Shown one piece after another: positions 1 through 38,317 of a stretch of DNA of 38,317 bases. The notes under the pieces were generated by a model. The model saw nothing but the letters and a program-made list of their open reading frames with translations, made no database searches and was not told where the DNA came from. The position numbers were made by a program, and so were the translations under genes. Source of the stretch: a virus; IMG/VR virus record IMGVR_UViG_3300037104_000410, positions 1-38,317 of that record; one strand, 5' to 3'. Within the stretch, counting starts at the first letter, position 1. Every line of letters begins with the position of its first letter.

Positions 1-63
1 TACGGCTACATTCTCACCGTTTATTGATACTGGTGTTTTCATACGTTTTGGTCTTCCTCGCAT
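1..63 (-). CDS. N-terminal 21 codons of virion protein spanning the circle junction
   Basis: An ATG at 63 is preceded by a clear ribosome site (AGAAGGA, about 7 nt upstream) and opens a frame running off the left edge of the window. The first residues are basic (MRGRPKRMK). The last codons read Asn-Val-Ala-Val. The frame entering at base 38317 on the same strand begins Ala-Val-Leu-Glu, in phase, so this is the start of the gene at 37748-38317. Joined, the product is about 208-210 residues, depending on whether the 6-base end overlap is real or duplicated. The function is not recognised; the position between the capsid and adaptor genes suggests a virion or assembly role. Confidence 0.75.
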   Translation of the reverse strand, partial: MRGRPKRMKTPVSINGENVAV

Positions 64-76
64 ATATTTTTCCTTC

Positions 77-188
77 TTTTACACTGGACCACTTCCACGG
101 TGTAAAATTATTGTTTATTTTCGTCTTTTTATGTAAAGCGGCTTTACATTAAACATTGACCATATCGGTGACATCACCGATATGGTCA
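77..188. repeat. Three consecutive inverted repeats between two late genes
   Basis: Three hairpins lie in the 134-base gap. The first is TTTTACAC with GTGTAAAA (77-107). The second is ATGTAAAGC with GCTTTACAT around one base (131-149). The third is a perfect 15-bp repeat, TGACCATATCGGTGA and its complement, separated by only two bases (157-188). None is followed by a clean T-run on either strand, so they are not textbook terminators, although the long one could still punctuate or stabilise the leftward late transcript. The first hairpin lies just upstream of the ribosome site of the junction gene. Confidence 0.6.
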
Positions 189-197
189 TTATTAAAA

Positions 198-1613
198 TTA
201 CTGTGTGTTAAGTGATGTTGAATATCTGAAAGCTTTAGTCGCTCTCCAATACATTACATCGTTCAAATTCCCACAGACAGCTGTGCCAACAAGGATTCCA
301 AGTACAGCCTTGTTCTGTGTTGCAGAATTCGACAATGTTGGGATTTCTCCTTGAGGAATAACTTGAGCAAATGTGAATGGGACATTACTTGCTCTTGGGA
401 AAGCAAATGCTGTGAATGCACTTGAATCAATGTTCAAAGTAACTGTGTTGGTTGAAGCATTGATTGAAAGTATTTGTCCACGAAGACCATTCATTTCAAT
501 TGTTCCAAATTCTTTTGGTACAACAAAAGAAACGATTTCACCTACATTATATCCAGATGTGACAGACATTTGAACTTGAGTTGTGGTTCCCAAGATAATG
601 TTTGTAATGAATCTGCGACGAGGATAGTAGATTGGATCATAGGTAATTACTTCCCATGTTCCTGCTCCTGGAGCTGCATCACCTGGTGCTACGCCCATAT
701 AATCTAAAGTAAAACTTGTGTTAGCAACAATTGTTCCAACGGTAAAGTCCATTCCAGCTAATTGATAAGCTAGAGGATTAAACAATCTAACAACTGTGCT
801 ACCAGCAATTAAACCAGTTGTGTTAGCGCTTGCAACTACAGGATCAATAACGTTAGTTATTCCTGAATATGCAATAGCAGGACCAAATATTTGCTTACTA
901 GTATCTACCAATGTATAACCATTAGCTGTGATAATTGTTTCACTGATAACATCACTAGAAGTTGTCTTTTCTTCAACTAAAGCTGCTCCAGCCGGAAAAC
1001 CACGTTGCCAAGCTGATTCAACAATATTTCCTGATCCAGCAGATGATGAACCTACAGCTGATATTGTTACGTTTGCTGTAACGTTTGCAGCGGTTCCACC
1101 TACTGTTGTTGCTAATCCAACACCTGAACCAGTGATATAGTTAACAAGATTGATAACTGCTCCAGCTGGAAGCGTAAGGATAGAACTAATAGTATTTTGC
1201 TGTGTTCCTGCGCCTGATCCACCAACAGTTGAAAGTTGTGCTACATCATTAACAAAAATTGCAAATTGATTAGGACCTGTTCCTGATACTTGAAAAGTTA
1301 CTAGATATGTTCCTGCATTTGCAACAGTAATATCAGCTTGTCCAAGAGGTGCAGTAACACCAGAAAGTGGACCAACAGCATCAAACAAGACTTCTCCTGT
1401 TCCTAATGCTGTATAGCTAGCTACCGTTTGAGGAGTTAAAGCATATACATAACCATATCCACCAGGTGAAACGCCTTCTCCTGATGCAGGTATTGCCATT
1501 TGCGTATAGTCCAAAAGATCAAAATGATCTAAATCTGATCTTACTGGGATAATGACTGGTGCGCCTGTTGAGACGAAATAGCCATAATCTGTATTAGATA
1601 AATTACCGCTCAT
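198..1613 (-). CDS. Virion structural protein with C1q/BclA-like domain
   Basis: This 471-residue protein lies directly downstream of the major capsid gene. Residues of about 70-195 are Gly/Thr/Ala-rich and resemble a C1q/TNF or BclA C-terminal beta-sandwich: a segment around GTYLVTFQVSG, then NQFAIFVND, then LPAGAVINLVN. The C-terminal third has a block with VGEIVSFVVP, EFGTIEMNG and TVTLNIDSSAFTAF, which also recurs in weaker form in the gene at 37360-37746. No signal peptide or membrane segment is visible. The position suggests a capsid decoration or other head-surface protein. The start has a GAGGAAAAT ribosome site. The family call is by eye. Confidence 0.65.
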   Translation of the reverse strand: MSGNLSNTDYGYFVSTGAPVIIPVRSDLDHFDLLDYTQMAIPASGEGVSPGGYGYVYALTPQTVASYTALGTGEVLFDAVGPLSGVTAPLGQADITVANAGTYLVTFQVSGTGPNQFAIFVNDVAQLSTVGGSGAGTQQNTISSILTLPAGAVINLVNYITGSGVGLATTVGGTAANVTANVTISAVGSSSAGSGNIVESAWQRGFPAGAALVEEKTTSSDVISETIITANGYTLVDTSKQIFGPAIAYSGITNVIDPVVASANTTGLIAGSTVVRLFNPLAYQLAGMDFTVGTIVANTSFTLDYMGVAPGDAAPGAGTWEVITYDPIYYPRRRFITNIILGTTTQVQMSVTSGYNVGEIVSFVVPKEFGTIEMNGLRGQILSINASTNTVTLNIDSSAFTAFAFPRASNVPFTFAQVIPQGEIPTLSNSATQNKAVLGILVGTAVCGNLNDVMYWRATKAFRYSTSLNTQ

Positions 1614-1625
1614 ATTTTCCTCCTA

Positions 1626-2308
1626 TTATGGTCTTAGAGTACAACGTAAGTTGTAGATCCAAGTAAAGTTAGTGATTTGAGGAACCTGTGCGAAAACGTA
1701 TCCGCTAGTGCCATATAACCAAAGAGGCCCACCAGCAATACGTGGAGGTGTAAAGCGGTATTGAACTGAATAACCATCAAGATCAATTTCAGAAACTGCT
1801 TCCTGACCTTGAACGATAATGTTTTCAACGTTGTTTCCTAATGCAGAAGCATTGAGAGAAACTGGCCATACAGAAGATAACAAGAATCTCAAGTTACCGA
1901 TTGCACACCATTCCGCTTCAAGCAAATCAGAAGTGTCTGGATAATTAGCAGCATTAGCAAAACCAGTGATTTGTTCTAAATCACCAATCATGTCTGTGCT
2001 TGCTTTTGCCCAGTATGCATTTCTGACTGGGCCTGTTCCAAAGCGATCTTCGCCGTCGATGCTATCCATCAAGAATTTAGCGTTATTTCCTCTTAATACT
2101 TTTACTAAAGCATCAATATCGGAACGCACCAATTCTGTAGGATTATCGCCATTTGTACCGCCAATAGCGTTTACAAATGGGGCGGCGTTGATCATATGCT
2201 CGCGTGTGAGCTGATCTTCAGTCTCTTTCAGAGATTGGCTCAAAAGATCCAAAGTCTCTTCGAGACAGCGATCTTGATTTATGAGCAAAACTTGCTCAGT
2301 AAGTGCAA
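1626..2308 (-). CDS. Major capsid protein, N4 gp56-like, exon 2
   Basis: Second exon of the major capsid protein. It opens after the group I intron with FALTEQVLLINQD, a segment typical of the N4 gp56-like capsid family, followed by the conserved ETEDQL helix. The only local start would be a TTG within that motif, which shows that the frame really continues upstream into the intron boundary. Joined to 3074-3350 it gives a 319-residue protein, a normal length for the family. It forms the icosahedral shell, with the scaffold gene just upstream. The splice position is inferred from the P1 helix and frame, and could be off by a few bases. Confidence 0.85.
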
Positions 2309-3073
2309 CATATCCCTAACTATTACTTTCAGGCTCTTACATGCCCTACTGACCTATTTCTAGGCGGGGAAACCGCTTCGGATCTCCCTCTTATGGTTTC
2401 CCATAAGATTAGACTATCACTTCACACTTGCGTGTGCCTCTGGATTTAGTCGTTGCGGCTAGACATTTATTTTCTGTTATGGCATACTGCATTCCTTTTA
2501 CAGAGGAATTTATATGACATGGACCAAAGTTGAGCTTGCCTATCTCGCGGGCATTATTGATGGTGAAGGAACAATTCAGATAGAAATCTATTGCAATCGA
2601 CGCGATAGACCTAATGCTCATTGTTTCACTTCTAGACTTAGCGTCATCAACACCAATGTTGATATTATAAAATGGATTAAGGATAAATTTGGAGGAAGCA
2701 CATATATGCGAAAAACCAAATTCAAAGAGACTAGAAAGGATACTTATGTTTGGCATATTCATGCCGACGGAATGCTTTCTATTCTCAAAGGAATTCTTCC
2801 TTATCTTATTATAAAAAAACAACACGCTCTTCTCGTTATTGAATTTAGAAGTACTTACCCTAAAGATAGAATCTATGGTCCCAATCGTGAGATTCCTCAA
2901 GAGATTAAAGATAAAAGATTCAATCTTATGCATAGTTTAAAACTTCTCAATAAAACAGGTCCTAAAAAATAAACCCTTGCCTCTGGTCACCATGCGCTAA
3001 TGCGTTTAGGCTTTCCAAGCAATTACCAGTGGTTTTACGACGGCAGATTAAATAACCTAAGCTGCTAAGCTTA
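2309..3073 (-). ncRNA. Group I self-splicing intron in the capsid gene
   Basis: About 765 nt, read on the minus strand. A P1 hairpin spans the 5' junction: exon AAATATCT pairs with GGTTATTT, with a U.G pair at the predicted cut after 3074 and a UAAGCU/AGCUUA extension. The core has a P4-like AATTGCTTGGAAA (about 3025), a P3 pairing CCACTGG/CCAGAGG (one mismatch), the P7 strands CGACTA and TAGTC near 2420-2452, and a CTTATGG-GAAA-CCATAAG hairpin after P7. The intron ends in G at 2309. The endonuclease gene occupies the long loop between P4-P6 and P7, as in the T4 td intron. Confidence 0.85.
2514..2972 (+). CDS. LAGLIDADG homing endonuclease, antisense to host intron
   Basis: A 152-residue protein with one LAGLIDADG motif near the N-terminus (LAGIIDGEG, residues about 12-20). 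It is followed by the usual beta-strands with basic residues (TFSRL-like segment, KDKFGGS, YVWHIHADG) and the lysine-rich end KKQHALLVIEF. Single-motif members act as homodimers that cut intronless alleles to spread the intron; that is family knowledge. The ribosome site CAGAGGAA precedes the ATG by about 7 nt. It is encoded opposite to the capsid transcript, so late transcription would run antisense through it; no strong promoter of its own was identified. Confidence 0.93.
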   Translation: MTWTKVELAYLAGIIDGEGTIQIEIYCNRRDRPNAHCFTSRLSVINTNVDIIKWIKDKFGGSTYMRKTKFKETRKDTYVWHIHADGMLSILKGILPYLIIKKQHALLVIEFRSTYPKDRIYGPNREIPQEIKDKRFNLMHSLKLLNKTGPKK

Positions 3074-3350
3074 AGATATTTGGGTGACCGTACCAATCAA
3101 TTTGCGCATCAATGTCTAATCTGTTTAAATTCATTGCTGGCGGATTTGTGCCAGAGGGGCCAAGTGGAACTGGCTGTGTAGGCAAGTTGTCGTAACGTGA
3201 CTGCCTTAAGATATTACCTTGGTTTTGCTCCATTGAAACATGATAGTTACCAACATGAGCAACCAAGTCAGGAAATGGACGTGACAGCATGCGCATGCAA
3301 AACTGTGTCGCCACTTCTGGGGCTAGGTTAGTGATTGTATTCATTGACAA
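3074..3350 (-). CDS. Major capsid protein, N4 gp56-like, exon 1
   Basis: First exon of the major capsid protein: 92 codons plus one base. It begins MSMNTITNL and ends in WYGHPNI just before the intron. Reading on without splicing adds only six intron-encoded residues and then a TAG, which would give a 97-residue fragment with no function. The basic patch around FPDLVAHVGNYHVSM and the later R-L-D-I-D-A-Q-I-D-W segment match the N-terminal arm and early beta-strands of the N4 gp56 type. It needs splicing to exon 2 (1626-2308) to make the complete protein. Confidence 0.85.
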
Positions 3351-3379
3351 TACCTTTTTGTATTGCCAACCGAATCAGT

Positions 3380-4117
3380 CTATTGTCTACGACCTAATTT
3401 TTTATTATGCTCTGTCCACAGTTCTTTCTGTTGATCTTTAGTCAATCTTGTGAAATTACCTGTTTCTGCATTAATATTTGCAGCGACATTTGAAGTAGGA
3501 GCAACTCCATTTGGAGACTTAGGTTTATTCTGATTTTCTTGAAGCTTTGCTTTTTCAACCATATTTTGGCCCTTTGATGATTTTTTTCTGTCATAAACTG
3601 CCGAATTCTTAATATATTGATAAGCAGCGTCAATTGGATCAGGAGAGGACGATATAACCCGATAAACGGCTGGCGAATTAGTTATGATCGAATCAACATT
3701 ATCTTTTGCCATTACCTCATCGAAATCGGAATATTGCCTTTTAGCAGAGTCAACTGCTTCATTAAATTTGTTTTTAGTTTGCTCTTGTGCCCTATCGCGT
3801 TCAGCTAATGCCTTCTTTACGGCTTTATCTACTGCTCTAGGAACAATTGCCTTGGCTTCTTTAATTCCAAGCGCATCATCATCATCAAGACCGTGGAAGT
3901 AATCTTCTTCAGGATCTTGTTGTTTCTGTTGTGAAGCTAAAAACCTAGCATTCATCTCATCGAGTTGTTGGTTTTGGCGAGCAATCATAGAAGAATTAGC
4001 TTTGATGATTTCACGCATATTGCGAATATTCTCATCTTTGCTATCTACTTTTTGCTGTTGACCATCTTCTTGAGGTTCGACGACTGCCTCGGTGGTTACG
4101 TCTAGAGTTGATGTCAT
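3380..4117 (-). CDS. Putative capsid scaffolding protein
   Basis: A 245-residue, highly charged, Gln/Lys/Glu-rich protein immediately upstream of the capsid gene, the usual scaffold position. It is predicted to be mostly helical, with coiled-coil stretches around NMREIIKANSSMIARQNQQLDEMNARF and the KKALAERDRAQEQ region. It has an acidic segment (EEDYFHGLDDDD) and a basic C-terminus (HNKKLGRRQ), which suits the helix-turn-helix capsid-binding tail of scaffolds. The frame is open to a TTG at 4201, but the predicted promoter start point lies near 4208, so the ATG at 4117 with AGGGAA upstream is preferred. The identification rests on position and composition. Confidence 0.7.
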   Translation of the reverse strand: MTSTLDVTTEAVVEPQEDGQQQKVDSKDENIRNMREIIKANSSMIARQNQQLDEMNARFLASQQKQQDPEEDYFHGLDDDDALGIKEAKAIVPRAVDKAVKKALAERDRAQEQTKNKFNEAVDSAKRQYSDFDEVMAKDNVDSIITNSPAVYRVISSSPDPIDAAYQYIKNSAVYDRKKSSKGQNMVEKAKLQENQNKPKSPNGVAPTSNVAANINAETGNFTRLTKDQQKELWTEHNKKLGRRQ

Positions 4118-4214
4118 CTTATTAATTTTCCCTGTGGTATCGACTTCATACCAATAAGTCCGTTTATACTTTGGTTTAATGTCCGTTAAATTAGCCGACA
4201 ACGCTATTGATTTT

Positions 4215-4242
4215 ATTTTATCAATTTCAAAATTTAAGTCAA
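4215..4242 (-). promoter_or_regulatory. Leftward promoter of the scaffold-capsid operon
   Basis: TTGACT (4237-4242) and TAAAAT (4215-4220), with a 16-base spacer, read leftwards. The -35 box overlaps the left arm of a perfect 10-bp inverted repeat (GTCAATATAC, 4238-4247, and 4264-4273), whose right arm carries the opposing -35 box. Confidence 0.55.
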
Positions 4243-4268
4243 TATACGAAATAAATTAATTTTGTATA

Positions 4269-4297
4269 TTGACAAAAAGTAAAAGATAACGCATTAT
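4269..4297 (+). promoter_or_regulatory. Rightward promoter of the small-gene island
   Basis: TTGACA (4269-4274), a 17-base spacer and CATTAT (4292-4297), read rightwards into the five-gene plus-strand island. It is arranged back to back with the leftward promoter. Both -35 boxes lie in the arms of the same inverted repeat, so one bound protein could act on both. Confidence 0.5.
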
Positions 4298-4333
4298 AAA
4301 TAAAACAAAACAAATATAGAATGGGAGATTAGT

Positions 4334-4522
4334 ATGGATAATGATTCAGGATGGGGCGGACTTTTAAGTCTATTAGCTTTTAGTGGGATGTACTTGCTAG
4401 GTAATCACAATGGACGCAACCAATTGACTAATGAATTAGAGGATAAATACAGAGACAATGAAATTGCTAGGTTAGCAAAGGAATTGGCCGATATCAAACG
4501 TATTAATGGGATTATATCATGA
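4334..4522 (+). CDS. Small membrane-associated protein with helical tail
   Basis: A 62-residue protein, first gene of the plus-strand island, with a good GGGAGA ribosome site. Residues of about 7-22 (WGGLLSLLAFSGMYLLG) form a hydrophobic segment. The remainder is a charged helix with heptad-like spacing (NELEDKYRDNEIARLAKELADIKR), suggesting a short membrane anchor plus coiled coil. It overlaps the next gene by ATGA. Family not recognised; a holin- or spanin-like role is possible but not shown. Confidence 0.6.
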   Translation: MDNDSGWGGLLSLLAFSGMYLLGNHNGRNQLTNELEDKYRDNEIARLAKELADIKRINGIIS

Positions 4523-4854
4523 ATAAAGAAGATCGAAAAAAAGAATTAAAGAAAATCATAGGCACAGAAAAAATTTTTAATGGTGAAGATATTGACATTG
4601 TTGTTGATAGCATGATGTTAAGCTCAGAAATTACTAAGTTTATGTATAATTATTTTGATAAAAGCGAAGAAATTGATCCTAGAATAGTTATTAGTGCATT
4701 GATTTCAGTTATAGTAAAAGCTTGTATTCTTGCTGACTTAGACAAGTCTGAATTTGATAGAATGAATAAGCAAACATCAGATCATTTTTACGAATCGACT
4801 AGATTAGCTAAAGCAAAAAAAAATATTGAAGAAATGAGGGGTAAAAATGGATAA
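4519..4854 (+). CDS. Hypothetical helical protein, paralogue of next gene
   Basis: A 111-residue, mostly helical acidic/lysine-rich protein with no recognised domain. Its middle (DPRIVISALISVIVKACILADLDKSEF) resembles the next gene's NPALDNEVISAVLMTTFIEHCKILKMNKEQ in spacing and residues, so the two are probably diverged duplicates. A related pattern occurs in the gene at 20914-21180. The start overlaps the upstream stop and the end overlaps the downstream start, so the genes are likely co-translated. Confidence 0.6.
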   Translation: MNKEDRKKELKKIIGTEKIFNGEDIDIVVDSMMLSSEITKFMYNYFDKSEEIDPRIVISALISVIVKACILADLDKSEFDRMNKQTSDHFYESTRLAKAKKNIEEMRGKNG

Positions 4855-5131
4855 TAAAGAATTAATAAAAATTGAAGAATATCTTGAAAGTATCGGTCAA
4901 GGGGATCGTCTTGCTTACATATTATTGTGCTCAGAATTCAATAAAGCAATTCATATTTTTATAACTGAATTTAAAAAAGTTAATCCTGCTTTAGATAACG
5001 AAGTTATTAGTGCTGTTTTGATGACTACTTTTATTGAGCATTGTAAAATATTAAAAATGAATAAAGAACAAATAAGAAATAAATTTGTTACAGGATTAAA
5101 ATTATATTTTGAGGATGAAGAAAATGGATAG
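4847..5131 (+). CDS. Hypothetical helical protein, paralogue of previous gene
   Basis: A 94-residue protein with the ISAVL...CKIL..NKEQ pattern shared with its upstream neighbour. It starts within the end of that gene, with a GAGGGGTAAAA ribosome site, and its own end overlaps the next start. No known domain is recognised. Its place in an opposite-strand island between portal and scaffold fits an accessory (moron-type) gene. Confidence 0.6.
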   Translation: MDNKELIKIEEYLESIGQGDRLAYILLCSEFNKAIHIFITEFKKVNPALDNEVISAVLMTTFIEHCKILKMNKEQIRNKFVTGLKLYFEDEENG

Positions 5132-5555
5132 ATTTGGTAAACCTTCTTGCATTGTTCACGACGAAAAAGATTCTGTTAGTCCTGATAATTCTAATGAAAT
5201 AAACATTACTGATATTCGGGCACAATTGTTCCAAATACAACAGTTTATGACTGATATTTATTGTAGATTAAAGAAAATCGAAGATGGTTTGGCTGCTTTT
5301 GGAGCAATTCACTTACAACACCTTGATAAGTCTTCTAAATCTATTCAACAAAACATGAATCAACTTAATGGAATGATAAGCGAATTCAAAGGTCTTGTGG
5401 CAATCGTGCGACCTGAAGTTAAGAAAACTGGATGGTATGGAGAAGAATTTGGTGCTAAAGGTGAATCTATATCTAAACCGATTGAAATTGGCCGTTGCAA
5501 TGTCGAGATTGATGGAGTAGATAGATTAGGCGTGACTAGAAAGAAATTAACTTGA
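5124..5555 (+). CDS. Hypothetical coiled-coil protein
   Basis: 143 residues. The ATG at 5124 has GAGG 9 nt upstream and is preferred over an in-frame TTG at 5109, which has no ribosome site. The central part (residues about 27-85) has heptad-like hydrophobic spacing (IRAQLFQIQQFM, LKKIEDGLAAF, IQQNMNQLNGMISEF), so a coiled coil is likely. The C-terminal part is basic and Gly-rich with no recognised motif. Third in the island and co-translated with the preceding gene through a short overlap. Confidence 0.6.
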   Translation: MDRFGKPSCIVHDEKDSVSPDNSNEINITDIRAQLFQIQQFMTDIYCRLKKIEDGLAAFGAIHLQHLDKSSKSIQQNMNQLNGMISEFKGLVAIVRPEVKKTGWYGEEFGAKGESISKPIEIGRCNVEIDGVDRLGVTRKKLT

Positions 5556-5561
5556 GGTATT

Positions 5562-5771
5562 ATGGATTTATTTTTTGGAATGCTTATATGTTCAGGTTTT
5601 GTTACTTGTATCTCTTTGGTCTTATTTATGTTCTATTCGATAAAATTATTTAAGCTTAATGATAAAATATTACACGATTTTAACGAAAGAATATGGGAAT
5701 TAGAGAAAGGTAAACAATATGAATATTCTAAGCCTGGGAAATATGGTCATCGCTTTGATGAAGATGTATAG
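5562..5771 (+). CDS. Small single-pass membrane protein
   Basis: 69 residues. Residues 2-28 form a strong transmembrane helix (FFGMLICSGFVTCISLVLFMFY), followed by a charged, probably cytoplasmic tail. It is the last gene of the island, and its end overlaps the convergent gene at 5728-5943 by 44 bases. A lysis-related role (holin or inner-membrane spanin) is conceivable because no other lysis genes are recognised. The sequence alone does not show it. Confidence 0.55.
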   Translation: MDLFFGMLICSGFVTCISLVLFMFYSIKLFKLNDKILHDFNERIWELEKGKQYEYSKPGKYGHRFDEDV

Positions 5772-5943
5772 ACTTATCATAACAACTTTGACATATATAG
5801 CATGAAAATTCTCCAAAAGGTTTAACTTTAATTAAATCTTTAACTGAATCACATTCCCAACATCGTATGTATATAACTTGTTCTTTCAATAATAAACTAG
5901 ATCCATACCAATTAATTGAAAAATTCATTTCTTCTTTTTTCAT
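5728..5943 (-). CDS. Small zinc-finger-like protein
   Basis: 71 residues with two cysteine pairs, CWEC and CYICQSC, a spacing suited to one zinc site. The start overlaps the upstream stop by ATGA, with an AAGGTAAG ribosome site, and the 3' end overlaps the convergent plus-strand gene. Function unknown. Confidence 0.5.
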   Translation of the reverse strand: MKKEEMNFSINWYGSSLLLKEQVIYIRCWECDSVKDLIKVKPFGEFSCYICQSCYDKSIHLHQSDDHISQA

Positions 5944-6398
5944 TTTAACTTACCTTCTATCCATGCCTGAATGTCATTAATATACTTTACCGTAAACTTA
6001 TGCTTGTTACGCATTATCCCTTCAACCCATGATAACTCAGGCAAGCAATATTGGAATATAGGAGCAACATCACCATTGCCATGAATATAAAGACTAGTAG
6101 CCTGTTCGGGTGTTGGTCTTGTTCTTCTAAATACTAAAGTATATAGGTCACCATTTGCGCCCATCGATGTCGGAAGTTTTTTCTCTTTTACTTGGATGTA
6201 TATTAATCCTTGGAATCCTTTTTTTCTTGATTTCGAAATTCCTTTATCCATATCTCTAGAGAGCTTCTTCCAAAATGCTTTAACCGCATCTCCCGACTCT
6301 ACAACATCCGGTGAGGCTATTTGCTTGATAGCATTGTCAATAAGCTGTTCACCTAATGGCTTGCGTATAGGTCTTCCGCACATATCTAATAAAGTCAT
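5940..6398 (-). CDS. Hypothetical protein downstream of portal block
   Basis: 152 residues, alpha/beta in appearance, with no signal peptide or membrane segment. Features include a basic stretch (SKSRKKGFQGLIYIQVKEKK), YTLVFRRTRPTPEQ, and a helical C-terminus. No family recognised. It follows its neighbour by a TAATG overlap and belongs to the leftward late operon, so a virion-assembly or late accessory role is likely. Confidence 0.6.
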   Translation of the reverse strand: MTLLDMCGRPIRKPLGEQLIDNAIKQIASPDVVESGDAVKAFWKKLSRDMDKGISKSRKKGFQGLIYIQVKEKKLPTSMGANGDLYTLVFRRTRPTPEQATSLYIHGNGDVAPIFQYCLPELSWVEGIMRNKHKFTVKYINDIQAWIEGKLK

Positions 6399-6619
6399 TA
6401 TTCCAACTCGTCCTTTGCTCTAGTTCCATTAATACTATTTTGATATTTAGTGTAATCAGTTTTATGAAGTGCATTGCGATCTTCAATATATTCATGTTTT
6501 AAATAGTGCTTTTCGCCAGCATCACGAGGAACAAAATCCCTATTGCTAGCAGAAAAGTTCCTTCTATCATGATCACCACCAGTTTCTTGACCTTTTGAAT
6601 CTCTTTTTGAATAAACCAT
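6398..6619 (-). CDS. Small hydrophilic protein, paralogue of the gene at 6935
   Basis: 73 residues, highly charged, probably disordered, with a strong AAGGAATAAAT ribosome site. It begins MVYSKRD and ends with YTKYQNSINGTRAKDELE. The gene at 6935-7171 begins MVYRHKE and ends with YSKYQDSIQNRNKASEKK. The shared ends indicate a duplication. Function unknown. Confidence 0.6.
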   Translation of the reverse strand: MVYSKRDSKGQETGGDHDRRNFSASNRDFVPRDAGEKHYLKHEYIEDRNALHKTDYTKYQNSINGTRAKDELE

Positions 6620-6621
6620 AT

Positions 6622-6825
6622 TTATTCCTTAAGTTGTAATTTTAATATTTCCACACATATCCTATGTAAAGCATATGCAATGTTAAATTCTTGCTTAAAA
6701 TGACTTGGCAATTGTTCATTTGGATACATTTCAATAAATTTTTCAATTTGTTCATTTTTTGTTTTTTCTGCTTATTCACTATGCTTAAGAAACTCTTTTG
6801 CTAATTCTTTTAATGAATAATCCAT
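6622..6825 (-). pseudogene. Small gene interrupted by an in-frame TAA
   Basis: Minus-strand frame of 67 sense and stop codons that reads through cleanly except for one TAA at 6774-6772 (codon 18). Before the stop it reads MDYSLKELAKEFLKHSE. After it, the product is helical (EKFIEMYPNEQLPSHF, then FNIAYALHRICVEILKLQLKE) and stops 3 bases before the next gene's ATG. The tidy operon spacing suggests a formerly intact gene with a point nonsense mutation, or a sequencing error. An internal ATG at codon 37 could still give a 31-residue product. Other genes end in TAA, so TAA reassignment is unlikely. Confidence 0.55.
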
Positions 6826-6853
6826 TTACTTTTATTAACCTTTATGCTATATT
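6825..6853 (+). promoter_or_regulatory. Promoter for a candidate small RNA
   Basis: TTTACT (6825-6830), a 17-base spacer and TATATT (6848-6853), read rightwards. The same TTTACT box and 17-base spacing occur before the tRNA pair at 20510-20538, which supports it as a real promoter type. Confidence 0.5.
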
Positions 6854-6859
6854 ATAAGC

Positions 6860-6933
6860 ACACTTCATATAAAGTGTCCTTGATTAAGTTACTCTCTAGA
6901 CATTCCTTGAGTGGTTAGTCTAGAGAGTTTTTT
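6860..6933 (+). ncRNA. Candidate small RNA ending in an intrinsic terminator
   Basis: A rightward transcript from the promoter above would begin near 6860 with a hairpin (ACACTT/AAGTGT, 6860-6877). It would end at a strong intrinsic terminator: an 11-bp stem ACTCTCTAGAC/GTCTAGAGAGT (6891-6928) followed by TTTTTT. No gene on the plus strand lies nearby, and both flanking genes are on the minus strand, so the plus-oriented terminator needs another explanation. A short RNA of about 75 nt is the simplest. Not matched to any known family. Confidence 0.5.
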
Positions 6934-6934
6934 A

Positions 6935-7171
6935 TTAGTCTTGTTTTAGCATATTCAAATTCTTTTTCTCAGACGCCTTATTACGGTTCTGAATTGAATC
7001 TTGATACTTAGAATATGGTGTTGATTCTAATGCCATAACAGGCTTCTCCCAGCTTTGTGGATAAGCATTATGATGTGACAAGGCCTCATGGCCTCTTCCA
7101 CCATTCTTATTAGACTTAATGCCACCTTCTTTTCCATATGTAGCATCAGCTTCTTTGTGTCGGTAAACCAT
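6935..7171 (-). CDS. Small hydrophilic protein following the portal gene
   Basis: 78 residues, rich in Lys/Asn/Gly/Ser, probably disordered. It starts inside the portal C-terminus with an excellent GGAGGTATCAA-ATG site. Its N- and C-terminal ends resemble those of the gene at 6398-6619 (MVY..., Y-S/T-KYQ-N/D-SI). Located between portal and scaffold; function unknown, possibly a minor virion or assembly factor. Confidence 0.6.
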   Translation of the reverse strand: MVYRHKEADATYGKEGGIKSNKNGGRGHEALSHHNAYPQSWEKPVMALESTPYSKYQDSIQNRNKASEKKNLNMLKQD

Positions 7172-9173
7172 TTGATACCTCCGCAGGTTGGTTTAATTCT
7201 TTTAAATTCTGCAATATTCCTACAAACTTCTCAATATGTCCTAGATCGAGTTCTTGGAGTTTCTTGATTGCTTCAATCTTGCGTAACACACTGTCGTCCA
7301 ATTCGTCCATTGCCTTAGCTCTTCTTTCCTCTGCCATTGCATAATTATCCGCAATCTTAGAATCTCTTTCTCGTCCGATCGACCTATTTGTCTCAGCTTG
7401 TGATTGTAGAAGTTGGATATTGGCCTGAGCATTTGCCATTTCCATCTGTTGCTGTCCTTGCGCAGCTTTCGCTTGCTGCTCCTGCATTTGAGTGACATCA
7501 TCAATGTAATCCTGTTTATTTTGCAATGTAGATGACTTGAGCATCATTTGTGGGCTGAATTGCATACCAGCTTCTTGAGTAAGCGTAATCATTTGGGCAA
7601 ATTGATTTTGTTTCTGTGTCTGTGTATTCAATCCGTCTTCAATCTCAACATAGAATTTCTCTAAGTTGATATTGTAAAAGTCTTTAGAAGGTGGTCTTCC
7701 AAGGATTTTCTCAACTTTAGAAGGTGAATAGTTCTGTATTTCGTGTAATAATCCGTGTGATATCGAGGATTGCGCCAAGTCCAAATTATCGAATAAAGTA
7801 TTGAGAGAAGTGAGGGACGCGCCCTGTCTAAGGATTTCTTGTATACCAGTTTTCGAGTCATCTGCCATTCCCATTAATTCATCTGTTATACCCAATAAGC
7901 TTCTAGACAAGTCTGCAAGGTCGCTAGTCATCTGAAATGCACTAGGATCTATAGACGGTGGCTGCATGGGCATAACTACATCTCTAGGATTATACCCTTT
8001 CTTAATTGGAGTGGCTTGTCCTGGGCCTGTTTTAAAGGCGTCGTTTTTATCAAGTAAAGCATCCTCGGTAACATAGATACCACTATTGGGTAGACTTTCG
8101 AGTACGTCCAATTGGATTTGCATTTTTCTATTAAAAAGATATTGGCTATCCCTGATAACACGTGGGCCACCATAGAAACGAAAATTGTAATTGACAGAAT
8201 CAGGATCAAAATAAGCGACAGTAGGGGTAAAATCATATTGATCAGCATAATATTCTTCATAAACTACTTTGTCATTTACTGCTATCGCTAGGTTGATACA
8301 TGGTTTACGAACGGTTAGTCTTTCAAGTTCCTCTTTCTCCTCATCAGAGAACTCCATATCAATCCACATGTCAATGGTTTCTTTGTCTCCCTTGACTTCA
8401 TACGTTTCAGACCTAGAATAACTATGGACAAGTTTAGCTTCTCTATCTGTGTAATAATAGAATTGGTCGTACGCATAATTATCTTTTCTTCTGCGCTGCA
8501 TCTGATAGCTTTCTGGCATGAACGTAAAGCGGATTGAACTATTATATGTAGCTGGAATGAATTTCTTTTCTTTTCTAATACCAGGTATTAGTTGGTCTAA
8601 CATTTTACCGCTAACGAAGTCTCTAGTCCAAATGAATCGGCAATCTGTAAGGCGCATATCACGCCACCAAGGATCCATTATACATGTGGTCGGGGCATAG
8701 TTTTTAAGGCGCACAATACCATCAACAGGGTCTTGCGTATAATCTATCCAACGCTTTGTTAAATTAAGTCCTGTTACCCAAGCTGTATCAAATCCTTGTG
8801 TTATTTTGTGAAGCATTTTGTCAGCATTCATTGTCCACATTAAGCAACCTGAATAGTCATCTGCAACTTGCTGATAACGATCTTCGGATGGCACAACAAC
8901 GCTTGATTTACGGTGCTTACTTTGATGTCCGACAATGACATGTCTATGTGCGTGTATTAAGTTGAAACAAAATTTTTGATTTTGGTATTGCTGACCATCA
9001 AGTCCAGCTAAGTATCTTTGATCCCCTAACGCAAAACGCCTATCTATATTTGATTGATTCCAATAAGTCTGCCATTGTGTTTGTGCAGATAAATAACATT
9101 CATCCATCATCTTTTGAGTGGATATCTTGTTGTCTTGAAGCCGATCAAAGACGGAAGGGTCTTGAGCCATCAT
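7146..9173 (-). CDS. Portal protein
   Basis: 675 residues, directly downstream of the large terminase with ATGA overlap, the standard position. Consistent features: an N-terminal helical region (YLSAQTQWQTYWNQ...RRFALGDQ), Asp/Trp-rich turns (MDPWWRDMRLTDCRFIWTRD), the long helix near FNRKMQIQLDVLESLP, a Gln-rich coiled-coil stretch (EQQAKAAQGQQQMEMANAQA), and a charged helical C-terminus. Length and layout match the large portals of P22/N4-like podoviruses. The dodecameric portal forms the DNA-entry vertex and docks the terminase and the gp4-like adaptor. The start is the first of two adjacent ATGs. Confidence 0.88.
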   Translation of the reverse strand: MMAQDPSVFDRLQDNKISTQKMMDECYLSAQTQWQTYWNQSNIDRRFALGDQRYLAGLDGQQYQNQKFCFNLIHAHRHVIVGHQSKHRKSSVVVPSEDRYQQVADDYSGCLMWTMNADKMLHKITQGFDTAWVTGLNLTKRWIDYTQDPVDGIVRLKNYAPTTCIMDPWWRDMRLTDCRFIWTRDFVSGKMLDQLIPGIRKEKKFIPATYNSSIRFTFMPESYQMQRRRKDNYAYDQFYYYTDREAKLVHSYSRSETYEVKGDKETIDMWIDMEFSDEEKEELERLTVRKPCINLAIAVNDKVVYEEYYADQYDFTPTVAYFDPDSVNYNFRFYGGPRVIRDSQYLFNRKMQIQLDVLESLPNSGIYVTEDALLDKNDAFKTGPGQATPIKKGYNPRDVVMPMQPPSIDPSAFQMTSDLADLSRSLLGITDELMGMADDSKTGIQEILRQGASLTSLNTLFDNLDLAQSSISHGLLHEIQNYSPSKVEKILGRPPSKDFYNINLEKFYVEIEDGLNTQTQKQNQFAQMITLTQEAGMQFSPQMMLKSSTLQNKQDYIDDVTQMQEQQAKAAQGQQQMEMANAQANIQLLQSQAETNRSIGRERDSKIADNYAMAEERRAKAMDELDDSVLRKIEAIKKLQELDLGHIEKFVGILQNLKELNQPAEVSNGLPTQRS

Positions 9174-10574
9174 CGTAAGAATCCTGGGTGAGAAATATTA
9201 TTTTGCATATTATCATAGTAATTATTATTTTTCTTTATATTACTCCATTCCGATTTATGCTCACCAGAAATATATCCGTCTCTTATTGCAATTGACATAT
9301 AGCGAAATGCGTCTGATGCGTGACTCGTCCAGTCGTGACAAGGTTCTTTTTTATAACGGTCAAGTTTCTCATCATATTCAGTATGATATGATTGAAGACA
9401 AGAAAGAAGATATTCGCATTTAGCCGAATCAAATTGCATTCTAGGAAATAGACCTTTGGATATTTCTATACCATCCAATATAGACTTGCTATTAGGTATT
9501 ACTGTCATATTGAAACCCATTTGCTCAGCTATATCAACAAATGTACTGCCTGTTTGTACTGATCTGTTCTTACCATCATGCGGTGCGAAGTTTATCCCTA
9601 GCTGATATCCTCTATTGCGTACCTCTGTTATCGATCCAACCATAGCCAAGTTTTTAGTTTCATAATGGTCGATAACATTGATCGAATTGCCAATAAGCTG
9701 AAAAAATATAACGCTTGTGGCATCCAAACCAATATCCCAAGCAGTGTGTACCAGATAAGTTTTGTCATAAGGCACATTACAAACCATGTTGTTACGAGTA
9801 GATTCAATAACATATTTACCATAGATCGATCCCTCGATTAAACCTTCAAATGAACAGAAGTATTCTTGTTGGATAAACTCTTCCGAACGTCCCTCGTCAC
9901 GCAGCTCTTGCAAACGCTTAGCAGACATGAGTTGTGTATCATCATTAGTGATTAGCTCAGTAAACCATTTAGAAGGATTCTTTTTTCCGTTTACGAAAAG
10001 CTTGTGGAAATGATTCTTTCCCCTAGGAGTACTAATAAAAATAGCGATACCGCCATTATCAGGATCGTCCACAATAGGCCCCAAGATTTCCCAAGCTTTA
10101 GGATTGGTCTTAGCATATTCGCTAAATACAATAATCTTAGGATTTGTGCCAATAAGAGAGTCATAGCAATCACTACCGACAATTTGGAATATAGAACCAT
10201 TGGTAAACTTTACTCTCATCTCTTGATTGTTAATGTTTTCGACTAAGCTTTCTGGGAAATGATTCTTGAAAGGAAAACCTGTATGGTCAATCGAGTTCCA
10301 GATGACTTTACGACCTTGTGAAATTTCAGGTAAGCAATAGAAGCATGTACAGGCCGTTTTGATGACCCCTGAGAAGGAAGGATCGGCAATTGTTTTAATG
10401 CACCAATTGAGGACTGATTTATCTTTTCCTGATCCCCTACTAATCTAATAATAGGGGATTTCAACCATGTCTTCGTGGCCATACTACTGCTGCTCTCTTT
10501 ATACCTGAATCTAAAGCATCTAAAAGAGGCAATTGATACCAACGAGGTTCATAGTTTACAGGAAGAGTAGTCAT
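9170..10574 (-). CDS. terL: Large terminase, interrupted in Walker A by a 37-nt gap
   Basis: DNA-packaging ATPase/nuclease. The gene starts at ATG 10574 (AAGG upstream, ATGA overlap). Its 37 codons run through YEPRWYQLPLLDALDSG and KRAAVVWPRRHG, then hit TGA at 10463-10461. Frame-matched coding resumes after 10427 with KDKSVLNWCIK, exactly completing the RRHGKD Walker A. After the gap come Walker B (IIVFSE), the nuclease DIGLD, and the final HASDAFRY, ending at 9170. Skipping 37 nt gives a 455-residue protein of normal length. Starting instead at ATG 10219 would lose the whole ATP site. Translational bypass, RNA removal of the gap, gene decay and assembly error are all possible. Confidence 0.85.
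10427..10463 (-). other. 37-nt hairpin gap inside terL, candidate translational bypass element
   Basis: On the coding strand the upstream frame reads CGA AGA CAT GGT then TGA. The gap contains a perfect ATCCCCTA/TAGGGGAT repeat (10459-10452, 10439-10432) that can extend through a G.U pair and two more pairs to 11 bp around a six-base loop. It ends in GGA (10429-10427), after which AAA GAT AAA restores the frame. This parallels T4 gene 60: a glycine take-off codon next to a stop, a hairpin in the gap, a glycine landing codon, and a purine-rich AGGGGA just before landing. A second GGA at 10435-10433 is an alternative landing site. Confidence 0.6.
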
Positions 10575-10849
10575 ATTGATTTAGCCTTATTCAAATATTC
10601 TTGATAGAACTCATACATAATATTTAAATCTTTAATATAATCATTGCTTATATTTGATTCATATAGATCAATATGAAGTTTATTCCACATTTCAGGTGAT
10701 GAAGACATAGGCTGTTCTAAATAATCATCGCCAAAAGCCCATTTAAGGAATTTTGGATCTTGATTGCCTATATCAATAGAAGCACATTCTTTACTCTTGA
10801 ACACTGGCTGGTTGAGCCAATTCACTAGTCGCTGCCAAAGCTTTCGCAT
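10571..10849 (-). CDS. Hypothetical protein between the terminase subunits
   Basis: 92 residues. It begins inside the previous gene and overlaps the terL start by ATGA, so it belongs to the packaging operon. A basic amphipathic N-terminus (MRKLWQRLVNWLNQ) precedes an acidic helical body (PKFLKWAFGDDYLEQP, LHIDLYESN, YEFYQEYLNKAK). No family recognised. Translational coupling to terL suggests a packaging-related role. Confidence 0.6.
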   Translation of the reverse strand: MRKLWQRLVNWLNQPVFKSKECASIDIGNQDPKFLKWAFGDDYLEQPMSSSPEMWNKLHIDLYESNISNDYIKDLNIMYEFYQEYLNKAKSI

Positions 10850-11093
10850 CTAATTCTTCCTTTTTCTTTTGGTCTATTTGTTGCTGCATAACTTTTAGTT
10901 TTGCTATGAATGAGTTGCATATCTGGTCAGCATACCAAACATTATTTACAATCTTATATGGTGATCCTTGCTGATCTAAAATATTTATTAGCCAATTGAT
11001 TGAGTGCATGTAGTTAGTAAATACAATTTCAATTGCTTCATTTAAATCTTTAGGAGATACTTGAACTACTTCGTCTTTAATTTCGCTAGTCAT
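10791..11093 (-). CDS. Hypothetical helical protein in packaging operon
   Basis: 100 residues, helical and Gln/Lys-rich towards the end (KLKVMQQQIDQKKKEELDAKALAATSEL). The ATG at 11093 has AAGGAATAATTATA upstream. It follows the small terminase by five bases and overlaps the next gene by 59 bases in another frame. No recognised domain; it could assist the terminase complex. Confidence 0.6.
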   Translation of the reverse strand: MTSEIKDEVVQVSPKDLNEAIEIVFTNYMHSINWLINILDQQGSPYKIVNNVWYADQICNSFIAKLKVMQQQIDQKKKEELDAKALAATSELAQPASVQE

Positions 11094-11098
11094 TATAA

Positions 11099-11521
11099 TT
11101 ATTCCTTTTGTTTTTTACTTGATCCGTTGTAATTAACTACAGTAACAGTTGTTTTCATTTCGCCTGAATGCTGTATCTCTTGTTGTTCTTTGATCCCATA
11201 GCGACCTAAGAGGAGGCGACAAGTGCCACCGTCTAGCTTCTTAAGTAACGAACCACGAGATAGTTTTGACTCTTGCCATGAATGAACATACTTAAGGACA
11301 CGGGCAAACTTGTCGCTTTTTAGAATAAAATCATAGACATGATCCCAAGCATATCCACGTTCAACAACAAACTCTTTGTAATAAAGACTACCAGGTTTCT
11401 TTGTCCATTCCATGAATGCATCAGCTTCGGCTTCAATACGCTCGATAGTCCAGATTTCTGGACGACCTTCAGGATTCTTACAAGGAGCTGAGGGTTTTCC
11501 GTCTTTACGTGGTCTTACCAT
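11099..11521 (-). CDS. Small terminase subunit / DNA-packaging protein (putative)
   Basis: 140 residues upstream of terL. The N-terminus is basic and disordered (MVRPRKDGKPS). A helical region follows (WTIERIEAEADAFMEW, FVVERGYAWDHVYDFI, FARVLKYVHSWQESKLSRGSLLKKL), ending with a segment (LLLGRYGIKEQQEI) typical of phage small terminases. These oligomers bind the packaging site and stimulate TerL. The ribosome site is AAGGAATGAATTAA. That start region is copied at 14927-14948 in the non-coding segment near 15 kb. Confidence 0.72.
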   Translation of the reverse strand: MVRPRKDGKPSAPCKNPEGRPEIWTIERIEAEADAFMEWTKKPGSLYYKEFVVERGYAWDHVYDFILKSDKFARVLKYVHSWQESKLSRGSLLKKLDGGTCRLLLGRYGIKEQQEIQHSGEMKTTVTVVNYNGSSKKQKE

Positions 11522-11714
11522 TTAATTCATTCCTTAAAGCTTTATATTGATCAATCATAGCCTGTGGGACAGTATGACCCAAAAGCTTTTTCTTTCTTTC
11601 CCTAGTAAGCAAAGGGTAAGCGCAAAGCTCACACATATATTTTCCATTGCGGACAACAGTGCAATAGAGCCTTGTGCATTCGCACATTCTAACTAGGTTA
11701 TTCGTTATCTCCAT
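11505..11714 (-). CDS. Small zinc-ribbon protein
   Basis: 69 residues with C-x-C...C and a CELC pair (MCECTRLYCTVVRNGKYMCELC), suggesting one zinc-binding ribbon, followed by a basic helix (RERKKKLLGH). The start at 11714 has AAGGTGCTTG upstream. Both ends overlap neighbours (GroES-like gene upstream, small terminase downstream). Function unknown. Confidence 0.6.
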   Translation of the reverse strand: MEITNNLVRMCECTRLYCTVVRNGKYMCELCAYPLLTRERKKKLLGHTVPQAMIDQYKALRNELNGKTT

Positions 11715-11991
11715 CAAGCACCTTGGCTATGATTTCTTCTGTTTTGAGGATCAATAGGTTTATACCATCCTCAGTAATAGGCGCTCCCCCGAATTTACGT
11801 ATGATGATTGTATCGCCTACTTTAAAGTTTTGTATGCAATCTTTAGGTGGTTTTGGATTGATTGCATGGACGATGGCACGTACAAGCTCATTGTTCTCTT
11901 TAACTGGGATAAGAATCCCTTTGACGACTTGTTCTTTGTTTTCGATTTTTTTAACGATGACATAGTCTTGGAGTGGTATAATTTTAGTCAT
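11698..11991 (-). CDS. GroES-like co-chaperonin (Cpn10)
   Basis: 97 residues matching the GroES fold in order: N-terminal strand IIPLQDYVIVKK, a mobile-loop region NKEQVVKGILIP (residues about 18-29; GIL is the GroEL-binding hydrophobic tripeptide), the central strand ELVRAIVHAINP, the FKVGDTIIIRKFGG barrel motif, and the C-terminal strand LLILKTEEIIAKV. Phage versions such as T4 gp31 team with host GroEL to fold the capsid protein. Its place in the packaging/capsid operon fits that. The ATG at 11991 overlaps the previous stop; an in-frame GTG at 12003 lacks a ribosome site. No GroEL is encoded here. Confidence 0.85.
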   Translation of the reverse strand: MTKIIPLQDYVIVKKIENKEQVVKGILIPVKENNELVRAIVHAINPKPPKDCIQNFKVGDTIIIRKFGGAPITEDGINLLILKTEEIIAKVLDGDNE

Positions 11992-12160
11992 GTAATGCTT
12001 CACTTATTTTTTGTTTTAATTGATTAATAGTAATATTTTGTCGTTTTGCTTCTATCTTTAATTTATCTTCATATTCTTTTTTAAAATCTCTATATTTTGG
12101 GCATGCATTGCACCATTCCTTTACTTTTTCTGGATGCGAATCTAAAGACAATCGTTCCAT
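11984..12160 (-). CDS. Small helical protein with a Cys pair
   Basis: 58 residues, below typical ORF cut-offs. It starts MERLSLDSHP and contains WCNACPKY, then a long basic helix (FKKEYEDKLKIEAKRQNI). Tight packing between its neighbours (its stop overlaps the start of the GroES-like gene) supports it as real. Unknown function. Confidence 0.55.
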   Translation of the reverse strand: MERLSLDSHPEKVKEWCNACPKYRDFKKEYEDKLKIEAKRQNITINQLKQKISEALHD

Positions 12161-12166
12161 GAGATC

Positions 12167-12310
12167 CTATTTCTTTTTTGATTTATCCATGATTTTTCGA
12201 CCAGCGGGTAGAATATCTTTTAATTGATCAGGGAGATATCCCTTATCTTTACCAGACTTAATAATCCCTTTCATTGTACCTTTTTTATGTATTTTACTTT
12301 TCTTTTCCAT
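12167..12310 (-). CDS. Small lysine-rich protein
   Basis: 47 residues, about one third lysine (MEKKSKIHKKGTMKG..., ending KIMDKSKKK). It begins within the end of the methyltransferase gene and stops 7 bases before the next start, which fits the operon. It may bind nucleic acid because of its charge; no family recognised. Confidence 0.5.
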   Translation of the reverse strand: MEKKSKIHKKGTMKGIIKSGKDKGYLPDQLKDILPAGRKIMDKSKKK

Positions 12311-13556
12311 ATAAATCCTCTTTGTTAATTTCTTTACCATTATGCTTAATTATAATGGATTTATTGTTTTTATCCATATAATTTATCCATCTTTTTACAA
12401 TTATGTCGCAATAGGAAGGTGAGAGTTCGATACCATAACAAATGCGTCCATTTTGTTCGGCAGCAACGAGAGAAGTACCTGATCCGAGAAATGGATCGTA
12501 AACCCCGTCTCTTTTCCGCGTATTATTTCGTATTGGCCTCGCCATACATTCGATTGGTTTCTGAGTACTATGAGCTGTTCTTTCTTCTCCATCTTCTTTT
12601 GACTTCCCAAAACAATTAAGATTTGCTATTTCCCAAAGTGTAGATTCTTTTCTTGATTCTTGCCAATTATGGCTTTTTCCATTCTTTACTGCATACCAAC
12701 AAGGCTCATGCTGCCAATGATAATCTCCCCTTGAAAGTGCGAAATGCTGCTTAGCCCAGATGATTTGATTAATAAGTTTATAATCACAATCAATTAATTG
12801 TTTAGCAACTAAATGACTAAATAAAGAAGCCCCCCACACATATGCAACATTCCCTGGGAAAAGATGATAGGCTATAGACCAATCGACTTGGTCATCATTC
12901 TGTACTTTACCAGCTGCTCTAATAGGCTTATGTGCCCCTTTGACATCATTACGCCATTTAGGATCATAATTAACGCCATAAGGAGGATCTGTTACCATGA
13001 GGACGGGTTCATTAGATTGAATACAAAGAGTAACAACATCGGGCATAGTGCTATCACCACAAACAATACGATGGTCGTTAAGGTCGTAATAATCACCTTG
13101 CTTAGTAAATGCTTCATTGTCGGCTCCTGGTTCAAGGATCTCACTTTCTTCTTCTGGTTCAATATCTTCTATATCTTGATTAGCGAACATTTCTTCTGCA
13201 TTGAAGCCCCATTCAAGGAGATCGGTTACTTCGTATTCATTGGCCAATATGTCCCAATCGAACTCTCCAGTATTTTTATTCAGGCGTATATTTAATTCTT
13301 CAATTTGCTTTGGATTGAGTTGTTCGTTGGGAACCCAGCATTCAATGAAAGGATTACCATCCTTTTGCATTACTTCGATTCGTTGATGTCCGCCTATGAT
13401 TGTGCCGTCTAGATTAATTATTGGCTTGTCGATGAGTCCGAATTTATCAATAGATATTTTTAGATTCTTGTATTGATCTTTAGTGAGTCGTCTGGGATTT
13501 TTCGTATACTTTTTAAGTTCTTTGAACTTTCTAGACTCAAGTTTCCATTTTATCAT
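12294..13556 (-). CDS. DNA methyltransferase with N-terminal ParB-like domain
   Basis: 420 residues. Residues of about 20-70 are a ParB/Srx-type domain (NPRRLTKDQYKNL..., DGTIIGGHQR). The methyltransferase follows, with catalytic DPPYG (about 190-194), a variable target-recognition region, then SAM-binding PFLGSGTSLVA and YGIELSPSYC. DPPY before FxGxG indicates the beta class of N6-adenine or N4-cytosine enzymes. Phages use these to modify DNA against restriction or to regulate packaging and transcription. The start at 13556 is set by TTAAGGA 6 nt upstream; an earlier in-frame ATG at 13577 lacks such a site. First gene of the late leftward operon. Confidence 0.9.
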   Translation of the reverse strand: MIKWKLESRKFKELKKYTKNPRRLTKDQYKNLKISIDKFGLIDKPIINLDGTIIGGHQRIEVMQKDGNPFIECWVPNEQLNPKQIEELNIRLNKNTGEFDWDILANEYEVTDLLEWGFNAEEMFANQDIEDIEPEEESEILEPGADNEAFTKQGDYYDLNDHRIVCGDSTMPDVVTLCIQSNEPVLMVTDPPYGVNYDPKWRNDVKGAHKPIRAAGKVQNDDQVDWSIAYHLFPGNVAYVWGASLFSHLVAKQLIDCDYKLINQIIWAKQHFALSRGDYHWQHEPCWYAVKNGKSHNWQESRKESTLWEIANLNCFGKSKEDGEERTAHSTQKPIECMARPIRNNTRKRDGVYDPFLGSGTSLVAAEQNGRICYGIELSPSYCDIIVKRWINYMDKNNKSIIIKHNGKEINKEDLYGKEK

Positions 13557-13580
13557 GCCAATCCTTAAGTGAAACATATT

Positions 13581-13607
13581 TTTATATTGTCAGAAAGTTT
13601 AGGTCAA
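13581..13607 (-). promoter_or_regulatory. Probable leftward late-operon promoter
   Basis: TTGACC (13602-13607) and TATAAA (13581-13586), read leftwards. The 15-base spacer is short, but shifting the -10 by one or two bases still gives an AT-rich match. It lies just upstream of the methyltransferase start. Confidence 0.4.
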
Positions 13608-13620
13608 GCTTTTTTTGTTG

Positions 13621-13649
13621 TTGTTTTTTTTATTTGTTTTATGTATAAT
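13621..13649 (+). promoter_or_regulatory. Rightward promoter for the DUF551 gene cluster
   Basis: A perfect TATAAT -10 box (13644-13649) with a weak TTGTTT -35 (13621-13626) at 17 bases, 27 bases before the first plus-strand start. It is divergent from the methyltransferase promoter. Confidence 0.55.
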
Positions 13650-13675
13650 GGTTTAGAAAAAAGGCGATAACTTTT

Positions 13676-13861
13676 ATGCAATGGATAAGTGTTAAGGATA
13701 GATTGCCTAAAATAGGAGTAAAAGTTTTGACTTGTCATTTTGGGAATCCAAACGTTTCAATTGATTATATTGACTATCCTAAAGATGGAAATTTATGGGC
13801 ATTGATAGATAAAAGTTGGACTACTCATTGGATGCCTTTACCTCCTCCTCCCAAGGAATAA
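13676..13861 (+). CDS. DUF551-like small protein, copy 1
   Basis: 61 residues with the DUF551 hallmark: W-I-S-V-x-D-R-L-P at the N-terminus and a C-terminal THWMPLPPPPKE. The family is common in phages and has no established function. It is the first gene of a rightward cluster and is followed after one base by a second copy. Confidence 0.8.
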   Translation: MQWISVKDRLPKIGVKVLTCHFGNPNVSIDYIDYPKDGNLWALIDKSWTTHWMPLPPPPKE

Positions 13862-13862
13862 T

Positions 13863-14039
13863 ATGAATTGGATTAGTGTTAAGGAATGTTTACCCGAATA
13901 TGACAAATATGTTTTGTTATACTGTGATTTTAAGAAGTGGTATTCGATAGGGCTTTTACATTGTAATAATGATATGTGGATATGTAATCCTCAGCAACCT
14001 GTGACTCACTGGACACCTTTAATCCCTCCCAAGGAATAA
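13863..14039 (+). CDS. DUF551-like small protein, copy 2
   Basis: 58 residues, beginning NWISVKECLPEYDKYVLLY and ending PVTHWTPLIPPKE, clearly of the same DUF551-like type as the gene before it. The tandem arrangement (one base apart, with the AAGGAATAAT end sequence repeated after each copy) points to local duplication. Two more members lie at 21286 and 21470. Confidence 0.78.
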   Translation: MNWISVKECLPEYDKYVLLYCDFKKWYSIGLLHCNNDMWICNPQQPVTHWTPLIPPKE

Positions 14040-14043
14040 TATT

Positions 14044-14265
14044 ATGGCTACGGAAGATAAACCGACAATATTGACACTTGAAGATATTGATAAATTTGTT
14101 GAAACGTTAAAGAATTCGGAGATTAAAGAACATAATTGCTTAAAATGTGGTAAGGGATATTTTTTTGATTCTTATGGGCATCATATTGGTGAATGTGACG
14201 GATGTTGGTTTTCAAGATTTCCTAAAGAGGAAGTACAAGCATTTTATCGGAGTTTTTTTGAATGA
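14044..14265 (+). CDS. Zinc-ribbon protein
   Basis: 73 residues with CLKCGKGY and, 18-20 residues on, GECDGCW, a two-knuckle zinc ribbon. An acidic N-terminal helix precedes it (LEDIDKFVETLKNSE). It is preceded by AAGGAATAATATT. It overlaps the next gene by ATGA. Function unknown; possibly nucleic-acid binding. Confidence 0.65.
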   Translation: MATEDKPTILTLEDIDKFVETLKNSEIKEHNCLKCGKGYFFDSYGHHIGECDGCWFSRFPKEEVQAFYRSFFE

Positions 14266-14465
14266 GTGCTATAATCCAATACGATTTTTTCAAGCCTAAG
14301 CCTACGGAGACAGAGTTACTGAAGCTTGATATTGATGCTGTGGGTGAAAGTGCCAATAAGGTTAGGAAGGGCACATATGCTGCTATTGGTGATTTAAAGA
14401 AAAGAATGTTAGATTTAGAAACTAGAATGCAAATATTGGAGGCGCATTTATGTCGGAAGGATTAG
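14262..14465 (+). CDS. Small coiled-coil protein
   Basis: 67 residues. The C-terminal half is a heptad-patterned helix (IGDLKKRMLDLETRMQILEAHL). The start overlaps the preceding stop and the end overlaps the next start. No family recognised. Confidence 0.55.
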   Translation: MSAIIQYDFFKPKPTETELLKLDIDAVGESANKVRKGTYAAIGDLKKRMLDLETRMQILEAHLCRKD

Positions 14466-14686
14466 AGATGGTTTTTAATACTCTAATTACAATTACTTCG
14501 GAGGAACTACAAAATGGTATTAAAATCAATTTGCCATATAAAGAAGGTGATATTATCATTTTTACATTATATAATATAGAAACTTGTATTTTATGTAAAA
14601 ATGCTAAAGAACTTGATTCTAAATTTGATAGCCTTAAATGTCCTCATTGTAAAAAAACAGTAAAATGTTGGTCCAATAAAAAATAA
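14450..14686 (+). CDS. Small protein with C-terminal zinc knuckle
   Basis: 78 residues: a beta-rich N-terminal part (NTLITITSEELQNGIKINLPYKEGD) and cysteine pairs CILC and CPHC, likely one zinc site. It begins MSEGL from an 18-base segment (14449-14466) repeated exactly at the start of the next gene, suggesting duplication of a translation start. Confidence 0.55.
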   Translation: MSEGLEMVFNTLITITSEELQNGIKINLPYKEGDIIIFTLYNIETCILCKNAKELDSKFDSLKCPHCKKTVKCWSNKK

Positions 14687-14695
14687 GAGGAATAT

Positions 14696-14917
14696 ATGTC
14701 GGAAGGATTAGATAAAGAAAGAAGAGATGCTGTTTATAGTTTCTTTGAAAAGATGAGAAAAGAATCTCAAGCTTATATGACACCCCATGAATATTTGATA
14801 GGTTGTGCGACTGAATATATAACGATATGTCAAGCAAATATGATTAATAATGAAATTATTCTAGAAAATATAAAAAACATGCTTAAAACAGGAGATGAAT
14901 ATGACGAAAAACTCTAA
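14696..14917 (+). CDS. Hypothetical helical protein
   Basis: 73 residues beginning MSEGLDKERRDAVYSFFEKM and continuing as acidic helices. It has an AAGAGGAATAT ribosome site and shares the first 18 bases (14695-14712) with the start of the preceding gene. It is last in the rightward cluster. Unknown function. Confidence 0.55.
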   Translation: MSEGLDKERRDAVYSFFEKMRKESQAYMTPHEYLIGCATEYITICQANMINNEIILENIKNMLKTGDEYDEKL

Positions 14918-15248
14918 ATATGACGACCATTTAATTCATTCCTTAAAGATTTCTTGATTATTATTTCACAAAAGTCTTATGAGTATTGTTTTGTAAAAGG
15001 CTCTGAAGAGGGCTAAAAATGCGAACACCCGAAAAGCCCTGCAAGGCTTCGGGTGTTATATGGTGGACTATTTAGTAAATCCCACCATATCAACCGCATG
15101 AATTTCGTGTCAAGCATATCCCGGAGATCTTCCGAAATCAGACTAATATTTCCCGTATGCGTGCTAGGGGAGAAACTCCGCCATCGAGAAGAATGCCATA
15201 AATTTATTAGTATATCTATTGACGCTGTATATAACCATATGGAAAGTA
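14918..15248. other. Non-coding, highly structured segment between convergent genes
   Basis: No convincing gene. Contents: a 22-base direct copy (14927-14948) of the start region of the small terminase gene (11518-11539); hairpins AACACCCGAA/TTCGGGTGTT (15024-15057) and ATATGGTGG/CCACCATAT (15058-15090); a nested GCATA...TATGC (15114-15160) around CGGA/TCCG; and GGAG-AAA-CTCC (15169-15179). Bases 15090-15185 look more GC-rich than their surroundings. It may be a structured RNA, a packaging or origin element, or recombination debris. A leftward TTGACA at 15107-15112 is present, but no clear matching -10 box was found. Confidence 0.5.
15015..15057 (-). terminator. Leftward terminator of the resolvase-initiator operon
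   Basis: Read on the minus strand, the 10-bp AACACCCGAA/TTCGGGTGTT hairpin with an inner GCC/GGC is followed by CGCATTTTT. It lies about 190 bases past the last minus-strand gene. Confidence 0.55.
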
Positions 15249-15689
15249 TTAAATAATCCTTTCAATCTCTACCTTGAGTGCGTACTCTCGCACTCTCCCT
15301 TTTTCTTGCTTATAGATTATATCTTTGATTCTCTTGTCACCATCAGCTCGTCCAGGTGCTAGACCTGGTATTAGATTGTCACAGATTACGTCAGTTATCT
15401 TTTTTAAGCTATATGGTAGGTTATCCCTATCTAATGCGCGTGGTGCGATCCTGGTAAGCGTAATGATGCAAGGAAGCCAATCCTCTGGCTCATAACAATC
15501 AAAATATCCTCCAATCTCATTATTCTCTTTGCTAGGTACAAAGAAAACATAGCGATTCATATGTGAATCTAGTAGGAATTGCTGGACATTATGCCTGGCA
15601 TGACGTTTAGTCCAATGCTCACGAAGGTTTGCTTCTGAAGCTAGGAGGTTCTTGGTCATAGGGATTATGAATGAGGCTTTAATCATCAT
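15249..15689 (-). CDS. RusA-like Holliday junction resolvase
   Basis: 146 residues. The RusA acidic signature is present: LDRDNLPYSLKKITD (Asp87, Asp89, Asn90, Asp100) and, 15-20 residues later, GRADGDKRI (Asp116, Asp118), with flanking basic residues. RusA dimers cut four-way junctions to clear branched DNA before packaging. It follows the replication initiator with two bases between and shares its operon. Two adjacent ATGs are possible starts. Confidence 0.82.
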   Translation of the reverse strand: MMIKASFIIPMTKNLLASEANLREHWTKRHARHNVQQFLLDSHMNRYVFFVPSKENNEIGGYFDCYEPEDWLPCIITLTRIAPRALDRDNLPYSLKKITDVICDNLIPGLAPGRADGDKRIKDIIYKQEKGRVREYALKVEIERII

Positions 15690-15691
15690 CT

Positions 15692-16492
15692 TTATTCATT
15701 GCTTTTTGTAGATGTAGCCCAATTTTTTTCACACGCTAACTTAAAATAAGTAGTTGGATCTTCAATTGGCTTGCCTTTTTTTGTTTTTAAATATTTCACT
15801 TGTAATTTAGTTATATAACTAAGTTGATCAGAAACATAATATTTTCCATATTTTATAACAAGAAGCAAGAAAACATCTTCTGAAATAAGCCATTCCTTTG
15901 GCCAAGCTCGTTTATCTACCTCAATTTTCAAAAATTCTGATAATTGCGAAGCAACAACCAAGTTTTCTTTAAAACTACCAACGACGACTTCATCAACCCC
16001 CTGTTGTTGTTGTTGTTCTTCATTGGGTTCTTTATTAGGTTCTTTATATATATGAGCAGTTGGCCCTTTTTGGGCTTGATGGTTGGCCCTTTTTGGCTTT
16101 ACCAGTTGGCCCTTTTTGGGCGTACTAGAAGGATTATTTGAAATTCCGAAAATCTCTAATATTTTGTTTTCATTTACTTTAAAGTATCTCTTGTTAGGAA
16201 GACCAAATTCACAAGTCGTGATTAATTCTTGATTTTTTAGTATTTTTAAGGCTGATAATTGTTCTTTTCGACTTAAACAAGTTCGTTCTTCCGCTTTTTC
16301 AACCGTATAATAAAACCATCCTTCCCCATATTTAGGATGTGAAGCCAATTCATCCCTAGATATGTGCATTTCATAACGATTTATCAATTCTGCAAGCATT
16401 ATAGCAGCATTTACACTTTGACAAAACTTAGCAACTTGACGGTTATAAGTCTGATAGTTATCTTGATTTAAGAACGAAAGAGGGGAAACCAT
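15692..16492 (-). CDS. Replication initiator / helix-turn-helix replisome organiser
   Basis: 266 residues from the ATG at 16492, chosen for AAGGAG 6 nt upstream. The N-terminal half is a winged helix typical of phage initiators: GWFYYTVEKAEERTCLSRKEQ, then LKILKNQELI and LPNKRYFKVN. A low-complexity linker (basic, then EEQQQQQQG) separates it from a C-terminal helical domain (WPKEWLISEDV..., DPTTYFKLACEKNW). The linker-coding DNA carries three iterons, as lambda O carries its origin. It likely loads host helicase at that origin. No helicase or loader gene is seen nearby. Confidence 0.78.
   Translation of the reverse strand: MVSPLSFLNQDNYQTYNRQVAKFCQSVNAAIMLAELINRYEMHISRDELASHPKYGEGWFYYTVEKAEERTCLSRKEQLSALKILKNQELITTCEFGLPNKRYFKVNENKILEIFGISNNPSSTPKKGQLVKPKRANHQAQKGPTAHIYKEPNKEPNEEQQQQQGVDEVVVGSFKENLVVASQLSEFLKIEVDKRAWPKEWLISEDVFLLLVIKYGKYYVSDQLSYITKLQVKYLKTKKGKPIEDPTTYFKLACEKNWATSTKSNE
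16059..16121. repeat. Three 23-bp-period iterons, candidate replication origin
   Basis: GTTGGCCCTTTTTGG recurs at 16059, 16082 and 16105, exactly 23 bases apart; copies 1 and 3 extend to GGGC. Each contains a GCCC-TTTTT-GGGC dyad (shortened in copy 2). The period is not a multiple of three, so the repeats encode different peptides and were kept at DNA level. An AT-rich stretch (16030-16055, TCTTTATATATATG) lies beside them and could be the unwinding element. Position inside the initiator gene matches the lambda O arrangement. Confidence 0.7.
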
Positions 16493-16512
16493 GAAATTCT
16501 CCTTGTGCATAA

Positions 16513-16570
16513 AGGTAGAATTCTGCTATTGTTAAGATATCTTTGTGGTATCTAAATAGCAGAATTACCT
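16513..16570 (-). promoter_or_regulatory. Long hairpin in the leader of the initiator gene
   Basis: An 11-bp perfect pairing AATTCTGCTAT/ATAGCAGAATT (16519-16529, 16556-16566), with outer GGTA/TACC and an inner AGATA/TATCT pair. It lies about 20 nt upstream of the initiator's AAGGAG, so on the leftward transcript it could control translation or processing; no T-run follows. Confidence 0.5.
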
Positions 16571-16589
16571 TCTGGTTATTTATAAAATT

Positions 16590-16612
16590 GTTAGTTACTA
16601 GTTATAACTAAC
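16590..16612 (-). terminator. Possible weak leftward terminator
   Basis: GTTAGTTA/TAACTAAC, an 8-bp AU-rich stem with a seven-base loop, followed leftwards by AATTTTAT. It sits between the gene at 16627 and the initiator, so it may partly separate them. Confidence 0.3.
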
Positions 16613-16626
16613 TTTGTTTAAAATGT

Positions 16627-16920
16627 TTAGTGTATACAAAACATTGGTAGGGCGTTATCGCCTCGACCAGCATAATCTATACCTAAAGGTTTTACTTGTA
16701 TAGTGGATTCTGATGAATCCGTTGTTACAACATAACCTTTAGTCTCAAGGAAGTGAATGATGCTTAAGTATCCATGGGTAGTTTCGTGGATGCTTAGGCT
16801 GATTTCCATTGGCGCACCTTCATGATATGAATCACAAATAAATTCAAACAATTCAAAAGCATAGTCTCCATGCGAACGTAAACGTTTCTCGCATCCTTCG
16901 CAAAAGATCATTTGTTGCAT
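16627..16920 (-). CDS. Hypothetical winged-helix-like protein
   Basis: 97 residues from the ATG at 16920, chosen for GGAG 6 nt upstream; the frame is open further to an ATG at 16968. The N-terminus has a CEGCEKRL pair, then helices FELFEFICDSY and TTHGYLSIIHFLETKGYVVTT, and a strand TIQVKPLGI, suggestive of a small winged helix. It lies directly downstream of the Cro-like repressor. Possibly regulatory; unproven. Confidence 0.5.
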   Translation of the reverse strand: MQQMIFCEGCEKRLRSHGDYAFELFEFICDSYHEGAPMEISLSIHETTHGYLSIIHFLETKGYVVTTDSSESTIQVKPLGIDYAGRGDNALPMFCIH

Positions 16921-16954
16921 ATATACTCCATATTTGAATTCGAGCGGACTAATG

Positions 16955-17188
16955 CTACAATAGACCATTAGACTTTTTCTTATGAAGATATTTTATGATA
17001 TGTTTTTCATGGACAAGCTCATCACACTTCACTTTTCCTTTCGTTTCCATCTCAATTAGAACAGCTACATAAGCTTTCACGTCTCTTTTTTTAAGAACAT
17101 TATGGACAGTAGGTGCTGTTACTCCGAGTCTTCGGGCGAATTGCGCAACACAAATGTCGGCTTTGTCTAGGTATTCTGCTAGTTGCAT
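16955..17188 (-). CDS. Cro/XRE-like helix-turn-helix regulator
   Basis: 77 residues from the ATG at 17188. Residues of about 15-40 (AQFARRLGVTAPTVHNVLKKRDVK) form a classical helix-turn-helix. An upstream in-frame extension to 17353 is rejected because it would cross the promoter region and is unlike a regulator. It is divergent from the gene at 17298, with a shared promoter/operator region, so it probably represses its own and the opposing promoter. No integrase is seen, so an early-to-late switch is as likely as lysogeny control. Confidence 0.75.
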   Translation of the reverse strand: MQLAEYLDKADICVAQFARRLGVTAPTVHNVLKKRDVKAYVAVLIEMETKGKVKCDELVHEKHIIKYLHKKKSNGLL

Positions 17189-17218
17189 AATTTTTTTTCC
17201 TTTTCTCAATATTTTTTC

Positions 17219-17269
17219 TTGCACTAAAAATACGTTTTGGTTTATATTAACATATATACAACATAGCAA
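17219..17269. promoter_or_regulatory. Overlapping divergent promoters with operator O1
   Basis: Rightward: TTGCAC (17219-17224), 18 bases, TATATT (17243-17248). Leftward: TTGCTA (17264-17269), 17 bases, TATAAA (17241-17246). The two -10 boxes overlap. The rightward spacer is AAAAATACGTTTTGGTT (17226-17242), nearly identical to the spacer of the promoter at 17739. It is the likely site of the adjacent Cro-like regulator. Confidence 0.6.
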
Positions 17270-17297
17270 AACCCTAAAATAAAGTAAAGGAGAAAGC

Positions 17298-17495
17298 ATG
17301 GACAACACCACACGCACTATAATCGGGATTCTTCCGATGTGCGATTTCTGCAAAACTAGGAAGTCTATTGTAGAAGGAAAAACTTTTTATGGAACCTGGG
17401 CTTACATGTGCCATACTTGCCAACAAGTACATTCAGATTGCAGGCTTGGACTAGGCTTAGGACAAAAACTTTTACAACAAAACAATAGGCTATAA
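17298..17495 (+). CDS. Small zinc-ribbon protein, first early rightward gene
   Basis: 65 residues with CDFC and CHTC pairs 24 residues apart, a zinc-ribbon pattern, and a Gly/Leu/Gln-rich tail. It has a very good AAAGGAGAAAGC-ATG start. Its position as first gene opposite the Cro-like regulator suggests early expression. Function not recognised. Confidence 0.65.
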   Translation: MDNTTRTIIGILPMCDFCKTRKSIVEGKTFYGTWAYMCHTCQQVHSDCRLGLGLGQKLLQQNNRL

Positions 17496-17496
17496 T

Positions 17497-17664
17497 ATGA
17501 ATTCTTTTAGTATATGTTTATTTGTTTTTATAGCAGCTACATTAATGATTTGGGTTAATCAAGAGTTTTATAAAAGAGATTGTAAGATACAAGAAATTGA
17601 AAAAAGATCTTGCATAAACTACATCGCCCTTCGTCAGGCTGGATTATTAGAATCATGGGAATAG
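17497..17664 (+). CDS. Small membrane protein
   Basis: 55 residues. The N-terminal 20 residues (FSICLFVFIAATLMIWV) form one membrane helix or uncleaved signal anchor, followed by a charged helix (FYKRDCKIQEIEKR). It begins one base after the preceding stop and ends just before a terminator. Unknown role. Confidence 0.55.
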   Translation: MNSFSICLFVFIAATLMIWVNQEFYKRDCKIQEIEKRSCINYIALRQAGLLESWE

Positions 17665-17685
17665 AATTTATACCCATTTATATAT

Positions 17686-17717
17686 AGTTATACCTAGAAC
17701 TAGGTATAACTTTTTTT
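17686..17717 (+). terminator. Strong rightward intrinsic terminator
   Basis: AGTTATACCTAG/CTAGGTATAACT, a 12-base inverted repeat with only two bases between (about 11 pairs in practice), followed by TTTTTTT. It ends the first early rightward operon. Confidence 0.85.
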
Positions 17718-17738
17718 CGCAAAACGAAATAAAAGTTG

Positions 17739-17768
17739 TTGACGGAAAAATACTTTTTGGTTTATACT
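17739..17768 (+). promoter_or_regulatory. Rightward promoter with operator O2
   Basis: TTGACG (17739-17744), an 18-base spacer and TATACT (17763-17768). The spacer AAAAATACTTTTTGGTT differs from the one at 17226 by a single base, so the same regulator probably controls both. It drives the exonuclease-Bet operon. Confidence 0.7.
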
Positions 17769-17798
17769 TTGTGCATACAAGACAGAAGGAGAAAACAA

Positions 17799-18032
17799 AT
17801 GAATCATTACGACATACAAAACAAACCACACTTTTACGAACCAAGAGAATTTTACGGTGTTTTTCCTGGTAGAACAGTCACTGAGGCATTGGCTTCATTG
17901 TTCTATGAATCTGGACATAAGGATATAGAGTATTGCCCTATCAATGACGAGATAACCTATCCAAATGGTTTAGATGAAGCCACACTTGGCACAATAGAAG
18001 ATTATCAATTTATTAAAATAAAAACATTATAG
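17799..18032 (+). CDS. Hypothetical protein ahead of the exonuclease
   Basis: 77 residues from the ATG at 17799, chosen for GAAGGAGAAAACAA upstream; an earlier in-frame start at 17736 lies inside the promoter. Rich in aromatic residues (HFYEPREFYGVFPG), with TVTEALASLFYESGHKD and an acidic end. No known family. Co-transcribed with the recombination genes. Confidence 0.6.
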   Translation: MNHYDIQNKPHFYEPREFYGVFPGRTVTEALASLFYESGHKDIEYCPINDEITYPNGLDEATLGTIEDYQFIKIKTL

Positions 18033-18040
18033 GAAGTTAA

Positions 18041-18667
18041 ATGAAATTCAAGGAAGAAGATTACGATAGAGTCAGTTCGATTTACGCTCCATTCAGCGGA
18101 CTAGGTTCTATTGATGATGAAGTATTAAAAAACGCAGGCGCACGAGGATCGGCCGTCCATTTAATATGTACTAATATTGTGAAAAATCTAGGTCGGTTCC
18201 CTGATGATTCAGTTGATCTAGTAAAAAAATATTCTCGAAATGATGAGCATTTCGAAAAAGAATTGATCCAAGTAAACTTTCTTGTTGATTCTTTTGAGAT
18301 TTGGATGGAAGAGCGAAAGCCAAAGAAAATTATTATTCCCGAACGATTTTATAATGATTACTATATGATTTGCGGACTACCGGATTGGCTTTACCTTAAT
18401 CAATCCGATCAATGGGTGCTTAATGATTGGAAGACCTCAGGTGATGAATCAAAGACTTGGGAAGTTCAAGGTAATGGATATTGCTGGTTAGCTGAAAAAC
18501 ATGGTCTAATAGTTGATCTTATCGAGTTTACAAAGCTAGACAAGAAAGGTAAAAAACCTAAGAACTATTTATACGAGAAAAATTTTGGATTATTCAAAGG
18601 TTGTTTGACGACTTATAGGCATTTTTACAAGGGATTTAAACCCGAAATTATGCTAGACTACCTCTAA
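18041..18667 (+). CDS. PD-(D/E)XK exonuclease (RecB/Cas4-like)
   Basis: 208 residues. Core motifs in order: GARGSAVH near residues 33-40, GLPDW (Asp115), NDWKTS (Asp129, Lys131), and WEVQGNGYCWL (the Gln/Tyr helix at 143-147). These fit the RecB-like nuclease fold. Beside a Bet/RecT annealing protein, such enzymes supply the 5'-3' resection that exposes single strands, as lambda Exo does. AGGAAG precedes the start. Confidence 0.82.
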   Translation: MKFKEEDYDRVSSIYAPFSGLGSIDDEVLKNAGARGSAVHLICTNIVKNLGRFPDDSVDLVKKYSRNDEHFEKELIQVNFLVDSFEIWMEERKPKKIIIPERFYNDYYMICGLPDWLYLNQSDQWVLNDWKTSGDESKTWEVQGNGYCWLAEKHGLIVDLIEFTKLDKKGKKPKNYLYEKNFGLFKGCLTTYRHFYKGFKPEIMLDYL

Positions 18668-18796
18668 AAACTAATGGCGTCCGCATGAACGCCATTAGAA
18701 CTACAAAACAGAACCCTGGGTTGGAGTACCCGATAATGAGAGGAACAAAAACATCCTCTTTGTAAAATAAAACGTATTTTAATACAAGGACAAACT
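18668..18796 (+). promoter_or_regulatory. Structured leader between exonuclease and Bet genes
   Basis: The 129-base leader has a perfect 10-bp hairpin CTAATGGCGT/ACGCCATTAG (18671-18698) without a T-run and a small AGAGGA/TCCTCT hairpin (about 18739-18759). It also has AAAACGTATTTT (18769-18780), the reverse complement of the operator core found at 17227. This may tune Bet expression or be a third regulator site. Confidence 0.45.
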
Positions 18797-19636
18797 ATGA
18801 CACTAATGCTCCCTTCACAAGATAACTACATAGCTACTTACAAGGCTGAACAGATTGCTACCTTTAAACAGAGTATCGCTAAAGACTGTACCGATGCCGA
18901 ACTTAATTTACTTCTCTACGTTGTCGCTCGTACTGGACTTGATCCTCACATGAAACAGATTTATGCTATTGTACGAAAAAGTAGACAGAAAGATGGCTCT
19001 TATAAATCATCAATGACAATACAAACAGGTATTGATGGATTTAGACTTATAGCAGAACGCACAGGAAAATACTCTCCTGGCCGTGAGCCTTCCTATGAAT
19101 ATGATGCGCAGGGCAAGCTTACATCAGCCACCGCATACGTAAAGAAAATGACTCCTGATGGAACATGGCACGAAATAGGAGCCACAGCCTTTTGGGCTGA
19201 ATATGTGCAACTTGACTTTAACAAAAACCCTACTAGTTTTTGGTTGAAAATGCCAAAGGGACAATTAGCAAAATGCGCTGAAGCAATAGCACTTAGAAAA
19301 GCTTTCCCAGGTGACTTTAATCAATTATATTCAACTGAGGAAATGGAGCAAGCTAAGAACGATCAAAAGGTTGAACCCGAGGTCGCTATTGAAGCTGTTG
19401 TTGAAAAGATTAAAGAACCTATGATTATCGCAGCACCCGACTTATACATTGATGAAATTGATGCTTATCTTGAAACATGGGGAACAGATCAACACAACTT
19501 CCGTACTTATATGACTGAGGTTATAACTGCCAAGCCTGGGTGGAATAATAGACGAGCTATTGAAGTCTTTAAAGCCAATATGGAACAAACAACTAAAAGT
19601 TTTAATGGCTGGCTAATGTCTAAAGTCGGCATTTAA
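18797..19636 (+). CDS. bet: Bet/RecT-type single-strand annealing protein
   Basis: 279 residues with the lambda Bet signature: ARTGLDPHMKQIYAI, then the IQTGIDGFRLIAERTGKYSPG core (Gly-Ile-Asp-Gly-x-Arg), W-x-E-Y (FWAEYVQ), WLKMPKGQLAKCAEAIALRKAFP, and YSTEEME. The protein anneals complementary single strands made by its partner nuclease. Residues beyond about 190 are acidic and less conserved, probably an accessory domain. AAGGACAAACT precedes the start. Confidence 0.93.
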   Translation: MTLMLPSQDNYIATYKAEQIATFKQSIAKDCTDAELNLLLYVVARTGLDPHMKQIYAIVRKSRQKDGSYKSSMTIQTGIDGFRLIAERTGKYSPGREPSYEYDAQGKLTSATAYVKKMTPDGTWHEIGATAFWAEYVQLDFNKNPTSFWLKMPKGQLAKCAEAIALRKAFPGDFNQLYSTEEMEQAKNDQKVEPEVAIEAVVEKIKEPMIIAAPDLYIDEIDAYLETWGTDQHNFRTYMTEVITAKPGWNNRRAIEVFKANMEQTTKSFNGWLMSKVGI

Positions 19637-19668
19637 TAAAAAAGAGAGTGGTTTTAACACCACTCTCT
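19632..19668 (-). terminator. Leftward terminator opposite the end of bet
   Basis: AGAGAGTGG/CCACTCTCT (9 bp, eight-base loop), followed on the minus strand by TTTTTTATT. It ends the leftward block of small genes at 19711-20394 and overlaps the bet stop codon. The plus strand has no T-run after it. Confidence 0.75.
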
Positions 19669-19710
19669 CCAAGGAAGGCTCATGAAAAACATAGGTTCTG
19701 ACCCTATATT

Positions 19711-19869
19711 TTATACTTTAGGCTGATTCTCGATTTTACTGCAAGGAGGAAGATCGGATGGCTTATCAATCTCAAAATGTACACTTGTTTCTTCTAATGC
19801 TTTCTCCATTCCAAGAACTCCGCAACCTGACAATACTACTAAAAACATCATAGATATATATTTATACAT
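19711..19869 (-). CDS. Small lipoprotein, possible outer-membrane spanin
   Basis: 52 residues. A signal peptide ends in a lipobox, LSGC, at residues 13-16 (MYKYISMMFLVVLSGC), so the mature peptide is a 37-residue lipid-anchored protein with a proline-containing tail (DKPSDLPPC). Short lipoproteins in phages are often outer-membrane spanins (Rz1 type) or superinfection-exclusion proteins. No paired inner-membrane spanin is adjacent, so the role is open. A lipobox fits a Gram-negative or Gram-positive host. Confidence 0.6.
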   Translation of the reverse strand: MYKYISMMFLVVLSGCGVLGMEKALEETSVHFEIDKPSDLPPCSKIENQPKV

Positions 19870-19875
19870 AATGCC

Positions 19876-20019
19876 TCATTTTTTCTTTTTCTTCATCATC
19901 ATTTTGTCACATTTTTCAATCTTTTTGTCGTGCTTTTTATCTAATTTTAGCAAAGATTTTGTAGATTTTTCCAAACCTTTCTCCTTGCCAATTATTTTTT
20001 TTATTTTAGCATCCATCAT
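19876..20019 (-). CDS. Small lysine-rich protein
   Basis: 47 residues, about 40% lysine, helical (MMDAKIKKIIGKEKGLEKS...), ending in a Met/Lys run. The start overlaps the upstream stop by ATGA. Probably nucleic-acid- or membrane-associated by charge; unknown. Confidence 0.5.
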   Translation of the reverse strand: MMDAKIKKIIGKEKGLEKSTKSLLKLDKKHDKKIEKCDKMMMKKKKK

Positions 20020-20237
20020 TTCCCCACTGTATTTGCTGGTTGTGCAACGGATTGTGTCGCAACTGCTGTTGTTTTATGTGATTGCAGAATTTCACACATA
20101 GCATCAATAGCTGCATCTCTAGCGTTGCCATCTTTGATGTAATCGCTTTCCAGATGGTCGACGATATTAGCTAATAAACTAACTGAACCATTGAAATGAA
20201 ATAAGTTTCCGCAAGCTGCGAATAATTTGTTGAACAT
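20016..20237 (-). CDS. Hypothetical small protein
   Basis: 73 residues: a helical core (NLFHFNGSVSLLANIVDHLE, ARDAAIDAMCEILQSHK) and an Ala/Thr/Gln-rich tail. It follows the conserved 51-residue gene by one base and overlaps the next start. No family recognised. Confidence 0.55.
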   Translation of the reverse strand: MFNKLFAACGNLFHFNGSVSLLANIVDHLESDYIKDGNARDAAIDAMCEILQSHKTTAVATQSVAQPANTVGK

Positions 20238-20238
20238 A

Positions 20239-20394
20239 TTATTTAGCCTTCTTTTTTTTCTTTTTTTTCTCTCCTGCCATACTATATGCTATGGCCAAAC
20301 TTTGATCTTTCGGTTTACCTTCGCTCATCTCTGTTTTCATGTTTCGTGAAAACCCTGACCTTGACTTGGCAGCTTTACCTTTTACGAGTGGCAT
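20239..20394 (-). CDS. Conserved small phage protein (SRSGFSRNMKTEM type)
   Basis: 51 residues: MPLVKGKAAKSRSGFSRNM, then KTEMSEGKPKDQSLAIAYSMA and a lysine-rich tail. This matches a small protein seen widely in phages (basic start, F-x-x-N-M/I-x-x-E, GKP-x-x-Q-x-x-AIA). Its function is unknown. First gene of the leftward block. Confidence 0.65.
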   Translation of the reverse strand: MPLVKGKAAKSRSGFSRNMKTEMSEGKPKDQSLAIAYSMAGEKKKKKKKAK

Positions 20395-20509
20395 ATAACC
20401 TCTTTTGTAATTAAAATTTGAATATACAAAACAGCATTAACTTATACAAGAAAAAAGATTCCGCTGAATTATTCGAGGGAGATTATTTCATTTGAGAGGA
20501 GATTTCTAG

Positions 20510-20538
20510 TTTACTTTAAATCCATTATCTTTTATAAT
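20510..20538 (+). promoter_or_regulatory. Promoter of the tRNA-like pair
   Basis: TTTACT (20510-20515), a 17-base spacer and a perfect TATAAT (20533-20538). The predicted start point, about 20545, is only four bases before the first tRNA-like element. The box type matches the candidate small-RNA promoter at 6825. Confidence 0.7.
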
Positions 20539-20548
20539 TCTTCCAACT

Positions 20549-20621
20549 TAGGAAGTCGTCTAAAAGGAAAGACATGCGACGGAGTAGGCGCAAAATGAAG
20601 GTTCAAATCCTTCTTTCCTTT
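20549..20621 (+). tRNA. tRNA-like element with aberrant anticodon arm
   Basis: 73 bases, exact tRNA length. Acceptor TAGGAAG pairs with TTTCCTT (terminal T-T mismatch, one G.U). D-stem is GTC/GAC with GG in its loop, and the T-arm is perfect: GAAGG-TTCAAAT-CCTTC. The anticodon arm is wrong: TGCG/CGCA flanks a ten-base loop with no U33. A competing fold pairs AAGGAAA (20564-20570) with TTTCCTT, removing the D-arm. It may be a decayed tRNA or a deliberate mimic. No CCA is encoded. Confidence 0.45.
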
Positions 20622-20622
20622 T

Positions 20623-20712
20623 GATGAAGTAGCTCAATGGTAGAGCAATACTTTTACCTTGCTCCTAGCCTGGTAATAGTATAGGTCGAGGGTTCAATTC
20701 CTTCCTTCATCA
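20623..20712 (+). tRNA. tRNA gene with a 25-nt anticodon loop (18-nt insertion)
   Basis: All other tRNA parts are canonical: acceptor GATGAAG/CTTCATC perfect, TA, D-stem GCTC/GAGC with AATGGTA loop, A26, anticodon stem ATACT/AGTAT perfect, five-base variable loop AGGTC, T-arm GAGGG-TTCAATT-CCTTC, A73. The loop between the anticodon strands is 25 bases, not 7, and can pair TTACC/GGTAA. Removing 18 bases at the four positions that keep U33 and A37 would give anticodon GTA, TTA, TAA or TAC, so the identity is undetermined. It is too short for a group I intron. Confidence 0.75.
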
Positions 20713-20744
20713 TTGAATATATACAAAAACAGGATTCCATATAC

Positions 20745-20927
20745 ATGCGCAAAGAACTTCTTAACAAAGCACGAGAATTTTATATGAAACATGGTGCGCT
20801 ATCTATTGTATTCTTAATGTATAAACTACAGATAAAATCTGAGTTAGCAGAATCGCTCCAACAAGAGGTTCTCGATGAGCATGTACGTGAAATTCAAAGG
20901 AAGGAGTTAGCTAATGGACATATTTAA
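20745..20927 (+). CDS. Hypothetical helical protein
   Basis: 60 residues, helical: RKELLNKAREFYMKH, LSIVFLMYKLQIKSELAESLQQEVLDEHVREIQRKEL. It opens the rightward cluster after the tRNA pair and overlaps the next gene by 14 bases. No family recognised. Confidence 0.55.
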   Translation: MRKELLNKAREFYMKHGALSIVFLMYKLQIKSELAESLQQEVLDEHVREIQRKELANGHI

Positions 20928-21180
20928 GGAAGTCATCAAAACATTCGCGCTTGATTATTGCGAAGAAAAGCAAGTTGAGGTTAATAATCTATGTATTAAA
21001 TTAAGTGCTTTATTAGAAGCCGAAAACCCCCATGGTGTTGTTGGAATTATTACTTTAGCTCGTTCATTAGCCTTTTTTGCTTATGAATTGGGCATGAATC
21101 ATGATACTTTCATAAAAACATGTGAGATTAATTGGAAAAGTGTTGAACTCTTTAATAAAGAATTTAGAGATGATAAGTAA
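20914..21180 (+). CDS. Hypothetical helical protein related to island genes
   Basis: 88 residues. The middle (NPHGVVGIITLARSLAFFAYELGMNHDTFIKTCEINW) follows the same pattern as the genes at 4519 and 4847: N/D-P, hydrophobic helix, then a second helix starting near a charged turn with an F. All three may be one small family. AAAGGAAGGAGTTAGCT precedes the start. Function unknown. Confidence 0.6.
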   Translation: MDIFKEVIKTFALDYCEEKQVEVNNLCIKLSALLEAENPHGVVGIITLARSLAFFAYELGMNHDTFIKTCEINWKSVELFNKEFRDDK

Positions 21181-21285
21181 ATAGTTCAAAAAGAGATGGC
21201 AAAAACTACAATAAAAAATTTACTGTGATTAATTCTATATCACGTAACTGTAATTATCAGACTAAACATAATAAAAGGTTTAATT

Positions 21286-21477
21286 ATGAGTGATTGGATT
21301 GACATTACAAAAGAGAAGCCTATAGATGGAAAACAATGTCGATTCTGTATACGAAATAATCCAAAATTAATTATCCAAGGTACATGGTCTGATGAATACA
21401 ATATTTTTATTACAAATGTTTTTAACATTTGTGGCCCTTTGTTTAATATAACACATTGGAAATATTTAAATGAATAA
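21286..21477 (+). CDS. DUF551-like small protein, copy 3
   Basis: 63 residues: DWIDITKEKPIDGKQCRF at the start and ITHWKYL at the end, the DUF551 pattern (W-I-x-I/V-x-x-x-x-P ... T-H-W). AAAAGGTTTAATT lies upstream. More diverged than copies 1 and 2. Its end overlaps copy 4 by 8 bases. Confidence 0.65.
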   Translation: MSDWIDITKEKPIDGKQCRFCIRNNPKLIIQGTWSDEYNIFITNVFNICGPLFNITHWKYLNE

Positions 21478-21703
21478 TTGGATTGATATCAAAATAAGAC
21501 AACCTGAAATTAATCAAATTTGTTTTTTTGCTATAAATGATTCTGAATATTTTCCTGATGTATTTAATTATTCATGTGGACAATGGAAGAAAACTTTTAT
21601 TATTGATTATCCATCTAATTGCGGATGTAATGGAACCCATGTTGACTCTGTTACGCATTGGATGCCTATAATACCACCAAGGGATGAAAATGGCAGCCAT
21701 TGA
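21470..21703 (+). CDS. DUF551-like small protein, copy 4
   Basis: 77 residues: NNWIDIKIRQPEINQICFF at the start and VTHWMPIIPPRDE near the end, a clear DUF551 pattern. It has a longer centre with two cysteines (NCGC). Adjacent to copy 3; function of the family unknown. Confidence 0.75.
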   Translation: MNNWIDIKIRQPEINQICFFAINDSEYFPDVFNYSCGQWKKTFIIDYPSNCGCNGTHVDSVTHWMPIIPPRDENGSH

Positions 21704-21962
21704 ACAGAAAGGAAACAACTTTCGGGTTAGGATAAAGGAAAATTCTAATCGTGGGGGAACATCTAAATATTTTAAAACAATAGAAGAAGCTGAAGCCTTT
21801 CTTGTAGAAAAGCAAGAACTCTTGGTTATGAATTACCGCCTTGATTCTATGAAGATGAAGGCCTTGATAAGTAGGGTTAGCTATCTAGAAAAAGAAATGG
21901 CCTCGTTGATTAAAGAAGTGCGGTATCTGATAATGGAAAAAAATGGATTGGTAAATAAATGA
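21690..21962 (+). CDS. Small DNA-binding-like protein with coiled coil
   Basis: 90 residues from the ATG at 21690 (AAGGG six bases upstream; ATG 21684 is possible). The N-terminal 40 residues, NNFRVRIKENSNRGGTSKYF then KTIEEAEAFL, resemble the three-strand AP2/Arm DNA-binding domain of integrases and homing enzymes. A long helix follows (ALISRVSYLEKEMASLIKEVRYL). No catalytic domain is attached. It could be a small regulator. Confidence 0.5.
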   Translation: MAAIEQKGNNFRVRIKENSNRGGTSKYFKTIEEAEAFLVEKQELLVMNYRLDSMKMKALISRVSYLEKEMASLIKEVRYLIMEKNGLVNK

Positions 21963-22261
21963 TATGTAAATTGAGAAGATATGTTTCTGAAGGATTACCT
22001 ACCTGTATAAAAACTTTCACTTGCCACGAAGTAAGAGATTGCATTGAAGGATGGAAAAAAGAGTTCAGGGATAAAAACGCAACTGCTCGCGTTGAGTTAA
22101 GTAAAGGTTTTGATCCTGTTTATATAGAATACTGCAAAGAATTCGATGATTTTTTAGACCAATGCAAATGTCCTAAGGCTTCTGTTGAAGAAAAAATACA
22201 AATGGCTAAAGAAAAAAGAGAAGCAGGACAAAGCGCATGGAAATCAAAAGCACAGAATTAA
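21959..22261 (+). CDS. Hypothetical protein
   Basis: 100 residues, five cysteines, helical and charged (CHEVRDCIEGWKKEFRDKN, EYCKEFDDFLDQCKCP, EEKIQMAKEKREAGQSAW). It overlaps both neighbours by a few bases. No family recognised; it could bind zinc. Confidence 0.55.
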   Translation: MICKLRRYVSEGLPTCIKTFTCHEVRDCIEGWKKEFRDKNATARVELSKGFDPVYIEYCKEFDDFLDQCKCPKASVEEKIQMAKEKREAGQSAWKSKAQN

Positions 22262-22404
22262 ATAAAGACAAATGTAATCACGAATGGAAAAAAGAATTCG
22301 AAGATTTCTTTTTCACTGACGAAAGCGAACGTTTTTGGAGCATTTCACGGCAATGTTGCGAAAAATGTGGTAGTTGGAGAAAAACTGAGCAAAGGTTTAG
22401 ATAA
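22237..22404 (+). CDS. Small zinc-finger protein
   Basis: 55 residues, shorter than typical ORF cut-offs: C-x2-H (CNHEW) and CCEKCGSWR, a likely C-H-C-C zinc site typical of short phage proteins. It starts inside the previous gene, and its stop shares one base with the next ATG (TAATG), as expected in this packed cluster. Unknown function. Confidence 0.6.
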   Translation: MEIKSTELNKDKCNHEWKKEFEDFFFTDESERFWSISRQCCEKCGSWRKTEQRFR

Positions 22405-22601
22405 TGCAATTTGAATCAGCAATGGAATACTTGAGAGAAGGCAAGAGAATCTATAGAAAAAGCATTCCTGATAGAGGGAGTCTTTGTGGAACTATTGAAC
22501 AAGTTTATGGAAGCTTCTACCTAACACTTTATGATGTTCTAGCAGATGATTGGAAACAATGCGAAGTAAATGAAAAACCAGAGGAAATAGAGAATGAGTG
22601 A
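22404..22601 (+). CDS. DUF2829/Tad2-like small protein
   Basis: 65 residues: MQFESAMEYLREGKRIYRKS at the start and YDVLADDWKQCE at residues 43-54. The pattern F-x-x-A-x-x-x-L-x-x-G-K-x-x-x-R and D-V/L-L-A-D-D-W marks the DUF2829 family. The anti-Thoeris protein Tad2, which sequesters the immune signal, belongs to this family; whether this protein has that activity is inference. It lies among small early genes, where anti-defence genes often sit. Confidence 0.7.
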   Translation: MQFESAMEYLREGKRIYRKSIPDRGSLCGTIEQVYGSFYLTLYDVLADDWKQCEVNEKPEEIENE

Positions 22602-22797
22602 TTTCCATTTATGCGCTAGCTGTAATGATAAATTTTGTGATTGCCATAGTAAATATTTGCAAGAACAGATTGATGAACTGAAGAAAAAGATAGAAGATAT
22701 GTCCACCATCATGGAACAATTGCTTGAGAAAAGATCAATGGATCATATAACTCAAATAACTCCCAATTATCCAATTAAGGATAGGATTCATCTATGA
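22594..22797 (+). CDS. Small Cys-rich coiled-coil protein
   Basis: 67 residues: a Cys/His-rich start (LCASCNDKFCDCH) suited to zinc binding, then a heptad-patterned helix (YLQEQIDELKKKIEDMSTIMEQLLEK). It overlaps both neighbours. Unknown function. Confidence 0.55.
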   Translation: MSDFHLCASCNDKFCDCHSKYLQEQIDELKKKIEDMSTIMEQLLEKRSMDHITQITPNYPIKDRIHL

Positions 22798-22967
22798 AAC
22801 TAAAGAAGCTAATTAAAACCGCTGAAAAGTGGAGCAAAAAGATAGGCAAGCCTGTCACAATTTATCTGCCACCGGGGAAAATACATAACGAACAAATTCC
22901 AATGATACATGACGATGCAAAATTCGAGAAAGAATTAATTGATAAAGGAATATGGAATCCAATATGA
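22794..22967 (+). CDS. Hypothetical small basic protein
   Basis: 57 residues, shorter than common ORF cut-offs: KLKKLIKTAEKWSKKIGKP, then TIYLPPGKIHNEQ and an acidic helix. It overlaps the previous and next genes by ATGA. No family recognised. Confidence 0.55.
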   Translation: MKLKKLIKTAEKWSKKIGKPVTIYLPPGKIHNEQIPMIHDDAKFEKELIDKGIWNPI

Positions 22968-23584
22968 AATATATCGCACTTATAACGATTTTCTTCGCCT
23001 CGCATTTATCCTTTTGCGATTTACTTTCTCTTCAAAAACAAATAGATGTTTTTGTAGTCGGTGATTCAATTGTCGCCGGTCTACCAATGGGCATAGAAAA
23101 AAGTTGGGTAACATTGCTTAAAAACGAAGTGAAAGAAATTTCAATACATACTTCCATATATCAAAAAACAGTTACTACGGATGCTGCAATCGAAGTATTA
23201 GCAGAGGTTTTAGCATTAAAACCAAAGTATTTTATAATCTGTCTAGGGATAAATGATTTCGGACGAGGTTTCCCTATAGAACATACTTACAATAATCTGA
23301 AATATGTTATAAAAGAATGCGAAAAAAACGATATAATAATAATATTAGGTTATAATGACTTATCGGCTTATTCAGAAGAATACAGATTTAAAACATTTAA
23401 AAATGTTTATATTAAGCTATACATGGAGTTTAGAAAAGTAATTAAATTTGATTATATAACACCATCGATCTCGACAAATCCTTCACTTCACATTGGTGAT
23501 AGATTTCATCCAAATGAAATGGGACAAATAATTCTTAAGGATAGAATAAAGTTAATTCTTTTTAGAGAACTTAATCTATTATAA
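22964..23584 (+). CDS. Secreted SGNH/GDSL hydrolase
   Basis: 206 residues from the ATG at 22964 (ATGA overlap, GGA seven bases upstream); ATG 22952 is also possible and adds four residues. A signal peptide (KYIALITIFFASHLSFC) precedes the SGNH blocks: GDSIVAG (nucleophile Ser), GIND (Asn), and DRFHP (Asp and His). These enzymes deacylate lipids, glycans or peptidoglycan O-acetyl groups. The export signal and the position beside tail-fibre genes suggest action on the envelope, in lysis or surface modification. The C-terminus lacks a membrane segment. Confidence 0.8.
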   Translation: MKYIALITIFFASHLSFCDLLSLQKQIDVFVVGDSIVAGLPMGIEKSWVTLLKNEVKEISIHTSIYQKTVTTDAAIEVLAEVLALKPKYFIICLGINDFGRGFPIEHTYNNLKYVIKECEKNDIIIILGYNDLSAYSEEYRFKTFKNVYIKLYMEFRKVIKFDYITPSISTNPSLHIGDRFHPNEMGQIILKDRIKLILFRELNLL

Positions 23585-23598
23585 TAAGTTGCTGAAAT

Positions 23599-24912
23599 CT
23601 ATCCAACACGGGTAGCGGATATTCTTCCATAGGCTGCTCCTGCACCTGTTGAAAAAGTATCCTGTGCTACTAAGTAAACTGGAGTTGTAGTAGTGAATGT
23701 TTGTCTCCATGCCGGAATAGATAAAGTACAAAAATTATTTAATGTATTGTCATAACAAGCATTATCACCCAAAGTACCAATAGTGGCAGAAGTTGTATTT
23801 ACTGAAAGTTGATGAAGTGTAGTTGCGCCTGAATTTGTAATAATTCCAATTCCACTTATGTCCCAAATACCTGCTGTAAGTGATATACTTGTTATATTAG
23901 TTGGAGTAGCTGTTGTTAATGTAACTGGTGATCCTGATGCTATAGCCGATCTTATCTGCTCACCAATAAATCCTGCTGAGGGAGCCTGGAATCTACCGCC
24001 AGGTAATAAGCCCCCTGATTGCGATGTCACGTTTATTGTTTGGCTTGAAAATAGTGATAAACCAGAATATATTAAAGTCCCTGCTCCAGTTATATTATTC
24101 GTATTACTTGAAGCATGAACACTATTTAATAATGAAACAGTTGTTCCAACTCCAACAGATACACTTGATGCTGTACCGGATGCAATATAAGAATTTTCAA
24201 AAATGGCTGACCCAGTTCCAGCAGTCGTTAAAGTTGTTGTATTTGTTGCGGTATTATCAACATCACTATTATTAAAAATAACAATACCTGTTGAGCTAGT
24301 TGAAAAAGATAAATTTGCTGCAAGATTATTTATATTTACTTGACCAGCGGAATTTGTCGAAGCTGTTGTTGAAGCCCCGGTATTAGTAAATAAAGAATTG
24401 TCTAATTGCATCACACCAGTTGAAGACATGGTATATAATGAAATGCCAGTTGTACCAATATTCCCTGTGCAGTTGAATATATTGACCTTTGAAGAGGAAG
24501 AAGATGAGCTAAATGTAATTCCTGTATTATTTGTGCAATTGAGGTAACAATTATTCAAATTGACAATAGAGGCTGCCGATCCTGTCACTGCTAAAAGAGC
24601 TGCCGAGTTAGTCTGTAACTGTATCCCTGATATTGTCGAAGTTCCTGCTGACGTTTTCGTGATTGTACCAGAAATTATTACGAGGCCAGTACCATTCAAT
24701 GAACTATCTGCGCCAAAAGCTGTTAAATTTATATTCGCAGCAAGGGTAACATTTTCAGTATAGGTTCCTGGCCTAATAAATATCTCGGCTGGCCCTGCTC
24801 CTGCTGTTGCTATTGCTGTTGCAATCGTAGTGTGAGTGCCTTCCCCTGCCTGTGGATCTACGATATACTTTGCTACACCGAAATTATTGTCAGCAGTACT
24901 GAATAAAGTCAT
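23599..24912 (-). CDS. Tail spike-like protein with pectate-lyase beta-helix
   Basis: 437 residues. It starts with DPQAGEGTHTTIATAIATA and EIFIRPGTYTENVTL, the classic entry to a right-handed parallel beta-helix (pectin-lyase fold). A long run of Asn/Ser/Thr-rich rungs follows (LNNCYLNCTNNTGITF...). The last 130 residues, after GGRFQAPSAGFIGEQIRS, form a separate beta-rich C-terminal domain. It likely sits at the tail tip and binds or cuts surface glycans. Last gene of the leftward structural block; GAGGAATATTAA precedes the start. Confidence 0.75.
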   Translation of the reverse strand: MTLFSTADNNFGVAKYIVDPQAGEGTHTTIATAIATAGAGPAEIFIRPGTYTENVTLAANINLTAFGADSSLNGTGLVIISGTITKTSAGTSTISGIQLQTNSAALLAVTGSAASIVNLNNCYLNCTNNTGITFSSSSSSSKVNIFNCTGNIGTTGISLYTMSSTGVMQLDNSLFTNTGASTTASTNSAGQVNINNLAANLSFSTSSTGIVIFNNSDVDNTATNTTTLTTAGTGSAIFENSYIASGTASSVSVGVGTTVSLLNSVHASSNTNNITGAGTLIYSGLSLFSSQTINVTSQSGGLLPGGRFQAPSAGFIGEQIRSAIASGSPVTLTTATPTNITSISLTAGIWDISGIGIITNSGATTLHQLSVNTTSATIGTLGDNACYDNTLNNFCTLSIPAWRQTFTTTTPVYLVAQDTFSTGAGAAYGRISATRVG

Positions 24913-24922
24913 TTAATATTCC

Positions 24923-27271
24923 TCATGTTATGTTCCATCCACCGTTCGCACTCAAACTCAACCAAGTCGTGTCAGCGACGCGATAAACAAGACTAATCGA
25001 ATCTCCAATCTGAGTATTCACTGCTATGCCTGCAGCAGCGGATATTGTTCTAGCTAATCTTATTTTTTGTCCTGTATTTGCCTGAATTGTTAAATTACTA
25101 GCTGTATCTACAATAAAATCAATTGTATCCCCTTCTGCTGGTGTTGAAGGTAAGGTAGAAGTTAAAGCTGCTGTGATGAAATATCCATTGTTTGATACTG
25201 CATTGAAGGAGACAGCTTTATCGCTCCAAGGAAATACACCAGCTCCGCCAGTTATTGTAATGCTGCCACCCAAATTAACAGTTCCTCCACCAGTGATGGA
25301 ACCTGCTGTATTTATTGTTATAGCTAAAGGCGTCACTAGTCCTGCGGAAACTGTAAAGTTAGCATTGTTAAACTGTGCTACACCGTAATTATCAGTGATT
25401 GGGGTTAGTCCGTTTGAAGTGCCTGCTAGTTGCAATTCAATGGCAATTTTATTAGCTGCCGTCGTATCAGTGCGAAGGGAATTTGCTTCTGTACCTGTGG
25501 CAAATAAAGGCCCAGAGGTAATGATGATATTTCCACTTCCATTAGGAACTACTGGATTGACGCCTCCGCCTGCTGTGGTATCCACTGTGAAGTTTGTGAC
25601 TGCACCGGTAGATGATGATGTTTGGAAGGTTGGTAATGCTCCAGCACCGTTACTTGTAAGAACTTGGCCTGTTGTGCCGACGGAGGCAATGCTTTGCAAT
25701 GGTGAAGTTGAAGTGGTTCCACCTGTTATAACTGCATATGGCGTAAACGAAACATCACCAGTTCCTCCACCTGCGACTACTGCTGTGCCGAATATTGGAT
25801 AGGCTGCGCTACCTTGTGATATTAACGGAATGCCTGAAGTGGCAGAAGGAGTAATCAAGCCTATTGTCGTTGTACCTTGGCCGACTAACACATCATATTG
25901 AGTTAGTCCTTGTAGCTCTGTAGTCAGTGTATTTCCTGCACCTACAATTGTTATTGAACCTGCTCCGACGGTATTTATATTTCCTGTAACTGGGCTGATT
26001 GCGCCTCCAGAATTCCCTGTCAGGGTCTCAAGAGCTACTCCACCTGATACCAATGAAACATAACCATTGGCATCTACGGTAAACTCTGTGCTATTGAATG
26101 AGGCTATGCCTGCATTAGTAATAAGTGAGGCAGCATTTGCAGCAGCTACTTGTATGTCTATAGTTTCTGTACTTGCTGCCGTTCTCTTAACATATAAGGC
26201 TGCTGGATCAGTGCCATTAACTACGACAGCAGCAAGTAAATTGATAGTTCCAGCCGTTGGAACGACAGTTAAAGTGTCATTACCTGCAAGAGCGGTAACA
26301 GTTCCTGCCCCCGAACTCAGAGAAACGAAACCGTTTGCGTCTACAGTAAACTCAGTCGAATTAAATGCTGCGAGTCCTATTTTAGAGACATCTGTGGCAG
26401 CAATTGCCTGAGATATCTGCACTTCTAAGGCTACTGTATTTGGCCCAGTCCCATCCGTTCTAACAGGGTTTACGCCTGCTGCTACTACAGCACCATTGAA
26501 AATCATTTGTCCAGTAAAAGTTGGAACAACAGGACTTGTCCCTGTTTGTACAGCTAAACTTGTTAAGGCTGGATTTACTCCTCCCCCTTTCAGTTGTACA
26601 AAACCACCAACTACAAGAAATTGATTTGTATCAAATTGTGATACCCCAAAATTATTTGGAGTACTTACAGCAGCATTTCCACCTGCCAGTTGTATTTGTA
26701 AATCAATCGTATTGGCAGCAAGAGAATTAGTAAGGATAGGAAATGCTCGTGTACCTGTTGCAAATGTTGCTCCACCTTCTATTGTGATCTGATTACCAAA
26801 AGGAAGAACAGGATTTGTACCAGGCGGTGTACTTGCATCTACTTCAACCTTATCTATTGCGCTGGTTCCCGTAACTACATTGAAGTCAATGTTATTTGCA
26901 CTACCAGTGATAATTACTGTTCCAAGAGAAGATGTAAAAGAAAGTGTACCTAATCCAGTAGGAAATACTGGACTTGTTCCATTAGGAACAGCGATATCTA
27001 ATATTCCACCACTAGTCCCTGATGATATCGGCAGCCAAATTGCTTGACCAGTAGTATTATAATAAGATAAATACCAGAATTCACCAATAACACCATTTAA
27101 AAGTACCTGTGAAGGAGAATTAGTTCCTACACGCCACAAAGAAAACTGCGGTCTAATATCTGTAAAAGTAGGTCTACGCGGTGCTTGAAAACATGGCAAG
27201 AAAGAAAACTGGGCTCCTACATAATCCAAGACTGCCCTTGGATCAACTCCCACTTCATTTCTTGCAACCAT
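24923..27271 (-). CDS. Long tail fibre protein with repeats
   Basis: 782 residues, Gly/Thr/Val-rich, beta-structured. The N-terminal 75 residues (DPRAVLDYVGAQFSFL..., FTDIRPQFSLWRVG) look like a virion-attachment domain and resemble the start of the gene at 27629 (SDYAPQFTPW). About four repeats share an F-N/D-x-x-x-F-x-V-x-x-G-x-V pattern, e.g. FNSTEFTVDANGFVSL and FNSTEFTVDANGYVSL. The last 80 residues contain GNSVSFNA-like and GDTIDFIVDTASNLTIQA strands. A receptor-binding role is likely. Confidence 0.72.
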   Translation of the reverse strand: MVARNEVGVDPRAVLDYVGAQFSFLPCFQAPRRPTFTDIRPQFSLWRVGTNSPSQVLLNGVIGEFWYLSYYNTTGQAIWLPISSGTSGGILDIAVPNGTSPVFPTGLGTLSFTSSLGTVIITGSANNIDFNVVTGTSAIDKVEVDASTPPGTNPVLPFGNQITIEGGATFATGTRAFPILTNSLAANTIDLQIQLAGGNAAVSTPNNFGVSQFDTNQFLVVGGFVQLKGGGVNPALTSLAVQTGTSPVVPTFTGQMIFNGAVVAAGVNPVRTDGTGPNTVALEVQISQAIAATDVSKIGLAAFNSTEFTVDANGFVSLSSGAGTVTALAGNDTLTVVPTAGTINLLAAVVVNGTDPAALYVKRTAASTETIDIQVAAANAASLITNAGIASFNSTEFTVDANGYVSLVSGGVALETLTGNSGGAISPVTGNINTVGAGSITIVGAGNTLTTELQGLTQYDVLVGQGTTTIGLITPSATSGIPLISQGSAAYPIFGTAVVAGGGTGDVSFTPYAVITGGTTSTSPLQSIASVGTTGQVLTSNGAGALPTFQTSSSTGAVTNFTVDTTAGGGVNPVVPNGSGNIIITSGPLFATGTEANSLRTDTTAANKIAIELQLAGTSNGLTPITDNYGVAQFNNANFTVSAGLVTPLAITINTAGSITGGGTVNLGGSITITGGAGVFPWSDKAVSFNAVSNNGYFITAALTSTLPSTPAEGDTIDFIVDTASNLTIQANTGQKIRLARTISAAAGIAVNTQIGDSISLVYRVADTTWLSLSANGGWNIT

Positions 27272-27272
27272 A

Positions 27273-27608
27273 TTATTTACCTAAAATAGTTATGGATAAA
27301 TTCCCTGTCCCAGCAGTTCCACCTGATGGTAAACTAACTTGATATTGTGTTTGAGCTTTTACGAGTACAGAAGCATATTGCTGCATTCCAGAGCCACGAA
27401 TAGTTTGATGAAATGTTTGTATATGACCTGCACAAACGTAAAATGGATCATTCGTAGAACCATCAGAAACCTGAATATCAGTTGTTGTTCCATTATCAAT
27501 AACCAATTCTAATGCTGATATAGCTACAATAGAACCGATATTTTGATATGAAGTTGTTAAAGAAGATCCTATAAATGTTAATACTCTTCGATTTAGTAAA
27601 TCAGACAT
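27273..27608 (-). CDS. Small fibre-associated structural protein
   Basis: 111 residues, all-beta in appearance: RRVLTFIGSSLTTSYQNIGS, ALELVIDNGTTTDIQVSDGS, LPSGGTAGTGNLSITILGK. No signal peptide. It lies between two fibre genes with two bases to the next start, so it is probably a fibre or baseplate accessory. Confidence 0.6.
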   Translation of the reverse strand: MSDLLNRRVLTFIGSSLTTSYQNIGSIVAISALELVIDNGTTTDIQVSDGSTNDPFYVCAGHIQTFHQTIRGSGMQQYASVLVKAQTQYQVSLPSGGTAGTGNLSITILGK

Positions 27609-27628
27609 ATAAACCTATTAAATAAAAG

Positions 27629-28675
27629 TTAAACAACTGTATAGGCAGATTGTGCTCCAGAGGCATTCAACACAGTCCAAGTCGTATTGGCAACAGTACA
27701 CATGATTTCTATAGTATTAGCTGCTTGTGTAGATGTTAAAGAACCAGTAACGCCAACGGTTGATACCACTGCATTGTATTTGATTTCTTGGCCTGCGTTT
27801 TGTGCTATTGTCCAGAATGCTGCACCCGATCCTATGATCTGGAATGTCGCCCCGACTACTGCTACTGCTGGAAGAGTAAAAGTGGTTAACCCAGCATTGT
27901 TAGATATGTAAGAATTACCAGCGACAATCGCTTGTGTAGTTCCTGCTACAGAGTTAATAGCTAGACCACCTGCTGCAACACTTAATGTCAATGTTCCAGC
28001 CCCTGCAACACCTGATAAACCAGGGCCAAAAAGCAAAGTTGAAAATACTGGATTAGCTCCTGTAGATCCCGTTAAAAATTGTCCATTAGTACCTGCTGCT
28101 GTTGCAGCAAATGCACTTGCGCCTTCTGCAAGAACTACACCATGCGCTGTTAAACCTGATTTTGTACCTATTGCATCAAATGTCGGGTCTGCTGCTGAGT
28201 TTCCAGTTAAAACCTGTCCATCTGTGCCAACTGCTGATGCTACAATTGAAGAAGATCCTTCACCGATCAAAACACCATGTGCTGTAAATGTTGCAGGAGT
28301 AAATGGGCCTAATAAAGAAGCTGTTAATGTATTTGCAGTGCCAACAAATTGGATTTGATTTGCAGTGCCGAGAATATTAATATTTCCTGCCAAAGGCGAA
28401 ACGGCCCCTCCACTTGTCCCTGTCAACGAGCTAACTGTCCCAGCTATACCTGCTCCCAAAATGACCCAATTAGAGGATTGCCCTACCTTATTTTGCATAT
28501 ATACAACATTGGTAACTGTATTACTCCAAGGTGTAAATTGTGGCGCATAATCAGAAACAGTTGGTGATCTTTTTGCATTTATACCAGCAGGAATAGTTGC
28601 AAAACTCGTGCCACCAGTATTCAAAGAATTTTGAACGTTAGACTCATCTTGAAGTTCAACAAATGTTCTAGACAT
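27629..28675 (-). CDS. Tail fibre protein
   Basis: 348 residues, Ala/Gly/Thr-rich beta repeats. The N-terminal part (VSDYAPQFTPWSN, VYMQNKVGQSSNWVILG) parallels the fibre at 24923. The middle has two GVLI/GVVL-x-E-G-x-S units of about 45 residues (TAHGVLIGEGSSSIVASAVG, TAHGVVLAEGASAFAATAAG). The C-terminus has TFQIIGSGAAFWTIAQNAGQ. GAGGTAAAT precedes the start. Homologous ends with the 782-residue fibre suggest duplication. Confidence 0.7.
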   Translation of the reverse strand: MSRTFVELQDESNVQNSLNTGGTSFATIPAGINAKRSPTVSDYAPQFTPWSNTVTNVVYMQNKVGQSSNWVILGAGIAGTVSSLTGTSGGAVSPLAGNINILGTANQIQFVGTANTLTASLLGPFTPATFTAHGVLIGEGSSSIVASAVGTDGQVLTGNSAADPTFDAIGTKSGLTAHGVVLAEGASAFAATAAGTNGQFLTGSTGANPVFSTLLFGPGLSGVAGAGTLTLSVAAGGLAINSVAGTTQAIVAGNSYISNNAGLTTFTLPAVAVVGATFQIIGSGAAFWTIAQNAGQEIKYNAVVSTVGVTGSLTSTQAANTIEIMCTVANTTWTVLNASGAQSAYTVV

Positions 28676-28703
28676 ATTTACCTCGTAAATTTAAAAGTTT
28701 ACT

Positions 28704-28790
28704 TTAACCTTTTTTGGTTTTTTTTATACTCTTTTTATTATGATGCAGCACTTTTGCTAAAAGAAATTCTAAGTCTTTCATTCTATTCAT
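28704..28790 (-). CDS. Possible 28-residue basic peptide
   Basis: ATG at 28790 overlaps the stop of the 588-residue gene (TATGAATAG), giving MNRMKDLEFLLAKVLHHNKK and a lysine-rich end. It fills the otherwise empty 107-base gap before the fibre operon. No supporting ribosome site apart from translational coupling, so this is tentative. Confidence 0.3.
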   Translation of the reverse strand: MNRMKDLEFLLAKVLHHNKKSIKKTKKG

Positions 28791-30549
28791 ACCGTCGCTT
28801 GATATCTTTTTCTTTGCGTGCTTTTTTTCTTGTGCCTTCATTTAATTTCCTTTGCGCTTTAGATCGATCAAAGTTTTCTTTTTTAACGCCTAACTCATCG
28901 TAGAATTGTTTGAAATATCCATGAATGAAAACTGATTCTAATTTCTCAAACCAATATGGTTTTGATGGATCATCTTCTGTACCTTCTTCCTGTGATCCTT
29001 GAATAAATTCTTTTGAAGATACTGTGCCTCTCGATGTAGCTTCTTCTGAATTCCATGCACCCATGAATTCATCGCCGTCAGTTATTGGAACAGTAACACC
29101 TTCTCTGAGTCTATTGGCGATGTCCTCATCTATAGGTTGACCATCTTTACGCCAATATCTATACGGAGCCTCAGTCAATCCGAATTTAATAATTGCATCT
29201 TTTCTTGACTTAGGCATTTCTACAAAACTAAGTTGTGCCGATCTATCTGATTCTGGCACTTTATCTAAATCAAAAGTCACTTGAGAATTAGAAACTGAAG
29301 GTGGCTCTAATTCAGCCTTTTTCTTAGGAATTAAACGTTCTTTACCTGCTTGGTCAACTCTATAGACCTTACCTTTCTCGGACTTAATTTCAGCAATTGT
29401 TCCATCAGGTAGCTTTGCGAATTGTGGCTTTTTAACTTCTGGTTCTTTTCCAAGGTTATTTTTCTCAATTTCTGGATTTTCTGATTTATTTGGAGCATTT
29501 TCCAAGCTTTCAGGAGTAATTTCCTCTCCAATTGGCTGGTTTGGTTGTGCATTAGCCTCATTTTGTGTTGCATTAGTTTGAGGTTGTTGTGCATTAGGCC
29601 CAAACATGTGGTCATAGGTAGCGAACATCTCTTTAGCCAATTCAGGAACAGACATTCCTAAATGACGCTTTTGTTCAAAATTTTGATGAAATTTATCAAA
29701 TTCTTCTTTAGTATTTAATCCACCAGTTGATTTGATTTGCTTTGCAACTTTCAAAAACGCATCTGTTTCAGGATCGGCACCTTTGGTTACTCCCTTCGAT
29801 AATGCTTCCCATAACACATCCGATCTATTTGCATTATTAGCTGTAGGAGGACTTTGTGGTGCTTGGGGTTGAGTTTGATTCTGTCCAGTGCTTTTTGGCG
29901 ATGATGGCGGTGGTGGTGTTGGTGGTGTTCCTGGTGACGGCAAAGTTGGCTGACTAGGAGCTTGTTGACTTCCCAATGGTGAAGGTGTTGGTGGCATTCC
30001 TGTCGGTGCTGCTGGATTATTTCCTTGTCCCTGTTGTGGAGATATTCCACCAATAGTCATTGGGTTATTATTCGGTGCTTGTGGGCCTCCTCCACCAGGA
30101 GATAAAGGGCCATTACCTAAATTAGCAGCATTGGCTTGACCCATCATTGCTTGTAATAATGGCTTGCCAAACTTGTAAGCATTATAAGCAGATAAAGCCA
30201 TTGTAGCATATTTAGGAATATCTTTTATTGTATCACCAAAAACATTTCCGATCTTACCTTGTCTTTTTTCTTTTGGCGACATTCCTATATTTTCTAAATA
30301 TTTGTCATAAGAAGAATTGAATTCCTCATTATCTTTTTCAGCTTTCTTTTCGTCTTTAGCTTTAAAAAGTTTTGCTCCTTGTCCTTTAGATAAGAACTCC
30401 AATACACTTTCGGGAGTAAAACCAGAACTTAATGATCCACTAATAGGCTTTTTCAAATGAGGAAATTTGCTTTGCAACATACCAATAACTTGCATAGCAT
30501 TATATCCATAAAATAAAGCTTGCTGAATTAATGGTAATATTGCAGACAT
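28783..30549 (-). CDS. Probable DNA-ejection / internal virion protein
   Basis: 588 residues. The N-terminus is helical and hydrophobic (LIQQALFYGYNAMQVIGML). Residues of about 145-245 are Pro/Gln/Gly-rich low complexity (TPPTPPPPSSP), followed by a helical domain (DAFLKVAKQIKSTGG..., MSVPELAKEMFATYDHMF) and a second charged part with an SH3-like FAKLPDGTIAEI-KSEKGKVYRV segment. Length, disorder and position between fibre and hub genes fit an ejection protein like those of P22 or N4. No enzymatic motif is visible. Confidence 0.6.
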   Translation of the reverse strand: MSAILPLIQQALFYGYNAMQVIGMLQSKFPHLKKPISGSLSSGFTPESVLEFLSKGQGAKLFKAKDEKKAEKDNEEFNSSYDKYLENIGMSPKEKRQGKIGNVFGDTIKDIPKYATMALSAYNAYKFGKPLLQAMMGQANAANLGNGPLSPGGGGPQAPNNNPMTIGGISPQQGQGNNPAAPTGMPPTPSPLGSQQAPSQPTLPSPGTPPTPPPPSSPKSTGQNQTQPQAPQSPPTANNANRSDVLWEALSKGVTKGADPETDAFLKVAKQIKSTGGLNTKEEFDKFHQNFEQKRHLGMSVPELAKEMFATYDHMFGPNAQQPQTNATQNEANAQPNQPIGEEITPESLENAPNKSENPEIEKNNLGKEPEVKKPQFAKLPDGTIAEIKSEKGKVYRVDQAGKERLIPKKKAELEPPSVSNSQVTFDLDKVPESDRSAQLSFVEMPKSRKDAIIKFGLTEAPYRYWRKDGQPIDEDIANRLREGVTVPITDGDEFMGAWNSEEATSRGTVSSKEFIQGSQEEGTEDDPSKPYWFEKLESVFIHGYFKQFYDELGVKKENFDRSKAQRKLNEGTRKKARKEKDIKRRYE

Positions 30550-30551
30550 AA

Positions 30552-32039
30552 TTAATGCTTGCCAGTTATTAGGTTTTCGAATCTATTCCACAAACCTTTG
30601 ATAGGTGGATTGACAATATTATTATCCATTTGTTTACGTTGATCAGCAGTGGGTTCAAACATTCTCTCGCCTTGTTGTGCATTTCTTTGTTCTTCTGTGA
30701 ATTCATTCAAAGCTTGAGAGAATTCTTGCCAATTAACACCTTTTTTTTCAAACTGATCACGTAACAAAACAAGATTTACAGATGGATCACGCGCTAAAAT
30801 ATCAGACAGATTTTCTTTTGTGAATTCAACGCTTTGTTGTGCTTGTTCTGGTGTATGAATGAATTCTTGATTCATATTTGGATTTATACTTGGAGCACTT
30901 TTTTTTCCTTGTGTTCCTTTAGGGAAAACATCATTTAAATTTTTTACATAACTCATTGTTTCTGGTGATAAATCAGAAATAATTTCTTCTACCTCAACTG
31001 GCCCCCAATCATTACCAGAAACTAATTCTCTAGCTTCATCATAAAGACCTAAATCTAACATTGGCTGTACAGTATTCCTTAATTCTTTTTTAGCTGTTGC
31101 TGCATCTTTGTCAGTGCCTTCTAACTTTCTGCTTATGGAATTTAACCAACTCGGTCTTGATACTTTATTTTCTATGCTTTTCTTAACATTTCTATATGCA
31201 TCAATTTTTTTTGAAACAACTTTTCTTATTTCTGCTTCATTATCTGTTTTAGCATTTTCTTCAATCATCCAATCTTCGATATGAGCTTTTTCTGTTTCGT
31301 TGAAAAAATCTTTTCCTGCAATCTTATCTGCTAGAGCATTCCCCATTTTTGACAGACGATCATTAACTTCACGAACTTCTTTTTGTTCTGCTAATCTAGT
31401 GTTGTTTTGTTTATTTCCTATATCTGCAAATCCCTGTTCTGTTTGAAGAGCTGATTCTAAAGTTGTTTTTCCTGTTGGATCCGCTGCCACCCTTCTTTGC
31501 GCAGCTTCATGCATTTCTGCTTTTGTTGGTGGACGTTCTAATTCATTAGGAACACTTTTCTTTGCTTCTCCTGTATGCGAACCAGGTTTTCCAATAACGT
31601 TAGGATAATATGGATTTACTTGTTCTTGTTGTTGTCCTACATTTTTAGATGGAGCACCACCATTTTCACCTTTCTTTGGTTTGACATACTTAGGATTCTT
31701 TTCTATTGACTGACCCTTTTGAATCCAAGGCATTTCAGGTGCTTTTTCTGGCACTCCTGCGCCTGCCCCTGCTAATCCTGGTTGCGTCCCTGCGAGTGGT
31801 TGTTTAGACTGTGATTGATTCATTGCTTTTTGTTTAAGCATCGGTGTAATATCTTGAAGAGCTTGCGCACCTTCTGGCCCCATTGGAAGCAATGCTTTAG
31901 CTAATTCAGCATATTGTTCAGTATATGGTTTATTTTCAAAATTTGGATCATAAAGGGATTTAAGACCTTCATTCAATCTGTTTTGCTTAATATTGTAATT
32001 AGCTCGATTACTAGCATAATCGCCAATTCCTTGTGACAT
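30552..32039 (-). CDS. Probable DNA-ejection / internal virion protein
   Basis: 495 residues, mainly helical and charged, with Gln/Lys-rich stretches and a Pro/Gly linker around residues 85-165. The start DYASNRANYNIKQNRLNEGLKSLYDP resembles ejection proteins that assemble inside the portal/tail core. It lies two bases from the next gene and belongs to the same set of three. Not matched to a named family. Confidence 0.58.
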   Translation of the reverse strand: MSQGIGDYASNRANYNIKQNRLNEGLKSLYDPNFENKPYTEQYAELAKALLPMGPEGAQALQDITPMLKQKAMNQSQSKQPLAGTQPGLAGAGAGVPEKAPEMPWIQKGQSIEKNPKYVKPKKGENGGAPSKNVGQQQEQVNPYYPNVIGKPGSHTGEAKKSVPNELERPPTKAEMHEAAQRRVAADPTGKTTLESALQTEQGFADIGNKQNNTRLAEQKEVREVNDRLSKMGNALADKIAGKDFFNETEKAHIEDWMIEENAKTDNEAEIRKVVSKKIDAYRNVKKSIENKVSRPSWLNSISRKLEGTDKDAATAKKELRNTVQPMLDLGLYDEARELVSGNDWGPVEVEEIISDLSPETMSYVKNLNDVFPKGTQGKKSAPSINPNMNQEFIHTPEQAQQSVEFTKENLSDILARDPSVNLVLLRDQFEKKGVNWQEFSQALNEFTEEQRNAQQGERMFEPTADQRKQMDNNIVNPPIKGLWNRFENLITGKH

Positions 32040-32122
32040 AGATTCATAAGGGTTGAAGCGAGTGATTGTTTGTACGATAACTACCTCCTATATGTGTTTC
32101 CAATTATGAAACATCATCTAAA

Positions 32123-32662
32123 TTAACCTGCCAACATACTTAAGAGTAATTGCATTATTCCAGCACCACCAGGGCCATTCAATAGACCACCTTGACCAGG
32201 GATGTGTAGGTTTTCAAAACTTTGACCCATGCCCATACGACCAAAACCTTGAAGTTGATTCATTGCACCTGATCTTAAACCAGCTCTTTGTGCACCCATA
32301 TTTTCTGAAAGCCTGGAACCAGCCATAGCAGCCGAATTATTAAATGCTGAACTATTTCGTGATCCTGCACCCATACCAGAAAACCTTTCTGCTATTCCTG
32401 GAATAGTCTGTTCATTAAATTGTCTCATCATTGGAGCTTCAAAAGCTTTAAAGGCATCAGGATTATCTGAGAAAAGACTTTGAAGATATTCCATGCCTGG
32501 AATATTGCTTTGACCACCATTAAGACCACCAAATATGTCATTTTGATAATTCTGTTGATTTTGATTTTGTGTTCCAAGTTGTTGAAAGCTATCTTTGTCA
32601 CCAAAACCCATTTTATTTATCGGGTCTTGTATTTTGTTAAACATATCCATTATCCAACTCAT
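32123..32662 (-). CDS. Small ejection-type virion protein
   Basis: 179 residues rich in Gly, Met, Asn and Gln. It has a helical middle (FKAFEAPMMRQFNEQTIPGIAERF) then SGMGAGSRNSSAFNNSAAMAGSR, and ends in a hydrophobic segment (GIMQLLLSMLAG) that could contact membrane. This pattern, a Gly/Met-rich centre with helices, occurs in podovirus ejection proteins. AGGTG precedes the ATG. Confidence 0.58.
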   Translation of the reverse strand: MSWIMDMFNKIQDPINKMGFGDKDSFQQLGTQNQNQQNYQNDIFGGLNGGQSNIPGMEYLQSLFSDNPDAFKAFEAPMMRQFNEQTIPGIAERFSGMGAGSRNSSAFNNSAAMAGSRLSENMGAQRAGLRSGAMNQLQGFGRMGMGQSFENLHIPGQGGLLNGPGGAGIMQLLLSMLAG

Positions 32663-32681
32663 GAGGCACCTACTTTTAATT

Positions 32682-33173
32682 TTATTGTATCACTTTAAGT
32701 ATTTCTATTGTAACAGTTCCACCAGTAATATTTGGGGCACTTGAACCATTCATTACATATATTGTTGTAGCATCAACCCTTATCCCTATTCCATTAGTGA
32801 TTAATGTAGGATCGATATAAGGAATAGGTCTGTAGTCTACTATACTTGTAATAGCATCCCCTGTAATTACAACTCCCTCCACAATAGTATCAATCCCATG
32901 AATTATAGAAGTTGTAGCTCCTGGTGCAGTAGCAGGTAATTGAAAACTTTTTCTAAAGGTTGTTCTAAACTTTTGTGGGTTTCCGCTTGTGTAATAATAT
33001 TTTCCGCAAACTGTCTCTACTAATCCATAAAAACTTATTTCCCTGGCATTAACGCATGTAGAAATATTATAATATGCCTCTCTCAGAGTTTGCTGAAAAA
33101 GTTTATATTCATCAGGAAATATAATTTGTGGATCGAGATAAAAAGCTTTTGTCGTTTTAGGTGCAAAAGTCAC
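32682..33173 (-). CDS. Structural protein, tail/neck associated
   Basis: 163 residues, mixed N-terminus (FYLDPQIIFPDEYKLFQQTLREAYYNI) and beta-rich C-terminus (ITSIVDYRPIPYID, IGIRVDATTIYVMNGSSAP, GTVTIEILKVI) resembling the fibre-attachment proteins that end many podovirus tail operons. ATGA overlap with the upstream hub gene. Function inferred from position. Confidence 0.6.
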   Translation of the reverse strand: MTFAPKTTKAFYLDPQIIFPDEYKLFQQTLREAYYNISTCVNAREISFYGLVETVCGKYYYTSGNPQKFRTTFRKSFQLPATAPGATTSIIHGIDTIVEGVVITGDAITSIVDYRPIPYIDPTLITNGIGIRVDATTIYVMNGSSAPNITGGTVTIEILKVIQ

Positions 33174-35752
33174 GATAATCTCTCGTTAGCTGCTTCTGTC
33201 CATAAATTTATTCCATGTAGAACAAAATCTGAGTTTACAATACTTAAATTATTGATTTGTGCTGGTGACAATGTCATTTCCAATTGGAAAAAGCTACCGA
33301 TGACATCATTATATAAAGTATGCCAAACCCTATTCTGTCCACTAGTTTCAAATTGATTTAAGAATGTCTCTACAACATTTGAATTAGGATTGATTAGTGG
33401 GTCATTTCCAGGATTTAATGGTGGTTGATTAACAGGAGTAGAATCATTGTCATCAACATAATAGTTAACGATAAACTGCCCCTGTTCGGTTACATCAATA
33501 TAGAAGTCAGCATAACCTAGTCTTGTAGCAGCACCCTGTTGAATATTCGGGTTAAACTTTTTAGTTCTTATTCTAAAGTTGTCTATGCGACAGATTTCTC
33601 CTGCTCCTAAATAAGTGCCAGTGACACCACCTACAGGTGAATCGAATATAAGTGTTAAAAGATTGTATTTATATAAATAAAAGTTATTTGCATCAATAAC
33701 AACCACCGCATAAACATTGCCATTAAGGAATGCACCAGCACCTAATATGCCTTGAGGCTTTATATAGTCTTGATTAGATAAATTATGGTTTGTTGATTGT
33801 ATTTGAGCAGAACTTACACCTTGAGTAATATTTTCTATTCTCAAACTTTGTTGATTGCTTGCCAATTCTTGCAAGATCATCACATAACCTTGCTGATTAC
33901 CACCAACAACCTTAGAATATAATGCTTGATTTGTCGCTGAATCCCATTCAAAGTTAGCAGACTCCCAAGAAAATTTAGCATCTTGCCACACTAAATCATT
34001 AAACGATTGCCAGTAACCAAATGCTGTATAACTGTCCCTTAATATAGCAAAACTTGTATCCCTATAATTATAGAGCAATATTCTATTAGGGAAAATTCCC
34101 TTTTCTACATCATTAGGAAAATTCCAATAAACTATTTGTTCATCAAAATCTCTTATTCCCCAGATTCTTTGTGGCCCTGCATTTTCATTCTCAAATTCGA
34201 ATACTTCATCAGGAATTATATTATCTATCCTGAGAACAGAGATACCATCAGTTTGTGTAATCCCACGGCTCCCCACATCAATAGGACCCACATCAAAATT
34301 GACACCAGAGAAAGTACTAGAAGCACCGAATTCCGCATTTATTCTTTCCCATTGAAAAGGTAATTCTTCATTTCCTGTATACCTAAAACGCCAAGTAGAT
34401 CGTTCAAAGCGAACGATCATATTATCTTTTATCAAAGACGCTGATATTATCCTTTCTGTGGTCGGGGCATCTACAAATCCCCCTTTCCCAGGTACATCGT
34501 CTCTCCAAGCGTCTGATTGTGACGATAGTCCGCTTGGAATTGGACTTGACGCATAAAATGGAGTTCCGTTTTGCGACCATCGACCCCTCTGATAAAAAGT
34601 ATTTGCACCTAATCCACCGATTTGTGTGGTTTCGATAGGTTGGAACACGACTAGTCTATCTCTATAATAAAATATAATCAAACAACCTATAAGGAAGTTT
34701 GTTGCATTGACTGGTGGTTGAAAGTTAGACCATGTGACACCATCATACCATCTAATCCCATCTCCTGATGTTGCTATTACTCTATTTTGATCTATAGCTA
34801 CACCATTTGGTGGTGCTCCACCATAAACAAATCCTGCTGTTGCTGGCACGAGAACTCTAAAAGGATTACCTAATATTGTAACAGTTCCAGTAATACCATT
34901 GAATAATGCTGGATTTGTCCCTCCATTCATTTGATCAAAATATATGTTGTCTCCGACTTGGATAATATTTGCGCCTTGTGTTGTAACATCAAAATGAGTG
35001 GCATCAAAGATTGTTACATTAGTTATTCTATATCCTTGAAATGCGAAAGTGTCATTAGTGACAAATAACGTTCCAGTACCAGCATTATTCGGAAACGCAT
35101 TCTCAGCCCAAAAGAAATTAGAGTTAGAGCCATGCCATCTTGCAATCATTATAGAAGGCGTTTCTTGGAAAGCATTCAATGAATTGCTATATTGATAGGC
35201 ATATGTCATATCAAAATCTATTAACCTATCAGCATTAATAGCGACTAATTCCTGTGTCGGCATACCCATGACAGGCAAACCAGGGAAGTAACCAAAAGAA
35301 GCAGTAAATGGAATTGCTGTAGCTATTGTTCTATTTAAGGTTATTGCACCTGTTACATAATTTATCGTGGATGTTAAATCTCCATCCTGACGCTTTAAGA
35401 ATCCATTTCCCTGATCTGTAAAGGTGTCTGTACCATCAGTTATAATTACTGACCCAGGATTGATCTGTGCTTGAGGTGGAGTTTCATTTATTATTATTGT
35501 TGGATTGTTTGTATTAAATGCAGTGAAAAGATTAAACGAAAACGTTGCACTTGCAGGGCTTGAGCCTATGCTTAAATTTGTAAAGCTACGTTGTAATCTA
35601 CCTAGAAATCCTGCCCCTTGCTTACGCTTGATTCTTTTTCTATATAAATAAGCGTTTTCCAACAATTCAAAAGCATCATTTGGAAGCAATGGAGGGATCT
35701 TGTCTTTTTCAAGACCAGTCTTAAACTCCCAGAGTAATTGGCTTTTATACAT
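33170..35752 (-). CDS. Large tail hub / neck protein (P22 gp10-like position)
   Basis: 860 residues. The N-terminus (PPLLPNDAFELLENAYLYRKRIKRKQGAGFLGRL) is a segment seen at the start of many phage stabilisation/hub proteins. The remainder is beta-rich, with repeating Trp/Asp/Asn strands (IVYWNFPNDVEKG, FAILRDSYTAFGYW, FSWESANFEWDSATNQ) suggesting a propeller-like hub. It overlaps the next gene by four bases. It probably forms the tail hub below the gp4-like adaptor. Confidence 0.65.
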   Translation of the reverse strand: MYKSQLLWEFKTGLEKDKIPPLLPNDAFELLENAYLYRKRIKRKQGAGFLGRLQRSFTNLSIGSSPASATFSFNLFTAFNTNNPTIIINETPPQAQINPGSVIITDGTDTFTDQGNGFLKRQDGDLTSTINYVTGAITLNRTIATAIPFTASFGYFPGLPVMGMPTQELVAINADRLIDFDMTYAYQYSNSLNAFQETPSIMIARWHGSNSNFFWAENAFPNNAGTGTLFVTNDTFAFQGYRITNVTIFDATHFDVTTQGANIIQVGDNIYFDQMNGGTNPALFNGITGTVTILGNPFRVLVPATAGFVYGGAPPNGVAIDQNRVIATSGDGIRWYDGVTWSNFQPPVNATNFLIGCLIIFYYRDRLVVFQPIETTQIGGLGANTFYQRGRWSQNGTPFYASSPIPSGLSSQSDAWRDDVPGKGGFVDAPTTERIISASLIKDNMIVRFERSTWRFRYTGNEELPFQWERINAEFGASSTFSGVNFDVGPIDVGSRGITQTDGISVLRIDNIIPDEVFEFENENAGPQRIWGIRDFDEQIVYWNFPNDVEKGIFPNRILLYNYRDTSFAILRDSYTAFGYWQSFNDLVWQDAKFSWESANFEWDSATNQALYSKVVGGNQQGYVMILQELASNQQSLRIENITQGVSSAQIQSTNHNLSNQDYIKPQGILGAGAFLNGNVYAVVVIDANNFYLYKYNLLTLIFDSPVGGVTGTYLGAGEICRIDNFRIRTKKFNPNIQQGAATRLGYADFYIDVTEQGQFIVNYYVDDNDSTPVNQPPLNPGNDPLINPNSNVVETFLNQFETSGQNRVWHTLYNDVIGSFFQLEMTLSPAQINNLSIVNSDFVLHGINLWTEAANERLS

Positions 35753-35764
35753 TAATTACCTATT

Positions 35765-36364
35765 TCAATTCCCAAGTGCAATCCAAAAACAATTTAAAGG
35801 AGGACTAGCAGGATTTAATCTAGCTACAAACTTATCTTTAGCAGGAAATCCATCGGTATTTACTGTTTGAGTTGCTGCCCCAGTATTGTTAATTGAAACA
35901 ACAACACCAAAACAAGCATTTGGAAATGGAACAGGAAAAGTAATTGTAGTTGCACTTGCAACTACAGCATTACCCCATTTAACAATAATTCCACCTAGAA
36001 TCATTGTTTGACCGCCATATGTTGGTGGTGGGCCTAATACTCCTAATATAGATACTGGGCCAGTAACCTGTAAAACAGCTCCACTGCTAATCAACCTCAG
36101 CCATAATTGATTTATATTATTTACATCTAATTTATTATAAAAACCAAGTTGACTTGCAGAAGTTACAGGATCACCAGCTTGCTGTTCAAAGCGTATGGCT
36201 TGATGTGTTCCTTGTGGTTGAGAAGGCAAAACCGTACCGTTTAAGACAGTATGATCGACACTTGACCATGCATATAATGCGTTGAAATTACCTTCAATAA
36301 GTGGCTGCGATGAGCTTATAAGGTCAGTGCCTAATGGAATATTTACAGTGAAAAATGACGACAT
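35765..36364 (-). CDS. Fibre-like protein with gp53-type C-terminus
   Basis: 199 residues. The C-terminal half (GGIIVKWGNAVVASATTITF, PVPFPNACFGVVVSIN, ...FWIALGN) matches the putative tail-fibre gp53-like C-terminal domain: W-G, F-P-x-x-F, and ending W-I-A-L-G. The N-terminus (FFTVNIPLGTDLISSSQPLI) looks like an attachment segment. It lies between hub and adaptor genes. It may be a short fibre or head-fibre. Confidence 0.68.
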   Translation of the reverse strand: MSSFFTVNIPLGTDLISSSQPLIEGNFNALYAWSSVDHTVLNGTVLPSQPQGTHQAIRFEQQAGDPVTSASQLGFYNKLDVNNINQLWLRLISSGAVLQVTGPVSILGVLGPPPTYGGQTMILGGIIVKWGNAVVASATTITFPVPFPNACFGVVVSINNTGAATQTVNTDGFPAKDKFVARLNPASPPLNCFWIALGN

Positions 36365-36373
36365 TATTTCTCC

Positions 36374-37360
36374 TTACCAAGTATTACCAAAGAAACCAAA
36401 ATAACCATCACCAGGGCTAATGCCATTCATTGGTGTATTATATATTGTTTGTGTGCGTTGTGTTCTTAATTGGAACCATTGTTGACGACCAAGCAAATTA
36501 AGTTTGCGCTCTAATAGTTGTTCCATTTGCTGTGCTGATTGTAAATCTTTTTGATTTTCAAAGATTTTCATAGAAGCACCATATGCCAATGCTTCCCACC
36601 ATTGTATCAATGTGGGGACCGCAGTTTGAGAAGTGCCTAGCACAGGTATATTATAAGTTATTATTCTAATATTATAAGATTTATCAGGCACAGGACGGAA
36701 AGTAAGCTGACCAGTTTCTTGCTCAGATACCCAATACCAAACAGTTGTTGGTCTATTCGAAGCATATTGTCTCGACTGAATCTTTATTTCCTTGCCTTGA
36801 GGTATAAATGTAGCGAATGTAATTACAATAGTACCTGTCTCATAGCTAATTGTGCCTCTTACTATTCCAAATGTTCCATCTGCATTCAAATCGACTAGAT
36901 TACCTTGGCTATCATCGACAACACTTGTATTAGTGCTAAATCCTGTATCAGAATATACAAGGACAGTGCCTTTTAATATTGGAGTTGCTGTCGCAACATT
37001 TAATGTAAATGTGTAAGATGTTCCACCATTACCGAAACCCAATATAACATCTTGTCTAATATCAGGAAAAAGTTTGTGTAAAGTTGAACGGTCTTCTAAA
37101 AATAATGTCGGATAACCTTCAACATAACAAACAGGCTCTATAGATTGAAATGATTGTGCATCGACTGTGTAAACATCTATATTTGGAATCAATGTCATTG
37201 AAAATTCTTGTCTAAGATCGCTGGATCTAAATTGAAGTGGAAATTCCCCTTCATAATAACTATCAATTTGAAAGTCGACCTCAGCATCAGATAATTGCAC
37301 TTGACTCTTTCGTCCAGTCAATTGTCTTACTTTATTTCTAATATCTTGTCTTGTTCCCAT
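36374..37360 (-). CDS. Head-tail adaptor / DNA-stabilisation protein (P22 gp4-like)
   Basis: 328 residues. The start DIRNKVRQLTGRKSQVQLSDAEVDFQIDSYYEGEFPLQF is typical of podovirus gp4-type adaptors that bind below the portal. The C-terminal WYWVSEQETGQLTFRPVPDKSY and the final helices (ALAYGASMKIFENQKD..., LLERKLNLL) also fit. A beta-rich insertion lies between (residues about 110-195). It shares one base with the upstream stop. Confidence 0.75.
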   Translation of the reverse strand: MGTRQDIRNKVRQLTGRKSQVQLSDAEVDFQIDSYYEGEFPLQFRSSDLRQEFSMTLIPNIDVYTVDAQSFQSIEPVCYVEGYPTLFLEDRSTLHKLFPDIRQDVILGFGNGGTSYTFTLNVATATPILKGTVLVYSDTGFSTNTSVVDDSQGNLVDLNADGTFGIVRGTISYETGTIVITFATFIPQGKEIKIQSRQYASNRPTTVWYWVSEQETGQLTFRPVPDKSYNIRIITYNIPVLGTSQTAVPTLIQWWEALAYGASMKIFENQKDLQSAQQMEQLLERKLNLLGRQQWFQLRTQRTQTIYNTPMNGISPGDGYFGFFGNTW

Positions 37361-37746
37361 TATTGCACTCCCCCTGTCGGATTACCTTGTGGTGATCCTG
37401 GCGTAGAATTAAAAAAATGTCCAGTTATAGGCGAGACCTGTGCTGGCGTAAAGGCCGTCAGCACAGGAGGAGTGAAAGAACGTTGATTTAATGTATTTAT
37501 ATTTGTGCTAAAAGCATTCATAGCAATAACAACTATTGGTGTTACTACTGCATTTAATTGCATTCCATATACTGGAAGTACATTTATCAAAACATACATT
37601 CCAGTTTTATAATGATGATCAAAAGTAGTTGTAACGACAGCATTAGCTGAATTAGTAATATTAGATATTAATTTAATCCTAGGTGACCAGTCAACACTTG
37701 CTGCATCTGCTTGAGGTGATGTAGGGCCACTTTCAGGTGATGTCAT
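37360..37746 (-). CDS. Small virion protein
   Basis: 128 residues: VDWSPRIKLISNITNSANAV, then TFDHHYKTGMYVLINVLPVYGMQLN and strands. The H-x-Y-x-T-G-x-x-V pattern with a following G-M resembles a block in the C-terminus of the 198-1613 protein, so the two may share a domain. The C-terminus is Pro/Gly-rich. Role inferred from its place between the junction gene and the adaptor. Confidence 0.58.
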   Translation of the reverse strand: MTSPESGPTSPQADAASVDWSPRIKLISNITNSANAVVTTTFDHHYKTGMYVLINVLPVYGMQLNAVVTPIVVIAMNAFSTNINTLNQRSFTPPVLTAFTPAQVSPITGHFFNSTPGSPQGNPTGGVQ

Positions 37747-37747
37747 A

Positions 37748-38317
37748 TTACCACTTTGCTATTGGAGAGAAGCTATATAAACTGTGCATTGTTGGTTTTT
37801 CCAACATACGCTTTTCTTGTAAGTTATTGTCTTGATCATTATGCGTAATGACATTGCAACCAGGCGACTTAACAATTGCATCAGGGTCAGGATTACCACC
37901 ATTGAGCCAATCTGCTAGCCATTTAGGTACAGTATGTGTTTTACCATGTTCAAAAATCCATGGACGCATATGATCGCCTTTGTATTTACGCATACAACCA
38001 ATCTTGATCATTCCCTTTTCACCAGGCTTTTTATTATTCATTCTAAAAATGCCAGTGACAGGCTTACGATCTTCTATTTCAAATAAATCTCTTGCCGTTA
38101 CAGTTACTTGTAAAGGTATTGTTGGTTCAATAGGTTTAGCTTTTTGTAATGGCATGTTTTGAGTTGGTTCAATACCAGAGGCTTTATTGGCCATCCGATT
38201 TTCAAAGTCTTTGAGTCTCTTTTCTAGTGCTGCTATTTGAACATCTCTTGGATCAACAGGATCTAATTGAGTTGAATTAAGTGGAACACTTTGTTCTAAA
38301 TTATATTCTAATACGGC
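37748..38317 (-). CDS. Virion protein spanning the circle junction, main part
   Basis: Open from base 38317 (no start needed) to the stop at 37748. It enters as AVLEYNLEQSVPL and continues through LDPVDPRDVQIAALEKRLKDF, a likely coiled coil, before the ATG at 38194 that would otherwise look like the start. The rest has DLFEIEDRKPVTGIFRMNNKK, a small beta-rich domain, and WLADWLNGG. Its start is at base 63 across the junction, making about 208-210 residues. Unknown function; probably a structural or assembly protein. Confidence 0.7.
   Translation of the reverse strand, partial: AVLEYNLEQSVPLNSTQLDPVDPRDVQIAALEKRLKDFENRMANKASGIEPTQNMPLQKAKPIEPTIPLQVTVTARDLFEIEDRKPVTGIFRMNNKKPGEKGMIKIGCMRKYKGDHMRPWIFEHGKTHTVPKWLADWLNGGNPDPDAIVKSPGCNVITHNDQDNNLQEKRMLEKPTMHSLYSFSPIAKW

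Follow-up and report, generated by a model that had tools for sequence, protein, structure and literature searches.

In phages, gene 60 of T4 is the one firmly established case of efficient translational bypassing; counterparts have long been expected, and few have been found (PMC5009743, PMC3014915). In T4, mobA and 60.1 precede gene 60, whose bypassed gap is 50 nt long (PMC3014915, PMC2988022), and the gap has been proposed to protect the gene against the neighbouring endonuclease (PMC5009743). The T4 take-off and landing codons are both GGA. The byp elements of Magnusiomyces capitatus mitochondria, in comparison, tolerate imperfectly matched landing codons (PMC5009743). For the terminase of Streptomyces phage Hau3, a possible bypass tied to UUA decoding has been suggested (cited in PMC5009743).

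The locus that we compare with these systems lies in a 38,317-nt record of the IMG/VR viral collection, a single metagenomic contig that we refer to in its entirety as the window. Its minus-strand genes between ~7,100 and 11,500 include the portal gene (7146-9173, Pfam P22_portal), the gene for the large terminase (TerL) and small upstream ORFs; a phage-encoded GroES-like co-chaperonin is found at 11698-12003 (minus strand). The terL gene starts with the ATG at 10574 and runs for 37 codons to RRHG, where it meets a TGA at 10463; the TerL frame restarts 37 nt on with AAA GAT at 10426 (KDKSVLNW) and continues for 418 codons to 9170. If the 37 nt are skipped, the joined protein has 455 amino acids and matches the PHROG terminase profile phrog_2 (E 9e-19, residues 3 to 418 covered); no solved structure matched it in sequence. 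The first-pass annotation had proposed this arrangement, which the coordinates and lengths confirm, and had named a second intact terminase gene as a finding that would refute it; none of the window's ORFs encodes another terminase. The features, all on the minus strand, are:

10464..10574, minus strand: TerL 5' segment, 37 codons, MTTLPVNYEPRWYQLPLLDALDSGIKRAAVVWPRRHG (ORF translation, aligned with intact relatives)
10464..10466, minus strand: candidate take-off codon GGT, the Gly of the P-loop (GGT likewise in the relatives L002 and L003)
10427..10463, minus strand: 37-nt insert, TGAAATCCCCTATTATTAGATTAGTAGGGGATCAGGA (missing from relatives in the alignment)
10461..10463, minus strand: TGA stop immediately 3' of the take-off codon (read from the sequence)
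10432..10459, minus strand: predicted hairpin of 11 pairs (one G-U) with a 6-nt loop, -16.1 kcal/mol (folding)
10433..10438, minus strand: purine-rich AGGGGA 5' of the landing codon, Shine-Dalgarno-like by resemblance only
10427..10429, minus strand: candidate landing codon GGA
9170..10426, minus strand: TerL 3' segment, 418 codons from KDKSVLNW to the stop, with the remaining ATPase and the nuclease (ORF and profile)

The hairpin, with the arms ATCCCCTATTA and TAGTAGGGGAT (10459-10432), begins 4 nt past the take-off codon, which lies outside the stem. Its predicted stability was matched by 6 of 3000 37-mers drawn at random from the window and by none of 2000 mononucleotide shuffles, and when codon plus gap were folded together 7 of 1000 dinucleotide shuffles did as well (z-score -3.1). 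Frame 0 of the insert contains TGA, TAG and TAG, the frame in which TerL resumes contains a TAG (the sixth codon of the +1 frame from GGT), and the third frame, though open, never leads into TerL; a single frameshift thus cannot make the protein, and the one stop-free shift into the downstream frame that a programmed frameshift would use is absent. A change of code with TGA read as Trp was also considered and dropped, as the ribosome would still meet TAG TAG. Both the stem with its AGGGGA and GGA (10438-10433 and 10429-10427), given in the first-pass annotation as 8 perfect pairs extendable to about 11, and the fate of the shifted frames agree with that annotation.

The two nearest relatives, L002 (78% identical) and L003 (67%), have an uninterrupted CATGGTAAAGA at the site, and DNA alignment with them, which had been suggested as a check, gives the window exactly 37 extra bases between GGT and AAAGAT, with GG repeats on both sides. 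The window TerL also has about five extra in-frame codons relative to L002 after ADPSF, in a variable loop (10426-10340, minus strand). The viral collection yielded no relative that shares the insert, and the window contains no further copy of the hairpin. The possibility that the hairpin is a mobile repeat was rejected: its exact stem with a free loop occurs in only two viral contigs (L082 and L083), in both as an ordinary terminator, and otherwise in nine bacterial genome contigs.

Elsewhere in the window, a tRNA gene (20622-20713, plus strand) has an 18-nt hairpin insert in its anticodon loop (ATACT-TT TTACC...GGTAA T-AGTAT); ARAGORN classes this gene as an ochre-stop tRNA, and removal of the 18 nt leaves a standard cloverleaf. 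This insert could be another skipped or processed one, or a sign of decay. A second tRNA-like gene (20549-20621, plus strand, 37.5 bits) has an oversized anticodon loop. A GDSL-type hydrolase is encoded by the phage at 22952-23584 (plus strand).

The resemblance to T4 gene 60, which the first-pass annotation had extended to the byp elements, is close in some respects and not in others. Like T4, the window has a short gap near the 5' end of the coding region (after codon 46 in T4, codon 37 in the window) that is absent in relatives (PMC3014915, PMC5009743), and in both a Gly take-off codon is followed by a stop, a stable hairpin and a Gly landing codon, so that two disjoint segments make up one known protein, here TerL. 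Unlike in T4, the gene is a different one, GGT and GGA match in their first two bases but not in the third, the hairpin excludes the take-off codon (the T4 hairpin includes it), and terL has no adjacent endonuclease. A stem-loop is predicted upstream of the site, without comparative support, and we saw no KKYK-like motif, the T4 type of nascent-peptide signal. The T4 architecture holds for the gap, the hairpin and the stop after GGT, but not for codon matching or the place of the take-off codon in the stem. We do not class the insert as a member of the gene 60 type, since the codons are not identical and an adjacent endonuclease is lacking, yet bypass-type skipping appears somewhat likelier than not, and in that sense the insert probably works like gene 60.

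The Magnusiomyces byps are also short, interrupt essential genes and have to be skipped, but they occupy 81 sites in one genome, whereas here there is one per phage genome, at one codon boundary of terL. The Hau3 case, compared by its description, shares the suggestion of bypassing in a terminase gene but concerns UUA decoding rather than avoidance of an insert. Inteins in the TerL P-loop interrupt the same motif but are removed at the protein level, and an intein is excluded for the window by the stops inside the insert and its length of only 37 nt.

To see how P-loops vary, we surveyed 80 TerL relatives: 76 were intact, three contained inteins and one was lost at a contig end. A first pattern scan (W[HPQ]RRxG, stop, gap, GlyLysAsp, with both the stop and a landing Gly required) returned 27 hits, one of which, L100, is a true terminase; the other 26, and the remaining hits of two further scans, were chance matches outside any terminase P-loop. 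In L100, RRAG ending in GGC is followed by TGACCCTGCGGGGTCAGTAACTAGGA (26 nt) and then by AAAGAT, with 404 codons after the insert. A relaxed scan, with no requirement for a stop codon or for a hairpin, gave, among the matches listed, at least three more TerLs with inserts: L293 and L401, which share one of 43 nt (GTGTGCCCCCCGGTCTGAGAGGGCTGGGGGGCGCCGTCAAGGC), and L309, with one of 39 nt (GTACGTCCCCCGTCCTGGAAGGGGCGGGGGAAACAAGGA). All four come from metagenomic phages, and in each the insert separates the Gly codon from the Lys codon of RRxGKD, a motif in which R, R, G, K and D do not vary among the terminases that we aligned. By the method that gives the T4 gene 60 gap a z-score of -2.3, the inserts of L100, L293 and L309 score -2.8, -5.5 and -3.3, and the terminase inserts are thus at least as stable relative to their shuffles.

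These inserts vary in most other respects. Their lengths modulo 3 are 1 (window), 2 (L100), 1 (L293) and 0 (L309). The take-off codon is GGT in the window and L309 and GGC in L100 and L293, and the landing codon is GGA in the window, L100 and L309 and GGC in L293, where alone the two match fully. A TGA directly follows the take-off codon in the window and L100, but no stop does so in L293 or L309. In L100, as in the window, the resume frame contains a stop within the insert (TAG or TAA), so a single frameshift would be of no help in either; the L309 insert keeps the frame and contains no stop, and in L293 the +1 frame is open, so these two do not by themselves demand bypassing (one +1 shift would be possible in L293).

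The search had its negatives. There were no inserts among the best-listed matches in cultured phages; the same pattern run on 398 Pseudomonadota genomes as a negative control matched 24, in none of them at a terminase; and the 32 readable P-loops of close relatives of the L100 terminase had no further insert, nor did relatives of its endonuclease. A terminase 69 nt longer than expected, in Burkholderia cenocepacia H141, has an intact P-loop with the extra length elsewhere. Our literature searches, which covered openly accessible journal papers, did not turn up hairpin inserts in the P-loop of a terminase.

The L293 and L401 pair permits a look at selection. Their inserts are identical, and the 200 codons that follow the insert show 17 synonymous substitutions and not one nonsynonymous; for the full 429 codons, dN = 0.010 and dS = 0.284, a ratio of about 0.035. 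On this basis the insert-bearing terminase is evolving as a working gene under strong purifying selection, although the two contigs were recovered from a single metagenome and may have recombined. Conservation of the insert itself beyond the neutral expectation was also considered but dropped, because local divergence is low. The L293 and L309 TerLs are 55% identical and their inserts are similar (3 of 2000 shuffles were as good) with a 4-nt length difference, so they appear to share one insert for which the reading frame seemingly does not matter. If homologous, the inserts have changed their frame relation while being kept, as expected if they are skipped in any frame.

In L100, an HNH endonuclease ORF (PHROG E 8e-64; minus strand, about 10120-9375) lies directly upstream of terL and overlaps its start, and the TerL N-terminus (MSRTIEIPN) is repeated ahead of this ORF; together with the 26-nt P-loop insert, these likely form a homing cassette, in the same order of parts as mobA and gene 60 in T4. 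No homing endonuclease was recognised beside the window terL. The three P-loop inteins of the survey (L021, L029 and L076) are full protein introns of roughly 160-350 residues between RR and SGKD, upstream of the TerL match and about two codons from the hairpin site, which makes the P-loop motif a hotspot for intervening elements of different types.

Hairpins at the same boundary in other phages, an HNH neighbour in L100 and selection behind the L293/L401 insert make skipping far more likely than a single example would. We therefore favour the reading, at a probability of roughly 0.57, that the 37-nt insert is a hairpin element between the P-loop Gly and Lys codons that is skipped during expression, most likely by translational bypassing. 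Its main doubts for the window are the unmatched wobble base and the absent endonuclease, and the purifying-selection case belongs to another lineage.

The strongest alternative, though an unlikely one, is that the window terL is broken and nothing is skipped, either because a hairpin has recently entered a phage genome that is dead or in the minority or because of an assembly fault. It draws on the single metagenomic contig, the lack of a same-insert relative, the differing codons and the missing endonuclease neighbour, and the first-pass annotation's view that an essential position makes decay unlikely is an argument rather than evidence in this setting. Against it, the other window genes alignable to L003 are uninterrupted and have no such inserts, with the sole exception of the capsid gene, and the genome does not look generally decayed; hairpins recur at the same codon boundary elsewhere, which an assembly fault would not do, and selection acts behind the L293/L401 insert. 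The capsid exception is due to a group I intron of 771 nt (RF00028, 28.8 bits, below the gathering threshold; 2316-3086, minus strand) whose 5' exon ends in T and which itself ends in G; within the intron, the plus strand has an ORF for a LAGLIDADG-type endonuclease (2514-2972), and L002 and L003 have no such intron.

Less likely again is that the insert, as an RNA-processing unit of very small size, is cut out of the mRNA before the ribosome meets it. This would account equally well for all three length classes and the apparent frame independence, and the phage does have a group I intron elsewhere; but no group I or II intron core at the 37-nt insert was matched in Rfam, and 26-43 nt is, to our knowledge, too short for any self-splicing intron. 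An archaeal bulge-helix-bulge intron has two bulges, with 4 pairs between them, at the splice sites, whereas these inserts fold as plain hairpins without paired bulges, and we know of no bacterial activity that excises and religates such small hairpins.

It seems very improbable that the hairpin serves as a transcription terminator or regulatory switch to shut TerL down, the gene being repaired now and then by deletion of the insert from the DNA: the stem does resemble the ordinary terminators of L082 and L083, and the GG repeats could permit precise deletion, but no T-tract follows the hairpin on the coding strand, recurrence at the exact Gly/Lys boundary would go unexplained and the insert is kept in both L293 and L401. 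Slightly less probable still, frameshifting and/or stop readthrough would put about 12 extra residues into the P-loop, for which the open L309 and L293 frames speak, whereas the TAG or TAA in the window and L100 resume frames would demand two recoding events and twelve residues within the invariant RRxGKD should abolish ATP binding.

Bypassing of the window insert would proceed with GGU in the P-site and UGA in the A-site: the hairpin would fold the gap away, peptidyl-tRNA-Gly would detach and re-pair at GGA beside AAA GAU, and a normal 455-residue terminase would result. We infer here both the ribosome as the agent and skipping in the window phage. The probable reason for the retention or spread of the inserts is that they disrupt a target of homing endonucleases or inteins within the conserved codons of the P-loop, along the lines suggested for T4 gene 60; this protective role, too, we infer.

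More tentatively, and with slightly less than even odds, TerL P-loops may be a recurrent site for diverse hairpins (26-43 nt so far) that are skipped in any frame, a widespread class of bypass shielding the gene from homing endonucleases and inteins. If true, such natural inserts at one fixed boundary, varying in length, codon match and stop placement, would help to reveal which signals bypassing really needs, and would connect bypassing with the arms race in which phage genes and homing endonucleases are engaged.
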